Assembly: GCA_028685875.1 (NCBI GenBank) | Contig: JAQUDD010000001.1 | Coordinates: forward strand, 96,209 to 160,208 | Direction of reading: 5' to 3' | DNA length: 64,000 bases | Source of the DNA: Candidatus Absconditabacteria bacterium | GTDB taxonomy: Bacteria; Patescibacteriota; Gracilibacteria; Absconditabacterales; Absconditicoccaceae | In this document: positions 1 to 64,000 of the stretch, piece after piece | Layout: each line of letters begins with the position of its first letter | Position numbering within the stretch: the first letter of the stretch is position 1 | Notes under the pieces: generated by a model | The model's database searches: none | What the model was told of the DNA's origin: nothing | Seen by the model: the letters and a program-made list of their open reading frames with translations, nothing else | Program-made: the position numbers and the translations under genes

Positions 1-587
1 GCGACGATCATTACGCCTGAGATTTCGGTGTTGGAGAAGTCTACTTCTTTGAAAAAAAGATACACCACGGGAAGTAGCACCGCTAATTGAGAAAATCTTG
101 CGATGATAAGGGACCAGCTTAATCTTTTCATTTTCCAGAAAAGCTGAAGCGGAAGCTGCTGAATTCCGACAAACATATTGCTTGCAGAATAGAACATTGC
201 GAGTGGTAATCCTCGGATAATGAAGGGGTTCTCTGTATAGGCAGGGATGAGATAAGCGACCACTATTGCGAGGGTGTAGATAATCGTAATCATGAACACT
301 CTGGTTCCGATGAATTTATGATATTTGGAAATTAATTCTTTGGATTTTTCTCCGAATTGTTGTTTGAGGACGCTGAGCTGTCTCATTGCTATGGTGTATA
401 CTCAAAAATCCACGAGTGCTGTTCGTCGGGCGAAGTATCTGAAAATTGTTCCATAATCTCCATATCTGAGTGGTCCGAGATAATAGGAAATAATTTTTAC
501 AATCACAAAACCAAAAAGGGCACTCAGTACCCTTCAGAAGAGCTGTCGAGCAGCATCTTTTATGACTAATTTATGATCTTCGGACAT
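1..587 (-). CDS. Polysaccharide/oligosaccharide flippase, C-terminus outside window
   Basis: N-terminal about 195 residues of a multi-spanning membrane protein resembling Wzx-type lipid-linked sugar flippases, which move glycans across the cytoplasmic membrane. The N-terminus has a positively charged amphipathic start, then a long hydrophobic helix followed by YYLGPLRYGDYGT, typical of the family (the YLG..YG pattern after helix 1). Further hydrophobic segments follow. TGA codons at two positions are read as Gly; without this the frame breaks. Start chosen at the ATG at 585-587. The gene runs off the left edge, so its length and C-terminal helices are unknown. Neighbours include CapA-like and efflux genes, consistent with envelope work. 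The family call is from the overall pattern, not an alignment. Confidence 0.65.
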
Positions 588-605
588 TGTACCTGTATTT
601 TAGAA

Positions 606-1061
606 TTAGAACTGAAGTCTTCTAATGAGTTTATCGAATCAGCTTTGTTCATAACTTTCCAGTATAGGGAGATGTTTGTTTAGTTCTTCTATAAATTTTT
701 CTAGATTCTCTGTACCATCTTTGATGGTAAAGATTTCTATTTTATTGGTGTGTAGTAGTACAATATTTTTAATAACCTGTGCCTTGGTATTGTATTCTAA
801 TAAGAATCCTTTGAAGTTATTTCGTGTATGTACCGTATCCCCTTTTTTTAGTCCAGATTTTTCGATCTTTAGACTTGTTTCTTCATTGGTTTTGGTCAAT
901 AAAAAGATGTATCCTCCTACGAAAGCGAAGATAATAACAGCACCAAAAATATTATTCATCATAATAGATCCGAGAATCACTGCTCCAATTACTATTAGAA
1001 AAATGAGGTATCGCCACTGAGATCTTTCAAAGTGTTCTCCGTTGTAGATTTTGAGTTCCAT
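606..1061 (-). CDS. Small membrane protein with two N-terminal helices
   Basis: 151-residue protein not assigned to a family. It starts with a polar MELKIYNGEHF segment, has two adjacent hydrophobic stretches at about residues 18-35 and 38-56, then a soluble C-terminal domain of about 90 residues with mixed charge that could be a small beta domain on the cytoplasmic side. One TGA near the end (after YEQS) is read as Gly, giving a stop at TAA 606-608; the standard code would cut the last ten residues. It lies between the flippase and an FKBP lipoprotein with short gaps, all on the same strand, so it may be co-transcribed. Function unknown. Confidence 0.6.
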
Positions 1062-1084
1062 GAGAGATGATACGAGAACTAAAG

Positions 1085-1747
1085 TTAATTGATTGCTTTA
1101 ATAGTTACGTCAAAAATGAGGTCTTTCCCAGCGAGAAAATGGTTTGCATCAAAGGTAATCTCTTGGTCTGTTTTTTGGGTGATGATTGCGGTAAGATAGG
1201 CATTAAGCATGATGGTTGCTCCTTCTTCAAATTCGTTTGCGTTTGGAATTTCGCTAATAGGTACTACGTATACTAATTCTTCCATTCTTTCTCCATATCC
1301 TTCCGCTGCTGGGATATTGATACTTTTGGTTTGTCAGAGTTTCATTCCTACTACTCCTTTATCAAATCCCGCAATCATTTGTCCTTCTCCTACTTTAAAT
1401 TCTAGTCCTTCCGTATAATTTCTTCCTTCTGAGTAGGTTCCACAAGCTCTAGCTACGGATTCTACACTTGTATCAAATACACTTCCGTCAGGGAGTCTTC
1501 CAATATAATCTACGGTGATGAGATCACCACTCTTTACTTCTTCTCCATTTCCTTCAAGGTCGGCGGCATCTAAATAGGCCTGTATAGCTTCTGGACAGCT
1601 CATAGTGTTTTGTGTATCATTAGATAAAAGGGTTTCTTCTGGGAGGGGAGTTGTTGTCTCTTCTTGTGGAAGATCTTTGTTTGTTCCGCAGGCACTAAGT
1701 ATTAGGACGCTGCTTATTATAAGCATTACTCAAAGTTTTTTATACAT
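1085..1747 (-). CDS. FKBP-type peptidyl-prolyl isomerase lipoprotein
   Basis: 220-residue predicted lipoprotein. The N-terminus is a short signal peptide ending in the lipobox LSAC (Cys 17), followed by a Pro/Glu/Thr-rich linker and an FKBP domain. Family features visible are DLITVDYIGRLPDGSVFDTS near residue 85 (V-x-Y-x-G-x-L-x-DG-x-x-F-D) and VGEGQMIAGFDKGVVGMKLG, followed by I-x-I-P-A-x-x-G-Y-G. The Gly of MKLG is encoded by TGA and sits at a conserved FKBP glycine. FKBPs catalyse cis-trans isomerisation at prolines; this one would act outside the membrane on secreted or surface proteins. The start ATG at 1745-1747 gives the proper signal peptide, whose own Gly 6 is also a TGA. Confidence 0.85.
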
Positions 1748-1764
1748 TGTGATAAAAGAAAAAG

Positions 1765-3453
1765 TTAAAAATTTATTTTGTCTGAGGATTCTATAATTTG
1801 CACCATGGCCTCCCTTGGGAGCTGTGTTTTTATTTCTTTCCAGTCGTTTCGAGTTCTTCCTAGTTCTATTTCTCTCTCCTCTGTATTTGTTTCTGATTGG
1901 ATTAGTAGCTTTCCCTTCGTCTCAGAGATGTTTGTTATACTTTCTTTTGGCAGGAAGATATTATCGGTATTGAGAGAGAATATTACGGATGCCACACTAT
2001 ACTCCATTTGAGTTTCTTCTAGAAGTTCAATCTCTAGACTATAGATTCCTTGCTCATTTGCAATAGGACTCTTTGTGAGGAGGACTCAGCTGTGAGCATT
2101 ACTTCCATCATAGATGAGTATTTCTTCTTCCGGTTCAACAAGTAGAAACTCTTCGAGACTTAGATTTACTTTAATCGTGGGGGAATGGTTTTTTTGGATG
2201 CTAAAGAGAGGAGTTCCTGTATATATTTCTTGTCCCTCTTCTACCAATATTTCTTTTATGATACCGTCACTACTTGCTCTAGCTGTAAGTTTATTATAAA
2301 GGTTATATGCTTTTTCGTATGTTAGTCTTTGGAGTTCGAGCTCATGTTGAAGCTGTTGTTGTTTTGCGGAGTTTGTGTTGAGGAGGAGTTCATATTCGAT
2401 TTTCTTTTTTTCTAGTAGATTTTCTATGGTGTATATTTCTTGTTCTTTATTCTGTGTTTGCGTTTGATACCAAAGTTCTTCAGCCTGAAGCTCTTCATCT
2501 GATTTTACTTGGGTGAGAGTAAGGCTTTTTTGGTAGAGTAAAAGAAAATTTTCTTTCTGTCTTTGGAGGAGACGTATTTCTATTATTATCTCACTTATGA
2601 ACTCTTCTAGTTCTGTAATTTCTGAGCTTTGATATAGGATTAGTTTATTTGTTTCTAGTATGTTTTCTACTTGTTGATATCCCTCAAAGAGTTTTTGGTA
2701 GTATTGTTGTAAAAGGGCATTCTCTTCGGAATGAGAGAGGGTCTGGATTGTGGTTAGATACCTCTTTAGTTCTTCATTTGTTTTGAGGATTGCTTCTTTA
2801 TTCTGGCTCTGAATGCCATAAAACTGGTTGGCATTTATTAGCTTATTGATTGTTTCTTGTGTTTGTTTGACCAGCGTGATTAGTTTTTCCTTTTCATTGG
2901 ATGATGATCATAGAAGGAGCTCTTTGTTGTTTTGTTCCTCTTTCCTGTTGTTTTCTTTTTCGTTGAGAAGGTTTGCGAGTTCTTGTTCAGCATTTTTGAG
3001 CTCTAAAGTAAGGAGAGCGATTTCCTGTTCTCAAAGTTCCTCTGTACGTTTACTATTCTGTTCGTGAAGTGCTAATTCTTGGCTGATAAGGTGGGATTGT
3101 TCTTCTCCTTGTTCAAGAGTTGAGCTATATTGTTTGTTGTTCTCTGCTATATTTATGACGGGCTGTCCATTTTTTATTGCAGTTCCTTCTTGAATTCTAA
3201 CGTATTCAATTTTTCCCTCTACTTCTGCATAGACTATAATCTCTGGATTCTGGATTATCGATCCTATTTTTGCATGGGGAAAAGTTTTAGAGAGTTCTTC
3301 GATGCTTTGAAAAGTATTTTCTTCTCCGATTTCTTCTGCTTGTGTTGTTAAATTTTGGTAAAATAAAACTCCACTCCAAAATATTCCAATGACTATTCCA
3401 ATGACTATTCCAAGGCTGATTCGTAGTATATGAGTTGGTTTTAGTTTTTTCAT
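1765..3453 (-). CDS. HlyD-like membrane fusion / efflux adaptor protein
   Basis: 562-residue protein with one N-terminal membrane anchor (about residues 11-32), a beta segment EVEGKIEYVRIQEGTAIKNG near residue 78 that looks like the first half of a biotinyl-lipoyl-type fold, a very long coiled coil rich in Glu, Gln and Leu (about 105-385), then ARASSDGIIKEILVEEGQEI, the second half, and a C-terminal beta domain. This layout is that of HlyD/EmrA/MacA adaptors that link inner-membrane transporters to export. No transporter partner is adjacent, so the substrate cannot be told. Two TGA codons (after TEEL and LLL) read as Gly keep the frame open. It lies 17 bases upstream of the FKBP lipoprotein gene, probably in one operon. 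Confidence 0.75.
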
Positions 3454-3504
3454 CCTAAGGATAGTAAAAATGTAACTTAAATGAACCTTAAAAAGAAATC
3501 AGTG

Positions 3505-4629
3505 TTATTGTTGTATGTTGTTTAACATTTCTTGGTAGGTTTGGTTATCAATACTACTAAATATTCCGTCATTTGTTTGTGTCATTTCAAGTTGATCAAG
3601 ATATATGTTTATTCAAAAGGGTCTTTTTTCAATTTTGAATCCGGCGAGGAGTGCGATGTAGGTTGGAACGGTTCTTTTTTGGAGGCTATGATCATAGATG
3701 GTGTCGTAAGGTCCACTGTTGGTTCTTTTCCCTCGAGATTGGTCAAAAAGAAAATTCCCCAATGAATAGATAATATATTTTCCTTTGTACTGTTCAATTT
3801 CTCCTGGGACATGCGAATGTCCACCAATGATTAGGTCTGTTCCTGCATCAATGAGCTCATGTGCAAGATTTTTTTGCCCTCTATTAGGATGCAATCTATA
3901 TTCTGCACCTCGATGAAGGGAAAGAATTTTCGCATCACAGTTTTCCTCGTCCATGATTTGAAGCTGTTCTTTTATTTTTATTGCATTGAGTGCATTTCGT
4001 GAAATTTTTCCTTCGCCGACTTTTACATATTGTCCATCGTAGGAGTAGGATTGAAAGCAGAGTTTTATTCAATTTTTTTCTTCACTTCGCATTTGTTCGC
4101 TTTCTTCAGGACTTAATCCTGCTCCAATGTGGGCGATGCTATTTTCTTGTAGAATTTCTTGGGTCATTTTTACTCCTTTGTATCCTACGTTGATGATGTG
4201 GTTGTTTGCTAGACTTAGGACAAGGCTATTGTTCTTTTTTAGTTGGTTGAGTGTTTCAACGTTTTGAGGATTAGACTGGAAAAGAAATCAGCCTTTTGGG
4301 ATATCGTTGTCAGGAGTAGTAAAGAGACTTTCTAGGTTAAATAAGAGCGTACACTCTCCCCGATCACAAGTTGAAAATGAGGAAAGAGGGTGATAATTTT
4401 CTCCGGTAAAGATGCGATCATATCCTTGGTTTTTGTTGAGATACCCAATATATCTGGAAAGCATAATATCTCCTCCTGCTACTAAGTACGTTGAGGGAGT
4501 TATTTTGTTGTTGAATGAGAGTGCAATGTTTGTTCTAGTATTATTTTTGTTTAAGACAAAAGTGCTTCCTAGTAGGAGAAAGCAAGAGAAAATAATAATG
4601 CTATAGTTATAAAGATTTTTGGGTAACAT
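3505..4629 (-). CDS. CapA/PgsA-like poly-glutamate or capsule-type metallophosphatase-fold protein
   Basis: 374-residue membrane-anchored protein. After an N-terminal hydrophobic helix comes AGGDIMLSRYIG, then NLESLFT, LANNHIINVGYKG, SLHRGAEYRLHPNRGQ and GTDLIIGGHSHVPGEIE with YSLGNFLFDQ, the ordered metal-binding motifs of the CapA family (calcineurin-like fold). CapA/PgsA proteins take part in poly-gamma-glutamate or capsule synthesis, though many homologues are uncharacterised. Three TGA codons are read as Gly. I chose the ATG at 4627-4629 because it lies just after the dnaX stop and starts directly at the membrane helix; an upstream ATG at 4687-4689 would overlap dnaX by about 40 bases. 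Stop TAA 3505-3507. Confidence 0.8.
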
Positions 4630-4645
4630 ATAGGGATTTATGATA

Positions 4646-6145
4646 TTATGATGCAATTTTTCTTGCGAAGTAGGCTTCTTTATTTTCAAAGGTAATTACG
4701 ACATTTGTTGCTATTCACAATTCTTCTGAGAAGAGTTTTTCAAGTTCTACTTTGTTTTTCTGGATATTGAGTTCTGCTGTCATATTGGTCACTATCAGAG
4801 AGATTATGTTGTTTTCGATGGTTTCTATTACAGCATGTTCCTTTAAAAACCCTTGTACCATGGGAGTTGTTGTCTTTGCAATGATGGTATTTAGGAGGGC
4901 TATATAGTCTGAGTTGTTTGGTGTTTGTCTTTCTTTTTGTGCGATTTCAGGTTTTGTTGATTCTGCTTTTGTTGGCTCTAGATCCTTCACATTCGTTCAA
5001 GATGACAGTATTTTTTCTTCAGCTTTTTTCTTTTCTGTTTCTATAGGAATAGATGGTTGGGATACTTCCTTTCTCCCAAACCCCCTCTGTTCTTTGGACA
5101 TCTCCTTTTCTCAGGGGAGAACAAAATGTGCCGTGTTAGGATTGAGATATTTATTGAGGGCGATTTTATAGATTACTGCTGGATAAGGGTAGTATCTGAT
5201 TTGGCGTATGATTTCACCGAATATTTCTGAAACTTGTAGATAAAAATCTGTATCTTCAAGAAGGTGTTTATCAATAAATCCAATGAGTTGTTTTGTAAAT
5301 TGGTATAAATCAATGCCGTCGTTGCTGATTTGTTCAATACTAGCAAATACTTCTTCTCTCTTTCCTGTTTTGATCGTATCTAAAAAGGATTTAATACTTG
5401 CTTCGGAACTTACTCCCAAAAATTTGCTGACATTCTCTTGGGTGATTTCTCACAAGATGCTCACTTGATCAAGATATTTTACGGCATCACGTACACAGCC
5501 TTCTGAGATGTTTGCGATAAGTTCAAGAGCTCCTGTATCATATTTGAGTTGTTCTTTGTTACAAATATTTGCGAGATGTTCCGACATTTCATCATTGGGT
5601 ACTTTTTTGAAATTAAATACCTGACAACGTGAGATGATTGTTTCGGGAACCTTTTGAATTTCTGTAGTTGCTAAAATGAAGCAGACATTTCCTTTGGGTT
5701 CTTCAATAGTTTTGAGGAGAGAGTTGAATGCTCATTTAGAAAGCATATGTACTTCGTCTATGACATAGATTTTCTTTTTAAGGTCAGTAGGTGGGTAAAG
5801 TGCCTTATCCAAGATTTCACTTCTGATGTTATCTACTCCTGTATGAGAAGCAGCATCAATTTCTACGTAGTCAAGTGTCGTTCCGGTATTGATTGCTTGG
5901 CAGTTAGCACATTGGTTGCAAGGATTCCCGTCTTGAGGATTGAGGCAGTTAATGGCCTTTGCTAAAATTCTTGCGGAAGTGGTCTTTCCCGTTCCTCTTG
6001 GTCCACAGAGGAGATAATTCTGAAGAGAATCTCTGCTAGATTGCATTTTGGCTTTGAGGATTCAGATGATATGTTGTTGTCCAATCATTTCGTCAAAGGT
6101 TTGTGGACGATATTTGTTTGCTAAGGAGAGGGAAACTTGGTTCAT
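4646..6145 (-). CDS. dnaX: DNA polymerase III subunit gamma/tau
   Basis: 499-residue clamp-loader ATPase. The N-terminus SLANKYRPQTFDEMIGQ is family-typical. Walker A is GPRGTGKTTSARILAKA near residue 43, the four-cysteine zinc module is CxxCxxCxxC-like (CLNPQDGNPCNQCANCQ), the Walker B region is YVIDEVHMLSKG, and sensor 1 is LATTE. Six TGA codons are read as Gly, including the one in MLSKGAFNSLLKTIEEP, where family members have Gly or Ser plus Ala-Phe-Asn. The C-terminal half carries two in-frame palindromic repeat insertions (5079-5122 and 4979-5006) in the linker before a final small domain. Start ATG 6143-6145. No internal frameshift signal for a separate gamma form was recognised. Confidence 0.92.
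4979..5006. repeat. Palindromic repeat family B inside dnaX
   Basis: Copy of the GGATYCTTC..CGTTCAGAATGAC repeat (here GATCCTTCACATTCGTTC then AAGATGACAG). It lies within the dnaX linker and is translated on the minus strand as ILSSGTNVKDLEP, with one TGA read as Gly. The same family recurs at 7389, 38653, 52758, 53500 and 53575. Confidence 0.75.
5079..5122. repeat. Palindromic repeat family C inside dnaX
   Basis: Diverged copy of the family C element (AACCCCC..TCTCCTTTTCTCAGGGGAGAAC). It is translated in frame on the minus strand as VLPGEKEMSKEQRGFG within the low-complexity linker of DnaX. Related copies lie in rsmA (14464), tgt (27320) and prmC (56294). Confidence 0.65.
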
Positions 6146-6191
6146 AAGGAAGATTACAGAAGATTATAAAAGAGTATTTCAGAGATTTTAC

Positions 6192-6234
6192 TACCACCCG
6201 GGGTCTTGTATATGATGTTTATTAGACCCCGGGT
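6192..6234. other. Perfect 13-bp GC-rich inverted repeat between divergent dnaX and rRNA methyltransferase genes
   Basis: CCACCCGGGGTCT and AGACCCCGGGTGG are exact inverse complements separated by 17 bases, followed on the plus strand by GATTTTT. It looks like an intrinsic terminator, but no gene converges here: dnaX starts at 6145 on the minus strand and the methyltransferase at 6334 on the plus strand. It could be an attenuator for the plus-strand gene, an operator, or the terminator of a short transcript starting within this 188-base gap. Confidence 0.7.
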
Positions 6235-6333
6235 GGGATTTTTACAGGTCTTTTTGTTCTTTCTTTGAGCTTAGCCATTCAGACTTTTTTTTCAAATTGA
6301 AATCTTTAGAATCTTGGGAAATAATTTAGTTTT

Positions 6334-7848
6334 ATGGGTTCAATGAAAAGATTTAGCTATCTGGATATGGTGAAGGAGCTTTTGAGTGAGAAGGATTTTT
6401 TGCGTTTTGAAAAGCTGTATATGAGATCTGTGAAAAAGAGTGTGAAATTGATGAAATCTCGTTTGAGTGAAGAAGTGTTGAGAGAAGAGCTTTGAAAAAG
6501 CTGATGGGAGTTGCAAGCTCCAGAATTTTCGTTTGATGGGAGGGTGTATGATGATGTGCTTTTTGTGGAAAAGGAAGATAAACAGAGCTTGGGAAGTCAT
6601 TTTCTGCATCAGGCGGGGTGTTTGTATGTGCAGGAAATGGCCGCTGGGATGTCAGTGCAGGTGCTTTTCAATTGAGAGATTGCTTCGCAGGCTCGCAATG
6701 ACCTTGTGGTGTTGGATATGTGTGGAGCTCCTGGAGGGAAGAGTGTGCAAATTGCAGATAGGTTGAAGTCTGTGGATTGTTTCGCAGGTTCGCAATGACA
6801 ATCCGTTCTCATTGCAAATGAGATGCATCCATGAAGAAGGAAGGCTTTGCAAGCGAATTTGGAGAGATGCGGGTTTGAAAATGTTTTGCTTACAGGATAT
6901 GATGGGAGGAAGTTTGGAGAACTTTTGTCAGAGCAATGCGACAAGGTACTGCTAGATGCACCGTGTAGTGGAGAGGGAATGCAATATAAATCAGATTTTA
7001 AAGTGTATCAATGGAATGAAAAAGTAGTGAGGAAGATTGCTAGTGTGCAGGAGGAACTTTTGGTTTCTGGGTTGCAGGCGTTGAAGGTGTGAGGTGAGCT
7101 CGTGTATTCGACTTGCACGACGAATGTGATTGAAAATGAGCTGGTGGTAGCGAAGGTGCTGGAGCGTTTTGGTGATGCGATTGAGCTTTTGGATGTGGAG
7201 ATAAATCAGAAGTCTGAGTGAATTTCTGAATGGAGGGGAGAGGAAATATTGGATATCGATTTGGCGAAGAAGCTTGCGAGATTTTGGCCTCATGTGCAGG
7301 GGACGGGAGGTTTTTTTATTGCAAAATTTAGGAAGGTGAAGAAATTTTTGCAGGAAATGTCTTCAGAAAAGACTGAGATATCTTCATTGGATTCTTCGCA
7401 TTCGTTCAGAATGACGTGATATGGAGATTTTTCTACTAGTGTGCAGGAGCAGGTATGGAAGTTTTTAGGAGAGGAGTTTTGAATAGAGAAAGATGAATTT
7501 GTTTATTTGCAATTTGTGCAGACGAAATATGAGGTGCGCGTGGTGAGTAAATGAGCTCTTCCTTTTTTAGGTCAGCTTTTTGTGGAGAGTGTGGGCTTGC
7601 CTATTCTGAAGAAGTTAACTGATGAGAGTTATCTTCCTTTGCTTGGTTTGGCGAAAGTGTTTGGGGGTGTTGCAACAAAGAACATTCTTGATATTGATGA
7701 TGAACAAGCTAAGTATTTGCTAGAAAAAAAAGATTTGAAAGATGAGAGATTGACTCAATTTGAGGGAAAATTTGTAATTTTAAGGTGGAAAGGAGTTGGA
7801 CTTGGTTTGGTTTCGGTGCAGTGAGGAATAGGGAAGAATAAGTGTTAG
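6334..7848 (+). CDS. NOL1/NOP2/Sun-family 16S rRNA m5C methyltransferase (RsmB/RsmF-like)
   Basis: 504-residue SAM-dependent RNA cytosine-5 methyltransferase. Motifs visible are LDMCGAPGGKSVQIA (SAM motif I), DKVLLDAPCSGEGM (motif IV with the DAPCSGxG cysteine) and LVYSTCT (motif VI with the catalytic cysteine). The C-terminal part contains FVYLQFVQTKYEVRVVSKGALP and a final PUA-like domain as in RsmF. Eleven TGA codons are read as Gly, including positions in VGGELVYSTCT and the start of the GALPFLGQ segment. Three palindromic repeats (6676, 6773, 7389) are embedded in frame, adding non-family peptide. Start ATG 6334; a second ATG at 6343 is possible. Stop TAG 7846-7848. Confidence 0.85.
6676..6702. 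repeat. Palindromic repeat family A, in frame inside methyltransferase gene
   Basis: AGATTGCTTCGCAGGCTCGC followed by AATGAC, a short imperfect palindrome recurring in many intergenic regions of the window. Here it is translated as EIASQARND between the N-terminal part and SAM motif I of the rRNA methyltransferase. Confidence 0.8.
6773..6800. repeat. Second family A repeat inside methyltransferase gene
   Basis: TGGATTGTTTCGCAGGTTCG followed by CAATGACA. It is translated as VDCFAGSQGQ; the TGA in CAATGAC is in frame and is passable only as Gly. It sits just after SAM motif I. Confidence 0.8.
7389..7415. repeat. Family B repeat inside methyltransferase gene
   Basis: GGATTCTTCGCATTCGTTCA followed by GAATGAC, translated as LDSSHSFRMT between the catalytic domain and the C-terminal domain. 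An in-frame TGA follows immediately and is read as Gly. Confidence 0.75.
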
Positions 7849-8063
7849 TATAAGATTACAGAAGATTTGGGGGTGATAGAGGCCGAGGTTCTACATAGGA
7901 TATACATGCAACCCTGGGGGTCAAGTTGATTTGCAGCTGGGTAAAAGTTATATATTTTACTGTATATATCATACTATTTTTTGACAGATGAATTTAGTCA
8001 AATAATTACTTGATTTTTATATTGTAAAATGTACTTAGGAGTCAGATTTATCTGATTTTTGGG
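7849..8063. other. Intergenic region without recognised gene
   Basis: 215 bases between the methyltransferase and dprA. It begins with AAGATTACAGAAGATT, a short motif also near 6150 and 27732. No coding frame or clear terminator was recognised. A TTGACA at about 7980 lacks a good -10 at normal spacing. Confidence 0.5.
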
Positions 8064-9071
8064 ATGAAGATGGAAGGGGCAACAAAGAAAATATTATATT
8101 ATTCATTGGATGAAATGATGACATCTGCTAAGCTCAAAGCTTTGAAAACCATTTCCTTGGATCAGGAAAAGGCGGGGAAATTACAGGATTGGATGCAAAA
8201 ATACCAGATCAAATGAGTGATTCAAGACTCTCAAGAGTTTCCTTGGAAATTTTCTCAAACGGTGCGTAGTCCTTATATTGTGTATGGGATGGGGAATTGG
8301 GATTTGCTTCAATCAAAAGTACTTTGAATAGTGTGACCAAGAGCGATTTCTCATTATGCTGATCAAGTGATGGAGGGTCTTTTTCAAAAATTATCCTCTT
8401 GTCATGTAGTTACCGTGTCTGGTTTGGCGAGAGGGGTAGATCAAAAGTGTCACGTTTTATCTTTGCAGTATGGAATTCCTACTATCGCGATACTGGGGGG
8501 AGGATTGAGATATTACCTTAAAAGAAGTGAAAAAAAACTGATTTCTCAGATTGTAGAAGCGGGTGGGCTGGTGCTTTCAGAATTTCCCTTGGATTTTCAA
8601 CCCACTACTTGGAGCTTTCCGCAGAGGAATAGGATTATTGCAGGACTCAGTGATGTGGTGTTTGTACCGGAAGCCAAGGAAGGATCCGGGAGTTTGATTA
8701 CGGTAGACTTTGCTTTACAGATGAAAAAGGAGGTGATGGTCGCTCCGAATCCTCTTTTTTCTCTAAATGGGTGAGGAACTAATCAGCTCATTGCAGATAA
8801 AAAAGTGACGATGCTTCATGATTTTGATCAGATTATTTCTTGTTTTCCGCTCAAAACTGATAAGTATCTTCAAACAAACTTAAACGAGAGCATATTGACA
8901 GAACAGGAAAAAATTTTGCTGACTTTGGTTCAAGAAAATACTACTCGTGAATTTTCCTCGTGGAGAAGTGAATTCTTTACCGATTTTTGAGTACTTCTTT
9001 CAGAACTGACTATACTTGAAATGAAGGGACTGATTGGACAGTCTTCTCCAGGAATTTATTTTGTCAAATAG
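8064..9071 (+). CDS. dprA: DNA processing protein DprA (DNA uptake/recombination mediator)
   Basis: 335 residues with the Rossmann-like DprA fold: YIVYGMGNWDLL, then LGIVGPRAIS (family: VGTR..S), VSGLARGVDQKCH, IPTIAILGGGL, LSEFPLDFQP with WSFPQRNRIIAGLSDVVFVPEA, and GSLITVDFALQMKKEV. A short winged-helix-like C-terminal domain (LTEQEKILLTLVQENTTREF, ending PGIYFVK) follows. Five TGA codons are Gly; two fall in LGIVGPR, the conserved glycines of the family. DprA loads RecA on incoming single-stranded DNA during transformation. With the pseudopilin next door and ComEC at 31125 it supports natural competence. Start ATG 8064, stop TAG 9069-9071. Confidence 0.9.
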
Positions 9072-9153
9072 AAATGTTTGTGTGGGCTTGCAAAACATTT
9101 ACATATGTATACACTTCTTGATGTTTATTTTATTTTATAAACGATATTTATCC

Positions 9154-9753
9154 ATGAAAAAAATCAATTTCAAAGCGTTTACGCTGGTGGAGATGCTGAT
9201 TGTAATTGTGATTATTGGTATTTTGATTGCGGCACTCTTACCGAGACTTCAAGGAGCGCAGGGAATGGCTAGAGATACCTCAAGACAAACGGCCGTTTCC
9301 CAGCTTCAGACTGCTATTGTTGCTTATCAGTCTCTTAATGGTAAACGACCTGGATCAGGAGATGGATCTTCTACAAACGATTTGCTTGAGCAATTGGTAA
9401 CTCAGAATATTATGTCTTCTTTACCAACAGATCCTAATCTAGAGAATGAGTTCACGGGAATAAATAACAAATTAATTTCAGGTGGAGGATATTCTTATGG
9501 TATTTTTACCAAGAATTCTATTAATAGAGGTGGAATTGTTTTGATGGCTAAAACAGAAACAGCAGGAAAATCTAATTGGGTATGGAATTGAGAAGCTAAT
9601 TCTGGTCAGCTTCTTCCAGCAAGTAGAGATATGTCAACTATTTATCCTTGTGCTCAAGTTTCTTTGGGAAGCCCTTATAAACCGAGTACTGGGGCTAACC
9701 AAGCATGTGTAGCTGAAAACACATCCCAACTTTATTATATAGTTCTCTATTAA
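9154..9753 (+). CDS. Type IV pilin / type II secretion pseudopilin
   Basis: 199 residues. The N-terminus MKKINFKAFTLVEMLIVIVI is a prepilin leader with the +1 Phe, Glu at +5 and a hydrophobic helix to about residue 29. The residue before the cleavage point is Ala rather than the usual Gly, which some prepilins tolerate. The remainder is a small globular pilin head with a Gly/Ser-rich region and two cysteines near the C-terminus. One TGA (after WVWN) is Gly. I chose ATG 9154 over an upstream frame because the leader starts there. It likely serves type IV pili or DNA uptake; no pilus assembly genes are in the window. Confidence 0.88.
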
Positions 9754-9777
9754 TAAAAAATATACTTTTTGCTTTTA

Positions 9778-9816
9778 GATCTCCTTTATCCGCCTTTGGT
9801 TAAAGGGGATTTTTTG
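9778..9816 (+). terminator. Intrinsic terminator after pseudopilin gene
   Basis: ATCTCCTTTATCC pairs with GGTTAAAGGGGAT across a short loop and is followed by a run of T. It lies 24 bases after the pilin stop. Confidence 0.75.
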
Positions 9817-10063
9817 TATCTTCTTTATTTGCGTTTTTGAAACACCCTAGAGATGTTATTATTTCATTCTTTTTTTTGTTTACATGAATATCGGGAAACC
9901 TCTTGTTCATAAGGCTCTATTTTTTGTATGGTATCAGATATTTTATCTTTCTCGTAAAGAATCATTAAATTTTACCAAGGAAGGTTTAGGGTTATCTAAT
10001 ATATAGCTTTTTAAGTAAGACTGAATTATAAGCGAATCTTCTACCTTTGGGCGGAGATTAAAT
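9817..10063. other. Non-coding stretch between convergent genes
   Basis: About 250 bases between the pilin terminator and the end of the minus-strand gene at 10064. I see no supported gene: a 39-codon plus-strand frame near 9883 and an 83-codon minus-strand frame have no recognisable features, and the latter overlaps the real gene in another frame. Confidence 0.5.
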
Positions 10064-11620
10064 TTACTGGTTATTTGTGCTAATTTTGATTCTTGATTTG
10101 ATGCTTGGGATGTTCCTTGACCAGAAGGGAGAGATAGATATATTGATACTTCAGATTTCTGGGAAGCTGGAGAGGATGTATTTTCTGGATTCATCTATGC
10201 TTTTTCCCGCGATGGTGTTTTTGATATCAGAGAGGATATTATTAGTATCTTGGTCAAAGTCATATCCTTGGATACTGTCGATCTGGGTTGGGATAATGAA
10301 GGTTCCGTTTCCTGCTGAGAGATTGGTCGCTTCAAAAGAGTTGCTAGATTGTACAAATTTGATACTATTTTTATCGATACTGAGCACTTCAATTTTATCG
10401 GAGGGTCTTTCTTTGATATAGGTGGTAAATGCGTTTAGAATATCGGATCGATAGATATACTTATAATCATAACTTACATAGGCGCTTCCTTTGATAGTTG
10501 GACTGTCATCTCAGCTAAGTTGTTCGGTTTCTGTACGATGAAAGGTAGTGGTGGTAATAGCATCAAAGGGAAGGAGTATCGCTTCAGGCACTTGGAAATT
10601 TTGTGCTATGATGTTCATTTTTTCTTTGTAGACTTGAGTTGTTAGTTTTTCTGAGAGGGTTTCAATGTCTGTGTCTGTTACTCTTCCGACTGATTCACTT
10701 CTTCACCCTTGGAAGTCTTGGATAGCTTCAGCCCAGAGTTCTTTGAGATAGTAGGATTCATTCAGATTTCTGATAAGGAGTTGCGTGTTTTTAGCGATGT
10801 TTCCCCTTACTCCGATAATATTTCCTTGTTCATCTTTTTCTTCTGCTTGTACAGTGATGATGACTTCTGCTCGATTATCTTCAGAGCCGGTTCCTATTGC
10901 AAATTCTCCAATGGATCTAAAGACGACTCCCCCATCGGTGATGAATCTGGTTCATCCCAAGAAGGAATACGATTTTTCACTTTTATTATAGAGTTTAATT
11001 TGCCCTTGAGAAGGGTTGGTGATATGTCTGATATTTGCTGTGGAGATGGTAAGGTCATATTTGTAGGTAAGTGTCCCTGTGTAGTAGGGAATACTGAGAT
11101 ATCTGGACTCTTGGAGAAATCCAGAATTGGTATGGGGGTAGTAGCGGAAATTGTAAATCATGGTGTTTGTTTCTTCTGTGGGATGAATTTTTAGGTTTGC
11201 ACTTGGGATGATCAGCGAAATTACTACCCGTAATACTATTCCAATAAAGAGTGCTTCTAAAAGAAATATAATCGCAAAGAGGTATTTTTTACTTTCATAG
11301 GCATGGAGGTGGAAATTTTTGATATTGAAAAAAAAGAGATAGAAGTAGTTTCCAAGTTTTTCGATGTTTCTTTGTTGGATGTGATTTGTTTTCAGTCAGA
11401 TCTTCTGGAAATATTCTCTATTGGCTTTATTTTTGGTGGTGAATCTGGTATCTAGTTTCTTGGTATCAATGAGGTCTTTGATTTGTTTCCCTCGCCATTC
11501 GTTTTCAAATACTGCGTGTTCGGGATCAATAAAAATCTCTACAGCTCTTCCTGTAGGTATTTTTTCAAGGGTTTTGAATATTTTGTAGAGACTATCTGTT
11601 TTTGCGAAGAAGAATTTCAT
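10064..11620 (-). CDS. Membrane-anchored protein with baseplate-J-like domain, as found in CPR genomes
   Basis: 518 residues. The N-terminal domain (about 1-75) is a small alpha/beta fold containing VEIFIDPEHAVFENEWRGKQ, a charged linker precedes one membrane helix (about residues 112-135), and a long extracellular beta-rich part follows. That part contains GGVVFRSIGEFAIGTGSED and GNIIGVRGNIAKNTQLLIRN, resembling the baseplate J/gp47-like segment seen in CPR surface proteins. The C-terminus PFWSRNIPSIKSRIKI is also like that group. Five TGA codons are Gly. An in-frame TAG upstream of the ATG at 11620 fixes the start. It lies 20 bases behind the Lgt-like gene. Function unknown; possibly an envelope-spanning structure. 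Confidence 0.55.
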
Positions 11621-11639
11621 GAACTTACAGCACTAGGTA

Positions 11640-12425
11640 CTAATAAAATCTTTTTTTGGACCATTTATATGCCACGAAGATACACCACAGTACTACGAAG
11701 AAAGAAAAATACTGTTTAACATCTAGAGAGATTCCTCAGAGAGAAATGAGTCCGTATCTTGGATAATTTTGATAAAGAAAGCAAATATTGACCAGAATAA
11801 TTAAGAGGATGAATCATAGCATTCCTAATCCATTTTTTTTGAAGATTATTTTGAGTAGAGTGATTAGGATATGTGCAAATAATGCTCAGATGGAGAGGAA
11901 TATTCCTACGGGATATACTCCATTGAATTTGGTCAGTTCACTCTCTGGATGCAAGCTTTTGATAGCAAAGATGCTGTCAGTAGCTTTTCCAATTACACTA
12001 TCTCCTAGAGTTAGGAAGATCCCTAGTATGATTAATGCATTACATATTCCTGAAAAAAAGATATCAGCCCAGATTTTTTTATTTTCTGTTCTCTTGATAC
12101 TACTAAAGAAATACCCGAGGGACAAAAGGGCAGCAACCATTAATCCTACATAGTGAAAGTCGAAATTGTGTGGGCTAAGAATTTTGATAATATCGTTCCG
12201 TCCACCGGGTAGGATGTTTCAGCTATCTAGTACGAAGGAGGTATAACGACCAAGGAGGTAGGAGAGAATGAGAAAGAGGGGTAACCAAGAAAACAATCTA
12301 AAGAAGTCTTGATGATTTTTTTTACAGAGTTGATAGCAAGTAATGACAAAGGTTATAATACCTAGCAATATTCCTATTCCTGTCATGGAGATTTGGATAC
12401 CAAAGAGTTCAATAAAGGGATACAT
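11640..12425 (-). CDS. Divergent prolipoprotein diacylglyceryl transferase-like membrane protein
   Basis: 261-residue polytopic membrane protein. MYPFIELFGIQISMTGIGIL resembles the Lgt start (M-x-P...G-x-x-I-x-x-Y-G-x-x), LSYLLGRYTSF recalls the Gly-Arg of helix 2, and FHYVGLMVAALLSLGYF, LGDSVIGKATDS and LHPESELTKFNGVYPVG align loosely with the core of Lgt (transferring diacylglycerol to lipoprotein cysteines). Key Lgt residues such as the canonical HGGL are not evident, so substrate and activity are uncertain. Three TGA codons are Gly. Lipoproteins with lipoboxes are present in the window, so an Lgt is needed in this genome. Confidence 0.5.
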
Positions 12426-12456
12426 CTCGACGGATAAGAGTAAAAAATCTGAGAAA

Positions 12457-13962
12457 CTATCTCAGATATTGCACTATTTTTGTTTCTCTGATTCCTGTAA
12501 TTCTAATAATTCCTGGGTAATCAAGTTGTTCTTCTATTTTTGTTCAAATTTCTCCTAAGAGTTTATCTACGTTGAGATCATCAACTTCTTTCGGGTTTAC
12601 GTAGACCATGATTTCTCTTCCTGCTTGCATAATATGTACTTTCTCTACTCCACTTACTTCGATGATGAGCTTTTCTAACTCACCCATTTTTTCAATAAAG
12701 AGTTCTTTGGTATCGAATCTTGCTCCTGGTCTAGAAGCAGAGAGTGCATCAGCCGCAGCAATTACCCAAGAGATAGGATGCGTCATAGGTATATCATAGT
12801 GGTGAGATTCGGCAGCATTGATGATTATCGCATCCATCCCTCGTTTTCTAAGTAGATCTGCCCCTAATTTGGTATGAGATTCTCAGGAAGTTGAAAGGAT
12901 TTTTCCTACATCGTGAAGCAATCCTGCTTTTTTGGACATAATAGGATCTAATCAGAGTTCAATTGCTATTGCTTCTGCGATTTTTGCTACTTCTACTGAG
13001 TGATTCCAGAGACTTTGTCCATAACTGAATCTGAGAAAGAATTGTCCAATAGTTTGTACTACTTCTGGTTTCATCATTGGAAGATTGAGGATGTTGAGCG
13101 CCTCTTTTCCTTTTTCTGCAAAGGTGTTTTGGAGTTCTTCGATTACTTGGTTGTAGATTTTTTCAATATACATTGGATTGATTCTTCCATCTTTTACTAA
13201 TTTCTCCAGTGTTTGAGCGGCAATAAATCTTTTTTCATGATCAAAAGAAGAAAGTTTTACGGTTCCGGGGGTGTCATCGATGATGAGTTCCACTCCTGTG
13301 GTCTTTTCAAAAAATGAGATATTTCTTCCTTCTCTACCAATAAGTTTCCCTTTGAATTCTTCGTTAGGGAGGTCAACTGTTTTTGTGGTGAATTCTTCAA
13401 CGCTCTGAGTTGCGACTTTTTGGAGGGAGTTTACTACTACTTTTGCTGCCTCTGTTTCAGCTTCTTCAGCTTTGATGGTTTTATATTTTTCTACAAATCT
13501 GTTGATTTCTTCTACATTCTCTTTTTCAATTGCTGCAAAAATTTGTTCTTTAGCTTCTTTTGCAGAGAGTTTTCCTACTTCTTCAAGTTTTTGCATTTGT
13601 TGTTTTACAATATCGTCTGCTTGCTGTCTGAGTTCTAGTATTTTTTTCTTTTCTTCCTCTAGTTTTTCGAGTCTTTGATCCATTTTTTCCTCTCTATCTA
13701 AAAGACGATTCTGGAGTTCTTCCATCTTTTGGAGTCTTTGTTCTTCAATTTTTTCGGCTTTTTCTTCTGCTTGGTTAATGATTTTTTCTCCTTTTTTCTT
13801 TGCTTCTTCTAGTAAATCTTCTTCAATTTCTTTTACTCTTGCGATTCTTTCTTTAAATTTTTTAGCTTTTTCTGTTAGAGTTTTTTTGTACCCAAAAAAA
13901 CCGGCAGCTCCTCCGAGGAGTACTCCTCCAGTAGTCAGGAGGAGAGTAATTCGTAATGGCAT
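12457..13962 (-). CDS. rny: Ribonuclease Y (membrane-anchored endoribonuclease)
   Basis: 501 residues in the classic RNase Y order: N-terminal membrane helix (about 3-25), long coiled coil (about 30-190) rich in Glu and Lys, KH domain with KLIGREGRNISFFEKTTGVE, then an HD domain with NHSVEVAKIAEAIA and AGLLHDVGK (catalytic His-Asp) and ESHHYDIP. The HD domain ends in the family-typical ARPGAR-like segment (SASRPGARFDT). Three TGA codons are Gly. RNase Y initiates mRNA decay in many bacteria lacking RNase E. Start ATG 13960-13962, stop TAG 12457-12459. It precedes the Lgt-like gene on the same strand. Confidence 0.95.
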
Positions 13963-14145
13963 TATTTTAAGTGTTCTTAAGTATAAAATATCTTTTTCTC
14001 ATTATAGCATTCTTTATAGTGAAAAGATAGAAAAAATGCAATGGGAAAAATTGTACTAGAATTACAGAAAATTTTGTGAAGATGCTCTTTTTTCTTTAGG
14101 ATAAAATAGTATATTTTGTGGGAATTTACTTTTTATTATTTGCTC

Positions 14146-15000
14146 GTGGGAACTTATTTGGGACAGAATTTTTTAACAGATAGTAAAATTAGGTATTGGA
14201 TATGAGATAAAGTTGCTCAAATGTATCAAGAATTTTGAGCGGAAAGTCTTATAGAAATCTGACCTGGGAAGTGATCTTTGACGAAGCTGATTAAAGATGT
14301 TTCTTCAGATTTTTGGCTCTTTGAAAAAGATGAAACCTTAAAGGAAAAACTCTGAGAAGTTCTCAAGGATAATCAGAATTATACTATTATTTGGGGTGAT
14401 GTTTTGGAGGCGGACTTAGCAGCGTTGTCTATTAATCCTGAGCAAGAAAACTTTTCTTCTTCCGAACCCCCCGCCTTCGGCTCCCCCCTTTTTAGGGGGG
14501 TAATCCCTGGAAAGACTTTGGTTGTTGGGAATTTACCGTATTATATTACTTCTCCTATTTTGAGGAAATTTTTTTGTTGAGAGATTGCCACGTCGCAAAG
14601 CTCCTTGCAATGACGTTTTTTATCAGGGTTATTTATGATTCAGGATGAGGTTGGGCAAAAAATTAGGCATGATGCACAAAAAAAGTCTTATTTGTATTGG
14701 CTTTTAAACTATGGATATGAAGTAAGCTATTTAAAAACTGTTCCTGCAAAAGCGTTTACTCCAGCTCCAAAAGTAAGAAGCTGTATGGTGGGACTCTATA
14801 AAAAATCTGAATTGCCTCAGATTCCGTTTGATACCTTAGTCAGCTTTTTAGATGATTTTTCTCCATATAGTAGAAAGACCCTTGGGAAAATTATGAAGAT
14901 GTTAGAAAAAAGAGATATTCATTACGCTCTTCCGGTGGATTTATTGGGGAAGAGATTGGAAGAATTACATTGGAAGGATATGGAAAAAATTCTCTCTTAG
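14146..15000 (+). CDS. rsmA: 16S rRNA dimethyladenosine transferase RsmA (KsgA)
   Basis: 284 residues. Motifs are LGQNFLTDSKI at the N-terminus, EIGPGKGSLTKLI (SAM motif I) and VVGNLPYYITSPIL (catalytic NLPY). It dimethylates two adenosines near the 3' end of 16S rRNA. Seven TGA codons are read as Gly, and two of them are invariant glycines of motif I, which is strong evidence for the recoding. Two palindromic repeats are inserted in frame: family C before NLPY (14464-14501) and family A just after it (14579-14614). No ATG precedes LGQNF; I chose GTG 14146, which gives a normal N-terminus. A TTG farther upstream is also possible. No Shine-Dalgarno site is seen. Confidence 0.9.
14464..14501. 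repeat. Palindromic repeat family C inside rsmA
   Basis: GAACCCCCCGCCTTCGGCTC followed by CCCCCTTTTTAGGGGGG, a GC-rich palindromic element unlike the AT-rich surroundings. Translated in frame as SEPPAFGSPLFRGV directly before the RsmA beta strand leading to NLPY. Confidence 0.85.
14579..14614. repeat. Palindromic repeat family A inside rsmA
   Basis: GAGATTGCCACGTCGCAAAG followed by CTCCTTGCAATGACG, read in frame as EIATSQSSLQGR; its TGA must be Gly for the gene to continue. A near-identical copy lies at 57033-57066 between genes. Confidence 0.85.
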
Positions 15001-15024
15001 ATTATTTTGACAGTATTCTTGGTA

Positions 15025-15774
15025 CTATTCTGCTACTGTTTCTTGGGGTAGATTAGTGATGTTTTCTTGTTCTGTATTTCCTTGCTTATTTGCGCTGATT
15101 GTTGTTATAATCCAGAATCCTGCAATGAGTAGGAGGGCGAGAAGCAATACGATGTTTTTCAGGAGAGATTTTTTATTTTTAGCTTTATAGATTGCTTTTT
15201 CTTCTTCGGGGGTATCTGCAATCCCCTTTTTTAGTTTTCGCTGTTTGAATTCTCAGAGTATGATATCAACGACTTCATCAGGCCTTCTTTCTGATGTATC
15301 AATAACAAGATTATAGTTATTGTGGTCTCGAAGATTTATGTCGTAGAGCTTTTGGTATCTTTTTTGATCGTTGAGATTTCTTTTTTGTACCTCTTCAAGT
15401 GCTTCTTCGGGAGAGGAGAATTTATCTGTGTCTCTTTTTGCATTCAGAATTCTTTTGCTTCAAATTTCTTCTTCTACATCTAGAAGAACTTTGAAGGCTT
15501 TGGGTTGGGCAAAAAATCCCAATCTGCTATCAAGAATTATTTTATCATTGAATTGTAAGCTTTTTTGATACTCTTCATATTTAAGATCAAATTCTTTTGC
15601 ATTTTCTTGTTTGTCTCCAAGAATATTGAAGTCATAGATATTTATTCCCATGGTGTCTGCTAATTCTCTTTTCATATCTCCAATGGAGATTGTTTTGTAT
15701 TTTATTTTTTCTGCAAGAAGTTTTGCGATAGTTCCTTTTCCACTTCCTGCTTTTCCTCCTAGGGTGATCAGCAT
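15025..15774 (-). CDS. Cytidylate-kinase-like P-loop kinase with C-terminal membrane helix
   Basis: 249 residues. The N-terminus MLITLGGKAGSGKGTIAKLL carries the P-loop of nucleoside monophosphate kinases, followed by KYKTISIGDMKRELADTMGI and ILDSRLGFFAQP, which match the short CMP-kinase-like group (CMP or similar nucleotide binding and a D-S-R-L lid region). The last 50 residues hold one hydrophobic helix, so the enzyme may be membrane-tethered, which is unusual. Two TGA codons are Gly. Start ATG 15772-15774; a TTG 15 bases upstream is an alternative. CMP kinase makes CDP for nucleic acid and lipid synthesis; the exact substrate is inferred. Confidence 0.65.
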
Positions 15775-15903
15775 GGTCTTTACGGTCAAGAATAAAGTAT
15801 TTGTAATCTAAGGATGTTGCTATTTTTTTCAAGGAGGAAAGAGTTTGTTTTTTTACCTTAAATATATATTAAGGAGGGGAGTTTTATTTCTAATGATTTT
15901 CTT

Positions 15904-18183
15904 ATGAAGAAATTCTGATTTTTTCTTTCTTTAGGGTTAGTATTTTTGTTTTCGTTTTCGTTTGCTGCAATAGAAGATACGCAGATTGTAGATGAATTAA
16001 ATAAAAAGCAACAGGAGGAAATGCTTCAGCAGTCACAGGACTTGACGGAAAATTTTACGTTTAATCAAGTGAATTCTTGTGATGCTATGGAGACAGTGTT
16101 TAGTGATTTCTTAGAACTCTATAAGAAATATTATCCTAAAAGAGACTACTCTCTTTGGGATATGATTGCTGGTGGTTTCGGAGGGGATTTTGGTGTTGTG
16201 ATGACGGATACTATGGAAACGGAAAGTGTGTCTGCAACAGTGGAAAATCAAAAGATACTTGTTCCTCAAGTATGAGGTGCTACTGATGACAGTTTTTCTA
16301 CTACTAATCTCCAAAAAGTAGGGGTAGATGAGCCGGAGATTTTTAAATCAAATGGAAAATATCTGTTTTATTACGTGCAGGATTCTACTAATCAGAAGTA
16401 TGTTTCTGTTATTAAAGCTCCCACTACGAGTGATTTACAAGATGCAGAGATTGTAAAAAAAATATTAATTCCTACTTCTCTTTCTAATGTGCAACTCTTT
16501 TTGCAGGGAGATATTCTTGTTATTTTGGCTTCTAGATATTCAAATATTCAATCTGATGTGTTATGAAGTCAGCATACGGTAGCAATTATCTATGATATTT
16601 CTGATCTCAATGATCTTAAGTTGCAAAAAATGGTCGATGTTGTGGGTTCTTTTTCTGACGCAAGAGTGATTGGAGATGACTTGTATTTGATTTCTCAGAT
16701 TAATCTTAATTGGTATAGCTTCGCTTATGATTTACCGGTTATTAGATTTTCTGATGTAATCCCTCAAACAACTCAGTTAATTTTAGATGAACAGGGAGAT
16801 AAAGAAGTCCAGCTGGGTTCTAAAGCACTTAGTTATCAGAAGCAAACCTTAAAAGCTCCTTGTAAGGATATTTTTTACCTTCTTCCTACGGAAGAGGCTC
16901 TCAAAGAATACGGAGCATTGCCAAATTTTACTCTTGTTTCCAAGATTTCTCTAAGCAACACTTCGCAATCTGTCACTCAAAAAGTGGTTTTTGGAAATAC
17001 CGATACGGTGCATATGTCTCAGAATTCTCTTTATTTGCCTTCCCCTCTTTATTTTTCTAGTCCGATGAGGTGTTTGGGGTGTTGGTGGCCAAATTATGGT
17101 GCTGGTCAAAATACTTTGGTGCATAAAATGAACTTAACAACTAATTTGAACTACGAAGGTTCCAAAATTATTCCTGGTATTCCTCTTTCTCAATATTCTA
17201 TGGATGAGGATGCAGCAGGAAATTTTAGAATTTTGACTAAGACTTGGAGTCCAAGCTTAGCAACACAGTTCTTTGTGTTTGACAAGAACTTTAGTTTAGC
17301 GGGGCAATTACTCAATATTGAGCCAGGAGAAGAATTTAAATCGAGCAGATATATAGGTGATAAACTGTATTTAGTGACCTTTCAACAAATTGATCCGCTT
17401 TTTGTGGTAGATATTGCAAATATCAAGAAGCCAACCATTGTTGGAGAGCTTAAGATTCCAGGATATAGTACCTATTTACACCCCTATGAGGGATTACAGG
17501 GTGGAATTCAATATTTAATAGGGCTTGGATACTCTACACAGGAAAATCAGCGAGGTGGGGTGACCAATGATAGAGTGAAGCTAGATCTTTATAAGATTGA
17601 TTTCAATTCTTCTGAAACCGCTCAAACGAAGTGTTCTTCTTTGCTTACTTCTGATGTTGATGCAACTCAAATCTCTCTCTGTCTTTCTTCTTCACAGCCC
17701 TGTAGTAATGATCAAATGGTCTATGAAGCGTGTGTACATAGTGTTGATAGTTCAAATATTGCTGTTTCTTTGCTTGCTAGTCATGAGTTTGGTGGAGACC
17801 AGAATTATTCTCCTTCTCTTGATAATCCTAGGATGTTTGTGTGGAATAGTGTTAAAAAACAGCTTCAACTTCCTTTAATTGCTTCCGAAAAACAAGAAGT
17901 TCCTTATACGGGATATAATGGTGTTGTAATGGTGGAAACTAGGTATGTTCCTTTCTTTGCTGGAGTAAAGGGACTATCTGTCTCTCCTACTCAATGATTC
18001 TCTCAATATTTGACTCAGGACTTTCCCGCAATTAGGGAAGGAATGAATAGAAATGGATATTACTCAACCTATGCTTTTAATACCGCTAGAGTTGGATATA
18101 TTGGAGAGGTGAATTATTTCTTATTGAATGGATTTGTTTCCTTCTTTGATACGAGGAATATTGTGAAGTTAGGTGTTTATTAG
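15904..18183 (+). CDS. Secreted beta-propeller domain protein
   Basis: 759 residues. The signal peptide is MKKFGFFLSLGLVFLFSFSF (its Gly is a TGA), followed by an Asn/Gln/Glu-rich stretch and a large domain with STTNLQKVGVDEPEIFKSNG, ARVIGDDLYLIS and later SSRYIGDKLYLVTF..DPLFVVDI. These are hallmarks of the secreted beta-propeller family (T-N-x-Q-x-x-G-V-D-E-P-D-x-x-K) known from archaea and some bacteria. Role unknown, probably cell-surface binding or protease-like processing. Four TGA codons are Gly. Stop TAG 18181-18183. A GGAGGGGAG stretch lies about 30 bases upstream of the ATG, too far to be a normal ribosome site. Confidence 0.75.
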
Positions 18184-18205
18184 CAATACTGTTGGTATAG
18201 AAGTA

Positions 18206-18245
18206 TAAAAAAAGCTGACGAACGGCTTAGGTCAATCAGCTTTTG
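18206..18245. terminator. Terminator between convergent beta-propeller and PKD genes
   Basis: AAAAAAGCTGA and TCAGCTTTT flank a short internal segment. The hairpin has A's before and T's after, so it can stop transcription from both sides. Confidence 0.75.
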
Positions 18246-18255
18246 CTATGTTTTT

Positions 18256-21200
18256 CTATTCACTTTCGTCTTCCTCATCTTCTTCTTGTTCTCTCAGTTT
18301 AGCTTTTACTGCGAAGAAGACGATGACTCCACCAATAATTATAATTCCTCCAAAGATGATTCGGAGAATTATTTTTAACCATGTTGGTAATCCTCAATTG
18401 TTGCTGGATTCTCCTGAGGTATTTGGTGTAGTAGTGTCTCCAGGAACAAGAAGTGTGTTACAAGCTTCACTTGCAATGTCATAAAAAGCAAAGATCTTAC
18501 AGAATTCTGGCTGTATAAATGTGGTCATGTCGTTTGCTTGGAATTCGTATTCAGGACCTTTGGATGCGATGAGCGTAATGATAGCGTTTAGGCTTTCTCT
18601 TTTTCCCTCTTCATCTAGTCTTTCGCTATTATTTTCAAATTGTGTGAATTCTTCTCTGATCAATGTGCTTAGTCCTGTTGGTAGGATAGTGAGAATAGCT
18701 TCCCTTGCTTTTTCGTATTCATTTCCTCCAAGTGCTGATACGGTATCTGCATTGGAGAGACGAGTTATGATGGACTCCAAGAGTGCCTTTTGTTCTGCGT
18801 CGATAAGGATTGCCGTTTCGGTAATATGGGTTTGAATACCTACTACATTAGCAGAAGTCTGGTTTTTATCTAAGAGATTTTTTCTTAAAATATCCAAGAG
18901 TGTTTTTAAATCTGTATTTCCGATGGTTGTGTCTTCAATTCCATTGATGAGCGTTGTAATGTCTGTATAAAGTGTTTTATTTGTTTCGTCAAGGAGTATC
19001 TCGGAAGCCTCAAAACTTACATTAAAGTTTTTGAATACTAATTTACCATTATATTCAAAATATACCCTTCCAATAATGCTTTCCGTTAATGGAGTGTATT
19101 TTCGCAGTATGGGAGTGTTACATGGGATATCAAAATCATTTTCTGTTTTCCCATCTCTATCAGAATCTACAGAGATATCGGTATCAATATAACATTGCCC
19201 TTCTCCTTCATGATGGAGATAAAAGAGTACACTATCATCCATGCTCTTACTTACGTAGATTTCTGGGTTGCTGTTATTGAGTGTTGTTTCTGGGATGGTG
19301 ATCAAATTTATTCCATTGGTGATTCTTCCATTACTTTCGTTATTTGAAGTTTGTACTTGATAGTCTCCGCTTACGCTGATTCCCTGTAAAGATTTACTAT
19401 CAATACTTACTTTATAGTTTCAAAATGCTGGATACTCTTGTACAAATACTTTGTTATTTACAATATCATTGTTACTTAAATTTACGGTTGTATTAGTCAC
19501 AGGTACGATATGGAGTTTTCTATATTTATTGTTTCCTAATGCGCATTCATTAGCATCAAAACAGATATTTCTTTGTACGATATCTCCAATACTGAGGTCT
19601 CTGAAGATTACAATATTCTTGATACTGTTGAAGGTTAGCACGGGTTTTACCCCATTTTTCACGATAATGGTGCTTCCTTCGGCATATCCAGGGAAGCTTC
19701 TATATTCTACTTTTACTTTTGGGAGATATCCACTTTCATTGGCTTCGTTGTAAGTGTAACTTACACGGTCATCTTTGGTGATGAGATCGTATTCTCCATC
19801 TCCATCAAAATCATAATAGATGGTCCTATTGCTAAAGAAGTCTTCGTTTTCTGTTGTGGCTTTTGCAATTACATCAAAGGTTACGGTATCTCCTACATTA
19901 ATTACTTGTTTATCTGATCTTAAGGTTACGATTGGAGTATCTGGTCTTGCTGTATTGGGAATAAAAATCATAGGACCGTTTCCGATAATATCTTCACTCT
20001 TCTGTCTTCCTTCATCATTGTCATAGAGGGTTACTCCAAACATATACTCTCCTGCAATTCTAGGAATAGTAAAGAATACATAAGAGATGTTACTAGGAGT
20101 AATTCTGGTTTCTAGAATCCTATTTGGATTGTCTTTATGATAATAATACCGCCTAAAATAGCTGATTTCTCCGTCAGGATCGCTTGCACCTACTGCGGTT
20201 ACTTTTATGATTAAATTGCTACTTTCATCTGCCGTAATATCTAAGATATTTTGTACATTATTTTCTTGGAAACCTATTCCTGTATCGTTTCCATACTGAG
20301 GAAAGGAGATGGTGAGATTTTTAAGTGTGGGTAATGCATTCACAACCTTAAACCAGATTCTTTCTTCGGACTGTTTTCCAATAGAAGGGTCATCGACCGT
20401 TAGATCGATATACTGACATCCTACTTCATTGAATCTATGACTAAAGGTATTTTGTTTGTATACTTCTCCATATTTAGGTTTAAAATAGAATGCTAATCCC
20501 TGGCTTGTTCCTTTTGAGTTTACTGATATGCTTGGATCAATGGTAATATTTTGATACCTGTCTATATAGTATGCTTCATATGCTGTTGTTTCTTCGTTTT
20601 CTTCTACTTCACAAGTATCAGTAGTCTGGAGAAAATGGGTTCCTGTACTTCTTATTCTGTATGCTGCGACTGGGAATCCACTTTCACCGATAAAGGCTTT
20701 TAGACTAATGGTATTACTATTTTCTTCTGCATCTGTTACGGTTACTGAGGTTTGATAGTTTCCGATTTTTCCATAAATGTGTTGCATTTGATTCTCTTGA
20801 TTAGATCTTGTGTCTCCGTCTCCAAAATTCCGATAATAATTGATGATAGGCTTGTTTGCAGTTACAGAAAAACTTATGTTTCTCCCTCGTGTATTTGCCG
20901 CAGGAGAGATGGTTAATTCGGGTCTTAATACTGATTTTACTTCTATAGTTTTTTCAATAGTAGCGCTTTTCCCAAACATATCAGTTGCTATTAATTTAAC
21001 TATATGCCTGCCCGTTTCGTTGAATTGAACGGTGATAATTTTGTTATTATCCGTTGTTTCTGTGATGAGGGTAGCGTTTGGATTTGAAAACTCCCATTTG
21101 TATTCAAGTGAATCAAATTTATTAGTTACATCTATATCAGAAGTGGAGTTTGCATCAAGATAAAATTCTGATGGTTCTGCTCGTTTTTTTGTTGGTGTGA

Positions 21201-22503
21201 TGGTAAATTGTGGAATAGGTGTACTAGATTCTACATATACTTCTTTGGTATCCATGTTACTTTGCCCGAGTTCATCTTCGATAGTCAGTCTTACCAGATA
21301 GTTTCCAGGTTGTATAAATTGTTTTTTAATATTTTTTCCTTGGAAGGTATCGGTTTTGTCTCCGTTACTATCAAAGATTTCCCATGTATAAAGCTTGAGA
21401 CGTGAAGTAAGGGAATAGGAAGAGCTTGCATCAAATGAAAAACTACTTGATGTTGTCCCTTGTTCTGGGGATTGTTTGATTGTTGCTACGGGATCGGATA
21501 CCGTTAAGCTGAAACTTTCCTTTACGGTGTTATTTTCATTGTCTACAGTGCTTAATGTAATAATATACTCTCCATTCCCATTAAGTGGTACATTGATATT
21601 TCATGGATTTCCATATCCTTCTCTATTGTATCTAAATCCATCTCTATTGGTGATTTCCCGTTTGTGAGACTGAATTTTTCTTCCTCCTGTAGGTAATGTT
21701 GTTGATCCATCAAATACTACTCCTTTTTGTGCTTCTTGGGTTCAGATTTTTAGTGATACATTTGCATCCATTTTTCTTGTGTTTGCGTATACTACGATAT
21801 TTGCTGCTTTTGGAGCTATGTTTACACTTAGGCTAGTGGTTCCATCGAGAATTCCTTTGGTGTATTTGTTGGAACTTCTTACGGTTAAATGTACGATGTA
21901 GTTTCCTGCTTCGGTAAAGGTGTGATTAATAACATTCCCAATTCCGATCGTTCTGTCTATTCCTTTTTCATCTCTGTAGTATCGGTAATAATTATTGTTG
22001 GGAATGGTATCATTTGAAGGATCTTTACTTGCTCTTGCATCAAAGGTAACCGTAAGAGGTGCTGATCCACTATTTGGATTACGACTTGCGTTTGCTACGA
22101 CAGTGTATTTACTTGCAATTTGTCCTAATACTTGATTTAATGGTCTATAACAGTTTGTCATAAAATTTTGAAAAATGCTTTCTTTATAACTTGTAGATAG
22201 TTGGGTAGCAATACTCTCACATTGTTGATATGTTACCTTAAAGGTATATTCTTGTGGGAAGTTTGGGAAAACTACATCAAAGAGCTTTACCAAATCTTTA
22301 AAGATGTCTGTTCCAATTGTTTCTCCCATTTTTTGAGAAGCTTCTAGGGTTACGAAGTGTCCTTGAATTTGATCTCGACTTGATTGGATATTGTCATTGG
22401 GTTTATATTCACTTGGAATATTTTGAGCCAACGTCATGTTTGAAAATACGATGGAGCTCATTATGCATGTTCCCAGGAATCATACTTTTGTTAGGGTTTT
22501 CAT
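18256..22503 (-). CDS. Giant PKD-repeat surface protein with C-terminal membrane anchor
   Basis: 1415 residues. A signal peptide (MKTLTKVGFLGTCIMSSIVF, first Gly by TGA) is followed by an alpha-helical region of about 130 residues and then several PKD/Ig-like repeats, recognised by SAPLTVTFDARASKDP, HTFTEAGNYIVHLTV, QFIQPGNYLVRLTIED, HIYGKIGNYQTSVTVTDAE and similar closing strands. Near the C-terminus is an EF-like DSDRDGKTENDFD and, after a helical region, one membrane helix (about 1365-1392) with a Glu/Asp-rich tail inside the cell. About five TGA codons are Gly. Such proteins usually act in adhesion to host or partner cells; the target is unknown. Stop TAG 18256-18258. Confidence 0.8.
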
Positions 22504-22718
22504 TGTTGTTGATGAAAATAAATACCTTATAAGATAAGTATATTATTTTTTATTAAAAAAGTCAAAAAAAGTCTCCTAAAATGCTCTTGTTCTCTTTCTT
22601 TTTTCTTGCATTTTTTGAGAGAATAGATGTAGTAGGAGAGCATAAGAGTAGAAAAGAAAAAAAGTAGAAAAGATGAACAGTTTTGATAGATGTTTTTTAG
22701 TTTTTTGTAGAAGGTATT
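22504..22718. other. Divergent intergenic region
   Basis: 215 bases between the divergent PKD and RNase HI genes. AT-rich; ATGCTCTTGTTCTC near 22580 and GAGAGCATAAGAG near 22634 form a long imperfect inverted repeat. No gene seen. Confidence 0.4.
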
Positions 22719-23327
22719 TTGAAGCGATATGTAGTACGAAAGGGAAAAAAAGTCTGAATTTTTTCTCATTGGGATGAGGTGAAAGAGTTGGTTTCGGGGT
22801 TTTCTGATGCAAAATATAAATCCTTCCCCTCACAGGTATTAGCTGAACAAGCTTTGCAAGAGGGCTATGAGAAATATTATCAAGCAAACCCCAAGAAAAA
22901 TCTTTGGAAGGAGCAAGATTTGCCGTTTGAAAAATATAGCATTGCAGTAGATGCGGCGTGCAGTGGGAATCCTGGAGAAATGGAGTATAGAGGCGTTGAT
23001 TTGCAGAGTTGAGAAGAGATTTTTCATCAGCGTTTTGACCTCTGAACGAACAATATTGGAGAATTTTTGGCGATTGTACATGGGATGGTGTGGTTGCAAG
23101 AAAGAAGATTAGATAGAGCAATTTATTCGGATTCGAAGATTGCGATGAATTGGGTGAGAGAGGGGAAATGTAAATCTCAACTCAGAAAAAAAGAGCCTAA
23201 TTTGGCAATTTGGGATGCGGTGGATAGAGCTGAGCATTGGCTTGCAAAGTATGGAATTACGACCACTCTCTTGAAATGGAAGACGGAGGATTGGGGAGAA
23301 AATCCTGCTGATTTTGGGAGGAAGTAG
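22719..23327 (+). CDS. rnhA: Ribonuclease HI with viroplasmin-like N-terminal domain
   Basis: 202 residues. The N-terminal hybrid-binding domain reads KRYVVRKGKKVGIFSHWDEV then SGFSDAKYKSF, the pattern of viroplasmin/RNase HI hybrid-binding domains. The RNase H domain has AVDAACSGNPG (Asp 1), NNIGEFLAIVHG (Glu), IYSDSKIAMNWV (Asp 2) and NPADFGRK (final Asp), so all four metal-binding acidic residues are present. It degrades RNA in RNA-DNA hybrids. Three TGA codons are Gly, including the G of KKVGI, which is conserved in the N-domain. No ATG fits; I start at TTG 22719, directly before KRYVVRKG. A nuclease for hybrids is of interest because the genome also has a reverse transcriptase. Confidence 0.85.
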
Positions 23328-23339
23328 GGATAGGTAAAT

Positions 23340-23490
23340 AGAGGAACGGTCACTCAAAACGAAGCGAAGAGTCTTTGTGGAATAAGGGAACCTTTTACCT
23401 GGATTCTTCCTCCTTTCAGTTCCGTCTCTCTTCGTTCGTCTTCACTGTCAGTCGTCTGAATGACGCTAGGTTGTCTCTTGCTATGACGAG
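23340..23490. repeat. Cluster of degenerate palindromic repeats (families A/B)
   Basis: GGATTCTTCC..GTCTGAATGACG and CTTGCTATGACG fragments in the 189-base gap between rnhA and yigZ. No gene seen here. Confidence 0.5.
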
Positions 23491-23516
23491 ATGTTGATTT
23501 ATAATAAATATATTTA

Positions 23517-24155
23517 ATGCAAAAAATATTTTATACGACGATAGCAGAAAAGTTTGTGTATGAAATTCCTAAGATCAAGGGAAGTAGGTTTTTTGGAACT
23601 GCGTTTCCTGTAGAGGATAAAGAGCAAGTGGATTTGCAGGTGGCGGAGATGAGGAAGGAGTTTTATGATGCGACTCATCATTGTTATGCCTATAGAGCGG
23701 GTATTCATGTGCATGAGGATTTATTTGGAAATATGTTAATTGATCCTCAATTTAAAAGAGCGCATGATGATGGTGAGCCGACTAACACTGCAGGAAAACC
23801 CATTTTATCTGTGTTGGAAGGAAGTCAGATTCAGAATATTTTGCTCGTAGTGACGAGGTATTTTGGAGGAACTTTACTTGGTGTGGGAGGACTTATTCAA
23901 GCCTATACAGAGGCAGCAAAAGCTACAATTCTGCATGCACCCTTGATCCAAGAGGAGATATTTGATGAATTAGAGGTAAAATATTTGTACGATCAGACTT
24001 CTTTGCTTTCTTATCTATTTGAAAAGTATGAGGTGAGGATTATGAGTAATTACTATGCGGATCAACTGAAACAAAAGCTCCAGATCAACCGTGGCTGGTC
24101 TGAAGCTTTTAGGAAAGAGCTCTTTGAAAAGAGTAATGGGAGTGTGGTGTGTTAA
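23517..24155 (+). CDS. yigZ: YigZ/IMPACT family protein
   Basis: 212 residues. The N-terminal domain has KIKGSRFFGTAFPVEDKEQV, DATHHCYAYR, the signature DDGEPTNTAGKPIL, then LLVVTRYFGGTLLGVGGLIQAYTEAAK, all typical of the UPF0029/IMPACT family, followed by a C-terminal ferredoxin-like domain (LYDQTSLLSYLFEKYEV). Bacterial YigZ proteins are linked to ribosome or translation regulation but are poorly defined. No TGA codons. The stop abuts the end of the convergent gene at 24156 without any gap. Confidence 0.92.
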   Translation: MQKIFYTTIAEKFVYEIPKIKGSRFFGTAFPVEDKEQVDLQVAEMRKEFYDATHHCYAYRAGIHVHEDLFGNMLIDPQFKRAHDDGEPTNTAGKPILSVLEGSQIQNILLVVTRYFGGTLLGVGGLIQAYTEAAKATILHAPLIQEEIFDELEVKYLYDQTSLLSYLFEKYEVRIMSNYYADQLKQKLQINRGWSEAFRKELFEKSNGSVVC

Positions 24156-24680
24156 TTATTGAGGGCGATCAACTTTTGTCCATTTTTCAGGGACAGAGGC
24201 ATCGTTGATTCCAAAGAGAGCGTTTACTTTAATAGCAATGCTGTCATTTGTTTCAAGGATAGCGTATTTTTGGCTTAATTTATCGAAAAAGGTAGTTAGG
24301 ATTCTGGTTAAGGTTCCTCTCGTTACATTGATATTTTCTTCGGTCTTTTTCATTTTTGCGATAAAACTATCAAATGTTTGAGCTCCATTTGCTGCCATAA
24401 GGAGTTTAAGGCCACCTTTTACAAGGAAATTCTGACAATCAACAAATCCCTTGAGAACATCATTACCTGTTTGCATATCAAACTTTAATGACATTCCTGC
24501 ATTAGGATCAAAGATGATGATTCTTTTTACTTCGCCCTTTGCACTATCAAGGAAGCCACTGATTTGTTTTACAATTCCTTTGATATTATCATGTGCTCCT
24601 TCTTGGGCTGCTGCCATAAAGGTGGTGTAAAGTTCGTCATCACTTGGCAAGGTGATAATTTTTTGTGCTACTTCGTTCAT
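24156..24680 (-). CDS. Hypothetical soluble protein
   Basis: 174 residues; not recognised. The start MNEVAQKIITLPSDDELYTT is followed by mostly alpha-helical sequence with a central VKRIIIFDPNAGMSLKFD strand pair. No signal peptide, no membrane helix and no TGA codon. It is convergent with yigZ and shares the stop boundary with it. The next gene upstream is tag on the same strand, about 80 bases away. Confidence 0.65.
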   Translation of the reverse strand: MNEVAQKIITLPSDDELYTTFMAAAQEGAHDNIKGIVKQISGFLDSAKGEVKRIIIFDPNAGMSLKFDMQTGNDVLKGFVDCQNFLVKGGLKLLMAANGAQTFDSFIAKMKKTEENINVTRGTLTRILTTFFDKLSQKYAILETNDSIAIKVNALFGINDASVPEKWTKVDRPQ

Positions 24681-24760
24681 GGGTTTTTGTTTATGAGAAT
24701 AAAAATTCTTACTTGATTATACAGATTTTTCTTCTTTTTGTCAAAAAATAACTGATTTTT

Positions 24761-25306
24761 CTATTTATATTCACAATCTTGAAGATGGTCGTTCATGATT
24801 CCGATGGCTTGGAGATAGGAATAGATGATGGTTGATCCGACAAAATTCATTCCTCTTTTTTTGAGATCTTTGCTGATGATGTCAGAAAGCTGGCTGGTAG
24901 TTGGGTAGTCTTCTAATTTTTGGAAATGATTACAAATTTGTTTGCCTTTTGTTCGTCACCAGATGTAGTTATCAAAAGATCCGTATTCTTTTTGGATTGC
25001 AATAAAAGATTTTGCGTTTTTGATTGTAGCTTCAATTTTGAGTCTATTTCTGATGATCCCAGGATTGTTCATGAGTTCTAGAGATTTGGATTCGTCGTAG
25101 TTCTGAATTTTGTGGTAGTCAAAATTATCAAAAGCTTTCCTAAAGTTTTCTCTTTTTTTGAGAATAGTATTCCGTGAGAGCCCGGCTTGCATTCCCTCTA
25201 AGATGAGCATTTCGAAGAGATAGTGTTCATCATGAGAAGGCTTTCCTCGCTCGGTATCGTGGTAGAGAATTTCTTCTGGGGATCTGGCTCGAGGACACCT
25301 ATGCAT
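24761..25306 (-). CDS. tag: DNA-3-methyladenine glycosylase I
   Basis: 181 residues. RCPRARSPEEILYHDTERGKP, LFEMLILEGMQAGLSRNTIL, KRENFRKAFDNFD and GIIRNRLKIEATIKNAK align throughout with E. coli Tag. The C-terminal LKKRGMNFVGSTIIYSYLQA and GIMNDHLQDC carry the zinc-binding Cys/His residues together with the Cys near the N-terminus. The family tryptophan in YHDxEWG is Arg here (YHDTERG), which is a change worth noting. It removes 3-methyladenine from alkylated DNA. One TGA (YIWGRTKGK) is Gly. Stop TAG 24761-24763. Confidence 0.9.
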
Positions 25307-25493
25307 GGGATAAGTAGATAAACAGGTAAATAGTTTGGATAGGTGGATAGCTTTAGGCTCTTGGGTAGTTTAGATACTATCTTTTCTTGACTATTTGTCC
25401 AGTGTAGTATATTCTTTATAAGTTTTTATTACTTGTTTGTATGTGTTTTTTCTTCTTATCATTCAATAAATAGACAAAGATTTTAGACTAAAG
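25307..25493. other. Intergenic region upstream of tag
   Basis: About 190 bases, AT-rich. TTGACT at about 25391 with a TATATT about 16 bases on could be a plus-strand promoter with no evident gene. No coding sequence seen. Confidence 0.35.
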
Positions 25494-25525
25494 AAAAGCC
25501 TTATTCAAAGAATAGGGCTCTTAAA
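25494..25525 (-). terminator. Terminator of the duplicated-segment membrane protein gene
   Basis: On the minus strand GAGCCCTATTC and GAATAAGGCTTTTC form a hairpin followed by T's, 18 bases past the stop of the gene at 25543. Confidence 0.7.
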
Positions 25526-25542
25526 ACAGGGAAATCCCGTTA

Positions 25543-26352
25543 TTAAATCTGACAGTATGCAAGTATCATCATAAGGACGATCCACACACAACATGCAATA
25601 GCAAATATTTTTTGCATTGTTTTCGATCTATCTTTACTACCAGTAGACAAAGCAGCAACATTAATAACAGTAGCAATAATACCCATACATGCAGCACCAA
25701 CACTCAAAACAGCAGTAATAATAGCAGTAGCAATAATTGCCCCCGAAACAGCAACACCAGCAATACTATCACGATTCGTTTTTCGCGTTATAAATATTGC
25801 GAAGATGCCCATTACCCCAAGTACATACAACCCAGCAACGAGAGCAGTAACTGTATCCAAAACAACAGCAATAATAGCAGTAGCAATAATAGCACCCAAG
25901 ACAGCAGCAACAGCAACACCAGCAATACTATCACGATTCGTTTTTCGCGTTATAAATATTGCGAAGATGCCCATTACCCCAAGTACATACAACCAAGCAA
26001 ATTGTTGTTTACCATTTTTTTCAAACGAACTATATGATACAAGTCCGTTATCATTCATTGTTATCATCTCTACTTCAAATCGTGGTGTGTAGTAGAAATG
26101 ATAGTATGTGCCTTTTATGTGTTTTCTAGAGAGTTCTACCTCCCTCTCTTTTTTAAGAGTGGTGAGCAGTTTCGGATTCTCTTTGATAAATGATGGAACA
26201 GTACCATCAAACTGTAAAGACAACTCCTTTAACTCTCCTTTTTCTATGATCATTACCTTGCCTGTGGTAGTATTCTCATAATACTTCTGGGCAGCTACAC
26301 TATTCGCTCCCAAGGTCATCATTATGATGACCAATGCAATCATCTTTTTCAT
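25543..26352 (-). CDS. Secreted/membrane protein with internal tandem duplication
   Basis: 269 residues. A signal peptide (MKKMIALVIIMMTLGANSVA, ending near AQ) is followed by a soluble beta-type region of about 100 residues and then two copies of a 28-residue unit, LYVLGVMGIFAIFITRKTNR with DSIAGVAV, each followed by a hydrophobic Ala/Ile/Val segment. A final hydrophobic part follows. I recognise no family. There are no TGA codons. Promoter position decides the start: the -10 element at 26395-26400 overlaps the upstream ATG at 26394, so translation must begin at ATG 26352. Confidence 0.6.
   Translation of the reverse strand: MKKMIALVIIMMTLGANSVAAQKYYENTTTGKVMIIEKGELKELSLQFDGTVPSFIKENPKLLTTLKKEREVELSRKHIKGTYYHFYYTPRFEVEMITMNDNGLVSYSSFEKNGKQQFAWLYVLGVMGIFAIFITRKTNRDSIAGVAVAAVLGAIIATAIIAVVLDTVTALVAGLYVLGVMGIFAIFITRKTNRDSIAGVAVSGAIIATAIITAVLSVGAACMGIIATVINVAALSTGSKDRSKTMQKIFAIACCVWIVLMMILAYCQI
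25749..25832. repeat. 84-bp direct repeat, copy 1
   Basis: Identical 84-base segment to 25911-25994, offset by 162 bases (54 codons), so the reading frame is kept. It encodes the membrane-helix unit ending GVMGIFAI. Confidence 0.9.
25911..25994. repeat. 84-bp direct repeat, copy 2
   Basis: Exact second copy of 25749-25832. Identity at the DNA level suggests a recent duplication or ongoing gene conversion. Confidence 0.9.
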
Positions 26353-26394
26353 TTTTTTGTGCTTATTTATGTTTAATTTTTTATTTTCAAACAT

Positions 26395-26423
26395 AATATA
26401 GATATTTTATGTATAAATGTCAA
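26395..26423 (-). promoter_or_regulatory. Sigma-70 type promoter for gene at 25543
   Basis: Minus strand TTGACA (26418-26423), 17-base spacer, TATATT (26395-26400). Predicted start of transcription is near 26389, inside what would otherwise be the longer reading frame. Confidence 0.75.
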
Positions 26424-26537
26424 GTATATTTTCACTCGAACAAAAAACATGCTATCGCACAAGGATTCTTTATTATTTTTTAGAGAATAGTATCTTATTG
26501 ATGTATAGATTGTTTTGTTTCACTCGCAATGGCGATT

Positions 26538-27713
<1,176 letters not shown>

Positions 27714-27749
27714 TCAGAAGATTAGATAATAAGATTACAGAAGATTTTA

Positions 27750-27777
27750 TTGACTTGTAGTGTGTAATTTATATATT
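27750..27777 (+). promoter_or_regulatory. Promoter of the GTPase-centre mimic RNA
   Basis: TTGACT (27750-27755), 16-base spacer, TATATT (27772-27777); predicted transcription start near 27784. The same TTGAnn-16-TATATT layout is seen before the RNA candidate at 48533. Confidence 0.7.
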
Positions 27778-27783
27778 ACTTTT

Positions 27784-27956
27784 TGTATTGTTTTTCAATA
27801 TTTTCTATAGGTTGGTTGGCTTGGAAGCAGCCATTCCTTAAAGAGTGCGTAACAGCTCGCCTATAGGGATTTTTTGAGAGTATTTGAGTTTCTATATTTG
27901 GAAAGAGGAGTTTTTCTCTATCTAACTGAATAGAAAACTTAGATACTCTCTTTTCT
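27784..27956 (+). ncRNA. Small RNA carrying a mimic of the 23S rRNA GTPase-associated centre (L11-binding domain)
   Basis: About 173 bases from a promoter (27750-27777) to a hairpin with T-rich tail. Bases 27805-27866 closely match the GTPase-associated centre of 23S rRNA: hairpin GGCTTGGAAGCAGCC (helix 43-like), CCTTAAAG, and hairpin GAGTGCGTAACAGCTC (helix 44-like), in rRNA order and spacing. Instead of the normal rRNA flanks, the element is closed by its own 7-base-pair stem CTATAGG/CCTATAG. Downstream, GAGAGTATTTGAGTTTCTAT (27876-27895) pairs with 27930-27950 around an inner AGAGGAG..CTCT hairpin and is followed by TTTTCT, a likely terminator. In ribosomes this domain binds protein L11 and elongation factors. 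No L11 gene is adjacent. It could be a protein-titrating regulator, a rRNA piece or a fortuitous relic. A 62-codon frame on the opposite strand is not supported. Confidence 0.65.
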
Positions 27957-27971
27957 ATTACCAAGAATGTC

Positions 27972-28023
27972 TGGATTGCCTCCCCGCAGCTTTGTGCGGG
28001 GTGCGGCGTAAGCTCGCAATGAC
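27972..28023. repeat. Palindromic repeat family A with internal GC hairpin
   Basis: GGATTGCCTCCCCGCAGC then TTTGTGCGGGGTGCGGCG and GCTCGCAATGACG. Family A ends flank an inner CCCCGCA/TGCGGGG palindrome. It lies between the small RNA and the NUDIX gene. Confidence 0.75.
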
Positions 28024-28046
28024 GTGGTGTTCGTAGTTTTTTTGTC

Positions 28047-28475
28047 TTATTCTGGGAAAATGGAAATACTATTATTGAAAGGGTGAAAATGAGTTTTTCT
28101 AAGATTTTCTATTCCCAAAAAAAGCGGAGTAGGAAAATTTTCTCGGTCAAATCGTTCTCGCTTTTCGCATTTTTCAGGTTCCATAATTTTCACTTCTCCC
28201 GTATCGTAGTCGCAGAGTACAAATATGGTGATTCGATGACTATCTGGATGTTTGTCGTTGGTTATCCCTATTACTTTACAGTTTTGTATGCTAATTCCCG
28301 CTTCTTCCAACGTTTCTCTTTTGGCTGCTTCAATGATATCTTCATGATATTCTAATTTCCCTCCTGTGAAAGCTCGAGTCCCTTCTCCGAGGGGAGATTT
28401 TCTTTTTCAGAGCAGTATTTTATTATCTTTGCGAATGATTGCTGCTACTCCGATTCTAGGGTTGTTGTTTTCCAT
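28047..28475 (-). CDS. NUDIX hydrolase
   Basis: 142 residues. The NUDIX box reads GGKLEYHEDIIEAAKRETLE then EAGI, matching G-x5-E-x7-R-E-U-x-E-E-x-G-U in full. NPRIGVAAIIRKDNKILLGKR before it is the usual first strand, with its Gly from TGA. The domain matches small MutT-like or 8-oxo-dGTPase-like enzymes that hydrolyse nucleoside diphosphates linked to another group; substrate unknown. Start ATG 28473-28475, stop TAA 28047-28049. It stands alone on the minus strand; the next gene on the plus strand starts 100 bases away. Confidence 0.88.
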
Positions 28476-28574
28476 TCTCTATATGTAGATTTAAAACTTG
28501 CCTTTTCTCTAACTTTAAATATATAGAAAGGAGTTTGAGAAACAATTTAAAATTTTATTCTCTGTCTATCCTAG

Positions 28575-29021
28575 ATGTTAGAAGCAATCAAAAAACTGAT
28601 CTATAGTAAATATGGAGCTAACGATAGAGTCTGACTTTTTTATTCTCTTTTTGATCAAAAGGGTATCCTTTTGGATTCTCATGGGGTGGTAGAGACAGAT
28701 AAAAATCTTGATGCTCTCATTGATTTGCTCTACACAGGAATGATTAAAAAACAGGAACTTAAAGTGAAGAAAATGGCTTTTGATATTGTATCTGAACTGA
28801 AACCTCAGCAGGATGTTGCAGCTTTTTTGCAGCTCTCTCCCAAAGAGTATGGGATTGTGTTGGTAAGCGTAAGTGGTGGGAAAAGTGGAGTATTACTTCC
28901 CAATACTGCAGGAATCGAAACCATGCAACAGGCGTTGGCTGCGATTAAAACGAAACATCAGCTTTCTGGGAATGTCTCTATTTCTACCTTTAAGACGGAT
29001 AGATTGGTGCGAACTAAATAA
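28575..29021 (+). CDS. Possible AMMECR1-like small protein
   Basis: 148 residues, no signal peptide or membrane helix. The middle and C-terminal parts (MAFDIVSELKPQQDV, ..IVLVSVSGGKSGVLLPNTAG, TMQQALAAIKTKHQLS) resemble the core of the AMMECR1 fold, where a strand pair precedes SG.LLP and a helix. The N-terminal half is shorter than in that family and the match is loose, so the assignment is tentative. One TGA (DRVGLFYSL) is Gly. It is followed 24 bases later by a hydrolase gene on the same strand. Confidence 0.5.
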
Positions 29022-29045
29022 TTTAGTTTTTTTAGGTGTATTAGT

Positions 29046-29648
29046 ATGCAACAGGTGATTTTGATTCATTGAGGAGATTGTTATCGTTCCAATGATGACT
29101 TTGCGAAGGCGATAGAAAAATGGGACTATAATCCTTTTGAGGAGAAAAAGATATGGAGATATGCCCTCGGAGAGAAATTTCCTTCGGGTTTTCAATATAT
29201 TGCTCCTCAAATGCCGAATAAAGATATGGCATCATATAACATTCGAGAAATCTGGTTTGAGAAACTTTTTCCTTATTTAGAGGGAAACCCTATTGTAATT
29301 GGTCATTCTTTGGGGGGACTTTTTCTTTCGAAGTATCTTGCAGAAAATACCTTTCCAATGAGCATCAGTCAGCTCTATTTACTTGCAACACCTTCCCCAG
29401 ACCTCTTTATTCAAGCATGAGAATATCTCGCTGATTTTCCTTATGAAGTTTCTCTTCTTCCTCATCTGGAAAAGCAAGTAGAGCAGATTTTTATTTATCA
29501 TTCGAAAGACGATTTAGTTCTTCCTTTTATTCATGGAGAAAGATTGGCACAATACCTTCCTTCGGCAAAATTTATGGTATTTGAGGATCGTGGGCATTTT
29601 AATCAAGCAGAATTCCCAGAAATAGTAGAAAATATCCTTAGTAACTAG
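29046..29648 (+). CDS. RBBP9/YdeN-like serine alpha/beta hydrolase
   Basis: 200 residues. QQVILIHGGDCYRS is the oxyanion-side loop with its first Gly encoded by TGA. PIVIGHSLGGLFLSKYL holds the nucleophile Ser, SKDDLVLPFIHGERL the acid Asp and FEDRGHFNQ the catalytic His, so the triad is complete. The size and motifs fit the small RBBP9/YdeN esterase group. Physiological substrate unknown. Start ATG 29046, stop TAG 29646-29648. Confidence 0.78.
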
Positions 29649-29663
29649 CATTTTTTCTTTGCC

Positions 29664-29692
29664 TTGAAAAAGCGGTGTATTTTCCCTATACT
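29664..29692 (+). promoter_or_regulatory. Promoter for hflX
   Basis: TTGAAA (29664-29669), 17-base spacer, TATACT (29687-29692). Transcription would start near 29699, leaving a leader of about 220 bases before the hflX ATG that contains hairpin AATCTCTC/GAGAGATT and a long repeat palindrome. Confidence 0.7.
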
Positions 29693-29810
29693 TAGCTTGT
29701 CAATCTCTCAAATCCTTTTCGAGAGAGATTTAGTTCCTAATATATGTAACAATGAGAACTTTCGTTTTGCACCCATAATCAGGATGTATATCAAAAAAAG
29801 CTTTTTTGTT

Positions 29811-29902
29811 AGTCATTGCGAGTGAGCCGAAGGCGAAACGTGGCAATCCAGGCAACGAAGCTAGAAACATTTGGATTGCCACGCTTTGCTCGCGATGACA
29901 AA
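29811..29902. repeat. Long inverted pair of family A repeats in the hflX leader
   Basis: GTCATTGCGAGTGAGCCG..ACGTGGCAATCC, a 20-base loop region, then GGATTGCCACGCTTTGCTCG and CGATGACAA. Two family A copies face each other and can fold into one long hairpin of about 35 pairs in the hflX 5' leader. Confidence 0.85.
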
Positions 29903-29922
29903 TTTACATTGTTACAAAACAT

Positions 29923-31095
29923 ATGACCCAAACAAACCCAAATATCAAAGCTGAACCTTTGAGAGTTTTTCTTGTGGATATCGTAGATAAAAGCACTAAA
30001 AAAGAAATCCTAGAAGACAGAATGAGAGAGCTCGATAACCTCGTTCAAACCTACGGAGGAGTAGTAATCCTCGAAAAATACCAAAAGAAAGATCGTCCAG
30101 ATCCCAAAACTTATGTAGGGAAAGGAAAGCTCGAAGAGATAATTGACGATATGCTCAGAATGAACGCCAACCTGCTCATTGTAGGAAATGCGCTCAAACC
30201 CGCTCAGATTTATCAGATCAATGAAAAACTTCGCCAAGTCTCTGAAGAACACGGCCTCAAAGAAAAGATGCAGGCACGAGATAGGATCGATCTGATTTTG
30301 AAAATCTTCGAAAAAAATGCGACCAGTGGAGAATCGAGATTACAAATCGAGCTCGCAGCAATTAATCATATGGGGCCGAGAATCTACGGAATGGGAATGG
30401 AACTTTCCAAACAAGGAGGTGCTGCCTCAGGTGGTGGAGCTGGCGCGACGAGAGGTGCTGGAGAAACCAATACCGAAGTCATGAGACGTCATCTCAAAGA
30501 GAAAATTAGAAAAATAGAAAAAAAGCTGATCGAATATGAGAGAATGAGAAAGCTGCATCGTGATGCTCGCAAAAAGAAAGGAATGCCCACGGTGGGAATT
30601 GTGGGATATACCAACGCAGGAAAATCTTCTCTGCTGAATGGACTGACCAAAAAAGGTGTCCTCGCAGAAAATAAACTCTTCGCAACCCTCGGAACCAATG
30701 TCGGAAATATGTATGTCATCACCGATCCGGTTACCGGAAGGGGGAAGGAAATTCTGCTCAATGATACGATTGGATTTATTCGCGATCTTCCGCCAAAGTT
30801 GATCAAATCTTTTTCCTCAACACTCGAAGACAGTATCGAATCAGAGGTCTTGCTCCATGTGATCGACGCGAGTGATCCTTATATTGAAGAGAGAATTAGC
30901 GTGGTGCATGAGATCTTAGAAGAAATCTGAGCTCATCAGCCAAAAATTTTGGTCTTCAACAAAATCGATCTGATTGATGAAGAGAGACTTGTTCAGCTTC
31001 AGGAAATGTTTGCTGACAATGAGAAGGTCTTTACTTCTGTGAAAGATGGGATAGGACTTGGAGAATTAAGACAACTATTAGTGAGGTATGTGTAA
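29923..31095 (+). CDS. hflX: Ribosome-associated GTPase HflX
   Basis: 390 residues. The N-terminal domain has YVGKGKLEEI (HflX signature) and ..DRIDLILKIFEKNATSGESRLQ, then the Gly-rich linker GGAASGGGAGATRGAGETNTE. The G domain has G1 GYTNAGKSSLL, G2/switch LFATLGTN, G3 NDTIGFIRDLP and G4 NKIDL. HflX splits stalled ribosomes. One TGA (EEIGAHQP) is Gly. Codons look more C-rich than in neighbouring genes (many CTC, ATC, AAC), suggesting different selection or origin. Start ATG 29923, stop TAA 31093-31095. Confidence 0.95.
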
Positions 31096-31122
31096 AAGGT
31101 GTACAAAAGATATATTAAAACT

Positions 31123-31148
31123 TCCTAGATTCGTCTAGGATTTTTTTT
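31123..31148 (+). terminator. hflX terminator, overlapping the 3' end of comEC
   Basis: TCCTAGA, loop TTCG, TCTAGGA, then eight T's. It is the stop site for hflX. The left arm also contains the TAG stop of the convergent comEC gene (31125-31127). Confidence 0.85.
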
Positions 31149-32822
31149 GTTCATTAATCTTTTGTATCCCCAAACTCCCAATACCACAAACAGCACTACA
31201 ATCACATACTTTGCAAATAATCCTTTTGCCTGAACAAAAATTGCATACTTCGCTCCCATATTCGACAGCTGATAAATGATTTCCATCAAGAACATCTCCG
31301 GACAAGTCCATCCGCTCCGAGGGATAATAGCATACGTCAGCAGAGCAACGAATCCATAGATCGTTACCACAGGAATAATTGGTACGATGATGATATTCAA
31401 AAGAATTCCTACTAAATTCACGCCATTCATAAAAAACATTAAAATTGGTGCTGTTCAGAGAGAAGCACCAATGGTTGGAATGAGGTATTCTTTCCAAAAT
31501 TTCGTTGAGAAAAATCAGTGTCATTGCGAGGAACGAAGCGATAGCTTGTCCCGCAACTGCTGCGGGATGGCAGTTTCTCCTTTTTTCAGACTTTTTTCTT
31601 GCTGTTTCCTTGCACTTAATACCTGTGCAAGTTCCTCTTCTCTGGTGTGTTCTTGTATTTTTTCTGACCATTTCTGTATGAGTACAATCCCAATGATTGC
31701 TGCAAAACTCAGAGAAAATCCGACATCATATACGAGAGCGAAGGGATTGATTGCAAGAATTACTAGAAAGGCATATTTCATACTTCTTCGGATTGAGATT
31801 TCTCTTCCTCGGAAGAGTGCGATAAGTGTTAGACTTCCCATAATGGTTGCTCTGATTACGGAGCTATCTCCCCCACAAATCATTGCATACACAAAAATGA
31901 AAAGGAGGATGAGCGCATTTCTGATGTATAAAGGTACCCGTCCCAAGAGAAAAGAAAGTAGAATTACGAGCATAGCGATATTCCCTCCGCTTACTGCGAT
32001 AATATGCACCAGTCCACTCTCTACAAAAGTGGTATATTGTTCTGCTGGGATGAGAGATTTATCTCCGATGAGCAGGCCAAGTAAGAGTCCTGCATATTGG
32101 TTTTCTCAGAAGATTGTGGCTATATGACTTTGGAGATGAGATCTGATCTTCTCTATGAGTCAGAGTTGTTGTCTTTCTGGAAATTGGCCTTGCATTGTCT
32201 CTGGATTTTCTGGGTCAATAAGGAGGGCTTGTTTCTGATATAGTGTTCCTTCGAATCCTTTCATAAACATTCGTTTGTCGTAACTGAACTGGTAGTCCCA
32301 AAAGGTCTCTGTTCGTGGAAGATCATTCTTTTGTTCAAAAACAGCTTGTTCATCTAGAGGTTTGAGATTTGCAGAAAGGAAAAGTTGATCCCCAATCTGA
32401 AATGATTCTTGAGAATTGAGGATATACTTCTTTTTATCTTCTGTCTCAAAGATATATCTTTGGTATTTTTGGGTGTCTCTTATTGTCCCAAATGTATTGA
32501 TTGTTTTCCATCAAAACGCTTCTTCATTAAACTGCCTATCTTGTCTCCAAAAGTGTGTTAAAAATTCTGGATTCTTTTCTCGGAGATTTCGGCTGACTAT
32601 GCTACATGCTACTATAATTCCACAAAGTCCGGAGATGAGAACTTTTATGAAGTTGTTTTTTTCTCTTTTTTTCTTGGTGTCTTTCTTCTTTTGTATTTTT
32701 AGAAAGAGGACATATCCTCAGAGTATGAGAAAAAGAACCATAACGAGAGCACTACTTCCTCTTAGTGCATCCAAAAAAACGGTATATGTTCGGATAGATG
32801 CAGCAAAAGACAGAAGGAACAT
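31125..32822 (-). CDS. comEC: ComEC/Rec2-type DNA uptake channel
   Basis: 565 residues. Hydrophobic helices and a soluble OB-like segment precede the ComEC competence domain: YAGLLLGLLIGDKSLIPAEQ, FVESGLVHIIAVSGGNIAML, CGGDSSVIRATIMG and DVGFSLSFAAIIGIVLIQ. ComEC transports single-stranded DNA through the membrane. The C-terminal metallo-beta-lactamase domain of longer ComEC proteins is absent. Seven TGA codons are Gly. A family A repeat (31520-31572) is inserted in frame, read as AIPQQLRDKLSLRSSQGHG; its TGA codons are passable only as Gly. Start ATG 32820-32822; about 20 in-frame codons upstream have no ATG, so the N-terminus is uncertain. Confidence 0.85.
31520..31572. repeat. Palindromic repeat family A inside comEC
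   Basis: GTCATTGCGAGGAACGAAGC then GATAGCTTGTCCCGCAACTG with an inner CCCGCAACTGCTGCGGG palindrome. In frame with comEC on the minus strand. Confidence 0.8.
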
Positions 32823-32983
32823 CTTTTGTGTTTCTAGAAATAAAATTGGATTCTCAATTGTAGATTTTATATTGTGTTGTTCTTTATTATAATGCTATAA
32901 GAGTCGGACATCTAGATGTAGCTTTTCGTCCTCCCTACTATCTATGCCTCTGTGAGAGACGCTCTTTAGAGTGATATAAAATA

Positions 32984-33973
32984 TTAGTGATGATGGTCAT
33001 GTTCCTGTTCTATTATTCAGCTGTCTATATCAGAGAGGGCGATCTGATTTTTGTGACTCTTTGCCAGTACTTCAATCTCTTTCCCAAAAAATTTCAAGGG
33101 GTAGAGAAAGTGTAATCTTGCCCCGATTCAGAGTTTTGCGAAATAAAGGAGTTTTACTGTTTTGGCAACTCCTGCTTTTGTCCAGTCAAAGAGTTCAAGT
33201 TGAGGAAGATGTTCTTGAAGTTTCGTATAATATTGCATATCTTCTCACATACTACAGGGGAAATAGATGGGTTGAAATTGTGGATGTTTTCTGACGGTTT
33301 CTTTTATTTTTTTCAGACTTTCTTCCCAGTCGCAAAGCGGAGAAAGATTGATGAGTAAGTAAGGATCTCTTGTATCTTCTACTTCTCAGCTCTCCAAATA
33401 GTCCTTGGTCTCCTCTAGCAAAGGGAGTGAAAGGTCTCCAAAGAGTTCTACTTTGTGTAGTTCGTGTTTGTTGAGATATTTTTTTGTTATATCATAGGAA
33501 AATGAATCCCTGAGGATGAGATATTTTGCATGTTGAATGAGATTTTTTTGGAGCTGTTTGGTGAGTGAGCTATGGTCTGTGCCTAATCCTCCTACGAGTA
33601 CAAATCTTCTCTTTCTGATGCTATCCTCGTAAAGCAGAGGAAGATTTCGTCCGTTGTAGGGGAATTTTCTGTTTTCATCGAGTACTTGTCCACCTCCGAA
33701 AATTATTAAATCATATTTGTTTCTTTGGGATCCTAAGGCGATTTGGATTTGTTCTTTAGTGTTGGGCTTTGAAATGCAATTAATTTTTTTGAGTATGGGT
33801 GGAAAAAAGTGTTTGTGTTCAATGAGTCGAGACTCCATTCGTTGTGCGTCTCCACAGATGAGGTCAATCTGATTTGGATTGAAACTTTCCTCAATTCGAT
33901 TAAGTAGTCAAAAAACAATGAGTTCATCCCCCAAATTTTTATATCCATAATATCCTTTGATTAGAATCTTCAT
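32984..33973 (-). CDS. Polysaccharide pyruvyl transferase-like protein
   Basis: 329 residues. MKILIKGYYGYKNLGDELIV is the family start (G-Y-x-G-x-x-N-x-G-D-E), followed by DLIIFGGGQVLDEN and RRFVLVGGLGT, then a second half with PYLLINLSPLCDWEE and IGARLHFLYPLKF (R-x-H). These motifs match the pyruvyl transferases that add ketal pyruvate to wall or capsule sugars (CsaB family). Four TGA codons are Gly. It ends in a His-rich tail, HDHHH, unusual and possibly metal-binding. Start ATG 33971-33973. Confidence 0.8.
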
Positions 33974-34041
33974 TAAAAATGAGCTGCCTAAATATCGGTG
34001 ACTATAGTGTTTCTTCGCGGAACTACAAGAGCAAGCTTTTG

Positions 34042-35109
34042 TTATTTCTCACTTTTCTGTAGTTCTTTCCAAAGCTTTTCCTCTTCTTTAGAAAGTTTTT
34101 TTGGAATGTTTACTTTGGTTTCGACAAACATATCTCCTTTAGACTTGAAAAGTCCTTTGTCTCAGAATCCCTTTCCTGTGATTCTGATTTTATCTCAGAT
34201 TTGTGTTCCTTTTGGGATCTTTACTTCCATTTTCCCTTCAGGATGAGGAACGCTGATTTCTCCTCCTAAGACTAGGTCAAAGATACTTACTTCAGTCGTA
34301 ACATAGAGGTCGTTTTCCTTTCTATGATATTTATTTGTAGGAGTGATACGAATTTTAAGATAGAGATCTCCCGCTGGAGCATCCCCTATTCCTTCATCGC
34401 CTTTCCCTGGATATTTGATGTAGGCATCATCTTTGATCCCTGCGGGAACTTTGATTTCGATGGTTTCTTTTTTTGTGTCTAACCCTCAGTTTCCTACAGG
34501 TTTTCCGTCTTTAGTGAATATCTTCCCGAATCCTCCACATTCTGGACAGGTGGTTTGTGTTTGAAATGTTCCAAAAGGTGTCTGAGCAGCTTGAGAGACT
34601 TTTCCTCTTCCGCCACAATGAGAACAGACTTCTTCTTTTACTCCAGTAATTTTTTGAAGTCTATCATAAGAAATCTTTTTTTCACAACCGAGATAGGACT
34701 CTTCAAAGCTGATTTCAATAATTTTTTTGAGATCTTCCCCTTTTGTGGGTCCGCTTCTGCCTCCTCCAAATCAACCACCAAAGATATTCCCAATTAAGTC
34801 TCCAATATCAAATTCTGTCGCTCCACCACCGAAGCTCCCAAAGTCGAATCCTCAAAATCCTCCTTGTCCTCAGAATCCTCCACCACCAAATCAACCTTTT
34901 CTGTACATATCGTATTGTTGTCTTTTCTTTTCATCAGAAAGCACTCCATGAGCTTCATTTAGCTCTTGAAACTTTGTTTTATCTCCCCCTTCTTTATCAG
35001 GATGATATTTGATAGCGAGTTTTCTAAAGGCTTTTTTAATATCTGCAGTGCTTGCATCTTCTGTTACTCAGAGTATATCATAATAATTCTTTTTTGGATC
35101 AAAATCCAT
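34042..35109 (-). CDS. dnaJ: Chaperone DnaJ with reduced zinc-finger region
   Basis: 355 residues. The J domain has [20 protein letters not shown] with the HPD motif, followed by a Gly/Phe-rich region in which many glycines are TGA. The cysteine-rich part has only two C-x2-C-G-G-x-G repeats (CSHCGGRG and CPECGGFG) instead of four, enough for one zinc. The C-terminal substrate domain follows ([35 protein letters not shown]). Eight TGA codons in all. DnaJ assists DnaK; no dnaK or grpE is in the window. Start ATG 35107-35109; stop TAA 34042-34044. Confidence 0.93.
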
Positions 35110-35278
35110 TGTGGTAGCTTATATATTAAAAATAGCACTTGTTTGTGTTGAGTGATAGTATAGAAAAAAAGGAGGAGAATGCAAGAATTCTTTCTTTTCT
35201 GATCTCCTTTTTTCTTTTCTTGATTTTGAAAAGCTAATCTATGATATAGTGCTATCTATCTTTATTTTATATTTTCTG

Positions 35279-36415
35279 ATGAAAAAAGTAGCGATTCTTT
35301 ATTTAAATACGGGCGGAGGGCATATTGGATATGCGAGAGCTTTAGAAAAAGGAATTAAGAGGAAGAATTCCGACGTTGATGTCGTTTTGATTAATCCTTT
35401 AGAGGATCGTTTAGTGCTTAAGACTATTATTGAAGACGGGTTTTCGGTTACGACAAAAAATGATTATACAGGGTATGTGTTTGATGAATTAGCCAAAATC
35501 TGGGATTATAAGCTTCCAAGAAAAATTTCGGATACTGTATTTACGTTGACTCTCTATACGTATTTTCAAAGTCTTTTCAAAAAACAGAAGTTTGATTATG
35601 TTATTTCTACACATTTCTTTCTTAGTGGACCCGCTTGGTCTTTATTAAAAAAATCACCCTATAGCACATTTTTTCATTTAGTTGCTGATCCTCTGAGCCC
35701 TCATGAGATTTGGTTTGACATCAAAGATTGCCACTATATCGTAGAAAGTGAAAAAGTGAAAAATATGGCATTAAAATATGCTATTCCTAAGTCTTTGATT
35801 AAAGTTATTCCGATGATCTTGGACGAAAAATTTACTACTACGCTTTCTTTGCCTGAGCAAGAAAGCTTTAAGCGTTCACTTAATCTTTCTGTTAAAGAAC
35901 AGGTAGTGCTTTTGATTTGAGGATGAGAGGGGATTCCCAATGGGAAAAATATTGTGAAGCAGCTTTTAGCTTACCCTTTTCTTTCCAAGCAGCTGAGGTT
36001 TTTTGTTGTATGTGGAAAGAATGAGGAATTATATGCTTCTTTAACAGAACTTCTTGAAGGTCATTCGAAGGCGAAACAATTTGAGATTATCGGGTTTTCC
36101 AAGCAGGTCTATGAATTGATGAATATTGCTGATGTGGTTCTCTGTAAGGCTGGTCCTGCAACGGTTTTTGAAGTAATTTCCCAAGGAAAACCGATGATTA
36201 TTTATAAAAAGTTCTGACCCCAAGAGGAGGGTAATGTGGATTTTGTCTTAGAGCATGGGTGTGGAATTTATGAGTCTAATTCAGCTTTTTTGCCAGGATT
36301 AATTGATGGACTTTTACTTAGTGATGCTGCAAGGAAAAGTATGCAAGAAAATATCAAAAAACTGGATTATCATAATGGACTGGATGGTTGTGTTGATTAT
36401 ATTTTTTCTCATTAA
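35279..36415 (+). CDS. MGDG-synthase/MurG-like glycosyltransferase
   Basis: 378 residues. MKKVAILYLNTGGGHIGYAR is the N-terminal motif of GT28-type transferases (Gly-rich loop with GGGH). FDYVISTHFFLSG follows, then the nucleotide-sugar site starting VLLIGGGEGIPNGKN (two glycines by TGA) and AGPATVFEVISQGKPMIIY, the family E-x-x-x-x-G-K-P. These proteins move a sugar from UDP or similar onto a lipid or lipid-linked acceptor. The acceptor cannot be predicted. A third TGA follows KKF. Start ATG 35279 despite a longer possible frame upstream; stop TAA 36413-36415. Confidence 0.75.
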
Positions 36416-36434
36416 GTGTTGCCTTGTTTTTTGC

Positions 36435-36464
36435 TTGATTTTGGGATTTTCTTCAGTATATACT
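36435..36464 (+). promoter_or_regulatory. Promoter for tRNA-Cys
   Basis: TTGATT (36435-36440), 18-base spacer, TATACT (36459-36464); predicted start about 9 bases before the tRNA. Confidence 0.55.
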
Positions 36465-36479
36465 ATCTTACCGCTTAGT

Positions 36480-36553
36480 GGCACCTTGACAGAGCGGTCT
36501 ATTGTACAGGTCTGCAAAACCTCGGTTCATGGGTTCGAATCCCATAGGTGCCT
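36480..36553 (+). tRNA. tRNA-Cys (GCA)
   Basis: 74 bases. Acceptor GGCACCT/AGGTGCC, anticodon loop with GCA, T arm GGGTTCGAATCCC, discriminator T as usual for Cys. CCA not encoded. Confidence 0.95.
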
Positions 36554-36603
36554 AGTTCCTTCTGTCTAGACCGAGAGATATCACCTCTGTTCTGTACAAG
36601 AAA

Positions 36604-36627
36604 TCCGAACTTTGTTTCGGTTTTTTT
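36604..36627 (+). terminator. Terminator after tRNA-Cys
   Basis: TCCGAA/TTCGG hairpin followed by seven T's on the plus strand. Confidence 0.7.
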
Positions 36628-36631
36628 CTTT

Positions 36632-36659
36632 AAAAAAAGATTGCTAAGTGCAATCTTTG
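36632..36659 (-). terminator. Terminator of the HAAS-like gene
   Basis: AAAGATTGC/GCAATCTTT hairpin; on the minus strand it is followed by seven T's, directly after the stop of the gene at 36665. Confidence 0.75.
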
Positions 36660-36664
36660 TTATG

Positions 36665-38401
36665 TTAGTTCATGTCGATTTCTTCTCCAAGTTGTCTTTC
36701 AAGTTCGGCGATTCTTTCTTCGAGTTCAGCGCGTCTTTGTTCACGAGCGAGTTCTTCTTCGAGATTTATTTGTTCTTCGAGTGCTTCTTGGTTTATTTGT
36801 TCGGATTGTAGTGTTTGCTCAGCTTCTTGTCTTTGTAATTCTGAAGACTCTTTTTGACAGACTGCAGAGGCTTCATTTTGACCGAGCTGTCGGTTATCGA
36901 AAAGACAGTCTCTGATTTTGTTTCTGAGTTTTCTTTCATTTGGCTGTTCAAGTGCTGGATACTTTGTTAGTCTCTCTTGTTCAAGTTCGTTAAAGATTTT
37001 ATCAATCTGTTGATCTTTTTCACAAACAAATGTTTGCTGTGCCTCTGAGTAGAAGATGATGTCGTTTCTGGTGCTACAAAAGGTGTTTACATCGGTTTGG
37101 AAGGTATAGTCTTTGGGAAGCGTTATGATAAGTTGAATGGAGGGGTTGTTGTAAGGAACTTTTTCTGAAAAAAGAAGGTTGTTTTTCCGCTCGAGCAGAT
37201 AGCTTCTGTCAATTTGTTGTTCTATAGTTGGAGTGAGGAAGTTTGCTTCTATTTTCTCTTTGGTTCCCATTTGTAGTGGGAGATAGTTAAGTTTTACTTC
37301 TATATTAAATTCATTTCCTTCTTGTATACTGCTGAAGACATCTATTCCCCCTATTCGTCCGTGACTGTTTGGCTCTACAACATCAAGGATCAGATTTTTT
37401 GTTGTTGGTTGAAATGAAATGTTTTTAGATATGGTTTCTCTTTGTGATGCTTCAAATGCTATGAACACATTTATCCCTTGTGAGATGAGATAAATTCCAC
37501 TAAATACCGCAATAACTAATGCTCAAAAGTGGACATATCGGTTGGTGAGAGGTTTTTTGCTGAAGCTAGAAAGAAATGCGATAGTCCAAAACGCTGAAAC
37601 GAGAATGAGACAAATGAGTGCGAATATGATGAGGACATTTCCCGTAAAGAGAAGTTTGAGAGATTGATTATACATTTCTGGTTCTGATCGCCAAAGGGCT
37701 AGTGCGGTGCATAGTCCAAAGATAATCATGATGAGTGCGATAATTGTTCCAATTCTAATTGCTCATCGAATGAGTGTTCATAAGAGTTTTCGTCCTCAGA
37801 CGATAATTCCTTTAAAGATGCTGAATATTCCATAGAGAAAAAGTCAGATTCCTCCAAAGATTCCTTTTACCCGTTCTGCAGTTTCTTTTCGAGTAGTTTT
37901 TCGTCCTTTTAGTAAGAGTTTTACAATGAAGGCTCCTGCATAGATGAGGAATCCCACTCCACTGAAGAAAGTGATTGCTGTAAGAAAGCTGGCTGCGGTA
38001 AAAAATAAGATGACCGTGATAAAGAGAATACGTACTATTCGTGTTGGGATTTTGCTTCGCTGTGTGATCCATGTGGATACTCCGAGAAATCGTGCTTTAT
38101 TTTTTCAGGTTTTCTTTGCTTCTTCGCTGGTGGTATTGAAACTTTCTACGGCTTCGTTTTCGAAGATATCTTCGGGTTCACCGAGGGTATTCACGATCTC
38201 TACAAGGTCTTTTTGCTTGATCGGTTCCGGAATATCGAAAAGCTTTTCCAAAAGGTTTTGGTAGATGTCATCAACAATTTCCTGTTGGACGTTGTGAGCT
38301 TTTGCGTAGCTTTCAATTCTTTTGAGATATTTTTCAAGGAAGATTTCAGCTTCTTTTTGGATTTCGAAGGATTGTTCTTGAAATTTGAAGGTGCTTGACA
38401 T
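36665..38401 (-). CDS. HAAS-like multispanning membrane protein with coiled-coil tail
   Basis: 578 residues. The N-terminal helical domain (FLEKYLKRIESYAKAHNVQQ..VDDIYQNLLEKLF then IVNTLGEPEDIFE) resembles the HAAS domain found next to PadR regulators. Several membrane helices follow between about residues 118 and 280, then an extracytoplasmic beta-type region and a Glu/Gln/Arg coiled coil up to the end (LEERIAELERQLGEE). Several TGA codons are Gly. The padR gene lies just upstream on the same strand, separated by repeats, as in PadR/HAAS gene pairs. Role unknown, possibly envelope stress or signalling. Start ATG 38399-38401. Confidence 0.65.
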
Positions 38402-38459
38402 GGGAAATAGATAAATAGGTAAAGAGTTGTATAGTTTTGATGGGTGAGGCATTCTGTCA

Positions 38460-38684
38460 TTCAGACGGCTGGAAGTGAAGACGAAGAATGAGACGGAACT
38501 GGAAGGAGGAAGAATCTAGGTAAACTAGGATTCCCTTTTTATCTGGATTGCTGTCCGATTTCGTCGAGACGAAGTCGCAAGCTCGCAATGACAGGTATTT
38601 GTCATCCTGAGTGTAACGAAGGATCCAAGATTTAGAGGAGTTCTTTTTTTTCTCTGGATTCTTCACTCCGTTCAGAATGACCAG
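38460..38684. repeat. Cluster of palindromic repeats (families A and B) between padR and HAAS-like gene
   Basis: Contains GGATTGCTGTCCGATTTCGT with GCTCGCAATGACAG (family A), GTCATCCTGAGTGTAACGAA with GGATCC (family B, reversed), and GGATTCTTCACTCCGTTCAG with AATGACC (family B). No gene is seen in these 285 bases. Confidence 0.8.
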
Positions 38685-38688
38685 TTAT

Positions 38689-38985
38689 TTACTTAGTTAT
38701 TGCACTGACGCTTTTGACGAGCTCTTTTCGGACTTTGTCCATAGATTTGAGACTTTCTTTGCCTTTGGAGGTGAGTCTATAATATTTTCTGGGGGGTCAT
38801 TGTTGCGATTCGACTCGGATATATTCTAGGAGTTTATCTGTTTTGAGTCTAGAGAGGAGGGGATACATCGTTCCTTCTACGACGATCAGATTTGCTTTTT
38901 TGAGGGATTTTATGATGTCGTTGGTATAGCTTTCTCCTTTGGCGATGATGGAAAGGATGAGATATTCAAGGATTCCTTTTTTCAT
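38689..38985 (-). CDS. PadR-family transcriptional regulator
   Basis: 98 residues, a short PadR. KKGILEYLILSIIAKGESYT, then GTMYPLLSRLKTDKLLEYI and PPRKYYRLTSKGKESL match the winged-helix DNA-binding domain, with the G-T-x-Y-P-x-L-x-R-L motif. One TGA (QQGPPRKYY) is Gly at the family position G-P-x-R-K-Y-Y. PadR proteins usually repress a neighbouring membrane or efflux gene; the likely target is the HAAS-like gene downstream. Start ATG 38983-38985. Confidence 0.88.
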
Positions 38986-39225
38986 CTGGGTGGTTATTTT
39001 ATCAGCTTCTCACATAGCTTTTCTTATATTATTTGGTAAAATTTTAGTACCTTGTATAACAAGGTAGTATATTTTTTTGATGTAAAATCAAGAGGTTTTA
39101 CGAATATGTTCGTTATTCCCCTAAAATAACTCCTTATTTATTTAGAGTATCTGCCCTTGTATTTTTTCTCAATACCGATACATATATGTCAAATATCTTC
39201 AGATTTATTATTTTCTCATATATTC

Positions 39226-40275
39226 ATGTCTTATTCATCTACTAGTCCATCTCCTAGAAGGGCTATGAAATCACTCGCTTGGTCGAATACGAGAATTACT
39301 GTTTTGGAACGATGTGAAAGGAAGTATTATTTTAGTTATTATACTTTTGCTCTCAAACAGGAGTATCCTGAGATTTGGCAGGAAGCTTTGGTATTAAAAG
39401 GATTAAAAAGTATTGAGATGTGGATTGGAGAAAAGTCTCACTATCTCTTGTCCGATTATTTACATCTCTTTAAGAGTTGGGTAGCAATTGAAAAAGATGG
39501 TGAGGAGGTTAGCGATACTGTTCGTGTACAAGCGATTGAAGAATTGAAAGAAAAGATAAAAGCTGAAATGGAGTCTGAGTTCCAATTTTCCAAAGAAAGG
39601 GACTATCGGGATTATCAGGATTTTTTTGGAAAATTTTGATTATCAGAGCATTTTTATGGAGAAGAAGTAGATGCTAAATTGCCCTCTGCAATTGAAAAAG
39701 TGTGTGCTAATTTGGATCGTTTTATTGCGAGTAACTGGCATTCTAAGGTACAGGATTATTTCGAAACAGCGAAATCCGTCTATGTAGAGTCTCCAAGAAT
39801 TCCAGACTTTGAAGCAATGAAAGTACAGGTATCCAAAATTCCTGCTCTAAGGAATGTTTCTGTGATGGCTGCTCCGGATTTTGGTGTGGTTTTTTCGGAT
39901 ACGGATTATGTGATTTTGGATCGAAAGTCTGGGAAGGAAGATGTTTTACAGGAAGGAATCTCTGACCAAATTAAGGTGTATGCACTCAAAATGTTGCTTA
40001 AAAAGGGGTATGCAAATCTCAATGGTGTGAGGATTGAGGGACAAGAGGTATATCTCAATACTATGAATAATTATGGGGGAGTATTGATGCAGGATGATAT
40101 TGATGGAATTGTTACTAAAATAGAAAAGGATGTTGGGTTACAAAAGAAATTTTTAGTGGATGAAGATCCTGTTAGAAATATTCCTGTAGATGCGATGATG
40201 TTCACCAAGACGAGTAGTGTGAAGAAGTGTGAGAGTTGTACGTTTAGGAGTGTGTGTGAGAAGTTTAAGGTGTAA
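39226..40275 (+). CDS. PD-(D/E)XK nuclease, RecB/AddB-like, with iron-sulfur cysteines
   Basis: 349 residues. LAWSNTRITVLERCERKYYF is the start of the RecB-like domain (S-x-S-x-x-x-x-x-x-C-P-x-x-Y/F). APDFGVVFSDTDYVILDRKSGK contains the D-x-n-(D/E)-x-K core, and QIKVYALKML the QxxxY motif. The C-terminal CESCTFRSVCEKF with Cys 31 region gives the four cysteines of the iron-sulfur staple. It is a stand-alone nuclease of this fold, as in Cas4-like or RecB-family proteins; no CRISPR array is near. One TGA (GKFGLSEH). Start ATG 39226 chosen, since the earlier in-frame ATG has no supporting features. Confidence 0.78.
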
Positions 40276-40297
40276 TTTATTTATATGTTGGATTAGT

Positions 40298-40951
40298 ATG
40301 CAAAAGAACTGGATATTTGTATGTTTGGGTTTGGTAGTTGTTTTTATTTTAGGATTGTGGCTTCGTCAATCTTATCCTAATTTTCAAGCATTCCATATTC
40401 CTATGGAGTCTCAGGATGCTGATTCTTCTTCTGTGGATGGTAATAGTATGGAGGATTTGGAGTCTTATGCTCAAGAGATACTTGAATTATTGGCAAATCA
40501 GGATTTTGATGCTCTCTCCTTACATGTAGGGGAGGGAGGGCTCTACTTACTTCCTTATCCTGTGATTTGGGAGAACCAACCTCAGATTCTTTCTACAGGG
40601 GAGCTTCTTTCTCTGGTCGGTTCAGAGGAAGTGTTAACGCGAGGAACTCGAGATGGGAGTGGGCATCCTATTACGGGGACTTTTGCTTGGTATTATGAGA
40701 GGTTTGTTTGGAATGCGGATTTTCTCTCTGGAGCTGAAATTCTGAGGGGAGAAAATATTCCAGATTCTCGTGGGAATACCATAGTAGATCTTGGAACAAT
40801 TTTTCCGGGAGCAGAAGTGATAGAGTATTATTTGCCAGGAATCGATCCTCAGTATGACGGCATTGATTGGCAGAGTTTGTATTTGATTTTTGTTCCTTGA
40901 GATACAGGATATTTGCTGAAAGGAATTGCTCATGGAGAGTGGACTATCTAA
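40298..40951 (+). CDS. Hypothetical exported or anchored protein
   Basis: 217 residues. N-terminal hydrophobic segment (WIFVCLGLVVVFILGLWL) is a signal anchor or signal peptide, followed by an acidic linker and a folded domain of about 170 residues with motifs such as GEGGLYLLPYPVIW and GTFAWYYERFVWNADFL. Not recognised. One TGA (FVPGDTGYLL) is Gly. It follows the nuclease gene by 22 bases and overlaps the next small gene by 20 bases, suggesting one transcript. Confidence 0.6.
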
Positions 40952-41093
40952 AAAGACTGGAATTTCTATTTTTTGATTTTTTTTTGTGCTTATTGTCTTT
41001 GTTTTCTTTTCATACCTTTTTTTAGGTGTGGGTATTTATTGGTCTGCTTATAGAAAACTACCTTTTCTTTTGTTTCATTTTCTTTCCCATTAG
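40932..41093 (+). CDS. Small membrane protein
   Basis: 53 residues: MESGLSKKTGISIFGFFFVL, a hydrophobic helix of about 25 residues, then a short polar end. One TGA (SIFGFFF) is Gly, so standard calling would miss it. The start overlaps the upstream gene in another frame by 20 bases, typical of coupled genes. Function unknown. Confidence 0.5.
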
Positions 41094-41156
41094 AAGCCAC
41101 CTTTGAAAAAAAACAACCATTTTTTATAAATTGTGATAAAATTGTATAAAAATCTC

Positions 41157-41186
41157 TTGATTTTAGTCCTCTATTTTATATATATT
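41157..41186 (+). promoter_or_regulatory. Putative promoter for tRNA-Gly(UCA)
   Basis: TTGATT (41157-41162), 18-base spacer, TATATT (41181-41186), about 31 bases before the tRNA. Confidence 0.45.
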
Positions 41187-41217
41187 GTTCACTGTGAGTG
41201 GAAAAGAAGGATGATGT

Positions 41218-41291
41218 GCGGATATGATGTAGTTGGTGTAGCATAGCAGACTTCAGCTCTGCTTGTACGGGTTCAAGTCCCGTTATCCGCT
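41218..41291 (+). tRNA. UGA-decoding tRNA, anticodon UCA, glycine type
   Basis: 74 bases. Acceptor GCGGATA/TATCCGC, D stem ATGT/GCAT, anticodon stem GCAGA/TCTGC with loop CTTCAGC (anticodon TCA at 41253-41255), T stem 5 pairs with TTCAAGT, discriminator T. GCGGA start and T discriminator fit bacterial tRNA-Gly. It reads UGA codons, matching the glycine positions where TGA occurs in the window. It is the expected partner of UGA recoding in Absconditabacteria/Gracilibacteria. It is a normal elongator-length tRNA with a short variable loop, so not a selenocysteine tRNA. Confidence 0.95.
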
Positions 41292-41313
41292 GTTTACTAA
41301 TCGTTTGTGGATA

Positions 41314-41553
41314 ATGAAACAAGTAGTTCTCTGATTATTGATAATGGCGTTGGGTAGTGCTTTGATGTACTTCTCTTATCCGCTGATGGAGATGTTTGGG
41401 AGGATTCCTTGGGCGGAAAAGAATCTCTGAGGGACAAGAAATGCTTTTCTTTTTTGAGGCTTTCTCTTTGTAGTGATAGGTGGTTTAATTCTCTTTGGAG
41501 TTATTCCTACTACGAGTCCTATGGATACGGTTCCCACTTGAATTGTTGGATAA
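41314..41553 (+). CDS. Small membrane protein rich in TGA-coded glycine
   Basis: 79 residues with two hydrophobic helices (VVLGLLIMALGSALMYFSY and ..AFLFGGFLFVVIGGLILFGV). Four TGA codons are Gly, so the gene is invisible in the standard code. Start ATG 41314, stop TAA 41551-41553, 13 bases before tRNA-Tyr. It lies immediately after the UGA-decoding tRNA. Not assigned to a family. Confidence 0.6.
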
Positions 41554-41565
41554 TTATTATTTTGC

Positions 41566-41648
41566 GGGGAGATGGCAGAGCGGTCAATTGCATTTGACTG
41601 TAAATCAAACGCCTCACGGCTACGTAGGTTCAAATCCTACTCTCCCCA
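41566..41648 (+). tRNA. tRNA-Tyr (GTA)
   Basis: 83 bases with a long variable arm. Acceptor GGGGAGA/TCTCCCC, anticodon GTA, T arm GGTTCAAATCC, discriminator A. Queuosine-type GUN tRNA. Confidence 0.95.
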
Positions 41649-41654
41649 AGCTTT

Positions 41655-41727
41655 GGGCTCTTAGCTCATTTGGTAGAGCATCTGCTTTGCACGCAGGGGG
41701 TGAGGGGTTCGAATCCCCTAGAGTCCA
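41655..41727 (+). tRNA. tRNA-Ala (TGC)
   Basis: 73 bases. Acceptor GGGCTCT/AGAGTCC includes the G3-U70 wobble pair that marks tRNA-Ala. Anticodon TGC, T arm GGGGTTCGAATCCCC. Confidence 0.95.
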
Positions 41728-41770
41728 AATTATTATCTTTGAAAGTTTGTTTTGTTTTAGAATTTGTAGA

Positions 41771-41842
41771 GCTCCTGTAGTTCAATGGATAGAACAACAG
41801 CCTTCTAAGCTGTGGATCCAGGTTCGATCCCTGGCGGGGGTA
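41771..41842 (+). tRNA. tRNA-Arg (TCT)
   Basis: 72 bases. Anticodon TCT in loop CTTCTAA, D arm GTTC/GAAC, T arm AGGTTCGATCCCT; acceptor GCTCCTG pairs with CGGGGGT through several G-U pairs. Confidence 0.9.
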
Positions 41843-41947
41843 AGCTCTGTGTTTACGAGTGTGTATAATTTGTCAGAATATGGCTGCTGTCATTCTGAGT
41901 GTCTATATTCTGACAATTTGTATAGAAAAGCTGGCGTGCCCAGATGG

Positions 41948-42020
41948 GCTCTCGTGGTCTAGCGGTTAGGACGCCACCCTCTCACGGTGGAAATCGCGGG
42001 TTCGATCCCCGCCGGGAGCG
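41948..42020 (+). tRNA. tRNA-Glu (CTC)
   Basis: 73 bases. Acceptor GCTCTCG/CGGGAGC with one G-U pair, anticodon CTC, T arm CGGGTTCGATCCCCG, discriminator G. Confidence 0.93.
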
Positions 42021-42046
42021 GTTACTTTATTTTTGTTTACTGTTGT

Positions 42047-42703
42047 ATGGTTGGAAATTCTCAGAGTTCTTTTAAGAGACCTACTTCTTCAGGTGGAAAT
42101 TCTTCTTGAGCGAGGCCTTTTGTGAAGACTGGGGGTATTCAGAGATCTTCTACTCAACCGAGAGAAAGATCAGCCAGCGATCAGTTCAGAGCAAAAATGA
42201 TCTATATTAATGATCAGATTAAAGCCCCTAATATTATGATCATCAATGATGAGAAACAAAATTTAGGAGTCTTTCCCAGGAGAAGAGCATTAGAGATGGC
42301 AGAAGAGTCAGGATTGGATTTGGTGCAAATTAGTTATGATCCTGAAAATATGCAGTCCACGGTTAAACTCACTGATTATGGGAAATATATGTACCAAAAA
42401 GGCAAGGAAGACAAAGAAAGAAAAAAACAGCAAAAATGAAGAGATATGAAAGAAATCAAGCTTTCTTATGCTATTGGAGATAATGATCTTGCCCTCAAAC
42501 TCAAAAAAGCTGAAGAGTTTTTAAAGGATTGAGATAATGTCAAAGTAAGTATTAGATTGAAGTGAAGAGAAAGAATTTATGCTGATAAAGCATTAGAAAA
42601 GATTATCTCCGTGAAAGAAAGTTTGTCTGCTTTTGGTAGGTCTCAGTACGATACCCCAAAGAAAGAGGCTCAATGATATAGTATTATTTTATTCGCTAAA
42701 TAG
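42047..42703 (+). CDS. infC: Translation initiation factor IF-3, N-terminally extended
   Basis: 218 residues against about 180 usual. Residues 1-45 form a Ser/Arg/Gly-rich extension not typical of the family. The N-domain follows: YINDQIKAPNIMIINDEKQ, LEMAEESGLDLVQISY, LTDYGKYMYQKGKEDK. The C-domain has MKEIKLSYAIGDNDLALKLK and RLKGRERIYADKALEKI. IF-3 binds the 30S subunit and checks the start codon. Five TGA codons are Gly. It opens the infC-rpmI-rplT cluster as in most bacteria. Start ATG 42047; stop TAG 42701-42703. Confidence 0.92.
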
Positions 42704-42714
42704 TGTATCTTAGG

Positions 42715-42906
42715 ATGGCTAACAAGTTGAAAACCCATAGTGGTGTGAAAAAAAGATTTAAAGTTACCGCAAGTGGTAAGGTTATGTCTAAAAAAGAAGG
42801 AAACAATCATCTTCAAACCAACAAAGGGAAAACTAATAAAAAATTCTCTTATGGAAAGGAGCTTACTGGAGCATCTGCAAAGGTAGTAAAATCTTTACTT
42901 AATTAG
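42715..42906 (+). CDS. rpmI: Ribosomal protein bL35
   Basis: 63 residues. ANKLKTHSGVKKRFKVTASG then TNKGKTNKK, basic and of family length. It lies between infC and rplT. Start ATG 42715, since the upstream in-frame codons include the infC stop region. No TGA. Confidence 0.95.
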   Translation: MANKLKTHSGVKKRFKVTASGKVMSKKEGNNHLQTNKGKTNKKFSYGKELTGASAKVVKSLLN

Positions 42907-42920
42907 TCTGTATACAACAA

Positions 42921-43268
42921 ATGGTTAGAGTTACAAATGGTCTTCAGAGACAGAGAAGACACAAAAAATATATTGCTCAGGCAAAAGGATTTAGACTGGG
43001 AAGAAAGAATGTCTATACTCAAGTAAGACAGGCACTTATCAAACAAGGTCAGCACGCTTATGTCAGTAGAAGACTCAAAAAGAGAGACTTCAGAAGACTT
43101 TGGATTGAGAGACTTAATGCTGTTTTGAGAGAAAAGGGATCTAAATATTCTGTCTTTATGAATACTCTTTACAAAAAGAACATTCAACTTGATAGAAAGG
43201 TGTTGTCTAATATAGCAGTAGCATTCCCTCAGGTATTTGATAAAATTTATCAAGAGGCTACAAAATAG
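42921..43268 (+). CDS. rplT: Ribosomal protein bL20
   Basis: 115 residues. RVTNGLQRQRRHKKYIAQAK, GFRLGRKNVYTQVRQALIKQ and ..RKVLSNIAVAFPQVFDKI match bL20 along its length. Directly after rpmI; no TGA. bL20 is an early assembly protein of the 50S subunit and autoregulates this cluster in many bacteria; no operator was recognised. Confidence 0.95.
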   Translation: MVRVTNGLQRQRRHKKYIAQAKGFRLGRKNVYTQVRQALIKQGQHAYVSRRLKKRDFRRLWIERLNAVLREKGSKYSVFMNTLYKKNIQLDRKVLSNIAVAFPQVFDKIYQEATK

Positions 43269-43315
43269 TCGTTCGTGATCAATAGAGAGAGTTTTCTTTG
43301 GAAATCCTCTCATAA

Positions 43316-43402
43316 GCCGAGGTGGTGGAATTGGTAGACACGAAGGACTTAAAATCCTTTGAGGCTTATACCCTCGTGCCGGTTCGATTCCGGTCCTCGG
43401 CA
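43316..43402 (+). tRNA. tRNA-Leu (TAA)
   Basis: 87 bases with a long variable arm. Acceptor GCCGAGG/CCTCGGC, anticodon TAA in loop CTTAAAA, T arm CCGGTTCGATTCCGG. Confidence 0.95.
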
Positions 43403-43452
43403 CTCTAAATATACTCAATGAGCATTGGTTTTAATTATTATATTGCATATTC

Positions 43453-43716
43453 ATGTGATTTACAGTTTGGAGAACAGGTGATTTAAATACTAATGAAAGA
43501 TTGATTTCTTTCTATAAAAAGGAGCTATGGTCTAGTCATATTCTTGATATTGCTAAAAAGCAGAAGACGTATGGTACTAAGCATTTTAGGAAAACGGTTT
43601 CTTATGATTTTCCTTCTAGTAGAAGGTATAAGAGAATGAGAGCTATTGTTTCTGATGCGTATAGAAAGAACAAAAAGAAGTATAACACTTTGGCTCAATT
43701 AGGAAAGATTGTGTAA
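43453..43716 (+). CDS. Probable ribosomal protein bS21-like
   Basis: 87 residues, very basic. FTVWRTGDLNTNERLISFYK, KELWSSHILDIAKKQKTYGT and SRRYKRMRAIVSDAYRKNKK recall bS21 (E-x-x-x-R-F-K-x-x-x..G-I-L.. then Y-E-K-P-S-x-K-x-K-x-K). It is longer than typical bS21. One TGA at codon 2 (MGFTVW) is Gly. Its place among ribosomal genes supports a ribosomal role. Start ATG 43453. Confidence 0.5.
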
Positions 43717-43752
43717 TTTGTTGGATTTTTAGTGATATAATGTTTTCATACT

Positions 43753-44070
43753 ATGTATGCAGTTATTAGTTTACAAGGACACCAATATATTGTTTCTGAA
43801 GGGACAGAGCTTGTGGTAGATAATCTTTCTCTGGCGGAAGGAGAGAAACTCGATATTGATCAGGTTTTAGCTCTTTTTGATGAGGCAGGTACTACAGTAA
43901 AAGTAGGTGCTCCTACAGTAGAAGGTGCTAAAGTTGAAGCAACGGTGGGTACTACTCAGAAAGGAAAGAAGGTACAGGTAGTTAAATTCAAAAGAAAGAA
44001 TAGATACTTTAGAAATAGAGGATTTAGACCTATAGAGACAATTTTAACTATTAACAAAGTAATAGCTTAA
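43753..44070 (+). CDS. rplU: Ribosomal protein bL21
   Basis: 105 residues. YAVISLQGHQYIVSEGTELV and VVKFKRKNRYFRNRGFRPIE match bL21, including the C-terminal R-R-x-x-x-x-x-x-G-H/F-R region. No rpmA (bL27) follows, although the two are usually paired. The stop overlaps the infA start as TAATG. Confidence 0.93.
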   Translation: MYAVISLQGHQYIVSEGTELVVDNLSLAEGEKLDIDQVLALFDEAGTTVKVGAPTVEGAKVEATVGTTQKGKKVQVVKFKRKNRYFRNRGFRPIETILTINKVIA

Positions 44071-44390
44071 TGGCTAAAGCTGGTATTCTTGAATGGGATG
44101 GAGAAATTGTTGAAGTTTTGCCTGCAGGGAAATTTAGAGTACAACTCAAAGACACTGATTTGATTATTATGTGTTATAAGGCAGGGAAGATGAAGCAATC
44201 TCATATCTCGGTTATCGCTGGTGATTGGGTAAAGGTGGAGGTGAATCAATATGATATGACTCAAGGTCGTATTGTATATAGATATAATCCTGCCGCAGTT
44301 AAGGCTGCCCAGGAATCTGGTGAAGATATTGTTATGTATACTCCAAATCGTTCCCAGAGTCGTTCTCCGAACCGTCCTCAGAATCGTTAA
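44070..44390 (+). CDS. infA: Translation initiation factor IF-1 with C-terminal extension
   Basis: 106 residues. The OB domain is about 72 residues: [40 protein letters not shown] and RIVYRYNP match IF-1. An unusual tail of about 30 residues ([20 protein letters not shown] to the end, rich in Asn/Arg/Ser/Pro) follows. Start ATG overlaps the rplU stop. No TGA. Confidence 0.9.
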
Positions 44391-44430
44391 TAGATCAGAA
44401 TTGTTATTTATTTACCATAAATGTGTGCTC

Positions 44431-44547
44431 ATGAAAGTTGTGTCTTCATTGAAAAAAAGATGTATGGACTGCCAAATTGTAAAAAGAAAAGGTAGGCTCT
44501 ATGTGATTTGTAAAAAAAACCCTAGACATAAGTCTAGACAAGGATAA
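44431..44547 (+). CDS. rpmJ: Ribosomal protein bL36
   Basis: 38 residues. [20 protein letters not shown] then [13 protein letters not shown]; the C-x2-C...C...H zinc pattern is complete. Placed between infA and rpsM as usual. Confidence 0.95.
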
Positions 44548-44574
44548 TTTTTATATTATTGATACTGAGTTAGT

Positions 44575-44949
44575 ATGTTTAGATTAATGTGACATGTTCT
44601 TCCAGATGATAAATCTATTTGGATTGGATTGACAACTATTTATGGGATCGGAAGAGTAAGATCTCAGAAAATCCTTAAAACTGTGGGGATTGACCATATG
44701 ACAAAGGTTAGAGATTTGACAGAAGATGATCAGAAGAAAATTTCTGATGAACTTAAAAATTTTGTTCTAGAATCTGATCTCAAGAGAGAGGTTGCATCTG
44801 CTATCAAAAGACTTAAGGAAATTAAGTGTTATAGAGGGATGAGACATAACCTTGGATTGCCGGTAAGAGGGCAGCTTACTAGAAAGAATGCAAGAACTGC
44901 TAAAAAGCTACTTGGTAGATCTAAGGTGAGACCAGTATTGAAAAAATAA
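44575..44949 (+). CDS. rpsM: Ribosomal protein uS13
   Basis: 124 residues. LMGHVLPDDKSIWIGLTTIY, GIGRVRSQKILKTVGI, then GMRHNLGLPVRGQLTRKNAR, the family hallmark. One TGA is the Gly of MGHVLP, at the conserved glycine of A-G-V-x-x-P. Contacts the 30S head and P-site tRNA. Confidence 0.96.
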
Positions 44950-44976
44950 TTTTATTTTAATGTTTGTTAGAGAATA

Positions 44977-45363
44977 ATGGCACCAAAGGCTAAATCTAAA
45001 AAGAAGGATGTGAAAGTTACTTCAGGAATTCTGTATGTACATACTACATCTAATAATACTCTTATCAACTTGGTTGATCCGGAAGGAAACAAAGTTGTTG
45101 GTGGAGGAACAGGAAGGGTAGGATATAAAGGAAGTAAGAAATCTACTCCTTATGCTGCGGAAGTTTTAACAAAGCAACTTCTTAAAGAAGCTCAGGGATA
45201 TGGTCTCAAAGAAATTGGGATTATTTTCAGGGGGACAGGAATGGCTAGAGATGGTATCTTTAAGGCAGTAAATGAGATTGGGGTTATTGATGTACAATAT
45301 ATCAAAGAAAATACTCCAATTCAATTTGGTGGAGTGAAAGGAATCAGACCTAAAAGAAATTAA
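44977..45363 (+). CDS. rpsK: Ribosomal protein uS11
   Basis: 128 residues. SGILYVHTTSNNTLINLVDP, GGGTGRVGYKGSKKSTPYAA and GTGMARDGIFKAV then GVKGIRPKRN match uS11. No TGA. Follows rpsM as in the alpha operon. Confidence 0.96.
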   Translation: MAPKAKSKKKDVKVTSGILYVHTTSNNTLINLVDPEGNKVVGGGTGRVGYKGSKKSTPYAAEVLTKQLLKEAQGYGLKEIGIIFRGTGMARDGIFKAVNEIGVIDVQYIKENTPIQFGGVKGIRPKRN

Positions 45364-45399
45364 TTTCTTATTTCTATTTATTATTATTGTCTTATACTG

Positions 45400-46017
45400 A
45401 TGAAATATACTTGAGCAAAATTGAGATTATGTAGAAGAGAGGGAGTGAATCTTTTTGGTTCTGCTAAATATAATCTCAAGAAGAGAAAAACTACTCCTGG
45501 TCAACATGGATCTAATATGCAGAGACATTCTGAATATGGAAAGCTTTTGAGAAATAAGCAACTACTCAAAAGATCTTATCTCATGACAGAGAAACAGTTC
45601 TCAAAGATTGTAAAATCTACTGCATCAAAATATGCAAAAAATAATAATGTTAGTCATGACTTTGCGTTGTTTCAATTCTTGGAAAGAAGAATGGATGTAC
45701 TTATCTTGAGATCTGGTTTGGCACAAACGATTATGCAGGCGAGGCAAATGGTGGTACATGGACACTTCCAGTTAAATGGAGTAAAACATAATGTTCCTTC
45801 TACTTTTCTCAAGGCAGGTGATAAAATCACTTTGAGAGAGGGATTGAAAAATTCACCTTTATATGCACAGTCTGCAAAATCTACGGTAAAAGTTCCTTCT
45901 TGGATCAAGGTAGATAAAAATGCTTATGCAGTAGAGGTTCTTGCTCTTCCACAAAAGGGGGAAATAGAGACACACGCTGATCTCTTGAAAGTGATTGAAT
46001 TCTATGCGAGAGCATAA
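45400..46017 (+). CDS. rpsD: Ribosomal protein uS4
   Basis: 205 residues. MKYTGAKLRLCRREGVNLFG: the Gly of YTG is TGA at a conserved position. The S4 domain is FLERRMDVLILRSGLAQTIM then QARQMVVHGHFQLNG. Start ATG 45400; starting at a later ATG would remove this conserved start. It nucleates 30S assembly. Confidence 0.96.
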
Positions 46018-46078
46018 TAAGAATCTGATTTCTTTCGATGATATATAACAAAAATTTATTTATTTTTTCTCACACTCT

Positions 46079-47074
46079 ATGCTAGACATCCAAAATTTCA
46101 TAGGAGCACCAAAGATTATGGCTTCGGATATTGATTCTTGCACTACTAGATTTGAGTTGAAAAATCTTCCAAGAGGATTTGGACACACAATCGGGAACGC
46201 AATGAGAAGAATTATCTTGGCATATAACCTTGGAGGAGCTGTCACGGGAATTAAGATTAAAGGGGTACCTCATGAATATCATGTGATTGACGGAGTGAAA
46301 GAAAATGTAGTAACAATTCTTTTGAATCTCAAGAAACTTCGCTTTTCTGTAGATGAAAAGCAAGATACTCTTCAATGGGTGTCTCAGAGATTTAAAGGTA
46401 TTGGTATTTATACTGCAGCTTCTTTAAAGTTGCCAGCAGGAATAGAATTATTGAATCCAGAAGAATTCCTCTTTGAGATTACGGATGCTTCTGTAGAAGT
46501 GAATATGGATATTAGAGTTGAAAAGGGATATGGCTATTATAGCTTAGAATATCTTAGAGCGAGATCCAAGAAAGAAGAAGGTACTGAAGTTGGACTAATG
46601 CTTATTGATAATGATTTCAGATTAGTTGAATATGTGACTTATGATGTTGAGGAAGTAATTGAGGACTTTACTGGTAGTACCAAGGATTCATTGACTATTG
46701 AGATCAAAACAAGGTATGAAAATGTTTCACCAAAAGAGGTGTTAATGTTTGCTGGAGAGGCGCTTGCTTCTTATGCAAAACTTTTCATCTTTGATGATAT
46801 CTATGTAGATAGGTCTGTCTTTGTAGAATATGATGATTTAGCAGTAGAAAAAGAGGTATCACTCGAAGAGGTAAGTGTGAAGACGATGCCTATTGATGCT
46901 CTTCCTCTCAGTGAAAGAACAAGGAATGCCTTGATCAAGAACAATATTCTCTATGTGGAGGATCTGGAAAAGAAAAAGAAGACGGAACTTCTTTTGATGA
47001 AAGGAGTTGGTAAAAAGGCTATTGATGAAATTAATGCAGCACTTGGAAATATTGGAAAAATGTTAATTGGGTAA
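46079..47074 (+). CDS. rpoA: DNA-directed RNA polymerase subunit alpha
   Basis: 331 residues. The N-terminal domain has CTTRFELKNLPRGFGHTIGN then AMRRIILAYNLGGAVTGIKI and GVPHEYHVIDGVKENVVTIL; the C-terminal domain ends LPLSERTRNALIKNNILYVE and MKGVGKKAIDEINAALG. Forms the dimer that holds beta and beta'. No TGA in 996 bases. Confidence 0.97.
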   Translation: MLDIQNFIGAPKIMASDIDSCTTRFELKNLPRGFGHTIGNAMRRIILAYNLGGAVTGIKIKGVPHEYHVIDGVKENVVTILLNLKKLRFSVDEKQDTLQWVSQRFKGIGIYTAASLKLPAGIELLNPEEFLFEITDASVEVNMDIRVEKGYGYYSLEYLRARSKKEEGTEVGLMLIDNDFRLVEYVTYDVEEVIEDFTGSTKDSLTIEIKTRYENVSPKEVLMFAGEALASYAKLFIFDDIYVDRSVFVEYDDLAVEKEVSLEEVSVKTMPIDALPLSERTRNALIKNNILYVEDLEKKKKTELLLMKGVGKKAIDEINAALGNIGKMLIG

Positions 47075-47113
47075 TCTTTGTTATTTGAATTTATACTTTA
47101 TCTTATTGGAACA

Positions 47114-47500
47114 ATGCAACACAGAAAAAATAAGTTGTTGGAAATTAACACGGGGGCAAAAAGCAAAAATGTGTATATTAGACAACTCCTTACTAATTTA
47201 GTAAGAAATGGGAAAACTACTACTACTGCTAAGAGAGCTCAGGTTCTTAAAGCGTATGCTGATGCTTTTTTTGCTAGATTGGTTGCCAATACTGCGACTT
47301 ATTCAGAAAAAGATGCTCTTAGAGAGAATATCAGATTTATAAAATCTGAAATCTTTGGAGAAGCAGAAGGGAAAAAAGTTATTAATGAACTTCTTCCGAA
47401 GTTTGTAGAATCTGGTAAAAAATCGGGATTTGTTAGTTCTTATAAGTTAGGGTACAGATTGGGAGATGGGGCTGAAAAAATCTTATTAAAATTGTCGTAG
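47114..47500 (+). CDS. rplQ: Ribosomal protein bL17
   Basis: 128 residues. HRKNKLLEINTGAKSKNVYI, RQLLTNLVRNGKTTTTAKRA and YRLGDGAEKILLKL match bL17. The family start is MRHRK; here MQHRK. Start ATG 47114. No TGA. Follows rpoA as usual. Confidence 0.95.
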   Translation: MQHRKNKLLEINTGAKSKNVYIRQLLTNLVRNGKTTTTAKRAQVLKAYADAFFARLVANTATYSEKDALRENIRFIKSEIFGEAEGKKVINELLPKFVESGKKSGFVSSYKLGYRLGDGAEKILLKLS

Positions 47501-47545
47501 TTATATATTTAGGTATATCTTTTTAATTAATAGTATTAGAGTAAG

Positions 47546-48004
47546 ATGGAGTTTACTAATAGAGATCTCAATAAGACGATCTGGGTAAAGCAAACCGATC
47601 AAGAAAACAACAGGGTTTGGTATAAAGTTGATGCTACAGGGAAGACTTTGGGAAGATTGGCAGTGGATATTTCAAAAAAACTTATGGGGAAAGATAAGTC
47701 TTATTATTCTGATTTTTGGGATGCTGGTAGTTTCGTTATTGTAGAAAATATTGAACATATTGCAGTGACGGGAAATAAATTACAGGATAAGGTATACTAT
47801 TCCTATAGTGGATATAAGGGAAACCTTAAAAGTATTACTTTGGGGGAATTGATGAAAAAGAACCCTTCAAAGGCAATCTGGTATGCTGTTAGAGGAATGC
47901 TTCCAAAAAATAAACTGAGAGATGCAAGAATGAAAAGACTTAAGATCATTAAAGGTACAACTACTAAATATGATAATTTTAAACCTGTTAACTTGTATAA
48001 ATAA
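47546..48004 (+). CDS. rplM: Ribosomal protein uL13
   Basis: 152 residues. VWYKVDATGKTLGRLAVDIS, HIAVTGNKLQDKVYYSYSGY, MLPKNKLRDARMKRLKI match uL13. Its stop overlaps the rpsI start (TAATG), so the two are translationally coupled. No TGA. Confidence 0.95.
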   Translation: MEFTNRDLNKTIWVKQTDQENNRVWYKVDATGKTLGRLAVDISKKLMGKDKSYYSDFWDAGSFVIVENIEHIAVTGNKLQDKVYYSYSGYKGNLKSITLGELMKKNPSKAIWYAVRGMLPKNKLRDARMKRLKIIKGTTTKYDNFKPVNLYK

Positions 48005-48426
48005 TGGCAAATAAGGAATACAATTATGCGATTGGTAGAAGAAAATCTACTACTGCAGTAGTAAAACTTTACTCTAAGGGAAGCGGAACTTTCGTAGTAA
48101 AGACGTCAAGTGGGAAAGAAATAAGTCTCAAGGAATATTTTGGAGGGAATGAATACCTTTACCAAAATGCTATTGCTCCTTTTGAAGTAATTGCTCCCGA
48201 TGCTATGAAGAAATTTGATGCTCATATTAGGATTACTGGAGGAGGTATTGCTGGGCAAGCTGATGCTGTGAAACTCGGATTTGCTAGAGCATTGATTGAT
48301 TGGAATAGCGATCTTAGACCTACGCTTAAACCTTATGGATTGCTCAAAAGAGATCCAAGAATTAAGGAAAGAAAGAAACCAGGTCTCAAGAAAGCGAGGA
48401 AAGCACCTACGTGGTCAAAGAGATAA
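48004..48426 (+). CDS. rpsI: Ribosomal protein uS9
   Basis: 140 residues. YAIGRRKSTTAVVKLYSKGS, ITGGGIAGQADAVKLGFARA and the tail ending KKARKAPTWSKR match uS9 (family ends K-A-R-R-A-P-Q-F-S-K-R). No TGA. A terminator follows. Confidence 0.96.
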   Translation: MANKEYNYAIGRRKSTTAVVKLYSKGSGTFVVKTSSGKEISLKEYFGGNEYLYQNAIAPFEVIAPDAMKKFDAHIRITGGGIAGQADAVKLGFARALIDWNSDLRPTLKPYGLLKRDPRIKERKKPGLKKARKAPTWSKR

Positions 48427-48443
48427 TTATTTTCTCAGATGTT

Positions 48444-48477
48444 TGAAAAAATTCACAAGGCTATTGTGAATTTTTTC
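48444..48477 (+). terminator. Terminator of the ribosomal gene cluster
   Basis: GAAAAAATTCACAA/TTGTGAATTTTTTC hairpin with six T's after it, just past rpsI. Confidence 0.85.
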
Positions 48478-48498
48478 TTTTGGACTCGTTTTATTCTC

Positions 48499-48526
48499 TT
48501 GAAATTTTATTTGAAAAGTATATATT
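48499..48526 (+). promoter_or_regulatory. Promoter of the candidate RNA at 48533
   Basis: TTGAAA (48499-48504), 16-base spacer, TATATT (48521-48526); same layout as the promoter at 27750. Confidence 0.6.
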
Positions 48527-48532
48527 CAGGCA

Positions 48533-48720
48533 TAGATACTCATCTGAGTATAGGAGAGTGAGGTTTCATCCTCAGTATTCTTAGATATCTGTTTTCAGGT
48601 ATGTACTAATGATATTTTCTCCAGGAGACGAGTCTTAGTTAGATGATTCTATCAAATCATTTAATTACCACTCGGAACTCCGTTCCGAGTAAAACGCCCC
48701 TTTTTTGTGAGGGGCGTTCC
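48533..48720 (+). ncRNA. Candidate structured RNA between rpsI and the reverse transcriptase
   Basis: A promoter is followed by about 190 bases with no reading frame and a string of hairpins: ATACTC/GAGTAT near 48536, TGAGG/CCTCA near 48560, ATGATT/AATCAT near 48643, ACTCGGAAC/GTTCCGAGT near 48670-48690 and AACGCCCC/GGGGCGTT at 48692-48718. The last two may also end the minus-strand RT transcript, since T's follow on that strand. I do not recognise a known RNA family; no RNase P, tmRNA or SRP RNA signature is visible. It points towards the RT gene and could be its RNA partner or an unrelated RNA. Confidence 0.4.
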
Positions 48721-48737
48721 AACGATTGAAATTTTTT

Positions 48738-50237
48738 TTAAAAGGGAAGATCATCTTTATCATCCTCTCGTCGATTCTCTGAATTATTTATATTAAGAGG
48801 CTCTTCTTCCTTTTTGTCTTCTGTTTCTAGTTTTTTCTGGTTCATTTGCCGTGTTGGGTAATCTTCTCGTTTTCCCATGTTTTGGTCAAATAATTCTTTG
48901 AATTCTTTTGGGATTCTTTCCTCTCCATATACTCTTTTAATGCGACTATATGTTCCTTTTAGAGTCGCTTTGATTTTTTCAATACTTTGTAGGTCAGCTT
49001 CATGATTATTACCTAATTTGAATTTTCTTGCATAATATGAATTATTCTTTAATTCATCTATTCCTTTTTCGAATAGCTCTCTAAATAATCTTTTATATTG
49101 TCCTTGTTTCTGTTTATTTAGACTTTTATTTCCCTTTTCATCAAAACAAATTCCATTAATTTCCCTTTCGTTGTTACTCTGAGGGGTCCGCACTTTAATT
49201 TTTTTTTGATTAATGGTTCGTCCTTCTTGTCAAATAATTTTTATAAGTTCATCTTTAATATAATCAATACGTCGATTAGAATATTCAATTCTTTGTTTGT
49301 AGGTATTGATGACACCAATGTAATCATATTTCTCCTCTTCTGTAAAAAGGGGAGAATTTTGTATTAGTTCGTTAACCTTTTTTATTTGTTTGTTGATATA
49401 TTTACGTTCATGGTTGTCAGTTACAATGAACCTCTCATTTGGAAAACTCTCCATGAGATTTTGAAATTTCTGTTTATTTTCATCATTAAGTATTTCGATG
49501 TATTTATCGATTTTTTCTTGTAGTACGTCTCTGGTTATATAGTGTCTGAAGCTGATGGTAAGGTCGTCAGCATATCTTGAGTATATAGCGTGAGAAGAAA
49601 TTAATTCGGGAAGTTTTTTTTCTATTTTGTTATCAAATCCTTTCATAACAATATTTTGGATTTGATTACTCGTTGACGCTCATTGAGGAAGTTCATTTTC
49701 ACTTACACAAAGGTGGGTAATAGCTTTAAGAAATAATTCTTTATTTGTTGTAGTTTCTAACAAAGGACATCGGATATCTAGTGCTTTTCCTAATGCTCAT
49801 TCTAAATTTTTATATACTCTCTGGGTATCAATAGATGGATAGGAGTTCTTAATATCTAGGGTTATTAGATAAGGGTTATATCTGTGTTGTTCTGCACCTT
49901 TTTCCGGAGAATCCCCAGCCGTCCCAGCAGTAGAGGATAAGGAAACTGGAATGTACATTAGATATTTTCTAATGGTTTCTTGAATCTTCTTTAGAGCAGG
50001 AGTTGGTTCGCGAAGTTCTCTTAGCTTGTTATTTACTTTTTTTTGATACTTTTTGTAACCAAATGTTATTTTTGGTCGGTACTTTTGTTCTGATAGCTCT
50101 TTATTCCTAGATTCAAGTATTTCAATTAACTCTTTTTTTGAGCATTTACAAAATTTAGCTAAACTCTCTAAGACAATATTATCTTCTTTAGCAAGCTCTT
50201 GTAATAGTTTGTCTGATAGGATGCATCATTCTTCCAT
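48738..50237 (-). CDS. Retron-like reverse transcriptase with SSB-like C-terminal tip
   Basis: 499 residues. Reverse transcriptase motifs occur in order: YRPKITFGYKKYQ with PTPALKKIQETIRKYL (motif 0/1), LITLDIKNSYPSID (motif A, Asp 128), LPQGASTSNQIQNIV (motif B, 183-197), YSRYADDLTIS (motif C, YADD 222-225). EINGICFDEKGN in the C-terminal part resembles the retron V-T-G segment. The glycine of LPQG is encoded by TGA. The end is a disordered acidic tail finishing DDKDDLPF, like the tip of bacterial SSB proteins. Start ATG 50235-50237, stop TAA 48738-48740. It is the second gene of a minus-strand operon with a helical protein of unknown function. No msr-msd RNA was recognised; class (retron, Abi-like or other) is not settled. 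Confidence 0.8.
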
Positions 50238-50262
50238 GGATATAGGAAATGAGTTAAAGGTT

Positions 50263-51096
50263 CTAAAATCTGAAGTTCATTTGATTTTTGCTTATTTCTT
50301 CCTTTTTAAGATTGATGCTATTTTTATCACAGATTTCTATTATTTTATTGTAGAGGGTTGTGTTGTTTTCATTGTCTAGTATTGATAGAATATCTATAAT
50401 ATCTTTTTTATTTAAACAAACCCCATTTAAAGCAGAAAAATCTCCTCATTTCATTTCTTCCAGATATTCAATTTTTCGTTCTTGCCATGTTTTAGTGTTT
50501 TTAGATTCCTTGTGTTGGTTTTGATTTTGTCGAGCCTCTTCAAACTCTTTTTTGTTGCATATTTCTCTAAGCCTTTGCATCATTTCTTCTGCTTTTGAAA
50601 GGTTGCTCATTTGGATTTTTTTTATACAATTACTGATATATTCTATTCTTTCTTCTCTGATTGTTTCTTCCATTTCTACAGTTAAAGAGCCTCCATTAAG
50701 AGCTTCTTGAATACTTAGTCCTCAACGTTGAACCCGAAAACGATTATTATATTTATTGAATGTTTCAAGTCACAGTTCTTTTAGTCTTTCTTGAGATTCT
50801 GTCTCGAACATTCTACGTAAATTGTTTCTTACTTTATCATTGTGTTCTCTTATTCTTTGTATGATTTCTGTGTCGTTTTCTTTTTTGTATGTGAATGTAT
50901 TACATTTTGCTAGGATGTGTTTGAGTAGCTTACTTTTGTATTCTTCAGAAGTTTCGGGATGTTGAAGTAAAATCTCAACAATTTCTTCGCTAGAAAGTCT
51001 TGTGTCTCGGAGATTGGAAAAATTTCCTTGTTGAAATTCTTTGAGAAGATATTCTTCAAGGTGCTTACTAGGTTTTTTATTTTCGGGGGACTGCAT
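50263..51096 (-). CDS. Helical hypothetical protein, operon partner of the reverse transcriptase
   Basis: 277 residues, no signal peptide or membrane helix, rich in Glu, Lys, Asn and Gln and predicted largely alpha-helical. Segments such as LSKAEEMMQRLREICNKKEF look like coiled coil. Not recognised as any known domain. Three TGA codons are Gly. Start ATG 51094-51096, about 26 bases after the predicted transcription start; stop TAG 50263-50265, 26 bases before the RT start. A conserved partner position would suggest an accessory or effector for the RT. Confidence 0.6.
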
Positions 51097-51128
51097 AGTA
51101 TAATAGCGTGTATATAATATGTTCTTTC

Positions 51129-51157
51129 TTTATATTTATTATATATCATAATGTCAA
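51129..51157 (-). promoter_or_regulatory. Promoter of the reverse transcriptase operon
   Basis: Minus strand TTGACA (51152-51157), 17-base spacer, TATAAA (51129-51134), a near-consensus promoter 33 bases before the first ATG. Confidence 0.75.
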
Positions 51158-51274
51158 TCTTATTTTTCTTATTTTTCTTATTTGTCATCTCTGTGAATTT
51201 TTCTTTAACTTTTCTTGTGAATATAAAGAAAATAACTATCCTCAGGTAGATTTATCTTTTAATTTGAGTTTTTT

Positions 51275-51856
51275 ATGAAAAAGGATTTAGTATTTTTTGG
51301 AATTCAGGGATCTGGGAAAGGAACCCAGGCAGATTTGTTTCTGGAAAAGTACTCAGAATATAAATATCTGGAACCAGGGCAGATTTTTAGAGCTTTGAGT
51401 TCTAATGATAATATTATCTCACAGCATATCAAAGATCGTATGGCGCAGGGAAAAATGCTTGATGATAATTTAGCATTTGATTTATTTAACATGTATGGAC
51501 ATCTTTTGGGTGACGATGATCATATGCTTACCGATGGATTTCCAAGGTCATTGCCTCAGATGTATTATTTTTTGAGTAGAGAGGCAAAATATCATAGAGA
51601 TTTTTTGGCGGTAAATTTTTCTCTCTCTAGAGAAAAGGCGATTGAAAGAATTTTGAAGAGGGCGAAAGAACAGGGACGTGTAGATGATGTTGAAGAGAGT
51701 ATCTTGAAAAGATTAGATGTTTTTGAGAAGGAAACACAGCCTGTGATTGATTATTTTGAACATATTGGGAAACTTATCATTATTGATGCAGATCAGTCTA
51801 TTGAAGTAATTCAACAAGAATTATTGGAGAAATTAGCAGAAAGAGATGCGCTTTAG
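51275..51856 (+). CDS. adk: Adenylate kinase, short form
   Basis: 193 residues. LVFFGIQGSGKGTQADLFLE is the P-loop, EPGQIFRALSS the nucleotide-binding loop, LTDGFPRSLPQ the D-G-F-P-R motif, and RILKRAKEQGRVDDVEESIL the short LID with R-x-D-D. The zinc-type LID is absent. It equilibrates ATP and AMP to ADP. No TGA. It is divergent from the RT operon with 178 bases between. Confidence 0.93.
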   Translation: MKKDLVFFGIQGSGKGTQADLFLEKYSEYKYLEPGQIFRALSSNDNIISQHIKDRMAQGKMLDDNLAFDLFNMYGHLLGDDDHMLTDGFPRSLPQMYYFLSREAKYHRDFLAVNFSLSREKAIERILKRAKEQGRVDDVEESILKRLDVFEKETQPVIDYFEHIGKLIIIDADQSIEVIQQELLEKLAERDAL

Positions 51857-51974
51857 AGAAAATAAAGATAAAGAGAGTAAAAGTAGAAAAGGATAAAAGA
51901 TATATTTTTCTCTTTTAAATGTTATGTCTCGCTTGTCTTGTGTGTTAAGTTGTTTTGTTTTGTAGTATGTTCTG

Positions 51975-52685
51975 ATGGTTGTTAGGAGTATTTTGCGGTG
52001 CTTTTTGTTGTTTGGTTTGGTGCTTTGAGGTTGCTCTTCTGTTGAAGAAGAGATTTTCTTGGACACTTGATCTGTGCAAGAAACCATTTTTGAGGTTCCT
52101 TTTGAGGAAGAGGTGATTAATTATGTACAATTAGCGGATGATGATGTTCAGAAATTTGTTTCTGCTGGGCAGGGACTTTGAGATGCACAGTATGCGCCAG
52201 AGGATTTGGTGAGTATTCCTTCTTCAGAGCATTTGAAAGCGGGGAGCAATCATCGTTTGAGAGAAGAGGCTGCTGGTGCTTTGGACCAGCTTTCTTTAGC
52301 TTTTTTTGAGGAATTTCAAAAACCATTAGTTGTTGTGAGTGCGTATAGATCCTATTCCTATCAGAAAAATACTATTTCAGAGAGCTGTAAGCAGAGTGGA
52401 TATTGTGCGAGGGAAGGGGAATCGGAGCATCAGCTTGGATTGGCGCTGGATCTCTGGGAGACGACGAATGAAGAGAAATTTTTGGCGAAGTATCAGGAAT
52501 ATTATGACTGGTTAGCGGAGCATGCGCATATGTATGGATTTCATCAGAGTTATCAGAAAGGGAGAGAAGTGGATGGATATTTTATTGAGCCTTGGCATTG
52601 GAGGTATTTGGGAGTTGAGTTGGCGAGTGAGCTGTATGAAAAGAGTATTACCTTTGCTGAGTATGTGGGGTATGGAGCATTGTAA
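51975..52685 (+). CDS. VanY-like D-alanyl-D-alanine carboxypeptidase lipoprotein
   Basis: 236 residues. Lipoprotein signal with FLLFGLVLGGCSS (the first G of GGC is TGA). The M15B peptidase domain carries VVVSAYRSYSYQ, GESEHQLGLALDLW (S-x-H-x-x-G-x-A-x-D, zinc ligands) and EPWHWRYLG (catalytic Trp-His). It trims peptidoglycan side chains outside the membrane. Three TGA codons are Gly. Start ATG 51975 gives the proper signal peptide; later starts would remove it. Confidence 0.88.
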
Positions 52686-52725
52686 AAATGCTCTTTTTTT
52701 ATCTCTGGATTATATTATTCTGGAT

Positions 52726-52880
52726 TGCTTCGCTACGCTCGCAATGGCAAGGTGTTAATGGATCCTTCACTGCGTTCAGAATGACAAGGTGTTATGACGC
52801 TAGGCTTTTTGGATTGCTTTGCTGCGCTTGAAATGATGAGACGCTTTCTAGATTACTGCATCGCTTTGTTCCTTGCAATG
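52726..52880. repeat. Cluster of palindromic repeats after the VanY-like gene
   Basis: Family A (GGATTGCTTCGCTACGCTCG with CAATGGC), family B (GGATCCTTCACTGCGTTCAG with AATGAC) and two degenerate A copies fill the 203 bases between convergent genes. No gene seen. Confidence 0.75.
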
Positions 52881-52888
52881 ATAGGTTG

Positions 52889-53401
52889 TTATAGTCGATG
52901 GATTTTTTCTGGGAAGAGGCATTTTTTGTCTCGGAGTGGTTTGCTGGTGTCGGGATATCCTAGCGCGATGATATTGAAGACTTCGATGCCTGCTGGGAGA
53001 TTGAAGTGTTCTTTTATTGCTTTTATTGCACTTTCTTCCTCTGGATAGACGCCTACTCGCACGCCTCCTATGCCTTTCTCATGTGCGGAGAGGAGGATAT
53101 TTTGTGTACAAGCTCCCATGTCTTGCTGGATGAAGTTGGGAGATTTTAACTTGAAAGTATTGAATGCTCCGATGATGAGTTTATTTGCTTGAGGGAGCAT
53201 TTTCCCGTATTGGAGGATGCCTGCGAGGAAGTCTTTCTCTTTCTGTTTTTCGATGACGAAGAATTCTCGTGCTTGTTGATTATGAGCAGAAGGAGCATGC
53301 ATTCAACATTCGATGATTTCTTGAAGGTCGCTTTTGGAGATTTCTTGGTCGGTATATGCTCTGATGGATCTGCGGGAATTGATGGAATTGGTGAGGGACA
53401 T
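52889..53401 (-). CDS. Nitroreductase family protein
   Basis: 170 residues. NSINSRRSIRAYTDQEISKS and MHAPSAHNQQAREFFVIE give the FMN-binding start (R-R-S-x-R-x-Y and A-P-S-x-x-N). DMGACTQNILLSAHEKGIGG and ..ALGYPDTSKPLRDKK complete the fold. Such enzymes use FMN and NAD(P)H to reduce nitro or other groups. One TGA (IECGMHAPS) is Gly. Start ATG 53399-53401. Usual length. Confidence 0.85.
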
Positions 53402-53442
53402 GGGAGAGAGGAGAAAGGGATAAAAGAAGGAAAGTCTACAGT

Positions 53443-53602
53443 TTTTGTCATCCTGAGTGAAACGAAGGATCCAGGTTTACAAGGATTCCTTTTTTACTGG
53501 ATTCTTCACTACGTTCAGAATGACAGAATGTTTTTTTGGATTGCTTCACTATGTTCGCAATGACGAGGTGTTGATGGATTCTTCACTTTGTTCAGAATGA
53601 CG
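53443..53602. repeat. Cluster of palindromic repeats upstream of the nitroreductase
   Basis: Four copies: GTCATCCTGAGTGAAACGAA with GGATCC (B, reversed), GGATTCTTCACTACGTTCAG with AATGAC (B), GGATTGCTTCACTATGTTCG with CAATGAC (A) and GGATTCTTCACTTTGTTCAG with AATGAC (B). Confidence 0.8.
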
Positions 53603-53633
53603 ATGTGGTGTTATGCTAAGGTTTTTTGATAGG

Positions 53634-53667
53634 AAAAAAAGCTGATTTTGAGGTCAGCCTTTTTTAT
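53634..53667. terminator. Terminator after the hypothetical gene at 53680
   Basis: AAAAAAAGCTGA.. pairs with ..GGTCAGCCTTTTTT; A's on one side and T's on the other, so usable in both directions. Confidence 0.7.
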
Positions 53668-53679
53668 TGTTTGTTGAAA

Positions 53680-54159
53680 TTAAATGTTTTGCATTTCTGC
53701 TTGAAGAGCTTCAATTTGTGCTTGGAGCTCTGCTCTCCTTTGAGCTTCTAGATCAATAGGTGTGATAGTTTCTTCTCCAGATTGAGATAGTCCTCCAATT
53801 TGTTGTGTTAGTCTTTCATAAGCAGCTTGGATTTGTTGACTGAGTATTTCTTGTCCAGCGAGCAACTGATTAAGCGTGTCGTTAACGGTATTTTCTGTTG
53901 GAAGATTAGATATTTCTGTAGTTGTTTCTTCTATAGGAGTTGTGATACATGCGAGCTCAGCAGCTGTACATAAATTTGGAGATTTGCTGAAATCTGAAAC
54001 CGCTTTTTCTGAGATTTCACTTACAATTGCTTTTGGTAGAATCACTTCGAGATATGACTGTGAAAATTGTGGAGTTACAAAATTTCCGAATCCTGACACA
54101 ACGAGAAATGCCACAAGTGCTATGATCCAGAAGAGTGTTGTCCAAAGAAATGTTTTCAT
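53680..54159 (-). CDS. Hypothetical membrane-anchored coiled-coil protein
   Basis: 159 residues. One N-terminal membrane helix (FLWTTLFWIIALVAFLVVSG), a polar middle with two cysteines (NLCTAAELACIT), and a C-terminal coiled coil (RRAELQAQIEALQAEMQNI). No TGA. Not recognised. Possibly an envelope protein exposed outside the membrane. Confidence 0.6.
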   Translation of the reverse strand: MKTFLWTTLFWIIALVAFLVVSGFGNFVTPQFSQSYLEVILPKAIVSEISEKAVSDFSKSPNLCTAAELACITTPIEETTTEISNLPTENTVNDTLNQLLAGQEILSQQIQAAYERLTQQIGGLSQSGEETITPIDLEAQRRAELQAQIEALQAEMQNI

Positions 54160-54195
54160 GGTTTTGTTTGTAAAAGACTAAAAGTCAGATGAGTT

Positions 54196-55191
54196 TTATA
54201 GAGATGAAGTGTCTATCTCTCCGAATATTTTGCTAAAATCTTCGGGGATTGGCGCAGTAACTGAGAGAGGAAATCCTTCATGATCTATGAAGCTATACTG
54301 ATAACAATGTAATAATTGTCTAGAAATATGCAAGAGTTTATTTCCCTTTCTATTGATGGCAGGATTTCCATAAATGAGATCGCCGATTACTGGATAGTTT
54401 TCACTAGAGAGATGAATTCTAATTTGGTGCATTCTTCCTGTATGGAGTTTTACTTTTACTAGGCTGATTTGTCCAAGTTCCGGGTGATGGATAGTCTTAA
54501 TTTTAAAACATTCTGTTTTAGAGTCTTGTCAGTCTTTGCTTACCTTCATCTGAGCACGATCAAATTTACTATTATAGTTTTTTTCAATTGCCTTATCGAT
54601 TATGAGATGTTTTGGTGGATTCCCTGCCACGATGGTGAGGTAGGTTTTGTCTATTTCTCTGTCTCTGATGATTTCATTGATATACTGTAGTGCTTCGTAG
54701 TTTTTTGCTCCAATAAGGACTCCCGAGGTGTCTTTGTCTAGTCTATATCCAAAGGAGGGTTTAAAAGTACCTTTCTTTAGTTCTTGTGCGTAAAATTCTA
54801 AGTAGTCATTCATGGATAAGTCGTTTCGGTGTTTGTTTGATTCGTGAAGTACAACTCCTGCGGGTTTATTGAAGACTACTCGATTTTTATCTTCGTAGAT
54901 AATCATAGGTTGGATTTTTTCTTTTGTGAGTTTATTCAGTTTTCTTTCTTTGGTGGTGATGAGGGCTGAGGGATCTTTCTTTCCGAGTAGCGTTTCTCCA
55001 ATTTCTATTTCATCTCCAATCTTCAGTCTGTATTCTTCTTTGCTTTTCTTGCCATTTACTTTGATATCTCCTTTTCTGATTCGGGAATAAATATCGGAAA
55101 GTTTCACTTCTGGGTAGGCTTTACATCGTTTTCTAAGGAATCTGTCAAACCTTTGGTTTGCGGTATTTTCATCAATAAAGATATGCATCAT
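54196..55191 (-). CDS. RluC/RluD-family pseudouridine synthase
   Basis: 331 residues. S4 domain at the N-terminus (NQRFDRFLRKRCKAYPEVKL, IRKGDIKVNGKKSKEEYRLK), then the synthase domain with FGYRLDKDTSGVLI (catalytic Asp of R-L-D), VVFNKPAGVVLH and LHTGRMHQIRIHLS. It isomerises uridines in 23S rRNA helices; which sites cannot be told. One TGA (KDGQDSK) is Gly. Start ATG 55189-55191, or the adjacent ATG. Confidence 0.92.
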
Positions 55192-55238
55192 TGAAAGAGC
55201 AAGGGACTAAAATCTGAATATTGTGGCAGGGTGTTCTT

Positions 55239-55523
55239 TTAGAAGTAGAAGTTTCCTTGGAGCCACTGTCCAATGGTGAAAGTAATATCATTAAATCCGA
55301 ATCTCCGTTCTGGTAATCCAATATTGATGAGGAGGGTGTTCACAAGAAAGACGGATACAGCATACATTATGATGGCAATCATCAGTGCTATCGCAATTTT
55401 TTGGAGCTTTTTGAATGAGCTTTCATTAGGTTTGAAAACTAGCGTGATGATTCCATAAAAGAGAAAATATAGTACCCCAAGTACTACTCCGAAGGCGACG
55501 AGAGAAAATATTGTAAGAAGCAT
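55239..55523 (-). CDS. Small membrane protein
   Basis: 94 residues with two long hydrophobic helices (MLLTIFSLVAFGVVLGVLYF.. and IAIALMIAIIMYAVSVFLVN) and a polar C-terminus. Not recognised; no TGA. Separated by 47 bases from the pseudouridine synthase gene on the same strand. Confidence 0.5.
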   Translation of the reverse strand: MLLTIFSLVAFGVVLGVLYFLFYGIITLVFKPNESSFKKLQKIAIALMIAIIMYAVSVFLVNTLLINIGLPERRFGFNDITFTIGQWLQGNFYF

Positions 55524-55668
55524 ATGCTAATATTACGATAAGGATAAACCCTTGGGGGGATTATAGTAAAACTCCTGGGAAAAGCAAACAGAGTTCCTTA
55601 AAGAGACTGGGTTAAGTTCCCTTGAATTTTTTTGGTGAATGTATAGTATGTGGTTTGCGTTTATAAGT

Positions 55669-55743
55669 GGCGATCGTAGCTCAGTTGGTTAGAGCGTCGG
55701 GTTGTGGTTCCGAATGTCGCGGGTTCGACTCCCGTCGATCGCC
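55669..55743 (+). tRNA. tRNA-His (GTG)
   Basis: 75 bases, including the extra 5' G typical of tRNA-His that pairs with the discriminator C. Anticodon GTG in loop TTGTGGT, T arm GGGTTCGACTCCC. Confidence 0.93.
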
Positions 55744-55902
55744 CCATATGCATTAAATTTATACAGAAATATGCGTTTCCTTTAAGAATAACTTGGTGAA
55801 ATCCAAGTTATTTTTAATAAATAGATTTTTCGGTAAATACAGTTAATTATGAAGGATCATTTGTAGTTCTTCTTTTTCCCATAAAATTCAAGAGGAGAAA
55901 TC

Positions 55903-56829
55903 TTATTTTATCCAAGCTTTTACAATTCTGATATTAAAATGGAAGGTTTTTACCTCTTCGAAGTCTAGCCAGTCTCAGAATTCCTTTCTAAGGATGTCTA
56001 CTTGCCAGGTCATCATTTCCAGGAACATCGTAATTTCTCTAATCAGCTTTTTTTCTTTAAATTCTTTAATCTGCTGAAACATCTTTCTACAGAGTTCTAG
56101 TCCGTCTTCTCCACCTACGAAGGCGAGCCTCGGTTCTCGTTTTTGGACGTTTTCTAGTGCGTTATTATCGAAGGTGTCATCAGGAATGTAGGGAAAATTG
56201 GAGACAAGGGTGATGGGAGATTCCTTCATGATAGGATAGCTTTCAATGAAGGCGGCAAGGTTTGATTGGATGAATCTGGTGTCGTAGTTTTGCGAACCCC
56301 CCGCTTCGCTTCCCCCCTTCATAAGGGGGGTAGATATGAGAGTATCGTAGTTTTTTTTCGCGACGATGAGTGCTTCTGCAGAAATATCGGTTAAGAATAC
56401 TTCGCGATAAGCATCCGGATTTTGGAGAAGGATAGAGATCCCTAGGACTCCAGATCCTGTTCAGATATCGAGAAGAACCCTAAAATCAGATTTCTTTTGT
56501 TCAGTTTCTTTTTTTTGTCGTTCTTTTGTGAATTCTGTGACTGCGGTAATCATATATTCAGTTTCTGGTCTGGGGATAATAGTGTTTTCATCCACGTAAA
56601 AAGGTATTCCGAAGAAATCTACATGTCCCAAAATGTATTCAAGGGGTTTTTTATCAATGGTGCAGGAATTGTAGTTGTTGATAATTTCTGTTGATTCCTG
56701 TGTTGTAAGCCCTCTTTCAAGTTGCACCCGCATTTCTTCTCTGGTAATGTTGAGGGTATGTCGGATGAATTTTTCGAGGACGAATTTCTGTTTATAGTCA
56801 GGATTTTGGAGGAGTTCTTGCAGGGTCAT
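55903..56829 (-). CDS. prmC: Peptide chain release factor N5-glutamine methyltransferase
   Basis: 308 residues. Helical N-terminal domain, then RPETEYMI, LLDIGTGSGVLGISIL (SAM motif I; first Gly is TGA) and LVSNFPYIPDD at the place of the catalytic N-P-P-Y motif, here N-F-P-Y. PrmC methylates the GGQ glutamine of release factors. The changed Pro-to-Phe may alter activity but keeps Asn and Tyr. A family C repeat (56294-56331) is inserted in frame between the SAM motif and the catalytic motif, flanked by a duplicated NYDT. Second TGA near the end. Start ATG 56827-56829; stop TAA 55903-55905. Confidence 0.9.
56294..56331. repeat. Palindromic repeat family C inside prmC, with flanking duplication
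   Basis: GAACCCCCCGCTTCGCTTCC followed by CCCCTTCATAAGGGGGG. Read in frame on the minus strand as TPLMKGGSEAGGS. GTATCGTAGTT and GTGTCGTAGTT lie on either side (56342-56352 and 56279-56289), like a target-site duplication. Confidence 0.85.
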
Positions 56830-56932
56830 AGACGAATAGTCTTGTAGAAGTAAAGGAAATTTTTATGCTGTGCATACTATAGGTATTGGTCTGTTTTTTT
56901 CAATCAGCTTTTAGTGTTTCTTGTATCGCTTC

Positions 56933-57066
56933 TTGTCATTGCGAACGAAGTGAAGCAATCCAGATGGAGAAAAACTCTTTATTCAAGTTCCGGGGTCTTG
57001 CCCCCGGACGACAAACTACTTTTGTTAAGGAGAGATTGCCACGTCGCTTTGCTCCTCGCAATGACG
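56933..57066. repeat. Palindromic repeats in the gap upstream of prmC
   Basis: TCATTGCGAACGAAGTGAAG with CAATCCAG (A, reversed), CCGGGGTCTTGCCCCCGG (GC palindrome) and GAGATTGCCACGTCGCTTTG with CTCGCAATGACG (A). No gene seen from 56830 to 57255. Confidence 0.8.
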
Positions 57067-57255
57067 ATAGCCAAAAAGATCATGAGATTTTAATAATGCT
57101 AAGTTGAATATTGCTTTCGAGCTGGATATACGAAAACTTCTCAGTCTTACGCTTTCGAAGTTTTTGGTCAGATTTGTTGTTCTTTGGATTGACTACGGAT
57201 GCAAACCATAAAATCTCAAACTATCGCTTTATACATATCTTATTGATAATATACC

Positions 57256-57543
57256 ATGAAGACAAAGTTTAAAAAAGTAAAAACTGAACATCATATTTTG
57301 CCAGAATTTCAAGGTTTTCTTTTAGAGATTGAGCAACATGAAAAGATAACGAGAATTATTCCTGGGAGGATTTCTAGGCAACAAAAAGGATCCTCAGAGA
57401 GGAGGTTTAGCATTTCTTATCCCACAGCGACGGGAATCAAGTGCATTATGTCCAAAGGATCTACTGCTCAGGAGTTGTTTGTGATCTGTAGTGAGAAAGA
57501 TAAAGAACTTATTTCGGAATTCTTACTCTGAAAATTGGAATAA
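57256..57543 (+). CDS. Small protein resembling DUF2103 putative metal-binding proteins
   Basis: 95 residues. KTEHHILPEFQGFLLEIEQH, RIIPGRISRQQKGSSERRFS and TGIKCIMSKGSTAQELFVIC look like the DUF2103 pattern (I-I-P-G-R-I, T-G-x-K-x-x-x-x-x-G-S-x-Q-E-x-F-V). One TGA near the end (LLGKLE) is Gly, then TAA. Function unknown. The family assignment is from memory of its motifs only. Confidence 0.5.
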
Positions 57544-57602
57544 AAAAAAGCCTTGATAGATTATATCATGACTCCTTTTGTATAATTTAAATTAGTAGTA
57601 TT

Positions 57603-58127
57603 TTACCTTATCTTTTCTAAGCTGCTTTTTATTTTTATGCTCAACAGCAACTCTTCTTCGATCTTTTCTTTCTTTGGTAAGAATTTTAAAATTGTTTCAT
57701 AAATGTTTTTATTTCTTTTTTCTTCAATTTCCTTTGTTGTAAATAGAATGCTATCATTTATGTTGCTTTTCTCCTCTATGATAGAAGAAATTTTTTTAAG
57801 GCATTCTCCAATCTCCTCTCTACTGGGAATACCAATAATATTGGCAAGGTGGGGAGAATTTTTTTCGCTCTGCAATCCTTTTAGAACTCTTTTCCCGTAA
57901 ATAATGTCAGTTCCTCTTAGGAGAATATTGATTTCTTCCGGACAATCTAGACTTACCCCTTCCCTATCGTTTTCTTCTCCCTCTACTTCATAGTAATAGA
58001 AGGGGATGCCTGTTACCTTATTTTCTTCTACCTTTGTGAGGAAGAAAAAACATTTTTTTACTACTGTGTCTACAAAGTTTATTACAACAATAGTATCTTC
58101 TTCTAATTTTTTTTTAATTTTCTTCAT
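57603..58127 (-). CDS. Hypothetical soluble protein
   Basis: 174 residues, Glu/Lys/Ile-rich with helices toward the C-terminus (LLSIKIKSSLEKI). Not recognised; no signal, membrane helix or TGA. Stop TAA 57603-57605. Confidence 0.5.
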   Translation of the reverse strand: MKKIKKKLEEDTIVVINFVDTVVKKCFFFLTKVEENKVTGIPFYYYEVEGEENDREGVSLDCPEEINILLRGTDIIYGKRVLKGLQSEKNSPHLANIIGIPSREEIGECLKKISSIIEEKSNINDSILFTTKEIEEKRNKNIYETILKFLPKKEKIEEELLLSIKIKSSLEKIR

Positions 58128-58272
58128 ATCTTTAATCTTTTTTATTAATTTTTCATATTTTTTTATATCAACTTTATATATTAATCCCTAACGAAGTCAA
58201 TTGTTTTATCTGCATTGAAAAAGTTTTCTGAATCACTAGGATGGAGTTGCTTTATTGAATAGAAGTAAAGAT

Positions 58273-59136
58273 ATGCAAATTATAGGGGCAATTTTGCTCT
58301 GTATTTGATTAGGATATTTCTGGATTTGGTTGATGCAGCACCTTTTTCTTGAAAACAAAAAGCTTTTCTCTCGAAAATTGCTTGGTTCAAGTCTTCTTTT
58401 GGTGGCATCACTTTTTTGTTTTGAGTATATTTTTGCTTATTTTTTCCCAAGTTTGGCTGGTGGAGTGATTAGTCTTCCTTGGTTTTTTTCTTTTTTGCTC
58501 TATTGTGGTTTGATCTTTTTACTCTTGATGCTTTTTACTCAAAGTTATAAACATAAACAAATCTGGTTTTTATTATTGGTATGGATACTCCTTTTTGTGG
58601 TAGTAGGAATATTGGGATTCCAAGTAGGACTACAGACGGTTTTACTCTATTATTTAGTGGCTGCTTATGCGGAAGAGTTTCTTAAGATAGGATCCACAGA
58701 AAATGCTGTGAGTCAGACGGATTTTTACTCTTCTGATCTGCTTTTTTTCTCGGTATTTGTCGCATTAGGATTCAGTATTGTAGAAAATTTTTTCTACATA
58801 GGGCAACAAGTTCTCGGTAGTGAGGCACAAGGTATCCTTTCTTTAGCTTTTGGAAGGGGGATGTTTTCTTCACTATTGCACATTGTAGCGACAGGATTGA
58901 TCGCTTTATTACTCTTCAAATGGTATCAAAAATCAGAATTGCAATCCCTCTCTTTCTTCCAAAAATCGTTGCGTGTAATACTTTGTTTGTTAGTTGGAGT
59001 CCTCCTTCACTTTTGTTACAATCTTGCTTTGCAATATGGTCAACTTTGGATATACGTGGTGTTGGTGGTGGGAGGATATTTTCTTCTGACCTATTTGATG
59101 TTCTTATCTGATAGTTTATATAAGAGTGATACCTAG
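58273..59136 (+). CDS. PrsW-like intramembrane protease family protein
   Basis: 287 residues with eight or so hydrophobic helices. Within them are AAYAEEFLKI (E-E-x-x-K), FSIVENFFYI (E-N), GRGMFSSLLHIVATG (R...H) and GVLLHFCYNLAL (H-x-x-x-N), the conserved polar residues of the PrsW/CPBP glutamic-type membrane proteases. Targets unknown. One TGA in helix 1 (LLCIGLGYF). Start ATG 58273, since the later ATG would cut helix 1. It precedes the WecA-like gene by 20 bases. Confidence 0.7.
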
Positions 59137-59155
59137 TTTTATATTTTATTAGGAG

Positions 59156-60229
59156 ATGCAATATCTTTTTACGGTAATTATTGTCATTATCATAGCAATA
59201 TTTGGATTATGGCTCTTCAAAAAACTCTGAATCCTAGATAAACCGGGGAATGACCTTAAAAATACTAGGAAACCTGTTCCAACTTTACAGGGAGTGTTCG
59301 TCTATCTTGCTTTGCTTATAGTATTAGGAATTGTGTATCCAGAGATGTTTTCTTCTTCCTTGGTGCAAGGATTTTTGGTAGGAGGAACGATTATTGTTTT
59401 CAGTGAGTTATTAGCTGAGTTAGAATATATGGGAAGAATTACTTTCAAATTTCCACCGATTGCGAGGTTTATAATCCAGATTTTAGCGAGTTGTTTAGCG
59501 CTGTATATTGCAGGAATTGCGGAGTATGAGTTTGTGATTAAAGATATGGTTTTTGTCTTGCCACAGTGGTTATTGTATATTGCGTTTGCGCTTTGGTCGG
59601 TATTTGTGATTAATGCAGTAAATCGAATTGACGGAATTTATGCACAGGGAAACTGAATGCTAACAATTGGATTCTTTACGGTATTTGCTTTGATTCAGTG
59701 GGTAGTGCTTCCCTATTATACAGAATTCCCCAATCTTGAAACCCTGTTGATAGTAAAACAATTAGCTCTAATTCTAGCAATTATTTCTTTGGTGTATACG
59801 GTGGTTGAAATTAAACCCTTTGGGTTAATTAGAGATGTAGGAACCATGTTTCTTTGATTTGGACTTGCTTATTTAGCGGTTGTGGGAGGGGCGAAAATCT
59901 GAACGATCATTGTGGCTCTTTCTCTTGTGATTTTTGATGCGATTTGGATTATTTTTTATAGGATATTTATTCTTAAAAAGAATCCTATGAAAGGTGATTA
60001 TACTCATATTCATCATCGTTTACTCGGACTGGGATGGACGAGAGGCGAAGTAAGAGCTTTCGTGTGGATTTTTTCACTTCTGATGATGGTGCTTATGTTA
60101 ATGCAAGGAGCAAATAGATGGAATAAAGTGATTATTTTTGTGATAATGGCGGTGTTGTTTTTTGGGGTGAATGCATATTTGTTTTTGTATAAAAAATTAC
60201 CCTGTGGATTACCTGAAAAGAAGGAATAA
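59156..60229 (+). CDS. MraY/WecA-family phospho-sugar transferase
   Basis: 357 residues with about ten membrane helices. Motifs: KLGILDKPGNDLKNTRKPVP (D-x-P-x...K-x-x-P-x-x-G-G region), VFVINAVNRIDGIYAQGNG (N-x-x-N-x-x-D-G), RDVGTMFLGFGLAYLAVVGG (D-x-G-x-x-x-L-G-F) and GDYTHIHHRLLGLGW (H-I-H-H-R). It transfers a phospho-sugar from a UDP-sugar to undecaprenyl phosphate to start wall or surface glycan assembly. Four TGA codons are Gly, two in conserved motif glycines (GNG, LGFG). SD-like AGGAG sits just before ATG 59156, unlike most genes here. Confidence 0.85.
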
Positions 60230-60247
60230 TCCTTATAGATAGGTATA

Positions 60248-60279
60248 CAAAAAACCTCAAGCTATTACTTGGGTTTTTT
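60248..60279. terminator. Terminator between convergent WecA-like and subtilase genes
   Basis: AAAAAACCTCAAG/CTTGGGTTTTTT hairpin, usable from both directions. Confidence 0.8.
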
Positions 60280-60295
60280 GTAGGTATTTCTTATT

Positions 60296-63205
60296 TTAGA
60301 GTTTCTCACTGGTTCTCATTAGCATCAGCATGACATATCCTCTAATTTCTTTTGTTGAAGGATTAGAAATATTATTCATCACTCCCAACTCCTTCAATGC
60401 TGCAAGGTGCTTCTCATAGTATACTCCCAGAGGATTGTTATTCTTCTCTCCCCGGATAATTCTTGATAATACCGTTCCAAACTCTGCCCTCGACATACTA
60501 GCATCAGGATTGAATTTTTCTACTCCTACTCCCATAATTCCTAACTGACAAGAAGTAATCATCCATTCTGAGAGATCTCCATATCCTTGGATATCTGGAT
60601 AATGACAATTCGCATTAGTATTTGGTGTCTTTCAGAGCTGTACAATTGCGAAGGAAGAAAGCATTTTTGCTGCTTGAGCCCTAGTAAGCTCTCAGTAGAG
60701 ATCTGCTGTTTCTATAGTATTTACCGTAGTGATTCCATTATTGTATGCAAAGACATATGCATTACTTAATTCCTCCCCAAAGGTTTTCTGCATTTGAGAT
60801 GTAACACTTACTTGTTTCGTAATTTCCGTAGTGGTAGTTGGTTTTGCTGTTGTTTCTATTTTTGTTTCTTCTGTAGCGTTGCTTCCTGTATTTGTTGTCG
60901 TTGCTTCTTTAACAGGTTCTTGGATAGTTGTGCTGTTACTACTTCAACCACCTCAACCTCATCATCCTCAACCACCACCTCAACCTCATCATCCTCAACC
61001 TCATGAGCTCTCCCTAATGATTGTTATATTTTTTGTGTTGCTGTTTCCTGCAAGGTCTGTTGCTTGTAGCGTAATAAGATTAGTTCCTATAGATAGAGTA
61101 ATGGATCTACTTCGCTGTCCATTTGCATTTGGAGTAATTGTAATCCCATTAATAAGGAATTGTTCAAGATGTTCTTCTATAATATTCCCTGTTAAAGTTA
61201 TTGATGAGCTGGTAGTTTTAAATCCATTACTATGGGAAGTTATACTAATGTCAGGTGTGGTTGTATCAAGAATAATCTCCCCTTCTCCTGTGAGGAGTAG
61301 TATTTCTCCTGAATAGAGCTGTCGTTGGATAGTTTTTAGTCCATCTCCGTTGGATAACAGAATATCAATACTATTCCTTCAACTCTCTATAACTTCTCCT
61401 GAGAGCGGGCTTATAATATCTCCTGATAATATGAAATAAAGGCTTTGATTGTTGCTTATTTCTCCACTTATTCGTGTTCAGGAACTATAAGTCCCCATTA
61501 CTTTTACATTATTATCACAAACAGGCAAATCATACAAATCCGCTGCAAGAATTATTTCTTGGATGTTTCCTACTCGATCTTGGAGGTATCCTGTAATACT
61601 GTATGCTCCTGTAGTATAGCTATTTATTTCTGTTCGAATTTCTCCTCCATCAAAACTATAAGCTTTCCCTGTGAGCTGGAGATCATCTTCTCCGCTAAAG
61701 GTATAGGTAAACGTTCCATCTTCACAAAAGTTACTGGTATCAATTCCTGTAGAAGTAATAGTGGGAGGAATGGTGTCTAAGAGTTGTAATGCTTTGTAGA
61801 GATTCAGCTTTTTATTCCCTGCTATATCTCTTCCTTCGGCGTAGGGAGTTACGGTGTCTGCTCCACTAAATATTGCCTGTTTTATTTCTAGTGCAGAGAG
61901 CTCTGGTCTATAATTTCGTAAAAGGCTGAATGCTCCTACTACATGGGGTGTGGCCATAGAGGTCCCTTGCATATAATCATAGGATCCACTTAAGGTGGTA
62001 CTATAAATCCATACTCCAGGAGCAGAAATATTTACGGTGTTTCCATAGTGTGAAAACCAAGCTAGTTTATTTGTACTGTCATGAGCAGCTACACAGATAA
62101 TATTTTCGTTGTTTATGTTGAAATTGCATGGATACATTGGTGTTGTCGTATTGTCGTTTCCTCCGTTTCCTGCTGCTGCAATAAATATCCCTCCCGTATC
62201 GGTGAATCTTTTGATGGCACCAGATAAGTTTGAGTCATAAGCGGGTCCTCCTCGGCTCGCATTGATGATATGTGCTCCATTGTGCCTAGCAAAATCAATT
62301 CCTTTTACAAGGTTTGATGTTAGCATCAGTGAAACGTTTCCTGTGATCGTATATCCTCCCTTGATTGCCATAATTTTTGTAGTAGGATTTACTCCTACTA
62401 TTCCTATTTCATTATTCATCATTGCACTAATGGTCCCTGCTATATGTGTTCCATGACTATTGTATGCTGCAACATTCATCTCTCAGGTCTTGTTATAATA
62501 GTATGCGAGGTAGGTTGGTAAGGGATCTTTGTTTCTTTCTATTGGACTTACAGTATACTGTATTTCCCCCCCAGATAGGTAAAATCCAGAGAAAAAAAAG
62601 CTTGCTCCATGGATACAGTCTCCTCGCACTCCTCCTGATTCGTTTAAGCAACTACTTCCCTCCCGCATTTGTCCACTAAGTTCAGGGTGACGATAGTCTA
62701 CTCCCAGATCAATGACTGCAATGATGCTTCCTGTAGTATTTTCTCTTCCGCTAAATAACGCTATCGTCTCTGGTCGTTGTATATTTTCTAATCACCGCAG
62801 CTTCCCACTATTGTAATCAGGATCATTAATGTTGAGCATAGGATAATATATATAATTTGGCTGGACATGGGTTACTTTAGGGTCCTGAGAAAGTGTTGTG
62901 ATAAGCTCTTCGGTAGTCTCTCATTCTTTCCCGGTAATGAGTACTGTTTTTGTTCCATTTTCTGTAGCGACGACGTCTAAGGTGTTATAATTAAAAATAC
63001 CGGTTGTTCCCATTCCTAGGGTGTTCATAAGTTTGTCATAGCTGCTCTCTTCGTAGCTTACCAAGACCTCACCTTCTATATAATTTTGAGCCAAACTTAC
63101 GGAAAAACCTCCTCCTATTGTACATAGGGCAAGAAAAACTATGTATCTTTTCATGTATCTTTTGGGTGTAGCATAATAAAGTCTTATCTTCCGATGTTTT
63201 TTCAT
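60296..63205 (-). CDS. Secreted subtilisin-like protease with poly-Gly linker and SLH-like repeats
   Basis: 969 residues. Signal peptide (MKRYIVFLALCTIGGGFSVS after an 18-residue lead; the ATG at 63152-63154 is an alternative start), propeptide, then subtilase domain: AVIDLGVDYRHPEL (Asp), NSHGTHIAGTI (His), MQGTSMATPHVVGA (Ser). Two or three beta domains with Ig-like strands follow, then a run of 20 glycines (60943-61004), half of them TGA. C-terminal half: SLH-like segments LYGELTRAQAAKMLSSFAI and PDASMSRAEFGTVLSRII. This suggests a wall-attached protease acting outside the cell. TGA-as-Gly keeps the frame open through the whole length. Confidence 0.88.
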
Positions 63206-63483
63206 CTAAATGATGAGATACAGATTTTTCTTTCTTTATCAAGTTCATTTCTTTTTTTCTTCTCCCTTGTGTTTGTGGTATTTTGGTAGAGCTATTTTAC
63301 CATGAAGTACCCTTTTTCATAAGAAATCCCCTTAGTGACCAAGAGAAAAAAATCTTTGAAAAAGACTTGAAATGAGATGGCGATTATTTATCATGATCCC
63401 TGCAACGTTGGAGAAATGACAGCGTGAGCGAGTGGATGGTATTTAACAATAGTATAATATATTACATAATTTTCGAAAGAAAA
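63206..63483. promoter_or_regulatory. 23S rRNA upstream region
   Basis: TATAAT at 63453-63458 lies about 25 bases before the 23S start; a TTGAAA (63367-63372) with TATCAT (63389-63394) is a second possible promoter. No 16S rRNA or tRNA occurs here, so the 23S gene is not directly preceded by 16S. Confidence 0.45.
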
Positions 63484-64000
63484 TAAATCTTTTTAAAAGC
63501 AATGAATGGATGCCTTGGGTAAAAAAGAGGATGAAGGACGTGACAGGCTGCGAAAAGTCTCGATGAGGTGCCAATAACCGCTTGGAGTCGAGAATGTCCG
63601 AATGGGGAAACCTAGCTGCTATAAGTGGCTGCCGTATGGCCAATACTTGGTGAAGTGAAATATCTCAGTAACCAAAGGAAAAGAAATCGTAATGAGATTC
63701 CCTTAGTAGTGACGAGCGAACAGGGAAGAGCCCAAACCGGATTAGTGTAAGATTCTAGTCGTTGCTAATCACGGTGTTGTAGGGCTATGTTGAAACAGCT
63801 AGAACTGTTTCGAGAGTATGATCTATTGATAGAAGAACTACTTAGAAGGTAGACCACAGAGGGTTTAAGTCCCGTATTTAAAATTGATAGAGACTCTTCA
63901 TAGTACCTGAGTAGTGTCGGACACGAGAAATCCGGCATGAATCTGCCCAGACCATTGGGTAAGGCTAAATACTTTTTTACACCGATAGCGTATAGTACCG
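63484..64000 (+). rRNA. 23S rRNA, 5' portion, continues past window
   Basis: Matches the 5' domain of bacterial 23S rRNA: GGATGCCTTGGG, GATGAAGGACGTG, GCGAAAAGTCTCGATGAGGT, CCGAATGGGGAAACC, GGAAAAGAAATC, AGTAGTGACGAGCGAACAGG, GGTAAGGCTAAATACT. The 5' end is set by comparison with E. coli (GGATGCC at about base 25) and is approximate. Confidence 0.95.

Follow-up and report, generated by a model that had tools for sequence, protein, structure and literature searches.

The window locus

The window, by which we mean the whole 64,000-nt stretch of DNA that was analysed, lies on contig C11 in the genome of a Candidatus Absconditabacteria bacterium (G000; 1.03 Mb in 16 contigs). Genes of this genome read through TGA, and tgt is intact only when TGA is read as glycine. 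A tRNA-SeC with anticodon TCA is called by ARAGORN at window 41218–41291; because the genes read TGA through, its likeliest identity is tRNA-Gly(UCA), as used in genetic code 25. The RNA considered here has tgt, a NUDIX gene, AMMECR1, a DNA-3-methyladenine glycosylase, an HflX-like GTPase and ComEC as neighbours; these are ordinary chromosomal genes, and a prophage location for the window copy was rejected on that ground.

Positions 1092–1149 of the Rfam model LSU_rRNA_bacteria (RF02541), which are the GTPase-associated centre (GAC), align without gaps to window 27807–27864 (38.6 bits, E = 1.9e-10, in a 321-base search of 27700–28020 only). A whole-window Rfam scan did not list the piece because this score is below the model's gathering cut-off of 50 bits. 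An earlier sequence-only reading of the window had proposed a GAC-like segment here, with helix-43- and helix-44-like hairpins (H43 and H44) in order and a new 7-bp closing stem, CTATAGG/CCTATAG. The model match establishes that the segment is real, both hairpins appear in order in the alignment and in the fold, and the stem is present (Table 1). Four pairs of this stem show two-sided changes among relatives, and the region 27780–27960 is much more stable than its shuffled versions (z = -5.7, 0/200). At the equivalent of E. coli A1067 the window has G (27823), as do seven of seven aligned relatives.

Table 1. Features of the free GAC locus, with positions in the window
Feature	Position	Strand	Basis
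Possible sigma-70-like promoter, TTGACT-16-TATATT	27750–27777	+	10/12 matches; not above chance
Free-standing GAC module, minimal form: closing stem, H43-like and H44-like hairpins	27805–27866	+	LSU match, fold, covariation across eight loci
Closing stem P1, 5' strand CTATAGG, in place of 23S helix 42	27805–27811	+	Sequence, fold
H43-like hairpin	27812–27838	+	LSU model alignment; compensatory changes in relatives
Loop of H43-like hairpin, TTGGAAGCA	27821–27829	+	LSU model alignment
H44-like hairpin, GAG-TGCGTAACAG-CTC	27843–27858	+	LSU model alignment
Closing stem P1, 3' strand CCTATAG	27860–27866	+	Sequence, fold, two-sided changes in relatives
Long imperfect hairpin with T-rich tail, possible 3' end	27876–27959	+	Fold; missed by terminator scan

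The boundaries of the transcript are less clear than the sequence-only reading had suggested. Its near-consensus promoter has 10 of 12 matches, yet this is no more than chance expectation (2 matches found in the scan versus 1.1 ± 1.1 expected). Its hairpin terminator fares no better: nothing at the locus meets the criteria of the terminator scan, and what is there instead is a long, imperfect hairpin (27876–27950) followed by TTTTCTATT. With the promoter at chance level and the terminator scan negative, we regard the transcript ends of the window copy as no more than plausible. In four genomes (G020, G066, G002 and G003), relatives of the RNA finish with a compact hairpin and then a run of T.

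The genome's own 23S gene is elsewhere, as had been claimed. It begins at window 63483, ~36 kb from the free piece, is complete at C11:159690–162621 (2444 bits) and is the only LSU match in the genome. It carries a separate GAC, and the suggested comparison of the two gives 84% identity over 45 nt; the GAC of the 23S gene reads GTTTGCTTAGAAGCAGCAATCC and the free piece reads GTTGGCTTGGAAGCAGCCATTCC, so that the loop of the window copy is not that of its own genome's 23S. Because the genome's 23S gene is complete and includes a GAC of its own, the free piece is not part of a split 23S gene, and a split or truncated gene is ruled out. The claim that L11 is not adjacent also stands: rplK is on a different contig, C6.

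Relatives within the family

A pattern search covered 353 genomes of the class. Matches to the TTGG-type (G1067) loop are confined to the window's own family; A1067-type matches, among those listed, look like 23S. TTGG copies outside 23S were found at G002:C45, G003:C5, G020:C5, G020:C7/C15 (one place at a contig break), G066:C19, G066:C52, G031:C13 and G071:C7. Weak matches in G055, G030 and G061 were set aside as chance or unconvincing. The closing stem, H43 and H44 are kept in seven further loci of six same-family genomes. When the eight loci are aligned, 96.5% of cells are paired and 10 of the 18 pairs show two-sided changes, which none of 500 shuffles equals; sliding the partners abolishes the pairing and covariation signal, and RNAalifold also finds covariation across the eight loci. 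In the H43 stem, for instance, GGC/GCC is replaced by GGT/ACC in G066:C19 and by GCC/GGC in G020:C5. The window copy thus combines a covarying closing stem with H43 and an H44 element outside 23S, the features by which we delimit a proposed class of free GAC RNAs.

A covariance model run on 49 family genomes keeps the two kinds of copy apart, scoring free copies at 67–84 bits and 23S copies at no more than 57; it also picks up one degenerate copy, in G021. Full copies occur in 7 of the 49 genomes, so the RNA is accessory and patchy; it is nevertheless kept in sister genomes, a check that the sequence-only reading had named along with the covariance search. In G071 and G021, further stretches of 23S domain II are kept upstream and downstream of the GAC, and these two copies, both from one genus, look like longer, partly degenerate pieces of domain II. 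Specifically, G071 (L081, ~7980) and G021 (L377, ~1800) have CCAGACATGTAGCTAAGG upstream and CACCGAAGCTCTTGATCTC..GGTAG downstream. At ~60–80 nt upstream of the GAC, the copies in G020, G066, G002 and G003 share one more hairpin, which is conserved and whose loop is TGGCGYACGNGC or one related to it.

Several relatives have a mobile context. A serine integrase lies ~2 kb from the G066/G020 copy (PHROG 95, E = 3.7e-57), a terminase small subunit gene follows the G020:C5 copy (E = 4.9e-10), and accessory genes near the RNA are common to G002 and G020, which belong to different genera, at 61–87% identity. A loop that combines G1067 with ATTC is characteristic of 23S from Bacteroidetes. Since the window copy has such a loop, unlike that of its own 23S, and since relatives adjoin an integrase or terminase gene, it is most likely an acquired member in a TGA=Gly chromosome of Absconditabacteria/Gracilibacteria type.

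Free GAC RNAs in phages

The same kind of element is found in viral contigs. Three minimal free GACs of the Bacteroidetes type are present in IMG/VR: L082 (135 kb contig, between tmRNA and tRNA), L084 (321 kb contig) and L086 (159 kb contig), scoring 48–69 bits with model R1. Like these three, the window copy is without the H44 insertion and without the GGCGUAAYAGCACAC element that mark the long phage form. As a control, the H43 pattern of the own-genome type was searched in IMG/VR; its 7 matches all have a coding or repetitive look and no GAC context.

A scan of IMG/VR for the H43 loop TTGGCTTRGAAGCAGCCA gave at least 120 matches. Among the matches listed, only 1 of 82 loci examined is within a 23S gene, and a second element, GGCGUNNNAGCACA (commonest form GGCGUAAYAGCACAC), is found downstream in 84 of 117 fetched loci. 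This element lies 88–475 nt from the H43 loop and resembles the H44 loop of 23S (GCGUAAUAGC). Scanning in reverse, with the 3' motif CTTTTGGCGTAAYAGCACACC alone, is a non-circular test of the H43/H44 pairing. It returned 27 contigs: 13 were already in the H43 set, 11 are new and show an H43-like hairpin upstream of the motif, in several cases with a changed loop such as GGCATAGAAGCTGCC, and the fetched pieces of the remaining 3 end too early. Matches at L083, L085 and L087, and likewise at L234, L249, L257, L258 and L275, were rejected for a coding-like context without the helix-44 element. The match in Paenibacillus phage Pd_22F was counted as rRNA because its flanks are continuous and 23S-like.

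In most phage members, a large variable arm of 50–435 nt is inserted in helix 44. The closing stem, examined in 54 non-redundant phage loci, has a mean length of 8.5 bp, versus 3.0 with partners exchanged among the loci (at most 3.76 over 200 trials), and the outer H43 pair varies among T-A (16), G-C (13) and A-T (12). The stem that closes the insertion is flanked immediately by GAGU on its 5' side and by UUUGGCG on its 3' side. All 43 of 43 loci form its first pair (AT 18, GC 18, GT 4, TA 3), where swapped partners reach 36 at most; the third pair forms in 39 of 43, against at most 28 after swapping. The folding energies of three isolate phage RNAs are ordinary (z = -1.2, +0.4 and -0.4), and the support for the phage structures is therefore covariation, not stability. 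The most conserved part of the phage RNA is the loop, that is, its exposed surface. Within the insertion arms, GGCACCCCGTAAATGGTAAGGCTGA recurs in 10 of 45 loci and AGACCCTTAGAG recurs in those of XacN1 and GAP32; such recurrent motifs suggest a second conserved domain. The minimal form and the long form may go back to separate captures from 23S instead of a single lineage.

Isolated phages have the RNA as well, in matches that bear no GAC or rRNA annotation. They include Pseudomonas phages pf16, UNO-G1W1, Astolliot and Milchi, Aeromonas phage 4_4572, Xanthomonas phages XacN1 and XbC2, Cronobacter phage GAP32, Pectobacterium phage CBB, Serratia phage BF, several Erwinia phages and Acinetobacter phage ME3. 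Direct reading of the sequence shows both elements in pf16, 4_4572, XacN1, GAP32 and Astolliot; the other isolates have BLAST matches to one or both. Astolliot (L376, ~2850–3190) apparently has two long GAC-type RNAs, of differing subtypes, in tandem. The Bacteroidetes-type minimal form, when searched for among INPHARED isolates, gave rRNA contaminants only.

Several of the isolate copies are inside tRNA clusters; that of pf16 is between tRNA-Asn and tRNA-Pro, with the RNA expected at record positions 29402–29650 on the minus strand. Across IMG/VR, 33 of 78 loci have a same-strand tRNA within 300 nt, compared with 22% of random points in the same loci, and since this excess is modest we call the link to tRNAs moderate. 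ROOL and GOLLD RNAs share phage tRNA clusters with the GAC RNA at L251 and L221.

Interpretation

The GAC match is real, the genome's own 23S is intact and separate, free GACs recur at non-rRNA sites, and their stems covary. The proposal of the sequence-only reading that this is an independent RNA mimicking the factor-binding centre is thus well supported, by free GAC RNAs in sister genomes and in many phages. A closing stem, a helix-43 hairpin whose loop contacts factors and a helix-44 element would make up the core of the class; the window copy, its relatives and the three phage contigs would represent a minimal form, and most phage members a long form.

As to function, the isolated 58-nt GAC domain is bound tightly by uL11, loss of uL11 leads to a relaxed phenotype, and the isolated GAC is recognised alone; on these grounds we infer a decoy role. 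Such recognition is seen with TsnR, for which isolated GAC RNA is a substrate as the 58-nt domain or as a 29-nt hairpin (PMC9508554). In the RelA-bound ribosome, A1067 of the GAC loop stacks on the tRNA (PMC5829649), and EF-G binding to thiostrepton-domain oligonucleotides is cited in that paper (reference 27 of PMC5829649). Our preferred reading, to which we give about an even chance, is that the window RNA belongs to an undescribed class of free-standing GAC RNAs and acts as a decoy for uL11 and/or translational GTPases. The RNA would be transcribed, would fold like the known self-folding 58-nt GAC domain, and would bind uL11 and/or factors such as EF-G and RelA-type proteins; phages and integrative elements would spread it. 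For phages, the effect might be a changed host translation or a dampened uL11-dependent stringent response. Titration of uL11 or elongation factors is the best mechanism we can propose. Sensing of thiopeptide-type compounds, also suggested from the sequence, is disfavoured for the window copy: the crucial thiostrepton determinant is A1067 (PMC5829649), and the window copy and all seven aligned relatives have G there.

A more specific version is offered tentatively. A widespread, undescribed phage RNA family, with relatives in episymbiont-type bacteria, would mimic the GAC faithfully in trans to sequester uL11 or translational GTPases, whether of an infected or of a parasitised cell. The minimal copy in the present genome, whose loop is of the Bacteroidetes type, would in that case target the translation machinery of a partner and not its own.

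The main rival to the decoy is a substrate for enzymes attacking H43. Here the free GAC would be a shield in counter-defence, sacrificed to nucleases, rRNA modifiers or toxins with which the host targets helix 43/44, instead of titrating L11 or EF-G. The parallel would be with phage tRNAs that replace cleaved host tRNAs. We consider this reading rather unlikely. We know of no defence enzyme that cuts the helix 43/44 site of the GAC, and the helix-44 element and closing stem, needless for a hairpin substrate, are kept too. What speaks for a sacrificial substrate is the phage location, several copies being in tRNA clusters with tmRNA, ROOL or GOLLD, the strong conservation of the exposed loop, and the finding that the 29-nt hairpin is a better TsnR substrate than the 58-nt domain or 23S (PMC9508554).

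Alternatively, the window copy could be a dead fragment, a piece of 23S, perhaps of Bacteroidetes origin, that was inserted in the chromosome and is decaying. The Bacteroidetes-type loop, the patchy distribution and the G021 and G071 copies, so like degenerate domain II pieces, would fit. Decay is nonetheless improbable given the compensatory changes in 10 of 18 pairs with the loop retained among diverged loci, the new closing stems unrelated to 23S flanks and the terminator-like ends in relatives.

The remaining explanations have little to recommend them. That the RNA replaces or repairs in trans a missing or damaged GAC of the cell's own ribosomes is very unlikely; all GAC secondary-structure elements are present, but the own 23S is complete with its own GAC and the loop is unlike the native one. 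We think just as little of a cis-acting leader through which uL11 would repress a gene in autoregulation: a GAC-like leader would be a natural L11 operator, but L11 is encoded on another contig, the NUDIX gene downstream is on the opposite strand, the AMMECR1 gene is 600 nt off, and downstream genes vary among relatives. With rplK unlinked, an L11 leader is rejected. Least credible of all is a divergent 4.5S/SRP RNA, suggested by the word GGAAGCAGCCA common with the EF-G-binding SRP domain IV, by the decamer GAAGCAGCCA, which is in both and is tied to EF-G binding by 4.5S RNA (PMC11431127), and by the lack of any match to the SRP RNA model RF00169 in 59 genomes of the class. Against it, three features are specific to the GAC, namely the helix-44 element, the 9-nt loop and the LSU alignment; no GNAA-capped domain IV can be drawn, and most family relatives are without the RNA, whereas SRP RNA should be universal. 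SRP RNA is accordingly rejected, for want of a model match and for the wrong fold. In the 59 genomes (G000 and 58 relatives; controls were positive), SRP RNA itself is either missing or too divergent for RF00169.

No Rfam 15 family covers the free GAC RNAs, and we found no description of a phage GAC or 23S-like free RNA in the open-licence literature, in agreement with the sequence-only reading, which knew of no such free RNA. Free GAC RNAs, unannotated in dozens of bacterial viruses, appear to be an undescribed class of ribosome-mimicking RNA. If so, phages encode a piece of the ribosome as a free RNA molecule, and RNA mimicry would be a new viral route to tune or disturb host translation or the stringent response. 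Because the GAC is among the best-studied RNA folds (uL11, thiostrepton, EF-G, RelA), binding and function can be tested with existing assays and cultivable phages such as pf16.

Relation to known systems

The window RNA has the elements of the 23S GAC (helices 42–44; E. coli 1051–1108) in unchanged order: a closing stem, then H43 and its loop, then H44. It differs in being free-standing and outside any rRNA operon, in the new closing stem and in the G at 1067; phage members have, in addition, 50–435 nt inserted in H44.

With 4.5S/SRP domain IV the free RNAs have in common the GGAAGCAGCCA word and a link to EF-G (PMC11431127), but the fold is another, the helix-44 partner is in the GAC RNA only, and SRP domain IV is not the part matched by the LSU model. 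Like the L1 and L10 leaders, which mimic rRNA on ribosomal protein mRNAs, they place an rRNA-like protein site outside the ribosome; those leaders act in cis, whereas L11 is unlinked here. Phage T4 stable RNAs C and D are likewise non-tRNA RNAs of a phage tRNA cluster, and were rejected as class members because their sequences have no GAC motif.

There is a parallel in setting with ROOL (RF03087) and GOLLD (RF02032), structured non-coding RNAs that phages and prophages carry near tRNA islands (PMC12286853). The GAC RNA is also a structured non-coding phage RNA and is found in the same phage tRNA clusters. ROOL and GOLLD differ from it in sequence and architecture, form RNA cages and have no described GAC; their models have no match at the window or the phage GAC loci, and match elsewhere in two of the same clusters. 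If the present reading is right, the GAC RNA would be a third class next to ROOL and GOLLD among the unexplained RNAs of phage tRNA clusters.
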